Part shown: piece after piece, positions 1 to 64,000 of the stretch
Position numbering within the stretch: position 1 is the stretch's first letter
Layout of the letters: each line of letters begins with the position of its first letter
DNA from: Anagrus nilaparvatae
Lineage: Eukaryota > Arthropoda > Insecta > Hymenoptera > Mymaridae
Assembly (NCBI GenBank): GCA_022575985.1
Contig: JAKSXM010000272.1
Coordinates: 3,782,001-3,846,000, forward strand
DNA: 64,000 nt
Reading direction: 5' to 3'
Notes under the pieces: model-generated
Databases searched by the model: none
What the model saw: the letters and a program-made list of their open reading frames with translations, nothing else
What the model was told of the DNA's origin: nothing
Position numbers and translations under genes: made by a program

Positions 1-42
1 AAAAACTTGCGTTATTTAATCTAAACAACGCTTTACCTGTAT

Positions 43-650
43 CAAGTTGCTGGAGTTAGTATAAGTAAAAAAGTGCGTGAAGAGTTAAAAAATCAAGGGA
101 TTAACAGCACAATTATAAGAAGTGATAATATTAAACCTTCGGTTCATAAAGAATCCTTAGCTAATGCTAATAATGGTCATAATTGTATAATTTGAAAAGT
201 GATTCAGAATAGTTGTGATAAAAGTAGTGTTCTTGATAAGTAGAAAAAAGAAATTATAGATATAGTGAAAGCTTCTGAAAACAGAGTTGTTGCTGCTGTT
301 AGCAAATAAATAAGTGGTTTAAAGACTATGCTAACTACGTATGCTGATTCCGTAGAGGAAGTTAAAATGTTAGTACTAAAAAAATTACATATAAGAAAAA
401 AAATGTTACAACGTTAAGAATTTTTAAACATAAGTACAAAGAATATTTGTACACTGGCACAGAAGAGACAAAGTTACCATTTAAAAGTGAAGAAGAGTTT
501 TTAATTTTTGACAAATTGTTAAATTAAAAGCCAGAGATGTTTCAAGATTTACGTAATTATGTGTACAATACAATAAGAACAGACTACCAATTGACGGATG
601 AATAACGTTCTGTAATAAAATTATTTTTCTCTAGAAATAGTTAAGAAAAC
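43..650 (+). pseudogene. Decayed DUF4806-like, transposon-associated protein
   Basis: A plus-strand frame can be followed from position 43 through in-frame stops at 193 (TGA), 241 (TAG) and 307 (TAA), with a frameshift near 400. The later part reads LPFKSEEEFLIFDKLL followed by a helical stretch ending in RSVIKLFFSR, which resembles the DUF4806 domain found in many insect transposon-linked proteins. Its function is unknown. It converges on the minus-strand ORF at 684-1523, so both may come from one DNA transposon. It is certainly not functional. The DUF4806 assignment is from pattern memory only. Confidence 0.4.
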
Positions 651-683
651 TACACTGCACTTATGATAGAGCGGGCAGGATTG

Positions 684-1523
684 TCACATATATTCCATTT
701 CCTTACCATCAATTAATATTTTATTTTCTTTCAAATAATTCACCTCATTAATAAAATCATCAAAAAAATTTGTCATATTTGATGGCTTCCCCTTACCACA
801 ATATAAAGCAATGGTAAAAGGCGAGTAAACTTGACCTAGTATTGGCCAAAACTCTATGTCACTAGATCTGTATAGTGGTAACCCATCAATATTTATTTTT
901 AAAAATATCTTTTTTTCTTCATGCAAATCCGGATTAACAGTCCTTTCTAATTGCCATTGAATTCCAAAATAAGAAAATTTTGATTCAGAATCAAACTCTA
1001 TGACATTAAAATATTTATTTACATCTTTTGATATAGGTAATAATCCTTTATCAGATTTTGGCAGCTCTGGATGGATTTCTCTTAAACTTGTTAATAATCT
1101 ATTAAGATCAGCATAAGTTTGATTGCGAGAAGATAAAAACCAATCTTTGATGATTTTAACAGGTTTATTTTCAGCATTATTTTTTCTCATTTCATTAACT
1201 GTATCTGCACTTTCATTAACATTAACCTTTGATTCATACTCAACTTGTTTGTAGCCTAAATTTTCACCCTCTAATTGATTTATTTGTAAATAATAATCGT
1301 TATTCAACATTTTACTTTTTTTTGGGCTAACTTTTACACCTGTAAAAAATTTCAAATAATATAATCGACATGAATCTATTAGTAATAATTTTTTTATTGT
1401 AAAATATGCTTTGTTATTACCTTCCTCAATTAATTTTCTCTTTAACCTGTATAATCTCTGACGTTTATTATTAACGTATTTATAATTATCATTTTTTTCA
1501 CTCATTATTGTCTTTAATTTCAA
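684..1523 (-). CDS. Transposon-encoded protein, N-terminal part (EnSpm/CACTA-like?)
   Basis: This is an intact 279-residue ORF. The first 60 residues are very basic (KRQRLYRLKRKL), as in a DNA-binding or nuclear-targeting region. A polar linker follows, and from about residue 210 comes the signature INIDGLPLYRSS followed by FWPILGQV and a CGKGKP motif. That signature is common in uncharacterised transposase-domain proteins of insects and cnidarians. In those proteins the catalytic region lies further C-terminal; here the ORF stops at 684 and no continuation is seen, so it is a truncated copy. I infer a DNA-transposon origin; the superfamily is uncertain. Confidence 0.5.
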   Translation of the reverse strand: MKLKTIMSEKNDNYKYVNNKRQRLYRLKRKLIEEGNNKAYFTIKKLLLIDSCRLYYLKFFTGVKVSPKKSKMLNNDYYLQINQLEGENLGYKQVEYESKVNVNESADTVNEMRKNNAENKPVKIIKDWFLSSRNQTYADLNRLLTSLREIHPELPKSDKGLLPISKDVNKYFNVIEFDSESKFSYFGIQWQLERTVNPDLHEEKKIFLKINIDGLPLYRSSDIEFWPILGQVYSPFTIALYCGKGKPSNMTNFFDDFINEVNYLKENKILIDGKEMEYM

Positions 1524-1965
1524 AAATTTACTTTTTACAATTTATTTTAATTAAAATTTATAAAAGTTACTTTAATAAAAATAATTACAGTGTGTATATA
1601 TGTGATAAACTTTTGGAGCATAAATATATAATATAATAATAATTATTTAGCATATGGTGCATGCGCAGAACAATACTACGGCTTGCTAGCTAAGTGACAT
1701 CGGAGTGCCGCGTTACATTTGGCGTGCGGCCCTTACCTTGTTTCGTACGGCTAGCGACCGTGTACCGTACAAATACTGTTTAACTTATTTTTTAAATTAT
1801 ATAATGAACGGACAAATAAAATAAAAACAAATAAAGTTATCAAAAATTTTAAAAAGAAAATAGTAATCTTAATAGTAATCTTAAAAGATAAATAATTACC
1901 ATTTCTGTATAAAAGTTAAATAGAAAAAGTAATTACCGATTTAAAAATTAATTTTAATAGAATAA
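1524..1965. other. AT-rich spacer with one GC-richer patch
   Basis: No gene is seen. Positions about 1650-1770 are clearly GC-richer than the surroundings (CATGCGCAGA, GTGCCGCG, GGCGTGCGGCCC) and may be the terminal or promoter region of the transposon encoding 684-1523. No inverted terminal repeat was found. Confidence 0.3.
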
Positions 1966-3240
1966 ATGCCAGGTAAAAATAAATGTACTAATCAGCAGAA
2001 AAATGCATGCACTTATGATCAAAATGCTAACAGTATACTTTTTCATAAAAATACAGTAGCTACTTTAATTTACGAAAATGAATTACACAATATGTTAAAT
2101 AATATTATAAATGATGAACAAGATATTTCCAAAAGAAATAGATTAAATTACGGAATGAAAACTGTCAATTTCAACAAAATAAAAAATATTTTAATAAGTT
2201 ATATATTACAAAATGATATAAAATCAAAGAGTTAAGCAAATAAAAAAAATACTTCGTTCGAAATAAATAACATCTTCAAAATAGACCTATTACAAAACAT
2301 TAAAGAATTTTTAAACGATAATGATACATTTAATGAAACAATTGCCAATATTAATAACAAACTTGAAAAATGAAAATATAAACAAAGAAATTCTTTTTTC
2401 AAACGTAAATGAAATATTTGATAAACCTGCACTTACAAATAATGAAATTAATAGAAATTTCTCTAATAATATTAATAATTATGAAATTAACTACAAAAAA
2501 ACTGATTTTACTGAATTTCAAGATCACGATTTTTTAGAAGAAAAATATACAAAATTTTTAATTATCTAAAATAAAACAAATCTGCGCATTACTCCCCTGA
2601 ACTTATACAAGTAACCATGATCCAAGAGACATTTCCTTTAACACACTAAGACCACATTGCTAAGGCATTCAATAAAGGTATTCAAAAAATAACAGAGAAA
2701 TTTTTTCTTTAGAAAATAGCAGTAGCACTAAAAAACCAAGGTATCAAAAAGTTTATAGATTTTTCAGACTTAGACCATTTAAAAAAAAAACGAATACAAT
2801 ATTATTAAAAATTTTTTCATAGAAAACAGTGACGTTTTTCAATTAAAAGAAGAAAAACTTACATATGCAAAAGACATAACTTTAAAAAACACAACTAAAA
2901 CTTCAGACCCTATTTATGTTAAGCAATATTTTAGTTCATACGGAAAAAGGGTTAAAATAGATTTTCAAGTAAGCAAAATGCTAGAACAGAGTTTAAAAAT
3001 TCACCTTACAATTTTCCTATATTTCTGATTCTTAAAAACACAAGCAGTTCAGGGAAAATCGAATATTTTTTACAAAACTGAGAAAACTAAATTAGGAAAT
3101 TTTTGGATCAAGAATTTTCCATTCCCAGAATAAGCGAAATAATTTACTCTTTCAGAGGTGCCAAGTACATTTTTAGTCTAGATATATACTCTGAATTTAA
3201 TCAGAACTGTTTATAATGCCTTCGTACAGGACGCTATTTA
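1966..3240 (+). pseudogene. Ty3/Gypsy pol relic (family A-related), protease-RT border
   Basis: Two ORFs (1966-2235 and 2321-2569) and frame-broken sequence after them align, in order, with the minus-strand element A between about 22800 and 21700. Shared stretches include NILISYIL (A: NILINDII), NNYEINYKKTDFTEF (A: NNYEIKNKKLNFTEF) and, at about 2930-3000, YVKQYF near the RT start. The RT core is destroyed by frameshifts. It is opposite in orientation to A and much more decayed, so it is an independent older insertion. It lies just upstream of the first putative host exon. Confidence 0.65.
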
Positions 3241-3485
3241 TGCGTGAACTTTTTCCAAATATTTTTTCTGCCCTAAAACTGTCCTCAAAAAAATGAAGAT
3301 GTCTTAAAAAAATAAAATTGGTCTAGAAGACTGACCTTTCACCAGCAAGATTACGTCTTTTCGAATCCTGTCTAAAACAGTAGTATATAAATACATAATC
3401 TACGTTGGCCATAATTCTTAAAAATACAATATTTTTAAACATTAGAATAATTCTTTTACTATTAATATTTTTTTTTTATATTTAG

Positions 3486-3634
3486 GGTAGTTTTATTGCA
3501 ATAAGCTTGGAAGAAAAACGAATAAGTTTTACCTGGAATTTTGGTGTTGAATTAGGTAAAGTTACTCACCCTGAAATTTTAGATTATGGCCCTGAAGCCG
3601 AAAATTCATTTTGGTATCGTGTTGAAGCAGAAAG
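3486..3634 (+). CDS. Host exon: first half of a laminin G domain (laminin alpha-like)
   Basis: The segment is preceded by a strong polypyrimidine tract and AG at 3484-3485, and followed by GT at 3635. The open phase reads FIAISLEEKRISFTWNFGVE and later SFWYRVEAER, the central strands of a LamG fold (ligand-side beta strands, then the W-x-R-V-E-x-E-R type strand). The exon ends after two bases of a codon, and the exon at 52727 begins with the one base needed to complete it. LamG domains of laminin alpha chains bind dystroglycan, integrins and glycans outside the cell. The LamG call rests on pattern recognition; laminin alpha is the best guess, with agrin/perlecan-like proteins as alternatives. 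The donor (GTTCGT) is weak. Confidence 0.6.
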
Positions 3635-4744
3635 GTTCGTAAAATTTTATATTAAAAATTTATAATTGGTTCATTTTTAACGCAACCAACGAGTACATCT
3701 ATCTTATTGACTTTTACAGTTTTAAATTATAAAGGAAATTCGGATAAAATCGTTTAGAAAACTTATTAAGTTAAGTCTTCAATTACTCAGATATCTTAAT
3801 ATCTAGATATAAGATATCTTAATATCTATATATAAGATATCCTTATATCTCCAATCAGACCTGAAATTGATTAAACTTACCAAAATCCTCGTAAAATATT
3901 ACAAAAATTCTCTCTACCAGAATTTAAATCTATTCTCTCTATTTAAAATTAATAAGCCAGTGTTAAACTTTTAATGCTATGTGTACAATTGATGGTTGAA
4001 AACCTTCAGGGCATGTATCTGTAGCCCAATTATTACTTTTTACGTAGCCAATGTATACAATAAATTTTGAAATTGGATTTAGATAGACGATTTTTAACAA
4101 TTTTTTTTTTAGAGCAACTAATAATAAAAAAATTTAAACCATGTATAATTTGATTCGAGGTTTTTGAAAATTATTATAAAATATATAAAAATTCCCATTT
4201 ATCAGGAGATCAGAAAAATAAATATAGACCATCGTCTGCTAATGAAAGATAAAAACAAAAGAAAAAATATGAGTTCATCAAAAAGGATAGGCATTTACTT
4301 ATTTATTAATTTTTTCCTTGGATGTTTAAATAATCACATACATAGATACTGACACTTGGTTTGAGGGGCCTCCGGCTTGTTTGGTCCATTTATATTTATA
4401 AAAACTGGTTGCCTGCATTAGGAGTTATATAAACAATGTTCTAAAAAAATTACTAAAATTAAAAAAGTTGATAAAATTATATGTATCTAATACCTATAAT
4501 ATTACATATAATTATTATTTTCAATAAAAAGGTGTCTATAAATAATCTTTAAAATACCGTTAACATATTGTCAACTTCTACGCTGCAATTCTCGCAATGA
4601 AAATACTTCTACAAATATTATAAAGTTATATTACGTTTCCAACACTTCAACCACTGTTACGTGAAACATTTGGGTCAAAATGAACAAAATACACCTTTCA
4701 GGACACTATGGAACCATCTTTACAATCACTCTAAGAGGGTTGGT
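3635..4744. other. AT-rich intronic sequence with a short TATC-rich palindromic repeat
   Basis: No coding signal is convincing. Positions about 3790-3850 contain four iterations of an ATATCTTA/TAAGATAT palindromic motif, a small hairpin-forming tandem repeat. The rest is low-complexity AT sequence. Confidence 0.4.
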
Positions 4745-4776
4745 GTGCAAAGCGCGCAGGGGGCGGAGCCCTCTAG
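4745..4776 (+). mobile_element. Possible Helitron 3' end (hairpin plus CTAG)
   Basis: A GC-rich hairpin, AGGGGGC-GGA-GCCCTCT, is followed immediately by CTAG and then T. This resembles Helitron 3' termini (hairpin then CTRR, insertion before T). The spacing between hairpin and CTAG is shorter than usual. No Rep/helicase ORF and no 5' TC end were found, so this could be an unrelated hairpin. The following TA run (4777-4795) is palindromic. Confidence 0.3.
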
Positions 4777-4796
4777 TATATATATATATACTAGCA

Positions 4797-5100
4797 TAGG
4801 TGACATGGGGGGCTCCGACCCATGAAGGTTTTAACATACATGAAGGTTTTAATGAAAATCCAACATTCTTTAAAAAAAAAAAAATTTTAATTTATATAAA
4901 TATATTTCTTCTCAAGCTTCAAGAAATTTTTTTGCCTAATTTCTTTAATTATTATGAAATAACAGCCTTGGAATGATTGGAAACCCTAATATTTTGCTGG
5001 TAACCTTTGTAACAGCAGGCAAAGCATAAAGCCAGCCATAAATCTTCGTCCAAGAGTTATCTTGCGTCGATTAAGAAGAAACATATAGATATTAAATCGC
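4797..5100. other. Spacer between Helitron-like end and element F
   Basis: No gene. A 15-base direct repeat (ATGAAGGTTTTAA) occurs twice at about 4822-4853. Otherwise unremarkable AT-rich sequence. Confidence 0.3.
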
Positions 5101-5552
5101 TGTTACAATATTTGAAAACGAAAGTAAGCTAGATCTTATGTAAGGAATCAGGTCAAGTACTAACAAAGGTCAACCACAAAAAGGTCCTGTTTGGAGATCC
5201 TTGGTGCCCCACTAACAACTAGCTCATCAGGAATCATATAAATACTGCCAAAATTATAACAACAGGATTCAATTACGGTTCGAGCACTAGCTTTAAACAC
5301 TATACACAATTTAACGGCTTCACTTGTATTTAATATTATACTTTAACTTATAAAAATCATATTAGTAATTATTCTATAATAAACTCTCGATTTCAATTAA
5401 AAGGTATAAGTTTTATTTAATATATCCATTCCTAAACATTAGTCCTTCAATACATTTTGCCTTATTCCGAAAGGAATTATTGCATTAGTAGAATCCGCTT
5501 TAAAATACATATAAATCAGTTTTTAATCGATAACAAAGCCTTAACCGCTACA
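5101..5552 (+). mobile_element. Putative 5' LTR of element F (errantivirus-like Gypsy)
   Basis: The stretch starts TGTTACAATA and ends CCGCTACA, so it has TG...CA borders. It contains a TATA-like ATATAAATA near 5237 and an AATAAA signal near 5371, in the order expected for U3-R-U5. It is followed by TGGGGGCCCATC, which sits where a primer binding site would lie. No second copy of this LTR was found in the window, so the boundaries are inferred. It would drive transcription of gag-pol-env to its right. Confidence 0.35.
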
Positions 5553-6021
5553 TGGGGGCCCATCTTCCGGACGAACTGTATTAAGCAGACGAGGTTTTTG
5601 ATTTTCACTACTTTTTACTTTATTACTCTGCTATTTTCACTTTATTTTTACTAAAGTTATAAAAATGCAAGTTTTTTCAAAATAACTTTAACCATATTTT
5701 AAAGTCAACGGGGAAACATCAAGTTTTCATAAACCGATCAAATACATAAGTATTTGCAGACTAAGAAATATACAATTTTGTTCTTCAGTTGACGGGAAAC
5801 ATCAAGTTTCTGTCAACCGGGCAAATACAAAAATATTTGCAAACTAAAGACCTTTCTTTTAAAAAACTTTCTATATATCTATTTTTGTAAAAGTTTTACT
5901 GACGAGGAGGTATCAAACCTTCATAAATCGAGTCAATACAACGGCATTGGCAAGTAATTCTTTTGTAGAATCAAAATGTACTTAATACTTTCACTCTTAA
6001 ACTAAAAACTCTTCCTCTCAA
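5553..6021 (+). repeat. Untranslated leader of element F with three degenerate tandem repeats
   Basis: Three related units of about 62 bases lie near 5700, 5787 and 5897. Each contains a GGGAAACATCAAG-type block, an AACCG block, and a CAAATACA...TATTTGC block, ending AAACTAA or similar. The repeats sit between the putative primer site and the gag start, which is where the Drosophila gypsy element carries its repeat-based insulator. Any insulator or regulatory role here is inference; the repeat structure itself is visible. Confidence 0.5.
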
Positions 6022-7643
6022 ATGAGCGCACTTAACAGATTAGCAGACTTATACGAAGTAAAAGACCCTATGACAGAAAAAGCTTATGACATACTAATAG
6101 GTGATGCACCAGCCTCTTTTGGTGACATAAACGAAATCGAGTTCAAAGAACTAGCCAAAAAATATCAAAATTATTATTTAGAGCACACTAGCAAGTTAGC
6201 TAACGTAGCAGATCAAATATTAATCGAATCGTTAAAAGGTACCTCTTCAGCCGAAAAAGTAAAAAAACTTGTAAAAGTCATAACCTTTGTTAGTATTTTA
6301 AAAGAGTTAATTGCTAACCAAATTGACCCGTCATCCATCATTAATATATTATTAGACTTAGAAAAAACAGAAAACCCTTTAAATATATATCTTGACTCGC
6401 GTTTTAAAAATATATTTAAAAAATACTGTAATTTATCAAAAGACAATATAGAGCCTTCCACTTCAGATTAAATTAAATTCTTAGCAAATCAAATTTTTAA
6501 CGAGTCAACTGAAGGAAAATTAGCTCAATCAGCAGAATAACTTTATGCTGAGTTATAAAGAACCGACGTAGAGGTAGAATTTGTAGAAAAGGCACTCATA
6601 AATTATGAAACATGTGCGATAATGATAGGGATGTATAACAAAGGGCTGAAACCAGAACTATTAATAGCAGAGCTATACGTAGAGATAGCAATGCTAAACA
6701 TAGAGCAGCCTCAATACATCGAGACACCAACCTTACCCCGCAAAACAAAAAAAAATGCATGGAATTTAGTTGCAACTGAATTCTATAACGAAAGGAACCG
6801 AGTAAATCAAGAGAATAATATCCTCTATCAGACGCATACTACTCAAAGAAGTAAATCCATGTACAATACGCAACAAAACACTAACTTCGCACATAGCACA
6901 AACAACAGGCCAGACAGAAGCATACCTTTAAGAACTCCGTGTTCTACCATATGTACTATACGGTAGACGAACCTTGCCGATTTTGCAATATCGTTCACGA
7001 TCAGATTAATTGCAGAAAATCATACTTACAACATAGCCAGGTTGATATATGGACAAAATTCAAGCTTGGCAAAAATCAGGCCCTTTTCGATTAGAGATAC
7101 ATTGGAAATGATTCCTAAATTCAGCGGAAAGGCAGAAGAACTTGAGGCGTTCATAAATGGATGCGGCCGAGCCCGGAATATGATCCCACCGGAAAATGAG
7201 TATGAACTCACACAATTAATTCAGACAAGAGTTTTAGGTGAGGCAAGTAGAGCTACATTAAACCAAACATTTGGTAGTGTAAGCAAATTAACGGAGTTCA
7301 TGGAATTTGCGTTTAGAAACCCCAAAACGTCAAATGAGCTAAACGGCGAGTTATTACACCTCAGGCAAAAAGAAAAAGAAACAATTATAATTTTTGCCAA
7401 TAAAATTAAAGAAGTAGGCCGAAAGATCAAAAAAGCAAGGTTGATAGAAGGCAGACACACTGACGAGGATGAAAGGGATCTGACATATTCTTTCTTAAAG
7501 GTATGAGATTTGAAATACGTAATAGAATAATTCCTGTTGAAATTATAGCGTCTGATAAAAGAATAATTCCTAAAGTAATAATCCATAAAGGAGGCAATAA
7601 GAGTAGAAAGAGACACGTTTTTTCCAGTAAAATCCACGGTTTT
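6022..7643 (+). pseudogene. gag of element F, matrix/capsid part
   Basis: The start is set by ATG at 6022 (MSALNRLADLYEVKD). A 149-residue ORF is followed by two in-frame stops, a second open stretch (6622-6966), a frameshift, then 7042-7506. The last has the capsid-like pattern ALE/FINGCGRARNMIPP followed by a helix with LLHLRQKEKETI, typical of insect Gypsy Gag (the retroviral capsid-like fold that packages RNA). The reading frame is broken by stops and a frameshift, so it is dead. It is interrupted at 7644 by a foldback element, after which zinc knuckles resume at about 9300. Confidence 0.7.
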
Positions 7644-9235
7644 GGTGGTATTGTTTGTGGCCGCTACCAAATTTGGTCTACTATAGGCTTTATGGGTCGC
7701 TGAACACGAAAATCAGGGTCTTTTCTATGCGCAATTGGGCTTAAAAAGGGCATTTTTGCTGTATTCATTGTCAGCCTTTGAAATTTGGTATACGGGGGTT
7801 TTTGGGGTCGCTGATAACAAATATAGTAGTTATAACTATGAAAAATTACCCCTTCACCTTTAAATCGGGCAAAACTGCCCCTAAAAAGGGCATTTTTGCT
7901 GTATTCATTGCAAGCCTTTGAAACTTGGTATACGGGGGTTTTTTGGGTTGCTGATAATGAATATTGAAGTTATAACTATGAAAAATTATCCCTTAACCCT
8001 TAAATTGGGCAAAACTGCCCTTGAATAGGGCATTTTTGCTATCTTCAATGTAAGCTTATGAAATTTGGTATACGGCGGTTTTTTGGGTCGCTGATAACGA
8101 ATATTGCAGTTATAACTATGAAAAATTAATCCTTCACCCTTAAATTGGGTGTTTTTGCTACTTTCAATCTAGTCCTTCAAGATTTGGTGTAGGGTTATTT
8201 GGTGATAGGGTTTTTCGGGGCACTGATCATAAAAATCGATGTCTTTTCAATTAAAACGTAACTCTACAACCTTTTATTAGCTGAAACTACTCCTAAAAAG
8301 AGCGCTTTCGCTATATTCGTTATAGCCTTCTAAGATTTAGTCTAATAGGGTTTTTTAGGTCGCTGATAACAATAAACAGCCCTTGAAGGATTATTTTGAG
8401 GCATAATAAGTTTTGTTTAATGCAAAAAAATTTTTTTTTAATTTTTGAAAAATTTTTCAAATGATAAATCATTTGCTTACCTTTATTTTATAAATAAGAT
8501 ATCTTGAAAAATGTATAATTCATTTATTTATACCTTTCAAATCTTTTAGGAGTAGTTATAGCAAATTTGAGGCTGAAGACCTAATTTTTAAATGAAAAAA
8601 CATGATTTTTGTGATCAGCTACCTAATAAAAACCCTTTAAGACCAAATCTTGGAGGACTAGAGCGAAAGTAGAAAAAACACTCCTTTTAGGGGTACTTTT
8701 GGTCAATTTAAGGGTGAAGCGGTTATTTTTCATAGTTATAACTTCAATATTCGTGATCAGCGACCCCAAAAACCTTTATTAGACCAAATCTTGGAGGGCT
8801 AGAGTGAAAGTAGCAAAAATACCCGTTTTAGGGGTAGTTTTGGCTAATTTAAGGGTGAAGAGTTAAGTTTTAATTGAAAAGACATCGATTTTTCTGATCA
8901 GCGACCCAAAAAACCCTAATAGGTCGAATCTTGGAGGGACAGGGTGAAAATAGTAAATGCCCCTTTTAGGGGTAGTTTTGTCCAATTTAAGGGTAAAGGG
9001 ATAATTTTTCATAGTTATAACTGCAATCTTGGTTATCAGCGACCTAAAAAACCCCCGTATACCAAATTTCAAAGGCTGACAATGAATACAGCAAAAATTC
9101 CCTTTTTAGGGGCAGTTTTGCCCGATTTAAGGGTCAAGCCCCAATTGCGCATAGAAAAGACCCTGATTTTCGTGTTCAGCGAACCAAAAAACCTATAGTA
9201 GACCAAATCTGGTGGCGGCCACAAACAATACCACC
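7644..9235. mobile_element. Foldback element F1 with tandem-repeat arms inserted in gag
   Basis: The ends are inverted copies: GGTGGTATTGTTTGTGGCCG at the left and its reverse complement at the right, continuing imperfectly for several hundred bases. Each arm is itself built from about five tandem units of roughly 140 bases that share TCGCTGATAACGAATAT, TAACTATGAAAAATTA and AAGGGCATTTTTGCT blocks; the units are inverted in the right arm. The centre is about 8400-8560. There is no coding capacity; ORFs inside are mirror-image artefacts. It splits the gag of element F, so it is younger than F. No clear target duplication was found; the right end abuts a C-rich run. Confidence 0.75.
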
Positions 9236-9257
9236 CCACCCCCCCCCTCCCCCCCGG
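9236..9257 (+). repeat. C-rich simple repeat at foldback border
   Basis: An almost pure C run with two interruptions abuts the right end of the foldback element. It is striking in this AT-rich region and may have arisen during insertion or repair. Confidence 0.6.
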
Positions 9258-9779
9258 TGATTCAACTGGAGTAAGTGTGTATACAAAGAAGTGAAAGTTG
9301 CGGACAAAGAGATAAAAGTTGTTAACACAGGTAACAAAGCGAGATGCCAAATATGCAATTCTGACAAACATGGGAAAAAATAACGGTAAAGCAAAATAAT
9401 GACAAAAATAAACCAGTACAGTGTCAAATATGCAACAAACTGTATCATTCAGCCGCAGACTGCAGGTCACGTCTAAAATGTAATCATTGCGGTAAATCAG
9501 GTTACGAAATTAATAAATGTTATTCCAACCCAGCGAACAAAAATCCAAGCACTCAACTAAGCAATAATACCAGTTCAATACCGGCAAGGTCAAATAGAGA
9601 TGCCGTGGTAAAATGTCACTATTGTCACAAAATAGTCAATAGAATAGCAGTTTGCAGAAAAAAAATAAATTTCGAAAGAAATTCTCAAAAGAACCAGGGA
9701 AACGCCAACAGCCATCCGACATTGGGCGCGGATCGGGAGGCAGTAGCTGTTAAATCAGGACAGCAACGCACCAACAATC
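9258..9779 (+). pseudogene. gag of element F, nucleocapsid zinc knuckles
   Basis: After the foldback insertion, Gag resumes with CCHC-type zinc knuckles that bind RNA: CQICNKLYHSAADC (9422-9463) keeps all four ligands. CNHCGKSGYEINKC (9480-9521) has Tyr in place of the His, and CHYCHKIVNRIAVC (from 9614) has Asn in its place. A further partial CQIC motif lies near 9340. Knuckle loss and frameshifts show relaxation. The basic tail that follows leads into the protease. Confidence 0.65.
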
Positions 9780-10380
9780 ATGTTGACCTCCGAAACATTA
9801 AAAAAGGATTGCGAGTTTCCCTTAGATACCGGTGCAAATACTAATTCATTAATAAAAAGTGCCATCCTTGAGAACGAATTAATTAATAAAAATGAAATAG
9901 TAAGATTACGTGGCATAACCAACGAACCGGTATACTCTTTAGGCAGCATAACAACAAAATATATGGCCACGATACACAAATTCATCTTGCCGAAGACGAC
10001 TTCCCAATATCAGAAGATGGCATATTGGGTAATGAGTTCTTCAAAGAGAAAAAAGCAAAAATCTGTTTTGAAAAAAATGTTTTGAAATCTCAGGACAGAA
10101 AGTACCATTTCATACATATACGAACGTATATTCTATATCAGCACAAGATGAAGAAATTCAAGAAATGCGCGATTCTTCTACTAACACGGTGGTCAATGTT
10201 CAGCAAGGCGTAAAACCAGTCAAGAAAGTTATCAAGCAAAACATAAATCCGAAGAAAATAAATAAAAAATCCGCTAATTTAGAAATCAAAAAAAATGAAG
10301 TCGTAAAATTAAAAGTTCATAAATCCGCAAATAAAAAGCCGTTAAAACTAAAATTAAAGAGTCATAAAATATTATAAAAA
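9780..10380 (+). pseudogene. Aspartic protease of element F and following basic linker
   Basis: The ORF at 9780-10085 contains FPLDTGANTNSL, the DTG active site of a retroviral-type aspartic protease, and RLRGITNEPV, the flap region. The second half of the protease (FPISEDGILGNEFFK) is displaced by a frameshift near 9985. A lysine-rich stretch (10165-10377) follows. The protease would process the polyprotein; this copy cannot, because of the frameshift. Confidence 0.65.
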
Positions 10381-10813
10381 AGTAAAAAAGAATAAAATTT
10401 GAAGAAATAATAAAAAATATTTTCTCAGGGCTATAAATCCGAATAATGAGCCAAGCGCTCCCGCAGATGAGGTCAAATTAATAAATAAATTACGCGTTAA
10501 TATAAAAAGAGATATTTCAGGGCACACGTCGCCAAATCAGAATCAGCAGCTAAATGATTGCAAAATATTAAAAGACATATTACAAGAAAGCATTCATTCC
10601 CAAAAAATTAAAAAAAGAGAAGACATACGAGTTATGACCACAGAGCTCATAAAATTCGTCCGTAACCAAGGCTTAAAAGAATTCGTTGAACCCTTGGATA
10701 AAATATTAGCAGTATTACCGATCGAAGAACTAGTAAATACAAAAGAGATATTTACTGAAGCTACAAAAACATTACAAGCAATCATAGAGAAACAGCGGAT
10801 TTAAATTCTTGCC
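10381..10813 (+). pseudogene. Pre-RT spacer region of element F pol
   Basis: A frame running into the RT ORF is open for most of 10440-10800 (reading NINLKRDISG-type and PLDKILAVLPIEELVNT stretches), with one stop just before the ATG-containing RT ORF at 10814. No named domain is recognised; it looks like the variable connector before RT. Confidence 0.45.
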
Positions 10814-12600
10814 ATGGAAATAACCGAAAGTGAAAGGATCAAAAAAATAAAAAACCTTTCAAACCTTGGCCACTTAAACGTGAAAGAAAGAAAAATAGTA
10901 GAAAAAATATTAGAAGAAAATCATGAAAGATTTCAGTTACCAGAGGAACCATTGCCAAGCACTAACGTCTTTCAGCATATAATAATAACGACGAATACAG
11001 TGCCTCTTACCTCACGCATGTATAGAATATCACTAATGCTTGCCGAAGAACTCAAGGAACAGCTAGATAAGCTATTGGCCCAAGAGATCATAACGCCATC
11101 ACATTCGTCTTATAGTTCACCAGTGATCCTTGTACCCAAAAAACCCAACGCCAAAGGCAAAAAAAACATACATTAGTTTTGGATTTGAGGAATTTAAACA
11201 AACATACGATTCCTGACGCATATCCCCTCCCTAATATCTTGGATTTATTGGACTCTATAAACGGATCTAAGTACTTCTGCACCTTGGACATGGACCCTAG
11301 GGATAGGCAAAAAACTGCATTTGCAACTATGTATGGGTTATTTGAATATACTCGCCTAGTTTTTGTGTCTAGAAACGCACCAGCTAGCTTCATGCGTCTC
11401 ATTCAACGTCTATTCGGAGACATGGCTAACGTTATAGCTTACATAGACGATTTCCTAATACACGCCAAGACCCTAGAACATTTACTGTAATTAATTAAAG
11501 AAGTTATGAGAAGACTAAAAGAAGCAAATCTAAAACTTAAACCAGAAAAATGTGTATTTTTGAAATCAGAGGTCGAATATTTAGGTCATATCATAACTAA
11601 AGACGGAGTAAGGCCAAATCCCAGAAAATTAGAAGCAGTAAGAAGTTTTCCTACTCCGAAAAACGAGAAAAACATTAAACAGTGGTTAGGACTAATAGAA
11701 TATTATCGCAGACATATCCCTGAGTACGCAAAAATCGCAAAGCCACTCACGGTTTTGTTGAAAAAGGACAAAGAATTCGTGTGGGATGAAAAGGCACAAG
11801 AATCTTTTGACATTTTAAAGGACAAATTATTCGAATCACCAATCCTGCAGTATCCAGACTTTCCCAGGGACTTCATTTTAACAACCAATGCTAGTACCAA
11901 AAGTATTGGTGCAGTGTTTTTACAAGGCGAAATTGGCAAAGATTTATCCATTGCCTATGCAAGCCAAATATTAAATGACGCAGAACAGAGATATTCAGTC
12001 ACAGACCAGGAAGCACTTGCGGTAATTTGGGTAGTAGAATATTTTCGCCCTTATTTATATGGAAGAAAATTCTTTTTAGTAACAGATCATAAAGCACTTA
12101 TTTTTATGCAATCAAAAAAAGATCCTAACTCCAGGGTAGCTCGCTGGAAGTTCAAAATCGCCAATTTTGATTAAGAAGTTATTTACAAACCAGGTGTAAG
12201 CAATGTAAATGCAGATGCTCTATCAAGAAATGTTCTACATTTCGAAATGATACCCGCTTGTCCCGTAAGAAGCCTAGAAACCATTCTAGAGACACAAGAG
12301 TCGGAAGAAATTAATACAGAAGAATCTCAAGCACCGCACAGAATGCAAACAAGAAATAGAGGTAAAAGTCAGAAATACCAAGAGGCCATTGAGGCCTTAA
12401 AACAAAGAAAAAAACAAAAAGCGACAGTAAGTATACAAAACGTAAATATTGAAAGTGAAAGTCCCAATAGTATTGATGATGCTCCCAGTACATCGATCTG
12501 TATCAATCAAGAAGAACAGGTTCAAAGCCAAAAAAAAGAAGAGATAGGGACGATAACATTGAATATCACGACCAACTACCTTTCACCAACGCAGAATTAG
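10814..12600 (+). pseudogene. Reverse transcriptase and RNase H of element F
   Basis: Three ORFs in sequence (10814-11176, 11179-11490, 11506-12174) carry RT: LDKLLAQEIITPSHSSYSSP, then VLDLRNLNKHTIPDAYPLP, then AYIDDFLIHAK with the YxDD catalytic pair at 11440-11451. About ten residues around the first catalytic Asp are missing (FCTLDMDPRDRQKTAF). RNase H follows with TTNASTKSIGAVF, where the usual catalytic Asp is Asn, and VTDHKAL. It ends ADALSRN near 12230. A polar, low-complexity tail (12247-12600) follows. Stops separate each block. The element is polymerase-dead. Confidence 0.8.
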
Positions 12601-13092
12601 ATACGACAGAGATAAATGCTTATAGAAATACATTAAAATCTGACAACCTTTTTTCTTCAAGAGAAAAAATGTACATGAGAAAAGACTACTGGGTATATTT
12701 TACGTCAAAAAAAGGAGAACCATGCGATATCGGAGCAACAAAATTATAAGTTACTAATTATCTCCCTAAAAATATTAAACTAACCTTATGTAAACGAAAA
12801 ATGTTGAAAATTGGATCAAAATCGCATATTATACTTCCCATACGAGGCGAAACGTCCATAAGCATGTCACAAGCCACAGAAAATATGAAAATCTTATTCG
12901 AAAATTATGCAAGCAATAGAAAAGGATATAAAATTTCAGCATAGCAAAATCAAAAGTCATATGCAATATTGATTGGATAGACATCTTGAGATTGCTGAAA
13001 AATAGTTTTAAAGATAATAAAATAACCAGAATAATAGTCTGCTTGGGAGAAATCACAATACCAAGAGAGAATGAAAGACAAGAGATAATCAA
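12601..13092 (+). pseudogene. Macro-like linker domain of element F between RNase H and integrase
   Basis: A frame-broken stretch contains KDYWVYFTSKKGEPCDIGA (near 12690), SKSHIILPIRGETSIS, a long helix, and near 13010 a terminal pattern of a helix followed by a TRIIVCLGEI strand. The same order of strand, small-residue loop, long helix, strand, helix, strand occurs between RNase H and integrase in elements A (20104-20560) and B (27198-27656), where it resembles the macro (ADP-ribose-binding) fold of the TARG1 type. Frameshifts and stops make this copy non-functional. The fold assignment is inference. Confidence 0.35.
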
Positions 13093-13104
13093 ACACTACT
13101 ACGA

Positions 13105-14117
13105 ATAATCAAACACTACCACTAGTGGGAGGTCATGAAGGACGAAACAAGGTATTAAGGCGAATAAAATCAAAATAGTGCTGGGAAGGAATACAAGAAC
13201 AGGTTCAAGATTTAATAAATCAGTGTTTGGATTGCCAACTAAAAAAACTGGTAAGAGTAAAAACCAAACAACCATTTGTTATAACGGACACAGATTATAA
13301 GATTTTTCTAAACATAGTCAGTCCATTAAAACAAACAAAAAATGGCAACTCGTGTATTCTAACTCTGATTGACAACCTAACCAAGTTTAGTATCGCTGTA
13401 CCTCTACCAGATTCCACAGCTAGCACCGTCGTCGACGGTCTGGTTAAAAGATATATCTGTTATTATGGGCCTCCGGCCGTAGTTTTGAGCGACAGAGGTA
13501 GTAATTTCATGTCCAAATTATTCACATAGGTAGCTAAAATATTCAAAATAAAACAAGTAAAAACATGTAGCTACCACCACCAAAGTTGTACGGTCGAGGA
13601 ATTTCACCATACTCTTACGCAACAGCTTAAATTTTACATAAAAAAGCAAAGAGATAATTGGGACGAGTTTGTCGACCTCGCGACATTTTCTTACAACACG
13701 TCTTATCATGAATCAACTAAAGCCACACCTTTCCAGTTAACTTACGCTCGAATCGCCAGAGTACCTGACAATGTCGATGACCCCGAGCCAGAATCCACAG
13801 TCGATGACTACTTGAAAGATCTTCTCCAAAAATTACATGAAGTACAAAAAGTAACAAGAGAAAATCTTATCAAATCAAAAGAAAAAAATAAATATTATTA
13901 CGATCAGAAACTAGTTATCGTTGATTTTCAGGTGGAAAATAATATATACTTAACGGAGGGAGGCAACATTCACAAGTTCAATGATCAAAGTAGGGGGCCT
14001 TTCGCCATAACAGATACATATCCAGACGGGAATTTGAAAATTAAAATAGGGCCAGATCATTATGACGTAGTTCACTCAAATAGAACTCCAAAAACTTATA
14101 GACCTTATGCAGGATAA
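13105..14117 (+). pseudogene. Integrase of element F
   Basis: The remnant zinc-binding region (GGHEGRNKVLRRI ... CLDCQLKK) is followed by the DDE core: KIFLNIVSPL (first Asp replaced by Asn), VLSDRGSNF (second Asp kept) and EEFHHTLTQQLKF (Glu kept). The C-terminal chromodomain-like part has GGNIHKFNDQSRGPF and YDVVHSNRTP. The stop at 13527 and the lost Asp make it inactive. It lies directly before env, as in errantiviruses. Confidence 0.75.
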
Positions 14118-15972
14118 TAAAATCTTATGCAGGATATTGATAGTCATCCACCTAATACAATTTAGTAGCGCTAGTACAATTAAATGATTATTCGAAAGTA
14201 AAAGCATATTTATGCAAAATAGAAGTCACCAGACAAATACCTTATTGTGGTGAGTCATGGTATCAATCAAGTATTCCTGAAGATATCGAAATGGGAAAAG
14301 TATCGTAAATTGAACCTACAACAAGAATGCTATGTGACCAAATGCATCGCACTAGGACTTTAGCATTTAGGAATTAAATAACTATCCCAGGGCTAAAATC
14401 TAATGGATCCATCACGACACCAGTTCAATTAGCAGGACACAAAGGCGAAAAAGCTACTAAATGCACAAACGCCCCTTACATAGACCCGTATGGAGTTTGG
14501 ACCGAAGTAATAGTAGACCGTTACGTAAAAATAACTTAAGAGGATTATTATGCCACAGTAGATCTCAACAACGACCAAGTAATCTTAAATACAGGAACAC
14601 GTTGCAAGTTATCAGACAAATCTTGTACGGATCTTTACGGAGGAGAGGTATACTTGGACGCTACACCAAGAGATAACTGTAGAGAAAAATATTCAAAATT
14701 GTTTACCGGCATAGAGGACAAAATTATAGACCCACTAAAACCAAATAATCCTATTTTCACCTTAGAGATATGAATAGTATTCGCTTTTACGGTTCAAGGC
14801 ACAACCACTGTATGCTCCAATTAGCTATACCGAACGTCACATCCAAGAATTACCATCTACGAAGGAGAAAGACCAGAACTATTAGAAATTCCTGAAGATA
14901 CTTCTCCAGAAAATATTGACCTATTAACCTATATGAATTCTAAATTCATTTACGTAGAAAAACATCTGAAGGTACAAATGCAAAACTTATACCACGATTT
15001 GCTCTTACAAAAATGCAACCTCGAGAAGAAGGTAATTAGAAATTCACTTAATATAGCGCAATTACAACCAGACTTATTCAGCATGCAAGTAATTAACCGC
15101 GGAGACCACATGGGTTTAATCAGTGGAGAAACCATAAACCTAATAAAATGCGTAGGAGTATCAATAACTTACCGTAAGGTAGATACATGTTACCAAGAAA
15201 TGCCTGTCTACAAGGACGGAAAGCCATATTTCATGACACCTCAGTCTCACATATTACTGACCACCGGAACAAGAACCACTTGCAACGCACTGTGCCACCA
15301 ATGTAATTTTTAGGACAAAAATGGTTCAAATTAATGCCTGAAGCCGTAGAAGCTCCTGCACCTCAGATCTTATATCCAGAAACCAAAGGCTCATGGAAAT
15401 ATGTCGATCCAAAAAATTTAGCTGAGGCCGGAATATATACCACATCACAATTGAAAAAGTTGAAAGATTACGTAATGTTCCCATTAGAAAGGGCAGCAGT
15501 TTTAAATACGATAGCCAATGGCATGTTAGGAAGAAACGTTACAGACGAAAATTACAACCCATCATATTTATTTAACGGAGAATCTTTACAAAAAATAATA
15601 AAATCAACATGGGAGCATTTTTTGCGACGATTTGTAGCATTTGGCACATTATCTAGTTGTATATTAGGCGTATTCGTATTATGTAGGCTAGTAAAATTTT
15701 TTATAGATACTAGTTTACATGCTTTCGCACTCTACAGCGTTTATGGATTCTCTATTCACATAATCGGCGCGGTTTGGGACACATTAACCCAATTATTATT
15801 ACACATTGGCACGGAGCTTATTTGTCAAACAGAAACTCCGCCCATAGAAAATACAGTAACGACCCCCACTGCTCCCGAACAAGTAGTAGAACCACGCATA
15901 GAAATGGACGCCATAGGCCCATTATATCCGCTACTAGGTAGACGACAGCTGGAGAATGTTAATAATGAATAA
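14118..15972 (+). pseudogene. Envelope glycoprotein pseudogene, chuvirus-like, of element F
   Basis: Downstream of integrase lies a long env region in several frames. It has cysteine-rich ectodomain pieces (CDQMHRTRTL, TRCKLSDKSC), a heptad-rich helix (14933-15110), a conserved DTCYQEMPVYKDGKPYF stretch, and in 15334-15972 a transmembrane segment followed by a second conserved hydrophobic segment and a polar cytoplasmic tail. The overall pattern resembles glycoproteins of chuvirus-related negative-strand RNA viruses that have been captured by insect LTR elements. Several stops and frameshifts break it. The family call is from memory of pattern, not a search. A related env is split at 38.0-40.7 kb. 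Confidence 0.6.
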
Positions 15973-15999
15973 TTCATTAGCAAAAAAAAACAAAAACAA

Positions 16000-17070
16000 T
16001 CCTCACGATTTGGAATACGATATGCTTAGGACAAGCACTAGCATCAAACCGACCCAAAATCTTCGAACTACAAAATAGCGCTGGAATATTTCACGAGGAG
16101 GAAGCTAAACTAAAGATTCTTAACCAACCTATACAAATATTCACACTATTTGACTTAAACATACAAAATGATCTAGTACAGTTACACATAAAAAAATCAA
16201 CCAATGTCTCAAAACTCATTTATGTCGGCAATGAATTCCGCTCTCTTATGCGAGACACAGAAATGCGAAAAAACAGTATATTTGAAGCATTGAGCAATGA
16301 AACAGAAATACAATTTACAAACGACCCTAGAGCAATATTTTTCTTAAATAAATACGAATTACAACTTAAAAATATTTGGGCTGAAACATACTCATATACC
16401 AATGTCAGTGAAACAGAAGAACAAGCATTAACTAATGTATTAAAAAAAATCACAGAAATAATAGAAATTATAAGAAAGTTCGAGCAGCCTCTAGAATTTT
16501 TCAAAACCGTAGATTTTATAGGAATGCGCAATAGGCTTGACTGATTTTTTAAGGAAGAAATATTGTCCATAGAAAAATGTAAATTTAGGATAAGAAACTA
16601 AGCAATAAGACCCTAGTTTTCATCCCCAAAGTTCTAACAGTACAAAATGAAGAATTCATCGCATATAGATTACAAAGTATGCCAAACTTTCTAGAAATAG
16701 GGCTACAAACGCTAGCTAAAAGAGTAGCCTATAAAAACAATTTTCTAGCCATCACTTAACAAATGGACCGGTCATTTTTTTATCCGAAACCAAAATGCAA
16801 CATTCGAAAAGAGCGCCTATAATTAGCACAAAGATAAGCTGCGAGGAAGAATGATTAAAATTAAATACAATGAAGTGCCCCACCGAAACTCAAATTGCTA
16901 CAGGACCAGTTATTGAAAGAACTAGGTCAGGGATCGTCTATTCAGTTATAGAAGAAGGAAAAACAAAAATCAAGTGCGTTAATTTCAATCAAATCAAATA
17001 TTTGAAAGGCCACGGGTTAGTGAAACTCCCTCAAAAAGTTTTAGCATATTATCGAGTAGTTTTTCCCTGA
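16000..17070 (+). pseudogene. Second env-like remnant of element F (F-type/errantivirus-like)
   Basis: After the first env, a different reading frame opens at about 16040 and runs to 16544. It begins with a SAGIFHEEEAKLKIL stretch, then IFTLFDLNIQNDL, followed by a coiled, helical region. Broken frames to 17070 contain TLVFIPKVL and CPTETQI. The opening pattern resembles the start of baculovirus F / errantivirus Env ectodomains and not the chuvirus-like env just upstream. No transmembrane anchor remains; the 3' end of the element, including any LTR, is missing where the piggyBac-type MITE begins. Low to moderate certainty. Confidence 0.35.
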
Positions 17071-17085
17071 CTATTTATTTATTAA

Positions 17086-18756
17086 TCCTCAGCAGCACGG
17101 GTGCCTTCCGAAAACGTTAAAACACGGGGGGGTCTAGCGGACCCCAGCGACTTTGTAAGTCTATAACTCCTTCAAAATTGAGCCAAACTTAACTTCTTTT
17201 TTTTTTATTTCGAACGCAGAAGAGTTCAAGTATGCGATTATAAAATAAAATCTGAAAATTGTTAGCCTGTTTAAAGATATTAAAAAAAGACAATTTCTTG
17301 TCATTATAATTAGGGTGATTTTTTTAAATAGCCATAAAATTGGTTTAAAAAATTATAAACAACTTTTTAACCACTAAACGGGAAATGCCAAAGGGTAAAC
17401 TTTAAAGAAATTTAAGTAAGAAATTTCAAATTAAAGAAAACATTAATTATTTCCTTGAATTAAAATGACACCTTTTTGAAAATTTTTATGTGCATAATTT
17501 TTTTTATTAAAATAGTTTTTTTATTTTAAAAATATAAAAAATAAATAATGAACTAATTCCACAAATATTGAAACACATTTTTATCATATTTTTTATAACC
17601 TTGAAAGCATACCCGAAGTATATACTTTGCCCATTGCGTTTTCTGAACTTTATGCATTAAATTTTCAATTTTCTCACCAAATATGTTTTGGGCAATATTT
17701 GGCAATGTTTAAATTATTTAAAGAACATTTTTTTATTAAATTTTTATAAAACATTGATTTATCAATCAGATAATTAAAAAATATTTACAAAATTACAATT
17801 TTTTTAAAGCAAAAAATATTACGTAACTACACGGGGGGTCTAGCGGACCCCAAAAAATGTTTTCAAAGCGCATGCAACCAATACACGAAAAGTTCTGGGG
17901 CTTTTATAGTTGTAGATGAGTAATACAACAACCAAAATGAATTACCAAACTAATACAATAGAGTGGACCTAAAATTAGAGTTTTGAGAAAAACTTTGCTC
18001 CCCGGGTTTTTTTGTGAAGTTTTGGTCATAAAAAGTCCCCATCTCCAAGGATTTTGATATTGCTTTGCAAAAACACGTGCCTGTAAGCACCTCAATTTTC
18101 CCATTTAAATAACATGGGAATTTTGACTTTTCAGCTTTCTAATTTTTTCACGTGCTGAAAAATTTTTTTAAACACTACCAAACAGATAGAAAATGATGTT
18201 TAGACATATAAAAACTGATCCCTAAAGTTGTAGAAGTCCCGGAACACTTTGTTTTATCAAAATAAAATTTTTTAAAATCGCAATCTTCCCATTTAAAATA
18301 CATTTTTTTTTATTTATAATGGATTTTAAATGAGAAAATTGCGATTTTTAAAAATTTTATTTTGATAAAACAAAGTGTTCCGGGACTTCTACAACTTTAG
18401 GGATCAGTTTTTATATGTCTAAACATCATTTTCTATCTGTTTGGTAGTGTTTAAAAAAATTTTTTCAGCACGTTAAAAAATTAGAAAGCTGAAAAGTCAA
18501 AATTTTCATGTTATTTAAATGGGAAAATTGAGGTGCTTACAGGCACGTGTTTTTGCAACGCAAAATCAAAATCCTTGGAGATGGGGACTTTTTATGACCA
18601 AAACTTCACAAAAAAACCCGGGGAGCAAAGTTTTTCTCAAAACTCTAATTTTAGGTCCACTCTAGTATACAATAAGTGCAATTATAGATTTAGAATAATG
18701 CCATGTTTTTTAAAACTACCATGGGGTCCGCTGGACCCCACCCGTGCTTCTGAGGG
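17086..18756. mobile_element. piggyBac-type MITE with TTAA duplication
   Basis: TTAA at 17082-17085 and 18757-18760 flanks imperfect inverted ends: TCCTCAGCAGCACGGGTG at the left and CCCTCAGAAGCACGGGTG read inward from the right. Subterminal GGGGTCYAGCGGACCCC palindromes occur near 17130, 17835 and 18725. No transposase is encoded. The TTAA target and CCC-type end suggest piggyBac mobilisation. It contains a 0.7 kb palindrome (17958-18665). Confidence 0.75.
17958..18665. repeat. Palindrome (two 0.34 kb arms) inside the piggyBac-type MITE
   Basis: The left arm starts near 17958 (GAGTGGACCTAAAATTAGAG) and the right arm ends near 18665 with its reverse complement. Arms are nearly identical over about 340 bases around a centre at about 18305. 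ORFs predicted on both strands here (17904-18104 and 18533-18760) are mirror images and not genes. A transcript crossing it would fold into a long hairpin. Confidence 0.85.
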
Positions 18757-18760
18757 TTAA

Positions 18761-19663
18761 AGATAATTTTAAATATTTCAAACTCTTTATGCTCAAATGG
18801 CTTACTATTGTATAATACATAAGATTGGATGAAACCAATAAAAATAGAAGCAAAAGATTTTATAACTAAAGAAAATCTTGGATAAAAAACATAGATGTTT
18901 CATCTGTTTCCTAAGAGAAAAATATATAAGAACTTCCTTTAAATATTATTCAGAAATTTTTTCTTGAAAACTTCGAATCTTTTAAAAATTAGTCTCCTCA
19001 TAATTTGTACCCCGAAAAAAATTAAAAAAATGAAATTTTCTCCTGTAAAACGTGGTTAAATGTTAAAATAAAGAGTTGGTTCGAATTCTACAGAAAAAAT
19101 TACTAGAGAATACGTATTTTATTCCAGTTTATAACATTATTTGAATCTGCTAGAAGAATCCCACGTCTATTTGTTAAAAAACTCAATATTTAACAATTGT
19201 ACTGTTCTAAGACGTTGAGAAAGAAAAATTATTTTTAACAGAAAGAAAATTCTTTAAATTATGTAAAATTAAAGTAAATAATATAAAAATTTGTATAAAA
19301 TTAGGAATAAATACAATCATTAAACGAGTCTGAATTTGTTATTTTAAAAATGATCCCAATTGGTTGATTTAGCTTTAGAGTTGTATTCAGCTGTTTTAGG
19401 TAATTCTAAAGCTCGTAATTAATGGAATTTATTTTATTTATCTTTTTATTATTACCATTTAATATTGTTTTGATAGTTAATTAGAATAATTCTATTTAAA
19501 AAAAATTTAAAAGCTAAATAAGTAACATTTTTATAAACGTATTATAATGAAAAAATGATATAAATAAATAAATAGATTAATTTAATTATTGCAATAATAA
19601 AAATATGTAAATTTTATTGAAGAAGATAAACTAGATATGATGTTTATAAGGTTATTACAAAAA
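18761..19663. other. AT-rich spacer without recognised features
   Basis: No ORF of interest, no inverted or tandem repeat and no transposon protein similarity was seen. Confidence 0.4.
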
Positions 19664-19733
19664 TGTGGGCAGCTGGTTAGCACTCTGGACTCTAAATCCA
19701 GCGATCCGAGCTCATATCTCGGTGGAAACTCCA
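19664..19733 (+). tRNA. tRNA-Gln-like pseudogene with CTA anticodon and encoded CCA
   Basis: From TGGTTAGCACTCTGGACT onward the sequence follows tRNA-Gln. The anticodon stem is perfect (CTGGA/TCCAG), and the loop reads CTCTAAA, giving anticodon CTA where tRNA-Gln has CTG or TTG. The T stem is CCGAG/CTCGG, with changes in the loop. The 3' end reads GGTGGAAACTCCA, that is, it carries CCA, which eukaryotic tRNA genes do not encode. The 5' acceptor strand and D arm are degenerate, so a cloverleaf is incomplete. It lies five bases before an LTR fragment. Probably a retro-inserted tRNA copy, not an active gene. Confidence 0.5.
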
Positions 19734-19738
19734 GGAGA

Positions 19739-19894
19739 TGTTATGCAATAACTAACAAAAAATAATAAATAATTAATAATAATTTATAAACAATTAATAA
19801 TAAATAGTAAACAATAACCTAAGATAATATTTATAAATAAAATATGTAAATACTATTTAAGCTTATTGATCAAATAGGAAATGTTTTAGATTAA
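19739..19894 (+). mobile_element. Truncated LTR of element E (first 156 bases)
   Basis: It begins TGTTATGCAATAACTAAC and matches 41449-41604 with about two differences by eye. It then stops abruptly, where the minus-strand integrase of element A begins. It is the 5' part of the LTR whose full copy ends element E at 41.4-41.9 kb. The break is best explained by a deletion joining the 5' LTR of E to the interior of nested element A. Confidence 0.8.
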
Positions 19895-20103
19895 AAAATT
19901 CGGCGTGAAATTTTCCGTAATTGGCAATTTAAACATAAGCTAATTTTTGTCTGTACATATTCTTTTAAATTTTCCCAGTAATAAGACTGGCGAATTCTTT
20001 GAATAGTAGCTTTTTGACCTCCATGTCCTGCAATAGGCAGTTCATGAAATTCCTTAAAAATAGCTTCTCTGTCTTTTTCTTGTACGTAGATTAATCTATA
20101 CAA
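19891..20103 (-). pseudogene. Integrase zinc-binding domain of element A, truncated
   Basis: ORF of 70 residues with FHELPIAGHGGQKATIQRI and CLNCQLRK, giving the HHCC zinc-binding pattern of retroviral-type integrases. The catalytic core is absent: the sequence ends at the junction with the LTR fragment of E. This is the 3'-most remaining part of element A on the minus strand. Confidence 0.75.
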
Positions 20104-20870
20104 ACCTTAAGGTTTGCTTACAAACTATTATTTTAAACTTATTGTCAGCAATTTTATGTATTAACTTTAATATGTCTGAAAAAGATACGTTAGCTATAAA
20201 TATGCTTTCTGCAATACTTAAGTTATTTTTATTATTAAAATTATTAAGATATACGATTACTTGTAAGATTAATGTTTCTATATTATTTAAAACTAATTTA
20301 ATTGATTCTTTAGGGTTAATGTATAAGCCAAAAAAAATTTTATTTTTATGTTTTTGAATATTTAAAGTATTGATTTTGTTTTTAGAAGAACTTTGTATTT
20401 TTCCTGCTTTTATTAAATTAATCGCCCCTTTACACAAAGCTTTTCCATTTTCGTCTATAAAATAAATTATGTTATCTTTTCTAAATTGTAATAAATCTTT
20501 TAAGTATATTAAATTGCTTAAATTTAAATTATTATTATATTAAAAATTAATATTGTCATTATTGACTATGCTGTCGTTATCTGACATTTCGGATTCATCA
20601 CTACTAAAATCTGATTTTGTTAATGATTCATTTTCTATATTTTGAATATTTTTGTTGTTTAATTTAGGAGGCCTGCCTATTTTATTTTTAGGCAATTACC
20701 GTTTGTCTATTATTTTTTGTTTTTTATAGTTTCTCTGTTTTTGAGCTTTTTCTTGTTTATTTTCAGAATTTTTATTACCAATGTTTGGGTTTTCTTGTTT
20801 ATATTTTTGTGCACGAATTAAGACAATAGATTCTTGTGGCATCTCAATCCGCCACTACATTAGCTTTACC
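20104..20870 (-). pseudogene. Macro-like linker domain of element A
   Basis: The ORF at 20096-20437 plus about 120 bases upstream reads DNIIYFIDENGKALCKGAI, then HKNKIFFGLYI, a long helix (SIKLVLNNIETLILQVIVYL), LSIAESIFIANV, a helix (ILKLIHKIADNKF) and a final KIIVCKQ strand. This order resembles macro domains of the TARG1 class and the equivalent region of element B. The glycine-rich phosphate loop of active macro enzymes is not evident. The N-terminal side (20440-20870) is an acidic, low-complexity connector (FSSDESEMSDNDS). The domain call is inference. Confidence 0.4.
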
Positions 20871-22160
20871 TTTAAGGTATATTATTGTAAAATCTAAGTT
20901 GGAGAGTTCATGTCGCCATTTTAAAACCCGTTTATTTTTTTTTTATTTTTCGCAAAATGATAATGGTCTATGGTCACAATAAACTGTAAAATGTTTATAT
21001 AGGTATCCTCTTAGGTCGTCAATCGACCAGTAAATAGAAAAGGATTCTTGTTCATAAGTTGAGAATTTTCGTTGGTTGGCCGTTAGAGTTCGTGAAATGT
21101 AGCATACGGGATTTTCTTTATCCTTGGGTCCTTGACATAGGCAATAACCTATCCCATAACCGCTACTATCGGTATATAATACGAATTTGGATTATAGGTC
21201 CAGAAATATTAAGACTGGTGCTGAACATAATTTATCTTTTAATAAATCAAAAGCTCTTTGAGTTTTTTCCGTCCATTTAAACGGTGTATCCTTTTTTAGT
21301 AAGTTTCTCAAAGGACGAGCTATATTTGCATAGTTTTTGATAAATTTTCTGTAGTAGTTTGTCATTCCATTAAAAATTCTGACTTGTTTTAAAGTTTTTG
21401 GCGACGACATTTTCATAATTGCTTCGACCTTTTTTGGGTCAGTCTATATTCCTTTTTCCTAAATTATGAATCCTAAATAGATTAGTTCTCGTTTTAGGAA
21501 TGTACATTTATTTATTTGTATTTTTAGGCTAGCTTTCCTTAATTTTTGGATTACTCGTTCTAAAGCTATGAAATGTGTTTTTAAATCAGTAGAAATTATC
21601 AGAATATCATCGATATATACTCGTACGTTTGGAATATTTTTTAGAACACTTGCTATAAGGCGGACAAATATCTTAGGGCTACTCCTTAAACCGAAAGGCA
21701 GCCTTTTGTGGGCATAATGTGCAGAATGTGTTGAGAATGCTAATTTTTCACGGTCTCCAGGATCAATCAGAAGTTGGGAGAATCCGGAATAAAGATCTAA
21801 TGATGTAAAGTAAATTTCGTCTTTCAGGTCGTCTAGAATTTCTCGTACTCTTGGAATTTGGAATTCTGGTTCAATAATTTCTTTGTTTAATTTTCTGAAA
21901 TCTGAAATTAGGCGGTATGAAACGTTGCCTTTATTATCTGGTTTTTTTGGAATCAAAAATAATGAAGCGTTATATGGTGAGTTTGAAGGTTCAATTAAAT
22001 CTCGTCCTAGTAATTCTTTTATTTGGCGATCTATCTCGGCTCTTTGTCCATAAGGTATAAAATATTGTTTAACATAGACAGGGTCTGAGGTTTTAGTTCG
22101 AATTTTTACAGTAATATTATTTGCATAGCTTAATTTTTCGTCTTTTAATTGAAAAACGTC
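20871..22160 (-). pseudogene. Reverse transcriptase and RNase H of element A
   Basis: RT is in 21459-21956: LIPKKPDNKGNVSYRLISDF, FTSLDLYSGFSQLLI (first Asp) and VYIDDILIIST (YxDD), followed by NKCTFLKRELIYLGFII. The thumb/connection continues in 21192-21416 after one stop. RNase H continues beyond another stop with VLYTDSSGYGIGYCL, FSTYEQESFSIYW and VYCDHRPLSFC. Only a few stops separate the blocks, so this copy is younger than element F. Upstream it joins the ORF at 22167-22634. Confidence 0.85.
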
Positions 22161-22166
22161 ATGATT

Positions 22167-22803
22167 TTATTCATAAAGATTTTTCATAGTTTCGTATTCG
22201 GGAGTATTTTTTAAATGATCTACTTCTGCTAAATCTAAAACTTTTTGTGCTCTTGGTCTTTCTGTTATTTTGTTGTTTTCTATTGTAAACATTTCATTAT
22301 CAGTTTTTGAACTTCTATTGTCTTTTTGCTGAATATGTTTTAAATATGTCAATGGGAAGGCTTCTTGGCTCATAATTGTTTCTATATATTCAGAGGAGTG
22401 ATCTTCTGGTTTATTTTCTTTTAGGTAACCTAAAAATTGCTCGTATTTTTCTTCGGAAAAATTGTAATTTATAAATTCAGTAAAGTTTAGTTTTTTATTT
22501 TTAATTTCGTAATTATTAATTTCATTATTTATGTGTTTATTAATATCATTATTTACAAATGTAGATTCATCAAATACTTCGATAGGTTTTTGTCTTAAGT
22601 TTATGTTATATATCTTGGCATTATTTTTACTCATTGTATCATTATTTACTATCTCTGTATTATTTTGTAATGTGTATGTATTACAAAATGTATTATTTTA
22701 AATTATATCATTTATTAAAATATTATTTATTTCATCAAAATTGTCATTTTTTATTGCATAATTTAATGTATTTGTTTTTAAGATATCTTGTTCATCATTT
22801 TTA

Positions 22804-22806
<3 letters not shown>
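22167..22806 (-). pseudogene. N-terminal pol segment of element A, before RT
   Basis: The 155-residue ORF (MSKNNAKIYNINLRQKP onward) is rich in Asn, Glu and Lys and ends KVLDLAEVDHLKNTPEYETM, leading into RT after one stop. No aspartic protease DTG motif is seen in this ORF or just upstream, so the protease may be lost or too diverged. The plus-strand relic at 1966-2569 is a homologue. Confidence 0.5.
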
Positions 22807-22840
<34 letters not shown>

Positions 22841-23142
22841 GGAAATATGTGAATCTTGCATCAGCCATGGAGTGTTTGCGGGCCTTAAAGACCCGCAAAT
22901 TTCCATGACCGCCCAGTTGTACAAAGTGTACAACTGGGAGACTACCGGCGAACGCGGTCGCCAGCTACGCCCCAGATTCTTACTGGATAAACACACTTGA
23001 AACCCCCCGCGCTTGTTTGTCCCAACCCGGAACTTCCTTTTCAGGTATAACTTCAGTTTGGGACGCGCAGCCTAGGCAGCTGGCCGCTGCCTTCCCCCCT
23101 GCCTAGGGGCAGGAGAGCTCTCTACGATAGAAAGCCCTCCTC
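22807..23142 (-). mobile_element. Poly-A-tailed GC-rich insertion (SINE or non-LTR 3' end)
   Basis: On the minus strand a GC-rich stretch of about 300 bases ends in a run of about 30 A (poly-T on plus at 22807-22838). It lies between the gag stop of A (near 23162) and pol, so it is a retroposed insertion. Internal hairpins include GCGGGCCTT...AAGACCCGC and AGTTGTACA...TGTACAACT. No polymerase III box is evident, so it may be the 3' end of a non-LTR element and not a SINE. ORFs across it are spurious. Confidence 0.65.
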
Positions 23143-25329
23143 CTTAAAATGTTGTGTATTTTTATTGGGTTAGATTGAAATTGATGGGCAATGCATGCTG
23201 TTGTTGTCCTTGGGTTGAAAATTGTTGTGGGATTTGTACATAACCAGACCCCTGTAACCCTATAAGGGTATGTAAACGGTTTCCCTGAATTTGCGAAAGT
23301 TGAAATTGGGCACAGTTATTTACGCTGTGATAAGGGTTGACGCAAAATGTGCAGCCTCTTTGATAATTTTGATTATTATTTCTTGGTCTATACCCGTTAT
23401 TTCTATTTTGATAGTTATTTTGGTTATTATAATTATGTGCGGTTTTGGTTATAGTTTTGGTTATTATTATTTATATTATTATTATTGTTGTTATTGTTAT
23501 AACGTCTATTTTGGGTATATCTTGAATTATTATTTTGATTATTAGACTGAAAATTTCTATGATTATTTTGAATTGAATTATTTTTAGAATTTCCTTTATT
23601 ACACTCGCTAGTATTATGTGTATGACTATTGGGGTGATTTTGGCAAAATTTTTGACTTTTTTCTGAGTTTACTTGTTTTTGGCTATTTTTATCTTGAAAA
23701 AATAGGACTGTTTTTTCTATTGTTGAACATAGAGTTTCTACTAATTGCTGTAAATTATTAACTTTTTCTTGAACTTTTTTTGGGCAATTTTCTATTTTAT
23801 GGTCAGTAGATGAACATTTTTCGCATTTTTCTAGATTAATGGTATTGATTATTTCTGTTTTAGTGTCATTTTTACGTATTGGTTGTACTTCATGTCTCAT
23901 TCCTTTATATTTTTCCAAATAATCTTCAATTATAGTTGCTTTTTTAGCAATTTCGCCAACTGTAAGTAATTCAGTGTCTAAACCTAATCGACATTCTACT
24001 TCTGGTAATAGACCTCTTTTAAATCTATTTCTTGCTATTTGGGTAATTTGGGTATTAAATTTATTTATTAAGGCACGCTTTCAGAAAATTTTCGATTTTT
24101 TTTTTATTCTTTTATTTTATTTAAAAACTATTTAAGAATATATAAAAAAAATTTTAAATTAAAATTCTAACGCGTTTAGGATATATTAAAGTTTTTGTAA
24201 AGGTATTCATATACGTAAGTATACTAAAAAAAAACTTTAAACGCGTTTTTCTCGAAAAAACTTTTTTGAATCGGCTTGCACTCTCTTTCAAAAAGTATAC
24301 ATCCGATTTAACTAATTTTTTTTTTATTTTTTTAAATAATTAAATACGCAGGGTTTAAACCGACAAAATCAACAACAAAAAATTTTTTTTGGTCTTTTAT
24401 TTAGCTTATGAGGTCCAATTTCGTGCCAAAAAAACGGTTTTTTTTTCATTTCACTGGCATTTTTTTTTTTCAAAAAAATTTTTTTTTTGTCGGTTTAAAC
24501 CCTTGGCAAACCAATTCTAAAAACAACCTTTTTTGGTTTTTTTGTCTTAGGCAACCTAGAGTTGAGATATCGTGCAAGCCGCAAAAAACTACCTCAACTT
24601 TGGCGCGCTATATATCCAGACTGATAAAAGCAAAAAAAAAATAATAATAAAATATGTTAGTTTAACTCTTGTATAATCGTGTAAAATAATTTTTTTTTTG
24701 ATATTTAATAAAGTAAAAAAAATACACGCATTTTAAAAAGCCACCTTTTTTTTTCCTAAAACTGAAAGCGTGCCTTAAAACAGCTGCATTTTCGATGTTA
24801 CCTATGCTGGTCTGGTAGGTTTTCTTCGTTTTATTAACTATTTCTACTAATCTTAGTTGGTAACTCAATATTCTTTCGCCTTTAATTTGATAAATATCCC
24901 CTATTTTATGTGATAAATCAAGATAGTCTACTTTTTTACTGAATAATCTTTCGAAGTGATGTGTAAATTCAGAAAGGGACTCAAAATTTATATCTAAAAT
25001 TGAATCATAAGCATTTCCGGTAATTTTATAATGTAATAATCTTAGAAGCAATGGCCATGATTCTCGTGGGGTTGTATTTTTGGCTCTTTGAATAAAGCCA
25101 AGTGAATACGTCGGGAGTCTGCCCATCGAAATTTTGAATACTGTCTAATGCTATTTTTAATTCAAAGTTTGTGTTGGTTGTGCCATATTTGTATTTGGTT
25201 TATTAAAGTTGTTAATATTGTATTCTATTAAACTGTTTAAATTGGCTAGATTTTGTTCTGCTAGGTTGTCAAGATCTTGTCTTACTTGTATCTCTCTGGT
25301 ACTTAATAGTTCACTTTCGAAAGTGGGTT
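23143..25329 (-). pseudogene. gag of element A, main part
   Basis: Reading from 25329 downward: a capsid region (FTWLYS-type then RESWPLLLRLLHYKITGNAY, EFTHHFERLFSKKVDYLDL) to about 24775, then a TTAA MITE, then ARNRFKRGLLPEVECRLGL, a CCHC-like CEKCSSTDHKIENC, a second CTFCVNPYHSVNNC and an extremely Asn-rich C-terminus with NNNN repeats. Gag stops near 23162. A frameshift exists near 25160. The N-terminal 135 residues are displaced to 35441-35845 by the insertion of element B. Confidence 0.75.
24072..24774. mobile_element. TTAA MITE in gag of element A
   Basis: TTAA at 24068-24071 and 24775-24778 flanks inverted ends GGCACGCTTTCAG / CTGAAAGCGTGCC. Internal inverted repeats include GGGTTTAAACCGAC (about 24352) and its complement (about 24488). 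No transposase. The GG end differs from the CCC ends of piggyBac elements, so a Kolobok-type or other TTAA system is possible. It lies inside the gag of A, so it post-dates A. Confidence 0.8.
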
Positions 25330-26049
25330 GTTACGGATTCGAGTTATATAAATAATTATCCAGTTGAGTCTAATGGCCTTATGTTTTAATTGATGCTGTT
25401 GGTTCTACTGGTTCCCTAAGGATATGTTATATCGGAAAAGGTTATCCAAGTAAATGACTGAACACGTAGATGTTTATAATATTTCTTGTTTATTAAGATT
25501 TTACTGTTCTCTGAACTTTGTAACCAAAAATATATATCTACTGGACTATTTATGTTGACTGAGTAAGGACTAGTAAATGATGTGTACATATAGACGTCTG
25601 AGTTCCTGACTGCCCGCTCTTAGCGTTTGTAACGACATATATACTCGTTGTGGGTGGTAACCCCCCCTGGGAGGAAGTAACTATCTTTGTTTACCCCTCG
25701 ACTCCCTGTAGACCATTTTACATTAGTCCTGTAGACCATCGGGGTATGGGTCTGTATTGATTTTAGTTTACCCTCTAAACTTATCTGAACGATTAACCCT
25801 ACTTAGGTTTGCTTTTCCCTTATAGTGAAAGGCTGGAGGGAGCTTCCCCTTTATTCAGTCGAAAAAGGGTGGCCGTAAACTATAAAAGAGGGTGCTTATC
25901 TCTTTTTGAATATTATTAATCAATAGTCAAGATATTCCTGTAGGCCTTTGCAATAAAATTTTATGGGTTATTCTGAAGAGGTGGAGGGTGGAATTTATTT
26001 TATATATTAGGGTGGTGTCTATATTAGGGTGTTTAGTAAATCCCTAACA
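25330..26049 (-). mobile_element. 3' LTR of element B (LTR1)
   Basis: On the minus strand it begins TGTTAGGGATTTACTAAACA and ends ATCCGTAACA. It is about 720 bases long and matches LTR2 (34720-35440) with about 14 differences by eye. GGGT immediately follows on the gag side (25326-25329) and matches GGGT beside LTR2 at 35441-35444, giving a 4-base target duplication for the whole element B. A TATAAAAGAG promoter motif lies near 25880 on plus sense. Confidence 0.85.
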
Positions 26050-26147
26050 AGCGTTAATTCGGTCTTATGCGATTTTTGACCATAATTTAGTTTTTATTTA
26101 AGTAATATAAATTTAAGCTTTAAGTAAATTTAAGCTTTCAATATTAT

Positions 26148-27197
26148 TTATTTCTCGGTCAAATCCATTACTACATTATCCTCTGATAGAAACTCATGAG
26201 CTCTCCTTAATTCGTCCATGTGTACGGGTTTAATCTTTTTTCCATTTTGAATTAAAACTATGTGGCTATTAGGATATACTTTTAGCACCTCCAGCGGTCC
26301 AATGTAAGAATCCCGCTCATGCTTATTGACCTTTTTCCTGTTCACTCTATATACCATCTGTCCCTCGTGAAAACGGATAGCATTCACTTTTCTGTCGTAG
26401 TAGCTTTTGCTTTTAAATTTACTTTGAATTGAGTTCATACCAGCTATTGTTTAAGCCTCAACTAAATTTTCTGCTAAATCTGCAAAATATTCGCTAAATG
26501 TTAACAGTTTATCTCTAGGTGGAAACATCGAAGGTGTTCGTGCTTTGTAACCTCGAACTAAAAGAAAAGGAGAAAATCCCGTTGAAGAATGCTTAGTTGT
26601 ATTGTGGGCATGGCTTGCTAGTTTTAGATAATCACTCCAATTTCTTTTATTTCCCACATATTGCCGTATATAATGAACTAACGGACCGTGACAACGTTCA
26701 ATAGCTCCTGAACATTGTGGATGAAATGCACTCGTTCTGTATTGTTTTATTTGGAACATTTCTGCAAACCCTTTCATTATTTTTGACTGGAATTGTTAAC
26801 CTAAATCTGTCAGAAAGGCTTTAGGGGGACCAAATTCTGCAATTACATGGTTTACTAAAGCTTTAGTGACCTCATTAGCCGTTGTATTTTCTAGCGGTAT
26901 AGTTATTAACCATTTAGTCAACAGACACAATACTGTTAGAACCCAACGGAATCCTGTAGACGTCAATAACGGACCGTGAAGATCTATACTTAGTTTCTCC
27001 ATTGCTCTGCATTGGGTATCTGTTATAATTAATGGCATGTGAACCTCAGGTTTTGGGGTTTTGGTTCGTTGGCACCCTTCACAGCATTTCAGAAAATGTT
27101 TTATTTCTAACCTCATATTCTTCCAATAAAATTCATCTGTTAATCTGTGATAAGTTTTTGTAGATCCATAATGTCCACTTACAGTATTTTCATGGAA
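26148..27197 (-). pseudogene. Integrase of element B
   Basis: Three ORFs in one continuous frame (27116-26796, 26777-26451, 26438-26148), separated by single stops. Before them HENTVSGHYGSTKTYH and CCEGCQRTK give the HHCC zinc finger. The DDE core is complete: KLSIDLHGPL, KAFLTDLG and GAIERCHGPLV. The C-terminal SH3-like region has YIGPLEVLKVYPNSH and KKIKPVHMDELRRAHE. It would insert the cDNA into the genome. Stops at 26796 and 26451 inactivate it, but the catalytic residues survive, so decay is recent. Confidence 0.85.
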
Positions 27198-27656
27198 TTA
27201 TTTGATTAACCTATATCTGTCATGTGCTGGTGGCACAGGAGTATTATCATGATAAAAAATAGCTTTGATTCTTTTACCCTCAAAAGTTTTGTTTAAAGAT
27301 TCAATAAATTTCATAACTTGCATTTGTGTCATCATTTCTAAGTTTTTTATTATTGCTACTTCATTTATTTTAAATTTATCGACTAGTTTTTCCAAAGTTT
27401 TGAGACATTTGTCTATATCTGCCTTAAGATTATTCGCGTCTAGGTATGGTTTTATTGTAAGAGCAAATAGTTTTTTGTTTTTGTGGGGTACTACAATTAC
27501 TTCTCCTACTTTTACTTTTTTAGTCTTTAAATATTGTAAGTTAACAATTTTTCTTTCTATTAGAGTCATTAATACTTCACTGGAATGTAAATCTGCTGCT
27601 ATACAAAATATTAAATTGTTGCAACTTAAAAATGGGTGACCATTTGAAATTTTCAT
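27198..27656 (-). pseudogene. Macro-like domain of element B pol (TARG1-type pattern)
   Basis: 152 residues in the same frame as the OTU domain before it (one TGA at 27660-27662) and the integrase after it (one stop at 27198). Order of elements: NLIFCIAADLHSSEVLMTLI, KTKKVKVGEVIVVPHKNKK, LFALTIKP, a helix (LKADIDKCLKTLEKLVDKF), INEVAIIKNLEMM, a helix (VMKFIESLNKTF), then RIKAIFYHD. This follows the alternating beta/alpha order of macro domains such as TARG1, which hydrolyse or bind ADP-ribose. The glycine loop and the GCGLD-type catalytic segment of active enzymes are not conserved, so binding or structural use is more likely than catalysis. Assignment is inference from pattern. Confidence 0.45.
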
Positions 27657-27659
27657 ACA

Positions 27660-29693
27660 TCACATAGGGCTAATCTCATTTTTTTTAGAATATGGAGGCT
27701 TAGGCTCCTGTCTTTGTTTTTGTGAGACATTTTTGGACTCTTTCATATTTTTATCGTTTGTATCAATTTCTTCTATACTCATTTGTTCAATTTCGTCTTC
27801 AGTACTAGATTCTGTATCATTTTTTATAATATCATTTGCTCTAATCAACGGGGTGTAATGACTTGATTTTAAATGTAAATGTAAGAAATCATCATTTTTA
27901 TTCACTATATAATGAGCATATGTAATTTTTCTTTTGCCATTTTTATCTTTTTTATTATCATAAACATGTACGCAAATATTCTTCTTAAATTCTCTTGAAA
28001 ATATATATAAGGTATCCCCGTCTCCCCAAGCATGGTCCGTGTTTAAAATTGCATATGCCTTCCTTGGGTTTTCACAAATTTTTAGAGCCGGACTTTGCTT
28101 TAAAGAATTTCTTAACTCTTTGATATCCATTTTAATTCCTGACAAGATCAGTAAACTGTCAAATAAACAGTCAACTGTATTGTCAATATTTTTATATCTT
28201 AGAAAATTTCTATTTTCTGCGCATTTATTTGATTCTATGTGCCATGGAAAATCGATATTTTCATCTTCATTTGAATCAATGTTTTCTATTTCTATATTAT
28301 TAATATTATTATTCTTTATAGTATTTATTACTCTACTGTTTTTATTTTTTGTAACCTTCTTATTTGATTCATGACTTTTCATTTCTATATTTATGATTTT
28401 ATTGTTCTTTTCTCTATTACCTTTTATTTTCACATCGAACGTACCTTCGTAATGTAAATTATTTTCATCGGGAAAAAGTAATTTAAAATACGGTTCATTA
28501 TCATCTTCTATTTCATAATTAGCATTATCTATCTTTTTACGCTTAAATTCCTCAATTTCTCCGTTACTTACTTTTCTTTTTTTACCTTTTTTGTTGTCAT
28601 TATTTGTGGGTAGTTCTTTAATTTTATTTTGTTTCTGTGTATTAATCTTAGTATTTTTATTTCTTGCCTTTAAACTTGTTTTTGTCGTTGATGAATTTAC
28701 TATATCTTTATAATTTTCTGGAATTCGTTCTAATATTATTTTGGGGATTTTTAGATTTTCAGTATTAATTTCATTTGATTTATTATTTTTAATTGGTAAG
28801 TTTTTAAACTCCGTAATCTTTTTATTTTTATTAATTATCTTTTCAATAGGTAGGCGTTCTAAAATTACTTTAGGATTCATCATATTCTTATATTTATTTT
28901 TTATTTCAAGTTTTTTATTAATTTCTTTATTTTCATTATTTCTTTCTGTCTTATTACTGTTCTCTAAATCTTCTTTAACTGAATCTCTTTTTCTTAAGAC
29001 TCTCTTGTTAGTCACTATCTGGTTGTCTATCTTATTTTTCTTTGGTGGGACATACTCATCGTCTGAGCTGTCAGTTTTTCTTAATACCACTTTAGCATTT
29101 ATTTTCTTTCTTGATGCTCGAATTCTTCTTATATGAAAATCTGTAGACTCTGATGATGATGTTTCACCTGAATCTTTTTGTTCTGCTTTTTGCAACAACA
29201 CTAGTCTAGGCATTTCGGGGTCTTCTTGATCTTCCTTTAAAGGAATGTTTCTTGATAGTGCATCTGCAACTATATTCTTTTTGCCTGGTTTATAGACTAT
29301 ATCGCAATCATAACCTGTTAAATTAGATGCTAAATTACACGCTGAAAGGTATGTGTGCCTTTGTTTCTTTAAATGGGTCAGAGGTAAATGGTCCGTATAA
29401 ACCGTAAAATGTTTACCATATACATAAGGTCGAAACTGGACCACGCCAAAAATTATCCCTGTCAATTCCCGCAGATATGTTGAAAATTTTAATTCAGATT
29501 TTTTTAGTAGTCGTGATGCGTAGGCAATGACATATGGTTTCTTATTTTCATCCAACTGTTCCAAAATAGCCGAGACTGCAAAATCTGAGCTGTCCGTTGT
29601 AATTATGAACGGTTTCTCGTAATCTGGAGCCCTTAATACCGGTTCAGAGCATAGTTTTTCTTTAAGCTTCTTGTTGCTTTTCTCCCCAAACAA
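27660..29693 (-). CDS. RNase H - basic linker - OTU-like cysteine protease domain (element B pol)
   Basis: An intact 677-residue ORF. Residues 1-148 are RNase H: ITTDSSDFAVSAIL (Asp 34), YTDHLPLTHL, ending IVADALSRN. Residues 150-480 are a charged linker with four short repeats of the form K-V-(V/I)-L-(R/E) near 201, 231, 275 and 318 (for example PKVILERLP, PKIILERIP), rich in Lys, Asn and Glu. Residues about 500-617 have the OTU pattern: NTVDCLFDSLLIL with Cys 509, HAWGDGDTLYIFSREF, ICVHVYD and SSHYTPL with His 612. OTU enzymes cleave ubiquitin chains. The macro-like domain and integrase follow in frame. The ORF starts in a short overlap with the preceding RT frame. Confidence 0.7.
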   Translation of the reverse strand: MFGEKSNKKLKEKLCSEPVLRAPDYEKPFIITTDSSDFAVSAILEQLDENKKPYVIAYASRLLKKSELKFSTYLRELTGIIFGVVQFRPYVYGKHFTVYTDHLPLTHLKKQRHTYLSACNLASNLTGYDCDIVYKPGKKNIVADALSRNIPLKEDQEDPEMPRLVLLQKAEQKDSGETSSSESTDFHIRRIRASRKKINAKVVLRKTDSSDDEYVPPKKNKIDNQIVTNKRVLRKRDSVKEDLENSNKTERNNENKEINKKLEIKNKYKNMMNPKVILERLPIEKIINKNKKITEFKNLPIKNNKSNEINTENLKIPKIILERIPENYKDIVNSSTTKTSLKARNKNTKINTQKQNKIKELPTNNDNKKGKKRKVSNGEIEEFKRKKIDNANYEIEDDNEPYFKLLFPDENNLHYEGTFDVKIKGNREKNNKIINIEMKSHESNKKVTKNKNSRVINTIKNNNINNIEIENIDSNEDENIDFPWHIESNKCAENRNFLRYKNIDNTVDCLFDSLLILSGIKMDIKELRNSLKQSPALKICENPRKAYAILNTDHAWGDGDTLYIFSREFKKNICVHVYDNKKDKNGKRKITYAHYIVNKNDDFLHLHLKSSHYTPLIRANDIIKNDTESSTEDEIEQMSIEEIDTNDKNMKESKNVSQKQRQEPKPPYSKKNEISPM

Positions 29694-30557
29694 TTTGCTG
29701 TCCTTTTTTTAATAAATCTGATAGTGGTTTAGCTATCGCAGAGAAATTATATATGAAACGACGATAATAACTGGCGAGCCCTATAAATTGCCTTAATTTT
29801 TTTAATGTATCTGGTATTGGATAATTTTTTATAGATATAATTTTATCTGGATTGGGTTTTATTTGACCTCCCCCGACTAAGTGACCTAACACTAATGCTT
29901 CTTTTCTCAAGAATAAACATTTCTTTGGATCAAGCAATAAATTTGCTTTTTTTGATCTGTCAAATACCCTTCTACATGTCGCTAAGTGTTCTTCAAGATT
30001 TTTAGAGTATCATCTAGGTATACCCAAACATCATGTCCTATTAAACTTCCTAACGCTAAATCCATCAATCTAGACCATGTGTGTGATGAGTTAAAATGGC
30101 CCATAGGCATCCGTTTAAAGCAATAAACAGACGTAGGGCCCATAAATGCTGTATAGGGCCTGCTAGACTCCTCAATGGGCACTTGATAATAAGCAAGACA
30201 CATATCCAAAGTAGTGCAATAAAAAGCGTCAGAAACCGCATCTAATATTTCGTGAGGCTGTGTTAATGGGTAGGCATCATGTAGAGTTATTTTATTCAAA
30301 TTTCTAAAATCTGAAACAATTCTCCAGCGTTTTTCTCCATGTTTGGTCGCTTTTCGTGGAATCGCCCATATATGTGAGCTCTAAGGACTCTCTGTTTTTT
30401 CAATAATTCCTAATTCTAAGTATTTTTGAATATTTTTTTCAAGGGCTTCTTTCGCGGCGTAAGAATGACGAAATTGTTTAGATTTGAACGGTACGTCTGA
30501 TGAAAGTCTGATTTTATGCTCGATTAAATTCGTACAAGTGAATGGTCGTCCTTCAAT
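29662..30557 (-). pseudogene. Reverse transcriptase of element B
   Basis: ORFs 30299-29982 and 29937-29662 carry RT: ITLHDAYPLTQPHEILDAV, CTTLDMCLAYYQVPI (first Asp), VYCFKRMPMGHFNSSHTWSR and VWVYLDDTLKIL (YxDD at about 30018-30030), then CLFLRKEALVLGHLVGGGQI and FIGLASYYRRF. There is a frameshift near 29980 and another at 29680 into the RNase H frame. Upstream (30300-30557) the frame reads KQFRHSYAAKEALEKNIQKY with one stop. Catalytic residues are kept. Confidence 0.8.
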
Positions 30558-31748
30558 TTAAAATAATTCTGCATATTCGTCTACTAAGCTTTGTATTTGT
30601 TGTAACTCTTCTTCATTTAAATCTTTTTTGTACAACATATCATAAACGGTTTTTACTAATTTTTCTCTCTCTTCTGCATCTATATTATTCTTATCGATTT
30701 CTATCGCACCTTCCTTTTTAAAATTTTCCTCGAATGGTTCTAATTCAATTGAGGGGGCATCAATTTTTATTACATCATCCGAAGTATTAATACACATGAT
30801 TAAAGCTCTACCTGCTTCATTTTTAACAATAGCTTCATTTAATAATATATTTGGGTGGATATTTTGTAACGATATTAACCCTTCTTCCATTTCAGGATTT
30901 TTCACAAGTGCATCAATTATTTGTTTTGAATGAGGTTGAATTAAAAACTTCTCCCTTTCAGTAAAAGGTTTTGTATATGGTCCTAGCCGTACTTGCATTT
31001 TTGCTATATCAATTTGTCCGTTATATTTTTCTAATATATCTAATCCAATAAGACCTGCAGTTTCCATGTAAAATTCATCGTCTACTACATGTAAATTACA
31101 GGGTAAGTTTTCTAAAGGTACAATAACCTCTCCTTTAGTATAATCGTAATTATTCGTAATTCCCGAAATTCTCAAGAATGAATTTTTATTAATTATAGCA
31201 TTGTTATTAAGGGCTGTTTTCTTAATTAAAATTACTTGTGAACCAGTGTCAACAAAAAAATTTGCTTTGCCTGAGGCTAAACTTGAGCTTTTTAGCGTAA
31301 TAATAGGGGGAATCGTTTTGATGCTTGCGAGTAATACCTTTTTTGTTTCGATATCCGTATTTTTGTTTCGATTAGGGTCTATGACCTATGGGGGTTCTTT
31401 CGCCTCCCCTATTCTTTTGTTAGGAAGCTGAGCTTTATTGATTTCGTTTTTCCCTTTTTTTATTTTGAGGGGTTCATTTATTTTTGCTCTTTCATTTATT
31501 ATAGGTTCAGAAATATTGATTAAATTTTTAACTTCTCCTTTATCAGCTGATTTAGTTATTTTTTTAGTTTTGTTTTGAATATTTTTATTCTCATTTATTT
31601 CTTTGTTTTCTAACTTAGTATTTGGCTTAGCCTGTTTTATTTTAATATTTTTCATTGCTGTTAATTTATTTGTTATATTGTACGGTTTTACAACATTAAT
31701 CGGTTGAGTTATATTATTAGGCTCAACTCCACTCGAAGTTATGCACAT
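30558..31748 (-). pseudogene. Aspartic protease and pre-RT region of element B
   Basis: 31748-31386 is a Lys/Asn/Ile-rich linker. After one stop the same frame gives ANFFVDTGSQVILI (DTG active site, about 31270-31235) and the ORF 31175-30558 with RISGITNNYDYTKGEVIVPL, LIGLDILEKYNGQIDI (the hydrophobic-G-hydrophobic-D pattern near the protease C-terminus), and a connector ending QSLVDEYAELF before RT. The protease would cleave the polyprotein. Only the stops at 31386 and 30558 interrupt this stretch. Confidence 0.75.
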
Positions 31749-31893
31749 TCTTAGTTTAAATTGTTCTCTTTTTGTAAATTTCGGTTTCTTTCCGTACGTG
31801 TTCCAATTGGAATTCTTGGTTCATTTATGTTTTGAATGAAATTACGATTTTCATTGGAAAAATTATTATATCTATTAATATGGTTATTTCTAT

Positions 31894-33516
31894 TTAAATT
31901 CGGCGGTAATATATATAATTATAATTATAATTTCCACTTTTCATTGATCTAAACATATTTGGACGACTATTATAATTTCTGTTAAAATTATTTCGATTAT
32001 AATTTTGATATCCTATATTATTCTCATTAAATCTTGGTCTATAATTTCGATTATCGTATTGTCGAAATAAATCTCTGTTGGGGTTATATCTTCTGAATTG
32101 GTTAAATCCAATAGAATCATTGTAAAAATTTCTATTATTAAATCTAGAATCGCTATTTTCTATTAAATTAGGATTTCTTTTAAAAAAAATATTTTCGTTA
32201 TTTTGGTTATCGAAATTTCCTCTTCTCATTTGAAAATTATTTTCATTAAATCTTTCTCTATTATTTTCAATTTTTCTTTCTTTAAAATCATCATTGTTTT
32301 TCATCATTGATTGCATAAATTTAATAATTCTTGGTATACTTGGGCATGCTTTAGGTTTGTGTAATACTGACTTGCAGAAGATACAGATAACTTTTGTAGC
32401 TGCAGCCGTTCTGACGATATATTCTTTTAATTCATTATCCGAATCAGAGTCGTCATTATAACTTCTTCGTTTAGTAATAATTGATTTCTTAGGCTTTTCT
32501 TGTTCACAATCTTTTTTAAATCTAACCGTTCCTTCTCGTTCCTCCAATTTTATTGCTATATTTAAAGCTTCAGCTAGCGTCTTCGGGTTTTTGGCTGATA
32601 CTCGATATTCTGGTGGGTCTCTCAACCCAAATATAAAGCATTCAAGCGCTTCTTGTTTTATTCTTTTTTTATTTTTTATTTTTTCTTGTTGATCTTAATC
32701 ATCCGCTGCCTCATAAATTGTAATTAGTTTTTGTTCTAATGTTTGGATTCGTAACGCGTAGTCCTCGACAGGTCCATTCTTATATTGGTGGATGTTTCTT
32801 AATTTCAAGCGAACTGTTTCTCTGTCCTGTGTTGCTCCGAATTGTAACTTCAATGCGTGGATACAATCGCCAACTGAATTGTAATTGTGGAACGAACCTT
32901 TAAAAACTTGACTTGCACGTCCTTTCAGTTTTCTAGATAATATTTGGAGTATATGGAGTTCGCAACTTGGACCATAATTCTCGACGAGGTTTTCCAATGA
33001 TTTACAAAAACTATATAATGTTTCGCTTTTTCCGTTATAATCTGATATTAAATTTAGTGCATCTTTAAATGGAAGTATATTTTGCCTTAATGGTGGGATT
33101 GGTCTATACTGTCGTCTCTGCTCAGGATTTTCAGTCCCGTTTAATCCACCATTTACATGACTTGCAACAAATTCTTCCCAATTTTTCTTTAATGTCAAAA
33201 ATTTATCTTTTTCTTTTTCTTTATATTCAGCTAAGTCTCTTAATAATTTCTCTCTTTCATTAGTCCAGTCACTTTCATGAGAGTCTACATTTAATATTTT
33301 ACTTTTTGTACCCCGATTTTCATTAAAACGAGAAATTAATTTTTCAAATTCTTCGTCCGGAAGTATGAGCTTTTTTTGTTTATCTTTGCTCGCGTTTTGA
33401 GCTTCCAGACTATAAGCATTTAGGAAATTTAAATCGTTCGATTGAGGTGATTCCTCTTCTGTATAGTGCCCCTCCTTTTCTCTCCAAGTTTCGTTATGAA
33501 TTACAGGATTAACCAT
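31894..33516 (-). pseudogene. gag of element B
   Basis: Two ORFs in one frame separated by a stop at 32695. The ORF 33516-32695 starts MVNPVIHNETWREKEG, has a coiled region, then the capsid: ILPFKDALNLISDYNGKSET, ILSRKLKGRASQVFKGSF, NIHQYKNGPVEDYALRIQTL. The ORF 32625-31894 has LAEALNIAIKLEEREGTVRF and a degenerate zinc knuckle CIFCKSVLHKPKAC, then an Arg/Asn/Tyr-rich C-terminus (FNENN, RNYRP) that looks like an RNA-binding tail. The pol frame differs, so frameshifting between gag and pol is possible. Confidence 0.8.
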
Positions 33517-33993
33517 CGTAATTTATACCAATTATTATTTTATTAATACTTTTAAATATATATATTTTTTTATACCGTTTGCTATTCTCTTTCTTGTTTA
33601 TAAAAACTTTATATTTACTCTTCGCTTTATAAAAATTTTTTTTGTTTTCTATTTACTTCTCTGACTTTTTATTATTATTTTTGTTTATTTGTTGACTTCT
33701 CTTATATAATTTAATTTATGGTTAAAATTTTTTGCATATTAATAAGTATTTTTTTGTTTATTTTTGGTTACTGTAAGAGGTTCTGAGTTTCTTAATAGTG
33801 TATGAATTTGTTTTAATAATGTGCAACGTTAAAGAAAATAAGTAAAATAAATTTTATACTTATCTCTTACACTGTCAATATTAAGAAGGTTGTACGCTGC
33901 ATGGCTGCAATTTTTCAGTTTCTTGATGATATTTTCCTCCTTGTAATAACTTTTCCACCAGCTTCACGGTAGCGGAACCAGAATTTATTTATA
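33517..33993 (-). mobile_element. Untranslated leader of element B
   Basis: Between the end of the partial LTR3 (33994) and the gag start (33516). On the minus strand, 13 bases after the LTR end, lies TGGTTCCGCTACCGTGAAGC, a candidate primer binding site because it starts TGG. The rest is AT-rich without a protein. The tRNA primer was not identified. Confidence 0.45.
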
Positions 33994-34195
33994 TGTTACG
34001 GATTCGAGTTATATAAATAATTATCCAGTTGAGTCTAATGGCCTTATGTTTTAATTGATGCTGTTGGTTCTACTGGATCCCTAAGCATATGTTTTATCGG
34101 AAAAGGTTATCCAAGTATATGACTGAACACGTAGATGTTTATAATATTTCTTGTATATTAAGATTTTACTGTTCTCTGAACTTTGTAACCAAAAA
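33994..34195 (-). mobile_element. Partial LTR of element B (LTR3), the 3'-terminal 202 bases
   Basis: It matches the minus-strand 3' end of LTR1/LTR2 (ending ATCCGTAACA) and is followed by the B leader. On the other side it is joined directly to a copy of internal gag A sequence at 34196. It is the surviving end of the original 5' LTR of B. Confidence 0.8.
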
Positions 34196-34719
34196 TATCT
34201 GTCTGGTAGGTTTTCTTTGTTTTATTAAGTATTTCTTCTAATCTTAGTTGGTAACTCAATACTCTTTCGCCTTTAATTTGATAAATATCCCCTATTTTAT
34301 GTGATAAATCAAGATAGTCTACTTTTTTACTGAATAATCTTTCGAAGTGATGTGTAAATTCAGAAAGGGACTCAAAATTTATATCTAAAGTTGAATCATA
34401 AGCATTTCCGGTAATTTTATAATGTAATAATCTAAGAAGCAATGGCCATGATTCTCGTGGGGTTGTATTTTTGGCTCTTTGAATAAAGCCAAGTGAATAC
34501 GTCAGGAGTCTGCCCATCGAAATTTTGAATACTGTCTAATGCTATTTTTAATTCAAAGTTTGTGTTGGTTGTGCCATATTTGTATTTGGTTTATTAAAGT
34601 TGTTAATATTGTATTCTATTAAACTGTTTAAATAGGTTAGATTTTGTTCTGCTAGGTTGTAAAGATCTTGTCTTACTTGTATCTCTCTGGTACTTAATAG
34701 TTCACTTTCGAAAGTGGGT
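34196..34719 (-). repeat. Duplicated segment of gag A within element B
   Basis: About 524 bases closely match 24805-25329 (about ten differences by eye), including the ORF 34517-34197 equal to the capsid start of A. Together with LTR2 it forms a 1.25 kb block (34196-35440) that duplicates 24805-26049. The join with LTR3 at 34195/34196 occurs at short shared CTGG-like sequence. This is a recombination or gene-conversion product, not a separate element. Confidence 0.75.
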
Positions 34720-35440
34720 TGTTACGGATTCGAGTTATATAAATAATTATTCAGTTGAGTCTAATGGCCTTATGTTTTAATTGATGCTGTTGGTTCTACT
34801 GGATCCCTAAGGATATGTTTTATCGGAAAAGGTTATCCAAGTAAATGACTGAACACGTAGATGTTTATAATATTTCTTGTTTATTAAGATTTTACTGTTC
34901 TCTGAACTTTGTAACCAAAAATATATATCTACTGGACTATTTATGTTGACTGAGTAAGGACTTGTAAATGATGTGTACGTATAGACGTCTGAGTTCCTGA
35001 CTGCCCGCTCTTAGCGTTTGTAACGACTTATATACTCGTTGTGGGTGGTAACCCCCCCTGGGAGGAAGTAACTATCTTTGTTTACCCCTCGACTCCCTGT
35101 AGACCATTTTACATTAGTCCTGTAGACCATCGGGGTAGGGGTCTGTATTGATTTTAGTTTACCCTCTAAACTTATCTGAACCATTAACCCTACTTAGGTT
35201 TGCTTTTCTCTTATAGTGAAAGGCTGGAGGGAGCTTCCCCTTTATTCAGTCGAAAAAGGGTGGCCGTAAATTATAAAAGAGAGTGCTTATCTCTCTTTGA
35301 ATATTATTAATCAATAGTCAAGATATTCCTGTAGCCCTTTGCAATAAAATTTTATGGGCTATTCTGAAGAGGTGGAGGGTGGAATTTATTTTATATATTA
35401 GGGTGGTGTCTATATTAGGGTGTTTAGTAAATCCCTAACA
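34720..35440 (-). mobile_element. 5' LTR of element B (LTR2)
   Basis: Full-length LTR, 721 bases, TG...CA on the minus strand, nearly identical to LTR1. Its outer flank is GGGT (35441-35444), matching the GGGT at 25326-25329 beside LTR1. Across one GGGT copy the gag A frame of 35441-35845 continues directly into the gag sequence beside LTR1, which shows that B is inserted inside the gag of A. Confidence 0.85.
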
Positions 35441-35845
35441 GGGTTCACTGTTTGAACTTTTTTGTGGTAGTATAGGGGTTGTAGTGTTTAAAATTGGGCT
35501 CTCTATAATTGATGTTTTATTTGTTGGAGACGAAGTTAAAAAATTAGTATCGTCTTCAAAAATATTTGAGGTTTGCTCTTGAAGTTCAATATTATTAGTT
35601 GTGAATGTATTATTTATTTGTAGGGATATTTGGGATTTGTCAATTTTTGAAGTTTCAGAATTTTCAGTAATTGTTGTATTTTTAGTTTTAGAGGTTAAAA
35701 GTCCTTTAACAAAATCTTTTGTTGATTGTATACTTCTAATTAATTTAGAACCAGAAGGTTGTGTATTATTTATTAAATTTTGATTTGTGGCTAATTGTTG
35801 GGATCTTGATCTAGTTATAGGACCTGATGGATTTGTTTTAGACAT
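35441..35845 (-). pseudogene. gag of element A, N-terminal part
   Basis: ORF of 136 residues starting MSKTNPSGPITRSRSQQLA, a Thr/Ser/Asn-rich N-terminal region typical of insect Gypsy Gag starts (ITRSRS-type motif). It stops where LTR2 of element B begins; the remainder of the frame resumes at 25329. The ATG at 35845 fits the Gag N-terminus. No protease or zinc motif is expected here. Confidence 0.7.
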
Positions 35846-35908
35846 AACAATTTCATTTTAAAATAATAGTTAAATAGTAAAAGAAAATTATAAAATTATT
35901 TTTATATA

Positions 35909-37440
35909 TGTTAGCGTGAAAGTATATAATTCCGGGATTATATATAATCCCTAGTGGTTATATATAACCCCGATAGCTTTTAGTGGATGTGAATAATTCA
36001 AAATAAATCATTCTAAATTATATACATTCCCTAGTGATTATATATAATCCCGTACCATTCTATCGAATTATATAAATTCACGGGGACTTACCCGTGGATG
36101 TATAAAATAAAATTAATTATTCAAATTCCCGTACACATGCATCACAGTGAATGTAAATAAAATAAAAAATGAGTTAAATTATGATAAAAAAAGTAAATAT
36201 TTATTATTTAAAAATAAAAGGCTTTTTTTTAGTCAATTTTAACATATTCTTAAAAATTTTTTAAAGATATTTTTAGTCAATTTTAACATATTTTTATAAA
36301 TTTTTTAAAGATTTTTTTATTTATTACAGCATGTATTGCTATGATGGCACCTTGATGTACACAACCTACCATTTTTTTTACACTTACATCTGTTATTTAT
36401 ACACCTGGAGGTACAATTGCACTTTTGCATGCCTTGACCACTTCCATTGCTCTGTTGGGTTGCAACTTTTCTTACAGATGTAACTTGATCTGGAACTTGG
36501 TTTATATCTAAAAGTGTCTCAGGGCAAAGCGAAAACTGAGATCGAGCATATAGTTGTTGTAATTTCCCATTTTCTGTACCTATTTTATAAAAACCATCTG
36601 CTGTTTTTTCTAAGATAACACCAATTAAATTTCTTGCGTCACCCTTTCCACGATCCACGTCAGGCACAGGAATTCTCACCGTTGAACCTTTTACAGCCTC
36701 ACCAAATTTTTGATCCGACGCAAGCTTCATTTTTTTGGCTTGCTTATTCAAAGATTCTAGAGAATCTTCTCGTTCTCTGGTAATCTTAGTTTTACTTTTA
36801 CATAAATTACATAAAATTTGATTTTGACAAACGTCGGAGCAATTTTCATGTATAACATAACTATTTTTTCAAAAATAACTATTTTTTCTATCATTATTAT
36901 ATAATTCATTTATTTTATCATCAAATCGTTGCTTGAAAACTTTTTTCTTTTCGTCACTAAATTCAACATTTTCCTTATTCATATTCATATTTTTTAACAC
37001 ACGTAAATAATTAAACAAATTAAAATTTACAAATTAAAATTTCTTTGCCAGCGTCCAAAGATAAACTAAACTTTTATATTTATTCAAAACTATACAATAT
37101 TATAATTATATAATTTAAAATCAAAACAATGTATAAACCTATCTATTTGTTTACAAATTTAAAAATAATAAATAAAAATTTTGAGCGTCGATACTTTTAT
37201 TCAAAATAATGTTAAATAACTAAATTAAATAATTCAGATTATATTATTTACTTTCACGGCCTTGAAAATTGAATTATTTAAATTCACGGGTGCCTACCTG
37301 TGATTATATATGAACCCTAGGGAAAGTAAATAATTCAACTTTATTTTACTTTCTTATTTAAACTCACGGCTCACGATTGTGATTATATATAACCACTAGG
37401 GATTATATATAACACCGAATTATATACTTTCACGCTAACA
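35909..37440 (-). mobile_element. Ginger-type DNA transposon, internally deleted
   Basis: Inverted ends TGTTAGCGTGAAAGTATATA at the left and its complement ending CGCTAACA at the right, flanked by TATA on both sides (35905-35908, 37441-37444). The TGT...ACA ends and 4-base duplication match Ginger elements, which carry integrase-like transposases. Subterminal regions hold alternating ATTATATATAATCCCTAGTG blocks in both arms. The only coding remnant is 36317-36751 and a short N-terminal piece near 36975. It lies about 60 bases upstream of the gag start of element A, perhaps in its 5' leader or LTR. Confidence 0.75.
36317..36751 (-). pseudogene. Ginger/KRBA2-like transposase, C-terminal fragment
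   Basis: 144 residues: STVRIPVPDVDRGKGDARNL, VILEKTADGFYKIGTENG, LQQLYARSQFSLC, then a Cys-rich tail with CNCTSRCINNRCKCKKNG and CHHSNTCCNK. This is the C-terminal module of the integrase-like proteins found in Ginger transposons and their domesticated vertebrate relatives (KRBA2/SCAND3 types). The DDE core is missing: upstream in the same frame only MNKENVEFSDEKKKVFK and about 60 residues remain, so an internal deletion joined the N- and C-termini. Confidence 0.75.
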
Positions 37441-37444
37441 TATA

Positions 37445-38010
37445 TATGAATAATGAATATGTATATTTAATATATGTGTATAATAAATGCATTATTAAAA
37501 AAAAATTGTCATCATCAAAAAAAAAATTGATGCGTGGGGTAGCCTACTTAATTTTGTATAAATTGACCGCGAAAAAAAAAATTAATTATCAGTTGTTTTA
37601 TTAAAAGTAATTGAAGACATCAAAGAAAAAAGAAAAAAAAAATGTGTAATTTTCCTTATGTTTATTTCCTTTCTACACAAAAGAGGTCAAAAAAAAGAGA
37701 AGAAAAAAAAATTGTTTATTGATGAATTTACATTAAATTTAAATTTACAATACTGCAAATTAAATATTTAATAAAGAAAATAAAAAAAAATAATTTTGTT
37801 AATATAATATGTAAATAATTGATATAATAAAAAAAAAATAAAATTAATAATAAAAATGTCAAGGAAAAAAGAATATATATTTTTTATTCTAAGAATAAAA
37901 AAAAATTGTCTATTTTTTTTTTTAAACCTTTTTCTTATCACAAAAAAGAAAGAAAAAAAAATTATCATTTAAGAATAAAAGCAAATATTTTAAATTTATA
38001 AAAATCATAT
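37445..38010. other. Poly-A/AAGAAA-rich spacer, probably 5' leader/LTR remains of element A
   Basis: No gene. Several runs of eight to ten A interleaved with AAGAAAA motifs. It lies between the Ginger element and the env of element E, where the lost 5' LTR of A would be; no LTR border was identified. Confidence 0.3.
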
Positions 38011-38940
38011 AATGGCTGTATTTCGGATCATTATAACATTTTATATTACGGATATTCAGAAAAAATAACCGATTTTACAGATATCAAAAATAACATTACA
38101 ACATATATATTGAACTCACAACATACAACCTTTGCTTTTAAAATAATAGAACAAACTTCTATTTGTCAAATAACAGCAACACTCCACCCACGTATACTAA
38201 TCCTAGATAATAAAAAAGTTGTATTAAATCAAATTCTGCAACACATTCCTATCGGAAATAAGGGAGTCCAAGATTTAGATCTTTTTACGTACATAAATCA
38301 AAAATTTGTTTTTACAGAACACCATATAAATTCACAAGCAGATAAATTATATTTACATATGTTGAGAAAAGAATGTGAATTAGAAAAATCCATACTCCAA
38401 AATAACCAAATCCTAGCCAAATTATCGTTTACGTAATACGTTGTACACCGATCAGAGTACAAATGGTACAAACTGACGGTTGTTATAACGAATTACCAGT
38501 CTTAAAAAACAATAAAACTTTAAAATTTTTAACACCAATAACAAGAATTTTAATTAATCAAGCAATGGAGGTGAGCTGTTCAACGATTTCACCACCAATT
38601 TTCAAAATTAACGACGTTTGGCTAAAATTTTTAGCAAACCCACTACCAGCACAAGAACCAGTGATTTTGAAGCCAGATACCAAGATTTCTTAGAAATATG
38701 AGCCGATGAAGAATCTGTCAACAAGCGGAATTGATTCCATAAATGAAATAGAAAACCTGCAAAAAAATATTCTGTTCCCTATGGAACGTGAATCGCTATT
38801 AAACAGCATAGCGAGATCATTGAATGGCGAAACCTTAATACACCAAGAATTGTAACAGAATTTACTTACACAAAACTCTATATACACAATCTTAAACAAC
38901 TTTTACGAAACAGTCAAAAGAGATTTTTGGGACTTTAGCC
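38011..38940 (+). pseudogene. Envelope glycoprotein pseudogene of element E, ectodomain part
   Basis: ORFs 38110-38436, 38463-38693 and a frame to 38940 carry the same env type as element F: an ectodomain helix (HMLRKECELEKSIL), the conserved TDGCYNELPVLKNNKTLKFL stretch, and ILFPMERESLLNSIAR before the membrane anchor. There are a frameshift and two stops. It is cut at 38940 by a 1.6 kb foldback element and resumes at 40562. The resemblance is to chuvirus-like glycoproteins captured by insect LTR elements; entry function is lost. Confidence 0.65.
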
Positions 38941-38944
38941 TGCC

Positions 38945-40557
38945 CACACCAGTCTCGAAGGAAATTTTATCCGATCCAAAATGGTGACAAGAACGGATTG
39001 TTTCTACTCATTAAAGACACTTTGTACATGACAAAAACACCCGGGAAAAATCTGGAACTGCTGCGCTTTTTAAAATATTCAAAAAAAACGTATTTTACAT
39101 GCATACCTATACAAAACCTACACAATTTTAGGGTTTTTAAGAATTTTCATAGAATTTTTTTTTTAATCAATACTATTCTGTTTTATTTATGATCCCAGGA
39201 AAAATATAGTAATCAAACATTAAAATTTTTGAAAAAATAATTAAATAAAGATTTTTTTAAGGGCAGTACTTTAATTTTATCCTGTACCTCTTATACATGT
39301 GAATTTAGGTTTTTATTATGGTATCAATCATCCCTAAGCATTAAAAATTTTTCTTGACGTTAATACTCCAGAAAAATATATTCTATTATCAAATAACAAT
39401 CGATTTCATGATTAGAGAAGTTTATAAAATGCTTAATTTATCAATTTCACTGATAACAGGCGACAGTCTCAATTTTTTCATTCAAGGGTCCAGAGAGTAT
39501 TTCAAATATATTGTAATTATAAAATTTTTCTCAGACTTAAAACTTTTTCAGACATTATTTTCCGAAATTATATGTAGTTCTTGCACACATAAAAACAGAA
39601 TCAAATATTTATTTAGTCTTAGAATAATTATTTTCAACTCATTTAATTATTAGAATCCCAATTTTTTTATCTAATTCACATTTCAGTTTTGAGTTATTAC
39701 ACACTTATAACTTCTTTCTGAGCCTAAAAATATTTTCAGCTATTATGTAATAATTACAGCATCATTTTTTAACATAAAATATAGAATTTGAAGAAATTTA
39801 AAGCATGTAGTCATTCAGAACTGCAATGTAATTTAGATAAAAAATTGGAATTCTAATAATTAAATGAGTTGAAAATAATTATTCTTACACTAAATTAAAA
39901 TTTGAATCTATTTTTATGTGTGCAAGAACTACATATAATTTCGGAAAATAATGTCTGAAAAAGTTTTAAGTCTGAAAAAAATTTTATAATTACAATATAT
40001 TTGAAATACTCTCTGGACCCTTGAATGAAAAAATTGAGACTGTCGCCTGTTATCAGTGAAATTGATAAATTAAGCATTTTATAAACTTCTCTAATCATGA
40101 AATCGATTGTTATTTGATAATAGAATATGTTTTTCTGGAGTATTAACGTCAAGAAAAATTTTTAATGCTTAGGGATGATTGATACCATAATAAAAACCTA
40201 AATTCACATGTATAAGAGGTACAGGATAAAATTAAAGTACTGCCCTTAAAAAAATCTTTATTTAATTATTTTTTCAAAAATTTTAATGTTTGATTACTAT
40301 ATTTTTCCTGGGATCATAAATAAAACAGAATAGTATTGATAAAAAAAAAAATTCTATGAAAATTCTTAAAAACCCTAAAATTGTGTAGGTTTTGTATAGG
40401 CATGTAAAATACGTTTTTTTTGAATTTTTTAAAAAGCGCAGCAGTTCCAGATTTTTCCCGGGTGTTTTTGTCATGTACAAAGTGTCTTTAATGAGTAGAA
40501 ACAAACCGTTCTTGTCACCATTTTGGATCGGATAAATTTTCCTTCAAGACTGGTGTG
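38945..40557. mobile_element. Foldback element F2 (1.6 kb palindrome) inserted in env of element E
   Basis: Inverted ends CACACCAGTCTCGAAGGAAA and complement; arms of roughly 0.75 kb are nearly identical, with a loop at about 39700-39810. TGCC flanks both ends (38941-38944 and 40558-40561), and the env frame is continuous across one TGCC copy, which proves the borders and a 4-base target duplication. No coding capacity: ORFs at 38998-39653 and 39895-40504 are mirror images. Its mobilising enzyme is unknown. Confidence 0.9.
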
Positions 40558-40561
40558 TGCC

Positions 40562-40735
40562 ATCAGCAGGAATATTAGGAATACTTTCCATATTATACTT
40601 CATCAAGTCAATTTTATCAACAATACTAAATTTTTTTCAACTACAACGAATTTATGGATTTTCATTTTATTTATTGGGAGCAATTTTTACATCCGTTACT
40701 AACTTCTAATACAACTTTCGAATTACGAAAATATA
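40562..40735 (+). pseudogene. Env transmembrane part of element E
   Basis: It continues the env frame after the foldback. A hydrophobic anchor is followed by an RIYGFSFYLLGAIF segment that corresponds to the conserved post-anchor hydrophobic stretch of the env in element F. It ends at a stop soon after. Confidence 0.6.
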
Positions 40736-41448
40736 AATACAAATAATCATCCAGAAGCAAAACAAATCCAGCCATAGAATATCAAGCTAAAAACGACCAA
40801 GTAACAATTAACATGGCACAAAATAATCATAACATACCAACCATCACCCCCCCTCCAATACCTACAAAAGCTCCCTGCACTGAACCCAAATCATACCATT
40901 CTTTTGATAAAAACTTCAAGTTTTATCAAAAAAATTAACCAATTACACTTTCTTTTTCTATGCTAATATATTATAAGCATTATTAACTTTCTTTGATTTT
41001 CTGAAATCAACTTTTTGACAGTTTAAAATAAAATTTAAAACTCCCAAAAGCTAAGCGGGGAGGAATACCTGAGGTACCGAAGTACCTAAAGTAAGGGAAC
41101 CTTACACATTTTGAATTAATACAACTAAATAAAAAATTTTTATAAAAAAAATAATCATTATAAAATTTTTGCTAACATTATCTCTTAAAAAAATATATAT
41201 AAGTTACTAAAAATTCATAAAACAAAATTTTGTAAAATGACAACACTTTAATTTGCAACGTAAGATAAACTTGCAGCTCAATGCACTCTAACATAAATAA
41301 ATGTAAAAATCGCATAATAGACTAAACTTCCAATGTAAAAATTAATTGAAATTTTTATAAAATACGCTGTAACTAATATTTTATCTGGTTACCAAACCAG
41401 ATCAAAAATAAAAACTAACATTTTTATTTTAGAAACTAGGGGTGGAGA
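40736..41448 (+). mobile_element. 3' untranslated region and polypurine tract of element E
   Basis: No ORF. Decayed cytoplasmic-tail sequence, then AT-rich DNA containing AAGCGGGGAGGAA near 41055, and ending AACTAGGGGTGGAGA directly before the LTR, which is a good polypurine tract for plus-strand priming. Confidence 0.55.
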
Positions 41449-41855
41449 TGTTATGCAATAACTAACAAAAAATAATAAATAATTAATAATAATTTATAAA
41501 CAATTAATAATAAATAGTAAACAATTACCTAAGATAATATTTATAAATAAAATATGTAAATACTATTTAAGCTTATTAATCAAATAGGAAATGTTTTAGA
41601 TTAAGAAATAATAACATAATATTAAGAAATTATAACAAAAGTTAAGAAAGAATAGTTTATTATTACGCAAAATATAACATAAGATTATGTAATACATAAA
41701 TAGTTTAAGAAATAACTTAAATAAGAAACCATTAGTATATAAGACAATAAAATTATAATTAAGTTAGTCATTTAAGATAAATCTCACGTCGTGTATCTTT
41801 AAATCGTAACTTTATTAATAAACTAAGTTTCGTATAAAATCAGTATCTACATTCA
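41449..41855 (+). mobile_element. 3' LTR of element E
   Basis: Starts TGTTATGCAATAACTAAC after a polypurine tract and ends near TATCTACATTCA. It contains a TATATAAGA promoter motif near 41738 and AATAAA near 41817. Its first 156 bases recur at 19739-19894. The exact 3' border (41851 or 41855) cannot be decided because the 5' LTR copy is truncated. Confidence 0.75.
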
Positions 41856-41887
41856 TTTTTTTATAATAATAATTAGGTTTAATATCC

Positions 41888-43330
41888 GGCCGCACTTGTC
41901 TGGCCATCATAACCACCTTCACGACCTGCTCGATGGCACCGATCGTGGAACGCACCTCACGAAAGCCGTGTTGGTCGTCGCTAAGCTGCTTCCCTAATTA
42001 CCTGCCGAAATCTTCCTCTGACCATGCTCTCCATCACCTTGCCAATGGTATTTAACATACACAATGGTCTGTAAAATGATAAAGATCCTGGTTCACCCTT
42101 TCCCTTGCTTATCAGAGCCAGACGGGCCACTTTCCAGTCCCTTGGAAAGGCGCCTGCCATGAGGCACGCGTTAAACATGCCAAGCAGGAGACCAGGGATT
42201 ATCTTTGCAGCCGCCTTAAAGGCTTCCGCGGGTATTCCATCTGGTCCTGGCGCTTTCCCATTTTTCATTGATCTAATTGCCTGAAGCATCTCCACCTCGA
42301 TAAATAGCGGAACTTGCTCCCTCGGGACATCCAAAGCAGGGTATTGTTGGTTTGGATGATCCGGGAAGAGAGCGTCCACTATTCTTTTGGTCGCTGCTTC
42401 ATCCTTATATCCCAGGCCCCACGGGTCGCTGTTGACATCATCTCTTAGGGACCGAAGACAGCGCGCCTTGCTGAGGCAGATAGCTTTCGCCAGCCTATGC
42501 TTGGCTTCCTTGTACTCTTCAGAGCGCGTAGCTAGCTCTGGGCGGCCATGCGCTCTTTGCCGTTTTCTGCGTGCACCGTGACAGACCCGTCTAAGCTCCG
42601 CAATTTCTTCATTCCACCAGTACACGCTTCTTTTACCCTTCCTTCCGTTTACGCGGCATATAGGCATCTCAAGCTCCCCTCAGAAGAGCAGTTACCCTCT
42701 TGACAAGAGTCTCTGCCTCTCGCGGAGCGGGAGCAGTCGGTCCTCCATGCCAGGCTGGGATAGACGAGAACTCATCGCGATGATAATCCACAAATCTGTC
42801 CTCGTCCATCTTCGACACATTCCAGCCTAGTGGTTGCTGTTTGTACAGGGGCCGATTAACAATCTTATCACGCACTTTGAAGGTGATGTAATTATGGTCG
42901 CTGCCATTGGCTCTATCCATCACCCTCCAACCGCCCACTCTTTCTGCTAGCCCGGCCGAGGCAAAAGTGACATCAGGGATCGATTCGCCAAAGCCTGGCC
43001 TTACGTAGGTTGGATTGTTCCCAGAGTTTATGACCACCAGATCAGATTAGCGGCCATCTCTAGGATCAACGTTCCCCTACGGTTCGTGGTTGGCATTCCC
43101 CATTCCACGGCCCTGGCATTTAAGTCCCCAGCAAATATGATATTGCCAGAGACTTCCCTTATCGTTTCCTCCAATAAGGCCAGCTTTGCCGTGAACACCC
43201 CAATAGTGTCATTCGGTGACAAATAACAACTAATGAAAGTTGTATCACCGCACTTTGCCCAGACGTGGCAGTTGCCTTTTCCATGTCGGGGCATAGACGT
43301 CTGAGCACAACCTCGTAGCCATATAGCGCA
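41888..43330 (-). pseudogene. R1-like non-LTR retrotransposon: endonuclease and start of RT
   Basis: From about 43330 down: APE-type endonuclease (TTFISCYLSPNDTI, GNIIFAGDLNARAVEWGMP with the GDxNA catalytic motif, NGSDHNYITFKV with the SDH motif), a frameshift at 43037, then ORF 42667-41981 with SVYWWNEEI, MKNGKAPGPDGIPAEAFKAA and FYRPLCMLNTIGKVMESMV, the N-terminal RT motifs. The RT palm (YADD) and 3' half are absent. The sequence is GC-richer than its surroundings. It would nick DNA and reverse transcribe in place; this copy is dead. Confidence 0.8.
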
Positions 43331-43447
43331 CCGGCCTGTCCATACCAAATCTATTACTGTACAGCCGATAGAGCTTATATGCGTATAATTTGCAGGACTG
43401 TCACTTGGCGTTCTTCCATTCAAAGCGTATAGGCCAAACTCTTCCAT
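43331..43447 (-). pseudogene. Small endonuclease fragment of a second non-LTR element
   Basis: The first 36 residues of the ORF 43447-43028 read MEEFGLYALNGRTPSDSP and SSIGCTVIDLVW, a motif that belongs near the C-terminal half of APE endonucleases in other retroposons. It is fused in frame before the start of the R1-like endonuclease, so the order is wrong for a single protein. Confidence 0.5.
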
Positions 43448-43490
43448 TAGTTCTCATAGCAATTTACCTCTTTTGTTAAATCACGCCTAG

Positions 43491-44445
43491 CTTGAAAGAT
43501 CGGATTATGCAAACGTCGGGCACTTGGGATTTTATAGCGGAAAATGAATGTTCAATCTATAAGGAGATAATACTTTCTTGGATTTAAATGTTTCACCTAG
43601 CTTCTTGAGAGTTATTTGATAAAACGTGTCTCTCGGGGCAGCTGAAAATGAGCAAAAATTTTTCCTGCTCGGATCGGGCTGAAATTTTCAGGAAAGGTTG
43701 CTTTTTTGGTCTCCAAAAACATGGTGAAACCCGTTTTTCAAAATCAGTCATCCTCTTCGAGATATTTATCAATATGTCTCCCTTTTAAAATACATGGGAA
43801 AACTTATTTTGTAGCGGTTTTTCTGATTTTGCTTCACAATTTTAGTTTGACTAAGCACCAAACCAACGAGAAAAGTTTTTTTTAACATTCATTCACATGT
43901 CTGCTTCATTATATACAGGATTGGTGTTTGGCCAACGTGGCCAGACGCCTCTATGTCTGAAAAAATCGAGTTTAAAATTGAAAAAATAACGTTTTTTAAA
44001 AATTGCGTATATTAAATTATTTATATGTATATAATTTATTTAAAATTAATGTTAAAAAAACTTTTCTCGTTGGTTTGGTGCTTGATCAAACTAAAATTGT
44101 GGAGCAAATTAAGAAAAACCGCTATTAAATGGCTTTTCCCATGTATTTTAAATGGGAGACATATTGATAAATATCTCGAAGAGGATGACTGATTTTGAAA
44201 AACGGGTTTCACCATGTTTTTGGGGACCAAAAATGCAACCTTTCCTGAAAATTTCAGCCCGATCCGAGCAGGAAAAATTTTTGCTCATTTTCAGCTGCCC
44301 TGAGAGACACGTTTTATCAAATAACTCTCAAGAAACTAGGTGAAACATTTAAATCCAAGAAAGTATTATCTCCTTATAGGTTGAACATTCATTTTCCGCT
44401 ATAAAATCCCAAGTGCCCGACGTTAGCATAATCCGATCTTTCAAG
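43491..44445. mobile_element. Foldback element F3 (0.95 kb palindrome)
   Basis: Arms of about 400 bases: CTTGAAAGATCGGATTATGC at the left end and its complement ending at 44445. They are nearly identical up to AACATT at about 43892 and restart at about 44046. The loop contains GTTTGGCCAACGTGGCCAGAC, itself a small hairpin. No coding capacity. No clear target duplication. Confidence 0.85.
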
Positions 44446-44574
44446 AGACAATATATTTATATAAATTATTGACGTACTAATTATTGACGTATATAATTAT
44501 TGACGTATTTATATAAATTATTGACGTAATAGATTATCAAAAGACAATATATTTATATAAATTATTGACGTACA
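44446..44574. repeat. Minisatellite based on ATTATTGACGTA
   Basis: The 12-base core ATTATTGACGTA occurs five times with variable TATATAA spacers; a longer unit AGACAATATATTTATATAA occurs at both ends of the array. It abuts the 3'-truncated end of the next non-LTR element. Confidence 0.85.
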
Positions 44575-45076
44575 GCTCATTATTTACAATACCTACTTCA
44601 TCAGGAATAAGGCTTTGTGTTGAAATCCTGCTATTGAAATCGCCACCTATTATTACAGCACTATTGGGAAATTTTTGCATTATTATAAGTAGTTTATCTC
44701 GTAGGCTATGCAGAACAGTGCTTATTTCTACTAATGGACTTATATATACTATACCTAATATAGATGTGGTTTTAAATAATTCCAATTTAATGATAAGATA
44801 ATTAGTAGTCATATATAAAATATCAAAACTATATTTATTTTTACTGAAATTAATTAATATACCTCCCTTAGGTCTGCCTCTGCCTCCACCCTTTTCTGCT
44901 TGAGAGTAGATTATTTCACTACAGCTTGCAAATGTACCAAATAAATTAAATTTTGGTTCTGTCGTACACCAGGTCTCACATAAACAGATAATAGAGTCCT
45001 CTTGTACTATTGGTTGTATTTCAAAAACGTTACCTAAGCCACTTGAATTCCAAAATATTAAAGATACCTGATGCAT
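44575..45076 (-). pseudogene. Non-LTR retrotransposon ORF2, endonuclease N-terminal part
   Basis: MHQVSLIFWNSSGL start, ICLCETWCTT (the E-T-W metal-binding motif), PKGGILINFS and AVIIGGDFNSRI (GDFN catalytic motif): an APE-type endonuclease of a jockey/CR1/I-like element. It ends at 44575 before the SDH motif; no RT follows. ORF1 lies directly upstream. Confidence 0.75.
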
Positions 45077-45129
45077 TTTGTCTGCCTTATTATTATAAAT
45101 TGATTGCTATTTTCCGCTATTTTGTATTG

Positions 45130-45999
45130 TATTTATTTGACGGAGTGTATATCCTCTGTTACCAGTGCCACTATTGGTATTAGCTCTTGATGCTAACGTA
45201 CTATGCTTAATAGATTTAGTTTCTTCACTTGATTTTTTTGTACTTTGTTTGATAACTTGGCTGTTCTATGGACTGGGTTTTCTCAAATCTTTTTGATTAT
45301 TTCTCTTAGGAGATTCATGTGAATCTTTTCTCTTGACTTCGACAGTAGATTTATTTGTCTTACTTCCATTGGATATATTCGAGAAACTTTCCTCTATTTC
45401 TTCATACTCTGATATTAGTTTATCAATTTCTGCTTCTGAATAAATATGGTCATCCAATGAAAGTTGGAAGTTTCGCAGAATGGGCTCTTTACCCTGTGAA
45501 CGCAAAAGATATCTAGCCTTAAGAAGCTTACTTTTTAATATTCTTTTCTCTCACGGTAAGTCATTTGTGATTGTGATCCCAAGTTCTTTAAATTTATCTT
45601 CTTTATCAAAAAATAAAAATCTCCAGCGAGGTGCTATTAGTTTAATTAATACGGGCCTTTTTTTGTTTTCTGTTTTAACTCCTAGTCGCTTAATGTCTAT
45701 AATTCGATAATACAAACATCTTGAATAAATACCTCTGCTTTTAGACTGATTTCATGTATTTTTTTATATAACTGTCTAGTACTTGACTCATCCTCTTTAA
45801 CACCGTGCATTATTATATTCTTAGAGTATTCTGATGTTTCGATAATTTCTATTCTTTTATTTACAATTCCTAACTTTTCTTCTACCTCAATTTGCTTGTT
45901 TTTTTGAGAAGCCTGTACTTCCTTAAGCTCATATATTTCTTTTTTGATGTCTTTTGTATCTCTTAATATGCTGTCTAATTTTTGGTTTAATTCTTCCAT
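45130..45999 (-). pseudogene. Non-LTR retrotransposon ORF1
   Basis: Starts MEELNQKLDSILRDTKDI, a coiled coil, then IIMHGVKEDESSTRQLYKKI, a pattern of L1/CR1-type ORF1 RNA-binding proteins. A frameshift near 45700 is followed by RPVLIKLIAP-like sequence and the ORF 45505-45266 with KARYLLRSQGKEPILRNFQL. It binds element RNA in particles. The 5' untranslated region is upstream. Confidence 0.7.
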
Positions 46000-46640
46000 A
46001 TCTGATTTATATTACTTAATAATATTAGACCAATGTACTTAGTTCTTAAAATTTTAAGGATTTAGTTTATAATGTGCACAGATATTTCTTTCCTTGTATA
46101 ATTTAAATTACTTAGACACTTATTATTACTTAGACAGTTATTTCTACTGCTTGTTTTTTGTTGTGAATGGAGAGCCACTGTTTCAAAACGGAGTCACCAA
46201 AAACAGCTGATCCTTCAACGATGTAATAATATACATGCAAATATACAAATATATACATATAAATGCTCTCTCTTTTTCTCTCTTTTTTAACAAATATGGC
46301 GCTACTCGAGTTATACAAGTCACAAAATTTATCGACCAATACACTTTATTAACCTTGATAATATAGCACTTTTAATTATCACAATAATTGACTTATATTT
46401 TAAAGAATATTAGCTAATATTCAAAACCATTTAATACACACAGTTTAATACCACTTTTATAAAAAATATACCAGAGCAAAACAACGTGACTGTTGGCACC
46501 AAAGCGCCCTCTCGATCCCCCTCAAAAATTTACATTCTAGTATATAATAATTTCATTTTCTTAATATGATGGCACTTGCTTTGTACAAAAATAGACTTAT
46601 AATTTAAATTGTATCTTATGGATAATATTTCTTGTGATAT
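46000..46640 (-). other. Upstream region of the non-LTR element and spacer
   Basis: No gene is recognised. The sequence just upstream of the ORF1 start (46000-46500) may be its 5' untranslated region. One GC-richer patch, AAAGCGCCCTCTCGATCCCC, lies at about 46500. Confidence 0.3.
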
Positions 46641-46890
46641 AGATATTTCATTAAATAGTAAAATTTACATAGGCTGTCCTAAATATTGGTGAATCCGAAA
46701 ATTTCATTCAAGAGTAAAATTTGTTTCGACTGTCTTAAGTATGAACAAATACAAAAAATTTCATTGAAGAAGAAAATTCATGTTGTTTCACTTAAATATG
46801 TCAAAAATTAAATTCAAAAAATTAATTTAAGAGTAAAATTTATTTCGGTTGTTTACAATATGAAAAAAAATAAAAAATTAACTCTAAAGT
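46641..46890. repeat. Degenerate tandem repeat, about 65-70 base unit, four copies
   Basis: Each unit has a block like AAGAGTAAAATTTGTTTCGA followed by TGTCTTAAATATG and AAAATTTCATT. Copies start near 46655, 46722, 46787 and 46832 and diverge strongly. Confidence 0.55.
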
Positions 46891-47639
46891 TAATTTTTCC
46901 TAATAACTAAATCTATTTTAATGTATATTCTTACCAGAATACCGTATAGTGCTTAAAAGTATATTTTAAAATTTTTTTCCAGTATTGGGAACCTACATTA
47001 ATTACATGCTTACATTTGAACCCTCCCCACCGTGATTTTAACGTAGGTGTGTATAAAATATGACTACTCTCTTTCCATGATTAACATAGGGAAAGTAAGA
47101 AACAGTACATTATTAATTATAATAAAGATATTAAATTGAATAAAAAACATATATTTATTAACATGATACTGTTTATAATATACGATGTTTTATTTTTGTT
47201 AAAATTTTTATACCATTAATTCATTTCATTTAAATATTTATTTTTTGTCTACATGCACAATATTAATTCATACCTAAGGGTAGCCATCTTATTTTCTCAG
47301 TCGCGTGAGTATGTAGCTAATTGTGGTTAAAAAATAATTTCAGTGTTCTGTTTATAGAAGAGTGGTAATTTGAATTTTTTGCAATGATTATTCATCTATA
47401 ACTTTAAAGGAGAAATATCATCAGGATGTGTTCCTCGATTTATCCGTTTTTTGATTGGTCGCGTCGATTTTATCATGTACGTGAATTATATTTTTTATTG
47501 GGTGCTAGCGGTACATAATACAAGAAGTTCTCTGTCACATAAACTCTCGCGCGTTATTTAATTTTTATTAACATTTAATCTTTTAATATAATTATTTATT
47601 AATAAAATTTTGTGTATTTTTCATTATAATTAAAGATAA
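46891..47639. other. AT-rich spacer
   Basis: No coding or repeat structure is convincing. Positions 47440-47560 are GC-richer and may be an LTR remnant of the adjacent Gypsy relic, but no borders were found. Confidence 0.3.
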
Positions 47640-48910
47640 ATAAGAAATATAATGTTTTTCTCATTTTATTATACAATCTTCTAAAGAGATTTGCTCTTAG
47701 GTTACAGGCTCTTTTGTCAACTTTTGATGAGTTGTGCTGAGATTTAAGTGGTAGATGATCGCTTATGATGTAAAATTGTTTTCCATAAATGTAGCCTCTA
47801 TATTCTTCTGTGGCAAAAACGGTCGCAAGCAGTTCTCGATGAAAAATGGAGTAAAACGTCTCTGTATTAGTTAATAATCTGGAGCTATATGCTATAACTT
47901 GTTCTTTTCCATCATCACCTAGTTGTTCTAAGATGGCACTGATCGCAAGGATGCGTCGCAGTAAATATAAAATGATTTGCTTAAATCTGGTGGTCTTAAA
48001 ATTGAATACTCGCACAATTTTTGTTTTAAAGTTTCGAATGCATTTTGTTGTTCTGTATCGCTGTTGTTCTGTATCTTTTCTTAGTAGGTTAGTAAGTGGT
48101 TTTGAAATGGTTGCATAGTCTTTGATGAATTTTCTGTAAAAGCCAGATAGTCCTAAAGTTTGTCTGATCTTTTTGGGATTTGTAGGAGTTGGAAATTTTT
48201 CAACGGCTTCGATTTATTTGGAGAGGGAGAAATTTTGTTGTTACTTACCACGTGACCTAATACGTTTAGCTCTTTTCGGAGGAAGAAACATTTTTTTGGA
48301 TCTATGAGTAGTTTTGTCTCTTTTAATCGTTGTAGAAGCTCGCGTAGCCTAAATGAGTCTTGTTCAAGCGATTTAGCGATCATGATTAGGTCGTCCAGGT
48401 ATGCAAAGATCCAGTCAGGACCTCGGGCATCTAGAATCATCTGAATTAGTCTGTAGAAGACAGGCAGTGAAATAGTCAAACTTATATAAGACCTGGAGTA
48501 AACATAGAGATTGTTATTCGCCACAAATGTGGTATATTTTTGAGAATCTTCGGTTAACGCCATCCTAAACCTCTATGTTTTTAACATTGAGTCGGTAAGG
48601 CAGAGTTCATTTCGAAAAAGGTCGACAATCCATTTCTAATAAAATTTGTGGCTTTATATTGATTCATTCCCTTGGAAAAATCATTCTTTATAGCCTAAAA
48701 TATTTTTTTTGTTTTTTCTACAGCTTAAAAAAGAAAGCCGACATTTAAAAAATTTTTACCAACACATTTGGGTTTAGGATGGCGTTAACTTGATTTGCTG
48801 AAATGCGTGTTTGGCATCTAAAGTACTAATATAGCTGCTATTACTAACATTTTTTAATATTTCTGTAATATTTGGGATTGGGAAGCAGTCTTTGGAAAAA
48901 GATAATAAGA
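47640..48910 (-). pseudogene. Ty3/Gypsy RT-RNase H relic
   Basis: From 48890 down: ITEILKNVSNSSYISTLDAK (first RT Asp), interrupted by a TTAA MITE, then the ORF 48563-48153 with FAYLDDLIMIAKSL (YxDD) and KKCFFLRKELNVLGHVVS, then frameshifts into 48015-47599 with SAILEQLGDDGKEQVIAYSS, RELLATVFATEEYRGYIYG and DHLPL, the RNase H. It ends at 47640. Related to but distinct from elements A, B and F; no gag, protease or integrase remains. Confidence 0.8.
48558..48784. mobile_element. Short TTAA MITE in Gypsy RT relic
   Basis: TTAA at 48554-48557 and 48785-48788 flanks inverted ends CGCCATCCTAAACC / GGTTTAGGATGGCG; 227 bases, no coding. The RT frame is continuous across one TTAA, which supports a clean insertion. 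Confidence 0.85.
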
Positions 48911-49796
48911 TGAAATAAGATGAAATTTGAAGTAAATTCAAAGAAATGGCGTAATTTTTGAAATTGGCCAGATCAGGCTATTTTTGGACACTTAAACGGC
49001 CATTTTCGGCCCCATGAGGTGCTAGAGGGCTAAAAATTAGGCTGAGCGACTTTTTTTTATCCCAAACTATACCCTAAAATTTGAGCTCAATGGGTGACAT
49101 GAGTGCGCCCTAATCTGTCCGAAAAGTACTGAAACTACCCATATATAGTTAATGAATACGGATATATCGGATATCTCAGTATTATTTATAAATTATTATA
49201 AAAGAATGCGGATATCTGGGATAGCTAGGATACATGACAGTACTAATATCTGAAAATACTGTAACCGGTGATATTCATAGCCATTATGGATTTAATACCT
49301 AATTTTTTTTTCAAACATTTTTTAATCAAAAAATCTCAAACTACATTTATTTTTTTTTTTTAATTTAGATGTAATAATTTAATACCTCATTTATTTCCAT
49401 GAACGTACTTATATATGAAAGTATGATTTTTACTCAATATCTCGAATCAGATAATTAATTTTTTGAAAATTTTTGTCACAAAATAATACAAAAAATGCCA
49501 AATTTTTTTTTCTTTTAATTTCTATGAGAGCACTAGTTTTAGAAAATTTATAGTAATTTTTTGGTTCTGATACCGAATTTTATCAAAAGTTTTTCTAAAA
49601 ATTAAAAAAAAATAAATTAAAAAAACTACAATACATCCGTATGTTTATAAATAATCGAATTTTTTATTTTTATTTTTATATTTTAATCTAGAGCTCTCAA
49701 AACACAATAAACCAGTGGTTTCTCTTTTTCATAATAAAATTTGAAGTATTTTGAAACTTACCAGAAGATCTTTTGTTGATGAGTAGTTTAGTGGCC
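48911..49796. other. AT-rich spacer with one MITE-like GC patch
   Basis: No gene. Positions 48920-49140 contain a GC-richer stretch (ACGGCCATTTTCGGCCCCAT) suggestive of an old non-autonomous element without visible ends. The rest is AT-rich. Confidence 0.3.
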
Positions 49797-50063
49797 TGTA
49801 TTTTTATAAATAATTAATTAAATAACTAAAACTGGTGATGTAAAAAAATAATAAAACTGAATTTAGTAGCACAAAAATATATAATTTATTTAAACAGGTG
49901 TGACTACTATAATACTTGTCCTACGACTGAGCACTGTGCGACGCTTCTCAAGGCACGCGCTTACACTCTGTTCACGCACGCACGTATACTACAAATACAC
50001 GCATACTACTAAACTTATATAATTATTATATTATTAATATTTAATATAGTGCATTATTTAACA
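49797..50063 (-). mobile_element. 3' LTR of BEL/Pao element
   Basis: On the minus strand it begins TGTTAAATAATGCACTATAT and ends AAAAATACA, about 267 bases, with an AATAAA signal near its end and GC-rich ACGTGCGTGCGTGAACAG in the middle. It is preceded on the minus strand by AAAAGGGGGGAGAA, a strong polypurine tract (50064-50079). Confidence 0.7.
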
Positions 50064-50289
50064 TTCTCCCCCCTTTTAATTTATTTGCATAAAAAATAAA
50101 TTAACATGAAAAATTTTATTAGTTTTTATGCAATTATTAAAATAATTTAAAAAATTAATTAAAATAAAATTTTAAACTTTAACCATTAATATTTTAAAGA
50201 AAAATAAATAAATCAGAATACACTTTATTTTTTATTATACACAGTTTTTTTTTACGTAAATTTATATTAAAAATTTCACCCATGCATTC

Positions 50290-51659
50290 ATTCATTCCAA
50301 AAAAATTACAGTATTTACAATTTTTACAAAAATATTTTCAATTTTAATACAAAAAATGATAGTTTTGCTATTTCTAGCATCACTATTAATAAATTTTAAA
50401 TTTTCGTCTGCATTCTTATTATCAGTAGACAAATGTACATTTTTAATTAAATTAGTCAAAATTTTGACTGATGTTATAATCATCTGACTGATTAGAAAAA
50501 TGCAATGTAAAATGATGATTTTTTTGACAAAACTTACATCTTTTTTCCGATTTACATTCAGGCAGCATATGCAATTCTAAACAATTGAAACATCTATGTT
50601 TACTAGCCACGAAATCTTTTCTTTCAAGTAGAGTTTTGTTCATAAAAATATCGCGGAAGGAAAAGAAATGCTCTTTGTTACAAATAATACACGTGATTTG
50701 ATTATCTTTGTTATTTTCTGAGTCATTATTTGTAACATTTATTTATTATTTATTAAAATTCTTTACTATGTTATCTTCGATTGACTCTAAAACAACAACA
50801 TGATTTTCTATAAATTTAAGAAAATCGGAAAATAAGGGAAATTCTTTTGAATTTTTTAAATTTCCAACATATTTTTCCCACTGTTTACGCGTATCCAAAT
50901 TAAAAAGGGAAATTGAATGAAATACCAACATATCGTCCCAATACTTGGTATTTCTTTTTAATGCTTCTAATGCTTGTATAGGAGTGTAATCCCGTTCAAA
51001 ATTCGTTTTAATTCGGCAGAGAACTGTTTTTTCATAGCTTTTAAATTAAAAAATGAAGCTAAATGTGAATTAACTAACCACCTCGTATTTTCAAATTTTT
51101 CGACTAACTTTTCCCAAACGAAAACAAAGTTATTATTTTATAATACTATATAAATTAACTAACTGAAGGGCTTCACCCTGTAAACTGGATTTTAAATAAT
51201 ATAACTTAAAAACATCAGAAAATTTTTTATCGATAACTAAAGATTTAAACATGTGTTTAATAAAAATTCTCCCATTCCGTAAAACTATTATTAAATTTTG
51301 GGATAGGGATTCTTTCAAATTTTTCCAAATTATTTTCAGTGGCAAAACGTGAAGATCTATGTGAGTTATTATCTTGACGGCTATGGGTTGCTATAAATTC
51401 ATTAAAATGACATATATTTTTTTGAACTTCGTTCAACAGAATCAAAAGTATTATATTTTATGTAATTTGTTTTATCAGAATTAGCTATATTTAAAATTTT
51501 ATAATGATTTTCCTCAAAATGGAACCACATGTCATTTTAATTTTCCAAACGGGTAAAAGCATTGTATATGCTTTCATTTCCATTCTCAAGAAAATTGGTA
51601 TATAAATTTTTAATACGTTGCGGAATCGAATTTTGCTCTAAAATTAAACTTTTTGCCAT
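50290..51659 (-). pseudogene. BEL/Pao gag (DUF1759 type) with zinc knuckles
   Basis: Starts MAKSLILEQNSIPQRIKNLY at 51659. The DUF1759-type core reads FERIPIPKFNNSFTEWENFY and KKFSDVFKLYYLKSSLQGEA. Near the C-terminus ERKDFVASKHRCFNC and CKFCQKNHHFTLH give the paired knuckles of BEL/Pao Gag. There are several stops and frameshifts. No protease, RT or integrase follows before the polypurine tract and LTR, so this is an internally deleted, gag-only copy. Confidence 0.8.
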
Positions 51660-52726
51660 TTTAACTAGCGTGTATTAATATAAGAAAAAGTTTAATTGTT
51701 TAAGTATGCAAACTTCTAATGAAACGTATATATAACTATTTGCGCGAATTAACTAAACAAATTAACTAAATGCGCAAAATAACTGAGTAAAAAAACTATA
51801 TAATAATAGAATATGCAAAATTTCAAAAAAAAAAAAAATCAATGAAAAATGCTGCATAAACCGAACTAGCCAAACTCTTGTTGGAATTATTGAAAAAAAA
51901 TGTGCTACATATAAATGTGCAAAATTTCCCATTAGAACAATCCCAAAAAAGATTTTCTCATCGAGGCCCTTCTGAAAAGAAAGAAAGATTAAAAAATAAA
52001 CTAACTACAATTATTTTTAACTAAAAAAAGAAAACTAGAAATTAATTTTTTCTTCAGCAAGGAAACTCAATGGGACCTCGAAACTCATGCAACAAATTTC
52101 ACCAATTTTTAACTTCTTGTAAATGGTAAAATTTAAATTGCAGAAATGAAAAGTTATTTTAAATAAATCATCAATAATTCCTAAAACTAAATAACTGATA
52201 CAGGTTTTCGCACCCAAAAAAGAGAAAAATAAAAAATAACTGTAAAAACTTTATAAAACTGTATAATAATTGAAACTAAAATATTTCTCTTCTTTTTTGT
52301 CGAAAGAACTGTGCAAAACTGAAAAACTAAATTTTTACAACTAAACTAATAAACTGATCATCACAAAGGATAATAAAAACTTGCCCAAGATATTTTTTAT
52401 TAAAAAACACCCAATAAAAAATCAAGAAACTTTGAAAAAAAATAGTACATTTATTATTTTTAAATAAAAATTCAAAAAGATCATAAACAAACTAACTAAT
52501 AACTTTTTAACATCCATAATAATTTATCATTCTCAATAAATAAACTTTGAAACCGATTTGAAGACCCAACCATGCATCTTATCACGGTATGGTTTAAATT
52601 GAGCCACATAATAAATAAATAATTAAACCTGATTTATTTTTCCTTAATAAAAGTTTAGTTTAAGGCGCAAAAAAAATAAAACTTATTTTTTTATAAATAT
52701 TTTAATAAAGTTACGTTTTTACACAG
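51660..52726. other. Leader/upstream region of the BEL/Pao copy and intron end
   Basis: No gene. AT-rich sequence; a copy of the LTR was not found upstream of gag, so the 5' LTR is missing or beyond recognition. The last 50 bases before 52727 form a pyrimidine-rich acceptor region for the host exon. Confidence 0.4.
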
Positions 52727-53008
52727 ATTAAGAAATATAGGTAGATTAAGTGTATATAAGGAAAAAATTAAACCAAGACAATTTGTTACTGTATACAACA
52801 AAACTCGATTGGCAAATGGAATATTTTTTACGTCTGAAGTAAGTTATATATTTCTTGGGAAAATGGAAGAAAATAAACCTTATAGTACAACGACTATTTA
52901 CAGTATCCCATGCTGCATATATAAAATAATATTTAATGGAATTCCAGTTGGATTATGGAATTTCGTCGAAACATCATCTCGCGATGGTTGTCGAGCTTCA
53001 ATAGAATA
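52727..53008 (+). CDS. Host exon: second half of the laminin G domain (laminin alpha-like)
   Basis: Acceptor TTTTTACACAG ends at 52726 and the donor is a perfect GTAAGT at 53009. The frame is open for 282 bases: one base completes the previous codon, 93 codons follow, and two bases remain. It reads GRLSVYKEK, RQFVTVYNKTRLANG, TSEVSYIFLGKM and CIYKIIFNGIPVGLWNF followed by a Cys 22 residues later. This is the C-terminal half of a LamG domain, including the Y-(V/I)-G-G-like strand and the paired cysteines of the closing disulphide. It continues exon 3486-3634 in phase. The apparent stop at 53007 lies beyond the splice site. The next exon was not found in the window. Confidence 0.65.
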
Positions 53009-53339
53009 GTAAGTATTTTTAAAAATTTATTATATAAATTATGGCATATGCTTGGGTTATGCTTATTTAAAAACTTCATTTTATAATGTAATGAAATTTA
53101 AATTTTCAGGGAAAGTTTATATTTGTTGTATATTTTTATAATATATTAAGCTTACAAGTACACATACCCAACTGTTACACGCAACTGCTAGACTCGAATA
53201 TTATTCAAATTTTGTAAGCTTGTAGAGGGTAAAAGAATATATTTATCCAAATATTTTTGCCAATGTGTAGTTTTAAGGATTAAAATAAATCTTAGAAACA
53301 CACTCTAAAAACAATTTACTTCTTCCTTACTTCTATCGC
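53009..53339 (+). other. Start of the following intron
   Basis: No gene. A small inverted repeat AAGCTTACAAG / TTGTAAGCTTG lies at about 53148-53225. Confidence 0.35.
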
Positions 53340-53450
53340 CATTTTCTGACTAGTCTAAAGCATCCTGATACTATTAATTATCTTACGAATGGTACTTAAC
53401 ATACTCAATGGTCTGCTCGGTGATCATCTCCTAGGATAGGGAGGTCCATA
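53340..53450 (-). pseudogene. Small R1-like RT fragment
   Basis: On the minus strand, SMLSTIRKIINSIRM matches the CMLNTIGKVMESM motif of the R1-like copy at 42030. Only about 100 bases remain. Confidence 0.45.
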
Positions 53451-53879
53451 TCTATCCTTCTAACTACCATGGTTCTTTCGCTCCCTGGTACATACGATAT
53501 TAATAATAACAGGACTTTTTAATATTTCATCTATTCACTGACCCAAAAAAATTTTTTTCTGAGCAGATGATTTTTTTTTTAATTTTTTCAAGTTATATAA
53601 GGGTAGATTTAAATGAAGTGAGGAAGAATTATATGGTTGGGTCTTTAAAACTGCTCCAAAGTGTTTTTTTCTGAAAGTACTACCAAAAGTAAGCCACCAG
53701 TCAAATTTTAAGCCTTCCAGAGAAAATCTCGATTTCGGGCAGCCATTTTTGTGTTTTGGACTTTTGTAAGCAGCGAAATTTTAAATTAAAAGATTATTTT
53801 ATTGAAACGAATTTTTTTAATTATTATAAAAATAAATTAATATATTTATTTTTATACTTTTATATACTTTTTGCATAAC

Positions 53880-54310
53880 TAGAATAAATAGCAATACCCA
53901 GTTTTATTTCACGTGAAGGCACATATATTTGTAGATCATCAACATACAATATTCTAGAAACATTAGTTTCACTTAGGTGGTCTTGTAGGTCGTTCATATA
54001 AGAACTAAAAAGAAGAGACCCCAGAACAGAGCCTTGGGGAACCTCTATATTTATACTATGAGATGTTGATGTTGAAGATTTTGAAAGAACGCACAGGGAT
54101 CGGTCAATGAGATAAGACCAAAACCATTGTAATGTTTATTTGGCCAGTTCAGTTTTTTAGGAAGTTTTAATGGCGAAACATTTTCAAAAGCTTTTGAGAA
54201 GTCAAACTGTAGATGAAATGTAGCCAGTTGCTTGTCTTTGCCCATCCTAATATCAGTAAGTTTGATTAAAGCAGCCTAAGTGCTATGGTGTTTTTGAAAT
54301 ACCATTTGAA
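53880..54310 (-). pseudogene. Non-LTR reverse transcriptase fragment (jockey/CR1-like)
   Basis: Reading down from 54300: ALIKLTDIRMGKDKQLATF, then FDFSKAFENVSPLKLPKKL (RT motif A), then a VPQGSVLGPLL-like block disrupted by a stop, then a YVDDLQIYV-like block with one substitution near 53930. It is an RT palm fragment broken by two stops and flanked by nothing else of the element. Confidence 0.7.
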
Positions 54311-54711
54311 ACCGGTCTAAATTATATCTAATTATTTAGTTTTAATAATTTAAATTACAAAAACTTATTCGCTTGGGACACTAGGTGGGGCTTACGTTAT
54401 CACGTGGTATTTTAATCTTAGGGGGGCCGCTATTCATATGAAATGTACATGAAAATTTGGTATTTCAGTTTTTTAAAGTAATTTCTGGTCGATTTTTGCA
54501 AATTTTTTTTTCTACTTATGTAAAATTGTTTTTAAAAACTAATTTTTATAAAATAGTTGGTATACTTTTAAAATATTTTGTTTAAAATAAAGTTTTTTCA
54601 TGTTACGAAGGTTATAAGTAACATATATGGGTCAATATTTGTGAACTGTATATAACTTTGCATGGGTGGGTCTCGAAATGTACTCCAAAGTATGTTTGGT
54701 CGAAATTGTGG
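54311..54711. repeat. Flank containing a partial repeat of palindrome-internal sequence
   Basis: 54625-54712 (GGGTCAATATTTGTGAACTG, then TACTCCAAAGTATGTTTGGT) closely matches 56408-56492 inside the large palindrome, in direct orientation. TTATTCGCTTGGGA near 54366 also recurs at about 55068. This suggests the palindrome was built from, or inserted next to, related sequence. Confidence 0.6.
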
Positions 54712-57700
54712 TGAAATTTGTCCTATTTAAGGGGGGTGGTAAAATTAGATTTAGAATAATACAGGAGACTTTGAATAATCTGGGATTAAGGACTTAGTAT
54801 CCTATACAGGTTTATGGACTTAGAAAGATATCGATTTACGGAATTAGAATAATTCAGGTTTAGGGACTTGGAATAATGTCGATTAAGGGACTTGGAATAA
54901 TTCAGGTTTAGGGAATAAAAATAGTTTAGGTTTAGAATCTTAACTGCTAGTAAGGTGATAATTACAAATTATAAAATTAGAAAATTGTTTTGTAATGTTG
55001 AGTAACATTTGCATTATTCCTAGCTGGAAGTAAACATGTTCCATGCATTTAGGTTTTGTTTACACAAACCGGTTATTCGCTTGGGATACGGTGGTAGAAG
55101 GGAGAATTGAAAAATACGGTGCTGCTAGCGTTGGAGAAATATACCGATCAGGGGGCCCCCGATAAAACGGCCCGTTTTACACACTTTAGCTTGGGATTTT
55201 TTGTTAAATCTAAAAAATAAAAAAGAAAACACTATAAAAAGATTAAAATAATGTTATAGGAGTGACAGGAAGGATTTCTGTCACATTAATAAAAATTTAA
55301 ATTAAAATTAATTTTTAAATTTTAGATTTTTAAGCGCTTTTTCGAGCTGATATCACGCTGGTTCCTTTGGAACGTTTGTGATTTTGGACTTCCTTAAGGG
55401 AGGAACTGAAATCGAACCAGATCAGTGCGTGCTCTCTGTGTTTTTATTAAATAAATCGTTTTTATTCACTATTTTTAGTGTAAATATTAATCAAAAATAT
55501 AATTTTGTCTGATCACGATTTTTGTGAATATTTCGGGAATAAACGAATTGGTTAATTCACCGAAATTTATAATATATAGTGATCTATTGGTTCGGAGTTT
55601 AAACACGCAGACTCCGGCATTTTGTGACAGATATATATATTTTGGTCTTAGAATTCATACGGCGAATATAACTTATTGTTATTTGCCGTATTCAAAACTT
55701 GTTTTCGAATTTTGTTAAAACAACGTGGTGCATCATTGGCTAAAGACGACATCAGGAAGTATAAAGGTAAAACATCTTCTAGATAACGCGTGCGAATGTG
55801 CTCTTGCGGTGTAGATTTTAGGTACATAGTATTTATATTTTGTATTTGGTAATTTTAGGTTAATTTTATATTTAATTAGGTTATATTAATTGTTATACGG
55901 AAGTAACGACCCGAAATCATCTCTTGCTCTCCCTTTAATTTTTAATATTTAGATCATTAACCCTTTTGGCATTAAAATCAACCCTTTTCGATTTGTTTGA
56001 TTATAATTTCCGGTTTTATTAAACCGGTGGCGCTCAACTTTATTTTTTTGTAAATATTAATTATCTTTGTTTAGTTATTAAATTTTGTCTACATAAATAT
56101 TCATTTATACCTCCCCTCCAAATACTTTATTTTCAGGGTCTTCTGGCAACAACAACGATAAAAGGTAGGTCCAATATGGCTGTTGTTGCACAGAATCGTA
56201 TTGATGATATTCATTTATTTTCGGATCTAAATGTTCTAAATTAATTTATTGGTCTCATATGACCCCGGTCATATAGGATAATAGGTAATCATATTATTTA
56301 CAATAATTAAAACGATTTACAGATAAATTTTTATTTATAAAAAAAATATAAGCAATACAAATGAGGATTCCCATTGAAAGAAATAAAAAATATAGTGTAA
56401 AGCGGGTTGCATATGGGTCAATATTTGTGAAGTGTATACAGTTTGGATTTTCGAGTCTCAGAATGTACTCCAAAGTATGTTTGGTCGAAAGTATATATAA
56501 AAAAAATAATTTTCCCTAATTTTTAGCTTTTTAGATCCAATCCTCTATTTTTTACAGCGATTTTTGTTTTTTTCAATTTTTTGAAATTTTTAATTTTTGA
56601 GAAATTTATGTTCATTAATTTTTCTCGCAAACGCGCACTTTACAATAAATTTTTTTTTCCTTATAGTACCCCATAGGAAATTTTCCGTAGAATTCGATTC
56701 TGGGGTCCAAATTTTTTTTGAACTGCGCATGCGCGAGAAAATCAACTTTCTTGCTTTGCCTTTTCTAGCTTATATGCCTCAGCTGCTGACAGCTCAATTT
56801 TCATGCTGTTGGTCTCAAATTGTATGTTTTTTCATATACTTTCAGCATATAAAATCATTTTTTTTGGGTAAATTTATTTTAAAAGCACTAAAATTGAAAA
56901 ATAGCGATTTTAAAAAAATCATTTTTCACAAATTTTGAATTTTCCGCCAAGTCACGTGACCAAATGAAAATCTGACTAAAAATTCGGATTCAGCAAAAAA
57001 TTTTACATAAGGATAGCAATTTTCGTCTTATTTCATTAAATAGTTTCTAAGATATCCCATTTTAAAGATAAAGATTAAAATTGACTTTTTTTAAAAAACC
57101 CTAAAAATAAGACTCTGACTTTAATTATCATATCTGTTAAAAAAATAATTATACAAAGACGAGTAAAAATTTTTTGGAAACTAAGGGCTTGTAAAAATTT
57201 TTCGAGGCCTATAGAACTCGTTTCTTTTAAAAATTAGAATTTTGGCAGCAATTTAAAAATTGGTCATTTTGGGGTAAGAATAGGCATTTGGTTTATTGAC
57301 TATCAACATGAAAGATTTAGCGCCAAATAATTGCAGTGTACGGTAACTAAATAGTGACACTTATACCAAAAAAATGAGACCAATTGGAAGTATTTTGGTT
57401 AACTGGCGAGGTTGCAGCTTTGTAGTAAAGATTATGAAAAAAATCCTATTTGATAACATTGTGGTATTTTGTAGTTATTTAGTATTTTGATATTTCTTTT
57501 ATTCCTATAGCGTTACGGAAACATCCAAAACTTATCCAAAAAGGGGGTCTTTTGTAAAATTTCTCGAGGAATCCGAAAATTTCGTCAAAATTTTCATTAG
57601 GTAATTAGAAAATACGGAAAATTGAAAATAAGATAGAATAGCTACAAAATACAACAATGTTATAAAATAGGATTTTTTTTCATAATCTTTAATACAAAGC

Positions 57701-59389
57701 TGCAACCTCGCCAGCTAACCACAATACTTCAAATTCGTCTTATTTTTTCGGTATACATATCAACATTTATTTACCGTACACCACATTCATTTGTTGTTAA
57801 TTCTCCCATGGCGATAGTCAATAAACCAAATCCCTATTCTTACCCAAAAATGACCAATTTTTAAATTGCTGCCAAAATTCTAATTTTTAAAAGAAACGAG
57901 TTCTATAGGCCTCGAAAAATTTTTACAAGCCCTTAGTTTCCAAAAAATTTTTACTCGTCTTTGTATAATTATTTTTTTAACAGATATGATAATTAAAGTC
58001 AGAGTCTTATTTTTAGGGTTTTTTAAAAAAAGTCAATTTTAATCTTTATCTTTAAAATGGGATATCTTAGAAACTATTTAATGAAATAAGACGAAAATTG
58101 GTATCCTTATGTAAAATTTTTTGCTGAATCCGAATTTCCAGTCAGATTTTCATTTGGTCACGTGACTTGGCGAAAAATTCAAAATTTGTGAAAAATGATT
58201 TTTTAAAAATCGCTATTTTTCAATTTGAGTGCTTTTAAAATAAATTTACCCAAAAAAATGATTTCATATGCTGAAAATATATGAAAAAACATACAATTTG
58301 AGACGAACAGGATGAATATTGAGCTGTCTGCAGCTGAGGCATATAAGCTAGAAAAGGCAAAGTAAGAAAGTTGATTTTCTCGCGCATGCGCAGTTCAAAA
58401 AAAATTTGGACCCCAGAATCGAATTCTACGGGAAATTTCATATGGGGTACTATAAGGAAAAAAAAATTTATTGTAAAGTGCGCGTTTGCGAGAAAAATTA
58501 ATGAACATAAATTTCTCAAAAATTAAAAATTTCAAAAAATTGAAAAAAACAAAAATCACTGTAAAAAATAGAGGATTGGATCTAAAAAGCTAAAAATTGG
58601 GGAAAATTATTTTTTTTATATATACTTTCGACCAAACATACTTTGGAGTACATTCTGAGACTCGAAAATCCAAACTGTATACACTTCACAAATATTGACC
58701 CATATGCAACCCGCTTTACACTATATTTTTTATTTCTTTCAATGGGAATCCTCATTTGTGTGGCTTATATATTTTTTATAAATAAAAATTTATCTGTAAA
58801 TCGTTTTAATTATTGTAAATAATATGATTACCTATTATCCTATAACATTATTTTAATCTTTTTATAGTGTTTTCTTTTTTATTTTTTAGATTTAACAAAA
58901 AATCCCAAGCTAAAGTGTGTAAAACGGGCCGTTTTATCGGGGGCCCCCTGATCGGTATATTTCTCCAACGCTAGCAGCACCGTATTTTTCAATTCTCCCT
59001 TCTACCACCGTATCCCAAGCGAATAACCGGTTTGTGTAAACAAAACCTAAATGCATGGAACATGTTTACTTCCAGCTAGGAATAATGCAAATGTTACTCA
59101 ACATTACAAAACAATTTTCTAATTTTATAATTTGTAATTATCACCTTACTAGCAGTTAAGATTCTAAACCTAAACTATTTTTATTCCCTAAACCTGAATT
59201 ATTCCAAGTCCCTTAATCGACATTATTCCAAGTCCCTAAACCTGAATTATTCTAATTCCGTAAATCGATATCTTTCTAAGTCCATAAACCTGTATAGGAT
59301 ACTAAGTCCTTAATCCCAGATTTTTCAAAGTCTCCTGTATTATTCTAAATCTAATTTTACCACCCCCCTTAAATAGGACAAATTTCACC
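54712..59389. mobile_element. Foldback element F4: 4.7 kb palindrome
   Basis: The left arm begins near 54712 (GGTGAAATTTGTCCTATTTA) and the right arm ends near 59389 with the complement. The arms can be followed past GGGGGCCCCCGATAAAACGG (55150 and 58930) and TATGGGTCAATATTTGTGAA (56415 and 58695) inward to about 57475 and 57630. Each arm is about 1.75 kb; the left one is enlarged by a 1.0 kb insertion at 55261-56272. The protein-like ORFs at 56597-56938 and 58235-58519 are mirror copies. No transposase is seen. Tandem GACTTGGAATAATTCAGGTT units occur in both arms. Confidence 0.9.
55261..56272 (+). mobile_element. LTR-like insertion in the left arm of the palindrome
   Basis: It starts AGTGACAGGAAGG and ends CCCCGGTCAT, flanked by ATAGG on both sides (55256-55260 and 56273-56277). 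The right arm lacks it, so the empty site is present in the same window. It has an initiator-like TCAGTGCGTGCTC (about 55422), AATAAA soon after, and TGGCGCTCAAC at 56028, which resembles a primer binding site. The AGTGAC start resembles LTRs of 17.6/297-type errantiviruses. Probably a solo LTR or truncated 5' end. Confidence 0.5.
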
Positions 59390-59455
59390 ACCCTACTTAA
59401 ATAGAACATATTTGACCACCCCCTTGAATAGGACATATTTGACCCCCCCCCTTAA
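59358..59455. repeat. Minisatellite, about 28-base unit, three to four copies
   Basis: Unit of the form ACCACCCCCTTAAATAGGAC followed by ATATTTG, repeated at the outer right edge of the palindrome; the first unit is inside the arm and is also present in the left arm. Confidence 0.8.
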
Positions 59456-59505
59456 TTTTTAAGTTCTGAAGTACCCCCTCCCAATATACATGTTCCATGT
59501 AAAAA

Positions 59506-59815
59506 AAATGTTAGCTTACCATATCAGTCAAAATAATGAAAGTATAATTTCATAAAATTTAAAGAAAATAATACTATGAAATGAATTATAAAAATAATTT
59601 TTACTCTTATTTATAGCTTGTATAATAATAAAAATAATGTTTTAAATAATAGAGTCACAGAGTTTTTTATTTTATTATTATTAAAAACATTATATTTATT
59701 ATTATGCAAGCTAGAAAAAACATTTTTATTTTTAATTTTTTCATAGTAATATTTTCGCTAAATTTTATAAAATTCTACTTTTATTATTTTGACTGTTATG
59801 GTAAGCTAACAATTT
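59506..59815. mobile_element. Small foldback element F5 (0.3 kb palindrome)
   Basis: Inverted ends GTTAGCTTACCATATCAGTC and complement GACTGTTATGGTAAGCTAAC, arms about 140 bases, centre about 59660. AT-rich, non-coding. Confidence 0.8.
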
Positions 59816-60834
59816 TTTATATTAAAAATTTTTTTTAACTATATTTAAATTATTTAATAACTTATATTTTTATAGTTATCTTACATAACATCTATTACTT
59901 ATTGACCATGGATTATCATATTCTGTATTATTTATGTAAGATCATAATTTTATATTTATCCTAATTTTTATAAAAAATTGTAAACAATTATAAAAAATTT
60001 TAGAATTATGAAGATGTCACCATTGGTGATGAAACGTTAAAAAACAAATAAAATATCTTTACTAAGACGATCAAATAAAAAATTATTATTTAGAAATTTA
60101 TTGAGTGAAAATTTCCAATATGATTAGACCAGTCAAGTTTGCTTAGGTATTTATTGATTTTATGTGTCGTAATTTTGTTAAGCGCTTCATAGGTATGAAT
60201 CGTATTTGGAGGAGTACTATAAAAGAAATAAATTGTAACTGATATTATTTAATGTCTACTCGGAAAAGTCAAAAAGTAATAATTTGTCAAAACTTTTTAC
60301 TGTAAACATATATGGAGTCCATACAATTGTCATTTTCAGTTTTATGGTGTGTTGGACCCGTTTCAACCAGATTAAGCGACGTATCACCCATTATAAGTAG
60401 TTATAACAAATTATATACTTTTATTAAACTATAGCATATGCTCCAGTTCTTTTATTTTTTTAAAATGTAAATTAAATATTTTATTGCTTAAAAAAAATAA
60501 TAGTATCTTGGGTCTGGATCGATCGCGAGACGTTTTAGTTACAAATCTAACACGCTATCAATCTACTATACTTGCATGACTATTTGTTTGTGATATGTAA
60601 ATTATTGAATAATAATGTAATTATAATCTTATTATTTTTTATTTTTCCATCAAGTGCACCAAATTACATCTAAAAATAAAAAAAATATTGAAATTCATAT
60701 TTTACATAATTATTTTGCAATAATTAGTTAATTTTGTGGTATACCCAAGTCACTTAATTAAAATTTAAATTTAAATTTCAAGAGAGATTTATTGTTATGT
60801 TATTATTGTCGTTATTAATTAAATTCCAGTTTTA
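59816..60834. other. AT-rich spacer
   Basis: No gene. A GC-richer patch at 60510-60560 (GGATCGATCGCGAGACG) has no recognised identity. Near 60010, GTCACCATTGGTGATGAAACG forms a small hairpin followed by AACGTTAAAAAACAAATAAA, reminiscent of retroelement 3' ends. Confidence 0.3.
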
Positions 60835-61245
60835 TTATTTAATTTCATTTAATTTAATGGCTGTATTATATATGATATTATTTTTAAATTTAAACTGTTC
60901 TATTATTAAATTTTCATTGTTTTCAAAAGCCTTATGGATCTCATATTCTTTCAGTGTATCCATAATATTACCTTTCTTACATATATGCAATGCCTTTAGA
61001 TTTTTATTAAATTTTGAAACATTATATTTTGTGGAATCAAGATATTTTGTCCAATTTGTTGTGTTGACGTTTTGATTTGGTCCAGGTATATGTTCTTTAA
61101 ATCTTTTGGTGAAAGTGCGTCCTGTTTGTCTAATATATGCACAATCACAATGTCTGATTTTCATTCGTTTCATCCTTACATTCTTGCAAAGTTTCCGCAT
61201 TTGCTTGGTACTTGCTCCAAGCAGATTGTAACGTTGATATTCTGG
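60835..61245 (-). pseudogene. Penelope-like element GIY-YIG endonuclease remnant
   Basis: The ORF 61200-60835 reads CDCAYIRQTGRTFTKRFKEH, a GIY-YIG core in which the first motif is degenerate, followed by KFNKNLKALHICKKGNIMDT and LKEYEIHKAFENNENLI. This arrangement is the C-terminal endonuclease of Penelope-like elements. The RT domain that should precede it (higher coordinates) is absent. 121 residues, no stop inside. Confidence 0.7.
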
Positions 61246-61691
61246 CGTCTATGTCCTCAGAACGTAAGTTGGCTTCTGGGTAATTTGTTAAGAAATTATC
61301 ATATTATTCTCTTATCTTTGTGTATAATTTGAATTTGAACCGATTTGTAAGGTGATATCATAAATTATTACCTTATATTGGAGCACCTGAGATGTGCTTA
61401 CCATATATACAGATATGCTTGTAGTACAAATCCTAGGAGAAGGCTTGGTGATCAGGGCACGTATACATTGAAGTAGAGTTGGGTGTATATACTGCTTTGC
61501 GCTATCTACTTGTACTAAATACCTCTTGTGAATTTATGTGCTCCTGTTATCGCTGCTTTAGAATTTTGTATTTCAAGAGTTTTCTTGATGAATTTTCACT
61601 ATTTTTTTTTTTTTTATTCGGCTCGACACTGACCATGAAATGACGTATGGTTGAAGGAAATTTTGCAATGAAAAATTTCTTTGAATATTAA
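61246..61691. other. Spacer with no recognised features
   Basis: No ORF or repeat of note was seen between the Penelope remnant and the BEL/Pao LTR. Confidence 0.35.
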
Positions 61692-62199
61692 TGTAAGTTT
61701 ATTGAATTTTATTTGTGTTACAAAAAAGTGTATTGTATTAAAACGTATGCGATGTTGATCGCTTAATTGAACAATATGAACTCTGCTGCTTGAGTACAGC
61801 AGGGGTAATTAGATACTAAATTTTACATGACAAAGTCACGTAGACTTTGGGAATTTCCAAAAAAAAAACATTGATAAAAAATAGAAAAAATTACACAACA
61901 TTACACAACATTATTAAATTTTGGAAATATAAAAATAGTCTAATAAAAATAATCTAATAAAAATAAGGTAATAAATATCTGGTTAAGATCGGTATGGCCG
62001 TGACTTGACAAAATATTCTATTGTAACTAAGTTAATTTGTTTAACTTAATCATTTGAGTAACGCGTGATAGAGATTAAAATTAAGAAATAACAGAAAATT
62101 ATAACATCAAATAATGAATCATAGATAAAGATTAAACCTTAATTAGTAATGAATAATTTCGTGAGAAAAAAATTATAATGTTAATTATCTGCCATGACA
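61692..62199 (-). mobile_element. Putative 3' LTR of a second BEL/Pao element
   Basis: On the minus strand it begins TGTCATGGCAGATAATTAAC directly after the purine-rich GAGGTGGGCGGTA and ends near AAACTTACA, with AATAAA near the end (RC of TTTATT at about 61697-61725). About 508 bases. It follows the integrase C-terminus of the same element. The 3' border is inferred from the TG...CA rule only. Confidence 0.5.
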
Positions 62200-62329
62200 T
62201 ACCGCCCACCTCGATAAATCGTATTTAACGACCAAATTAACATCATTTAGAAAGAAAGTAAATGAGAAAACGTGACAAAATCGCGATCTTAAACTAAATT
62301 ACAATATTTGAAATGGAAGCGCTCCGCCC

Positions 62330-62625
62330 ACTATAAAGTATCATATTAGTTGACCTTGATTTCTGCTTGAACAGTGTTGCTTTTTGTGTTTCTAGGCAGG
62401 ATAATAAGTTTTACTATAGGGCGCACCAGGGTAGTAGATGCAGTTTGAGGGGACTGATCTCACTTGACCATCAGGTCCCGGGTGACAACTGATTACTCGC
62501 CCGAGTTGCCAGCGTCCTGGCGGGCTTAATTCATCTCGTATGGTGACAATGTCATCACTTTATAAGTTGCGTTGGGGCTCTAACCACTTAGAGCGTTGTT
62601 GCAAATCGTGTAGTACACTTTAATA
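62330..62625 (-). pseudogene. BEL/Pao integrase C-terminal domain (DUF5641-like) remnant
   Basis: Reading down from 62620: LQQRSKWLEPQRNL, SDDIVTIRDELSPPGRWQLG and RVISCHPGPDGQVR, the C-terminal domain of BEL/Pao integrases. It is followed by a broken tail to about 62320. Sequence upstream of 62625 on the minus strand is not recognisable, so the rest of pol is lost. It is unlike the gag-only BEL copy at 50 kb in its LTR. Confidence 0.7.
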
Positions 62626-62639
62626 TTTTGATTAAATAT

Positions 62640-64000
62640 TATTTATTGTTCTTTTAATTTTATAATTAAATCATTTTTTTTTAAAAACGACTGATTAATT
62701 ACTAAAAACAAAATTAATTTATAAATAAATAATAAAAACTTTAAAAAGCAAGCTAGACTTTACAGATGTTCACTGATATCTCTGATAATAAAAAATTTTT
62801 TCCAAAGCTGAGATTTTTGTTTTTAATTTTTTTAAATTAAAAGCTCTATAAAAATCAACAAAATTTCAGTATCCACTGATTTTCCGATTCCAGAAAAATT
62901 CCGTCTGAGCAGTCTTGTGAATTTTAAAAAGTTTTATAATTAAAAACTAATTAATAACAAAAGTTTGGTTTAGAAAAAAATTTTCCAAAATCGGAAAAAT
63001 ATTTTTAGTCGTCGAGTACATAGTAGCGCTGGAGATGGTCCCGGAATGTCTGTGCTCTTTGGGGAGCGCTACGACTCTCCAGTCAGAGGTCCGCTAATTT
63101 AGCCGTCTTCAGAAGGCGTCAGCAGCTCCTTGTAACTAAGATGCTTTTTGGTGTCATTCATAGTCAAGGGATTTAATGCGGAGATATTTTATGAAGTCTT
63201 CCTTCTCTATCCTAAAGGTTACGAGAATAGGTCATAATCACCTACGTACATAAAAATGAGAATTAAATTTAAAATATTTACCGACCAAGTAAAATATTTG
63301 ATCAAGTTATTCGGAGGCGCCACCTTCAAGCTTATTAATTAAAAGAATAAAAACTTTATATTTTTTAATTGAAAATACAATGATCTAGAAGTTCTAGTAT
63401 CCATCTATGCATAATAAAATAAATAAATACAATAGGCTGATTGCATGTAAAACGTACGTTGACCTCCAGAAGGGGTCTTCCGATTGGGCTATAACTTTGC
63501 ACAGGAGATTATATATATATATATATAATGTCCTCACTCCCCAAATTTTACGTCGTAAAATCGTTTCTAGCCGTCTCTGTGAATTTTTGAAAATTGGGAC
63601 CGATTTTAAAGCTCTCACTAACTATTGCTTAATGTAATAAATATAAAAGCATGAATCAATGTTAAAAATATTATTAGAAAAACGGTTTTGATCGGAAATT
63701 TTCGTGGCTACCTGAATTTTCAAACCGTTTTTTAAAATTTTTATGTGGAAACCCCGAAAATTGGAAAATGTGAGCCATGCCGGCTGTACCTCATAACTCA
63801 AAACCCGTCACTTCAAATTACTTCAAACTGGTAATGGAGACAGGGTATTCCATATACTTTCACCTAGTATTAATATGGATATGGGTATTTTTACATACGG
63901 AAAAGTTATAACGATAATTAGTGAAATTTTCCGATTCTGAAAATTCAAATTTACCGGAAAAAGCTATATTTATATGCAAATTTATGCAGAACCAATTTCA
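62640..64000. other. AT-rich terminal region with a TA microsatellite
   Basis: No gene is recognised. TATATATATATATATATATA occurs at about 63508-63528. Positions 63010-63140 are GC-richer and might be decayed BEL/Pao coding sequence. GGAGGCGCCACC near 63316 resembles a TGGCGCC primer site on the minus strand but has no LTR beside it. Confidence 0.35.

Follow-up and report, generated by a model that had tools for sequence, protein, structure and literature searches.

A Ty3/Gypsy clade of Anagrus nilaparvatae with an OTU-type domain and a macro-fold tether before integrase, and an in-frame UGA conserved between the two in one subclade

The window analysed here, a stretch of 64,000 nucleotides from the 488.7 Mb, 393-contig genome of Anagrus nilaparvatae, contains on its minus strand a decayed Ty3/Gypsy copy, hereafter element B. 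Comparison of the window with itself revealed the 5′ LTR at 34196–35440 and the 3′ LTR at 24803–26049, which are 97.9% identical over 1247 bases; these limits are approximate. A 205-base piece of the LTR (34720–34924 and 25329–25533) occurs a third time at 33994–34198, just inside the 5′ LTR. Between the LTRs, the features of a Ty3/Gypsy element can be followed from gag through reverse transcriptase and RNase H to an H2C2/rve integrase, several of these parts being broken. The gag region (31894–33522) consists of two open stretches, 32695–33522 and 31894–32694, the first of which matched the Pfam family PNMA above the cut-off (9.5e-7) and Retrotrans_gag just below it (7e-5). It is followed by an aspartic protease region (30558–31385; RVP, E = 0.009, below the cut-off), a reverse transcriptase split in two frames (29662–30380; RVT_1, 2.5e-14 for 29982–30380) and an RNase H domain (29310–29708; RT_RNaseH_2, 3.1e-28).

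RNase H opens a frame of 682 amino acids, stop to stop (27660–29708), which continues through a basic Asn/Lys-rich linker (28272–29309) into an OTU-like domain (27789–28271), delimited with alignment A4, the Pfam OTU matches of relatives and a search of the insect's own genome. Translation of this ORF agreed with the initial annotation, which had placed RNase H, linker and OTU in a single frame, with Cys 509 and His 612 as catalytic residues; their codons lie at 28169–28167 and 27860–27858, and a Trp-Gly motif is present. The frame is closed by an in-frame TGA (27660–27662), behind which the macro–integrase frame starts with a macro-fold, TARG1-like tether of 153 codons (27201–27659), followed by a TAA (27198–27200) and the integrase region (26148–27197), broken by two further stops. 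The integrase piece 26796–27197 matched Integrase_H2C2 (3.1e-15) and, below the cut-off, rve (9.5e-6); the piece 26451–26795 had no Pfam match. Both single stops that had been described, between OTU and macro and between macro and integrase, are there, but they do not share the same explanation. The TAA is absent from the nearest copies (L002–L004), in which the frame is open across this site for 503 amino acids, and it therefore looks like decay of copy B. The TGA, which had been taken for decay, is conserved in relatives.

A second Gypsy element of the window has its tether at 20099–20539 (minus strand) and served for comparison; no OTU was found in it, the OTU piece of element B matching only element B within the window. 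PDB chains of Upstream of N-ras also matched this second tether (E = 0.004), probably by chance. On the plus strand, a Gypsy-type element at ~9.4–16 kb carries, after its integrase, pieces of a Monjiviricetes fusion glycoprotein (14540–15310; PF24664, E = 1.7e-51 and 4.1e-10), which we take to be of the chuvirus type. Self-inverse (palindromic), foldback-like stretches lie at 38942–40560 (1.6 kb, 94%), 17959–18664 (0.7 kb, 96%) and 59502–59818 (0.3 kb, 81%).

We determined the spread of the domain order by searching the own genome with the macro piece of element B, which gave at least 112 matches. Fifty loci were examined: the 30 best, with 55–100% identity to this piece, and 20 of the other 82, hand-chosen and most with full-length matches, with 36–44% identity. 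An OTU stretch lay just upstream of the macro part in 29 of the 30 best loci (L005 being the exception) and in all 20 of the others, several of which were truncated or frameshifted. The arrangement noted in element B, with OTU between RNase H and integrase, recurred in 49 of the 50 macro-bearing loci. OTU stretches were open in 42 of the 49 loci with an OTU match, and macro stretches in 46 of the 50. A search of the own genome with the OTU gave at least 150 matches (150 of 300 candidates scored).

Pfam OTU gave no match for element B alone. Among its relatives, L031 matched PF02338 with 25.4 bits, above the curated cut-off of 23.3, and L034 (19.0 bits), L002 (16.2 bits) and four others scanned singly stayed below it; 12 of 21 aligned members matched at E up to 10, mostly weakly, with a best E of 2.3e-5. 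The relatives showed the pattern expected of an OTU and shared with the Pfam domain, namely G-D/E-C-L-F with its Cys, mostly a WG, and a terminal HYTPL with its His. The two catalytic residues, on whose conservation in intact relatives the initial annotation had staked its OTU assignment, were kept in full elements: of the loci alignable at the respective position, 48 of 49 have the Cys and 49 of 50 the His, the exceptions being L030 (Ser) and L049 (Asn). Compared with PF02338, the Gypsy OTU is divergent, and it is best described as a putative enzyme. The comparison of folds that had been proposed for both domains was successful for the macro part and not for the OTU: a PDB search with the OTU profile (A4) found no OTU chain and only chance matches (interleukin-2, E = 0.13), PDB searches with the OTU piece, its homolog P0001 and alignment A1 found nothing OTU, and an AlphaFold2 model built from a two-sequence alignment was unusable (pLDDT 37). 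Motifs, Pfam matches of relatives and conservation support an OTU-type domain in B's clade.

Elsewhere, the protein database held one homolog of the OTU among 17 candidates (P0001, 57%; 69.5% to its best own-genome copy) and one of the macro part among 29 (P0002, 63%; 88% to its best own-genome copy). A further search of this database, using the complete ORF as length frame, left none of 163 candidates at E ≤ 10, and searches of viral contigs and genome contigs confirmed no relative. P0001 and P0002 derive from short ENA contigs, which indicates that related copies exist in other public records. P0001 ends and P0002 starts at the UGA junction, the pattern to be expected of predicted proteins that a stop divides.

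All 32 readable loci of B's clade have the in-frame TGA at the OTU/macro junction (30/30, plus L061 and L063); L073 was unreadable at this site, and L080 coincides with L015, the OTU frame of which breaks first. Decay was thus rejected as the origin of this stop. The 20 loci read from the sister clades all encode Lys or Arg at this site, and their intact copies carry OTU and macro within a single frame that reaches 2046 amino acids. In an unrooted tree, one clean split (support 1.00) parted the TGA copies from all others; the tree comprised 35 distinct sequences, drawn from the 39 loci in which OTU and macro stretches are both open. The TGA copies fall into six lineages with pairwise dS of 1.1 or more, that is, with high or saturated synonymous divergence. 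Upstream of the TGA, the frame measured 1393–1704 amino acids in 13 of the first 31 of the at least 150 matches to the OTU; downstream, it measured 501–508 amino acids, with a full-length integrase, in 21 of 30 loci. An apparent integrase frame of 2101 amino acids in L023 was an artefact, produced by a run of N. All 21 full-length integrase frames ended in TAA (17) or TAG (4), never in TGA. Counted by lineage, TGA stood at the junction in 6/6 and at the integrase end in 0/5 (Fisher p = 0.002), which argues that both the presence of a stop and its identity as UGA are conserved.

Integrase of the UGA clade probably needs either UGA readthrough or reinitiation. The codon after next was ATG in 29 of the 32 loci, GTG in two and TTG in one (L063), and this TGA-NNN-ATG arrangement fits both mechanisms. 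The signal for a 3′ RNA structure was weak (alifold −2.05 versus −0.27 for the null, with 3 of 100 column-shuffled alignments as low; 21 distinct sequences), and to our knowledge the bases downstream of the UGA form no strong readthrough context. Stop-codon readthrough in retroelements is exemplified by murine leukaemia virus gag-pol, where a conserved in-frame stop separates two coding frames, as it does here. In contrast to such elements, the stop described here parts RNase H–OTU from tether–integrase, and alifold found no strong 3′ structure.

The macro part of element B alone matched ThsA_Macro at 0.012, below the Pfam cut-off. The macro profile of its clade (A5), however, matched TARG1 with E = 6e-6, with agreement of fold and residue register over 123 residues and Foldseek rank 1. 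The macro-like part proposed for element B is real and has a TARG1-type fold. The loss of the macro glycine loop and catalytic segment, which had been read from B's tether, was likewise evident when A5 was aligned with TARG1: the glycine-rich ADP-ribose loops and the presumed catalytic Asp position are not kept, and a Lys invariant in A5 aligns with the TARG1 Lys that we take to be catalytic. Because the loops and the Asp position are missing, we class the tether as a macro fold and not as an ADP-ribosyl hydrolase. It thus has fold, register and Lys position in common with TARG1/OARD1 (C6orf130), from which it differs in these losses and in its place between RNase H and integrase.

A tether profile made from the family of the second element (A6) also matched TARG1, with E = 3e-4 over 91 profile positions. 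The link between A5 and A6 was weak (hhalign probability 19%, E = 0.0012), A5 did not match the single tether of element A, and A6 members taken singly gave no Macro match in Pfam at E ≤ 1. As a TARG1-like tether is likewise seen in Gypsy elements near which no OTU was found, the macro fold is probably the ordinary Gypsy tether, to which only the OTU was added. A macro domain in an LTR retroelement is also known from fish endogenous retroviruses, where it reportedly forms an additional ORF (PMC4977317); here it is the tether between RNase H and integrase.

To judge selection, we computed dN/dS by the Nei–Gojobori method, leaving out pairs with dS below 0.05 or undefined. In the UGA clade, the median was 0.114 for the OTU (256 pairs), 0.101 for the macro part (314) and 0.077 for integrase (86 pairs, 23 of 30 open), values that are rough because dS is saturated (median dS 1.5–1.9) and that come from pairs that are not independent. 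Restriction to pairs with dS < 1 gave 0.137, 0.131 and 0.075 respectively. Ratios were higher than in the UGA clade both when members of different clades were compared (0.276 for the OTU and 0.293 for the macro part) and for pairs within the sister clades (0.266 and 0.193 respectively). Purifying selection acts on OTU, tether and integrase.

A derivative group of OTU matches has open frames near 805 amino acids and no macro match listed nearby. In L081, the one member in which reverse transcriptase loss was read, the protease region is fused to the end of RNase H, followed by linker and OTU. The catalytic Cys is replaced by Tyr in all nine members read (L081 and L099–L106). Comparison of seven of them, one apparently with a partial frameshift, gave a pN/pS of 0.55. 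The Cys is still present in further short-frame OTU stretches (L083, L084 and L107–L109). The catalytic site is thus maintained in elements that also carry RNase H and integrase, and lost in the derivative group. The idea that the OTU is needed on its own, judged from OTU-only families, was unsupported, given the loss of the Cys in the L081 family.

A related OTU occurs in the same genome within a 1433-amino-acid frame (L085 + L082), together with a Mutator-like transposase (PF20700, 1.2e-68) and a YqaJ nuclease domain (8.7e-17). Alignment of this OTU with the Gypsy one gave 40% identity in 138 columns (hhalign E = 2.4e-32), and Pfam OTU was not reported for the Mutator-like frame at E ≤ 1. 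Although the OTU is shared, its carrier here is a DNA transposase. OTU domains have also been described in Ginger1 and Helitron DNA transposons (PMC2836005). Ginger1 resembles B's clade in having a Gypsy-type integrase and an OTU in one protein, but it transposes by cut-and-paste as a DNA element, is flanked by terminal inverted repeats and has its OTU at the C-terminus. In contrast, element B is an LTR element with reverse transcriptase and RNase H, has the OTU before integrase, and does not class as Ginger1.

For tether–integrase of the UGA subclade, termination followed by reinitiation at the ATG one codon past the UGA, instead of readthrough, is a serious minority possibility: the TGA-NNN-ATG spacing and the start of the predicted homolog P0002 at the junction Met speak for it, but two copies with full 501-amino-acid integrase frames have GTG at this place and L063 has TTG, and reinitiation after a frame of 1400–1700 amino acids is rare in eukaryotes. 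Moreover, the junction Met is also present in clades without the stop, so its conservation need not reflect initiation. A rival reading of the OTU is that it cuts its own polyprotein in cis and frees tether–integrase, in the manner of the turnip yellow mosaic virus PRO/DUB, with ubiquitin a secondary matter. We regard this, too, as a minority possibility. The OTU does lie directly upstream of tether–integrase in the single-frame clades, and a viral OTU with both polyprotein-cleaving and deubiquitinase activities is known (PMC5695851), but element B already has an aspartic-protease-like region, and in copies of the UGA subclade that reach the junction the frame stops 39–56 amino acids past the matched OTU. 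There would be little left to cleave, and yet Cys and His stay.

The initial annotation had viewed OTU and macro as a matched pair, a deubiquitinase and an ADP-ribose eraser acquired jointly against host defence. Both folds are indeed present, the OTU residues are kept, and the invariant tether Lys falls on the presumed catalytic Lys of TARG1; the pairing nevertheless appears very unlikely, since a TARG1-like tether is also found in Gypsy elements with no OTU match nearby, the weak A5–A6 link notwithstanding, and the residues for ADP-ribose chemistry, that is the glycine loops and the presumed Asp position, are missing. Closest to untenable is the view that the OTU is a functionless passenger kept by recent spread. 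Many copies are decayed, and the derivative family has a Cys-less OTU, but dN/dS of about 0.11–0.14 at high dS in the UGA clade and the conserved Cys and His of the full-element clades already contradict it for those clades.

We therefore favour, with reasonable though not strong confidence, the reading that element B is a decayed member of a clade in which an OTU-type cysteine protease was added to Pol before a macro-fold tether and protects the element itself, that the tether is non-catalytic, and that readthrough keeps integrase low in the UGA subclade. The OTU would be an active ubiquitin (or ubiquitin-like) protease inside Pol, an activity suggested by the conservation of its catalytic residues, their loss in derivatives and the recurrence of OTU in other transposases. 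It may strip ubiquitin from the particle or integration complex of the element, or from host factors met there, and by analogy could spare particle or complex from proteasomal removal before integration, as may hold for other OTU transposases. The tether would be a structural, non-catalytic macro relic, most likely a spacer holding integrase apart from RNase H. In the UGA subclade, readthrough of the UGA would yield integrase at a low level, so that reverse transcriptase and OTU would be made in excess of it.

More tentatively, and at somewhat less than even confidence, this can be widened to a broad set of Ty3/Gypsy elements having a TARG1-derived macro fold as their standard tether, one clade of which inserted an active OTU before it, and one subclade of which placed an obligatory UGA ahead of tether–integrase, with the result that recoding would ration integrase and nothing else. 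Nothing that we recognised among the PMC literature matches listed describes an OTU or a macro domain within the Pol of a Gypsy element. Three features appear new: the maintained OTU of this Gypsy clade, a macro-fold tether seemingly shared with OTU-less Gypsy elements, and a conserved UGA parting off integrase.

OTU domains recur in unrelated mobile elements, namely Ginger1 and Helitrons (PMC2836005), the Mutator-like transposon and Gypsy, and this recurrence suggests that DNA integration is repeatedly contested or controlled through ubiquitin. The Gypsy elements lend themselves to a test, since a single genome houses elements that keep the catalytic site, derivatives that have lost it and Gypsy elements in which no OTU was found. 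The macro-fold tether, if true, would account for a stretch of Pol so far unassigned. Likewise, if the UGA does ration integrase alone, it would amount to a translational switch specific to integrase, an unusual way for an LTR retrotransposon to control expression.
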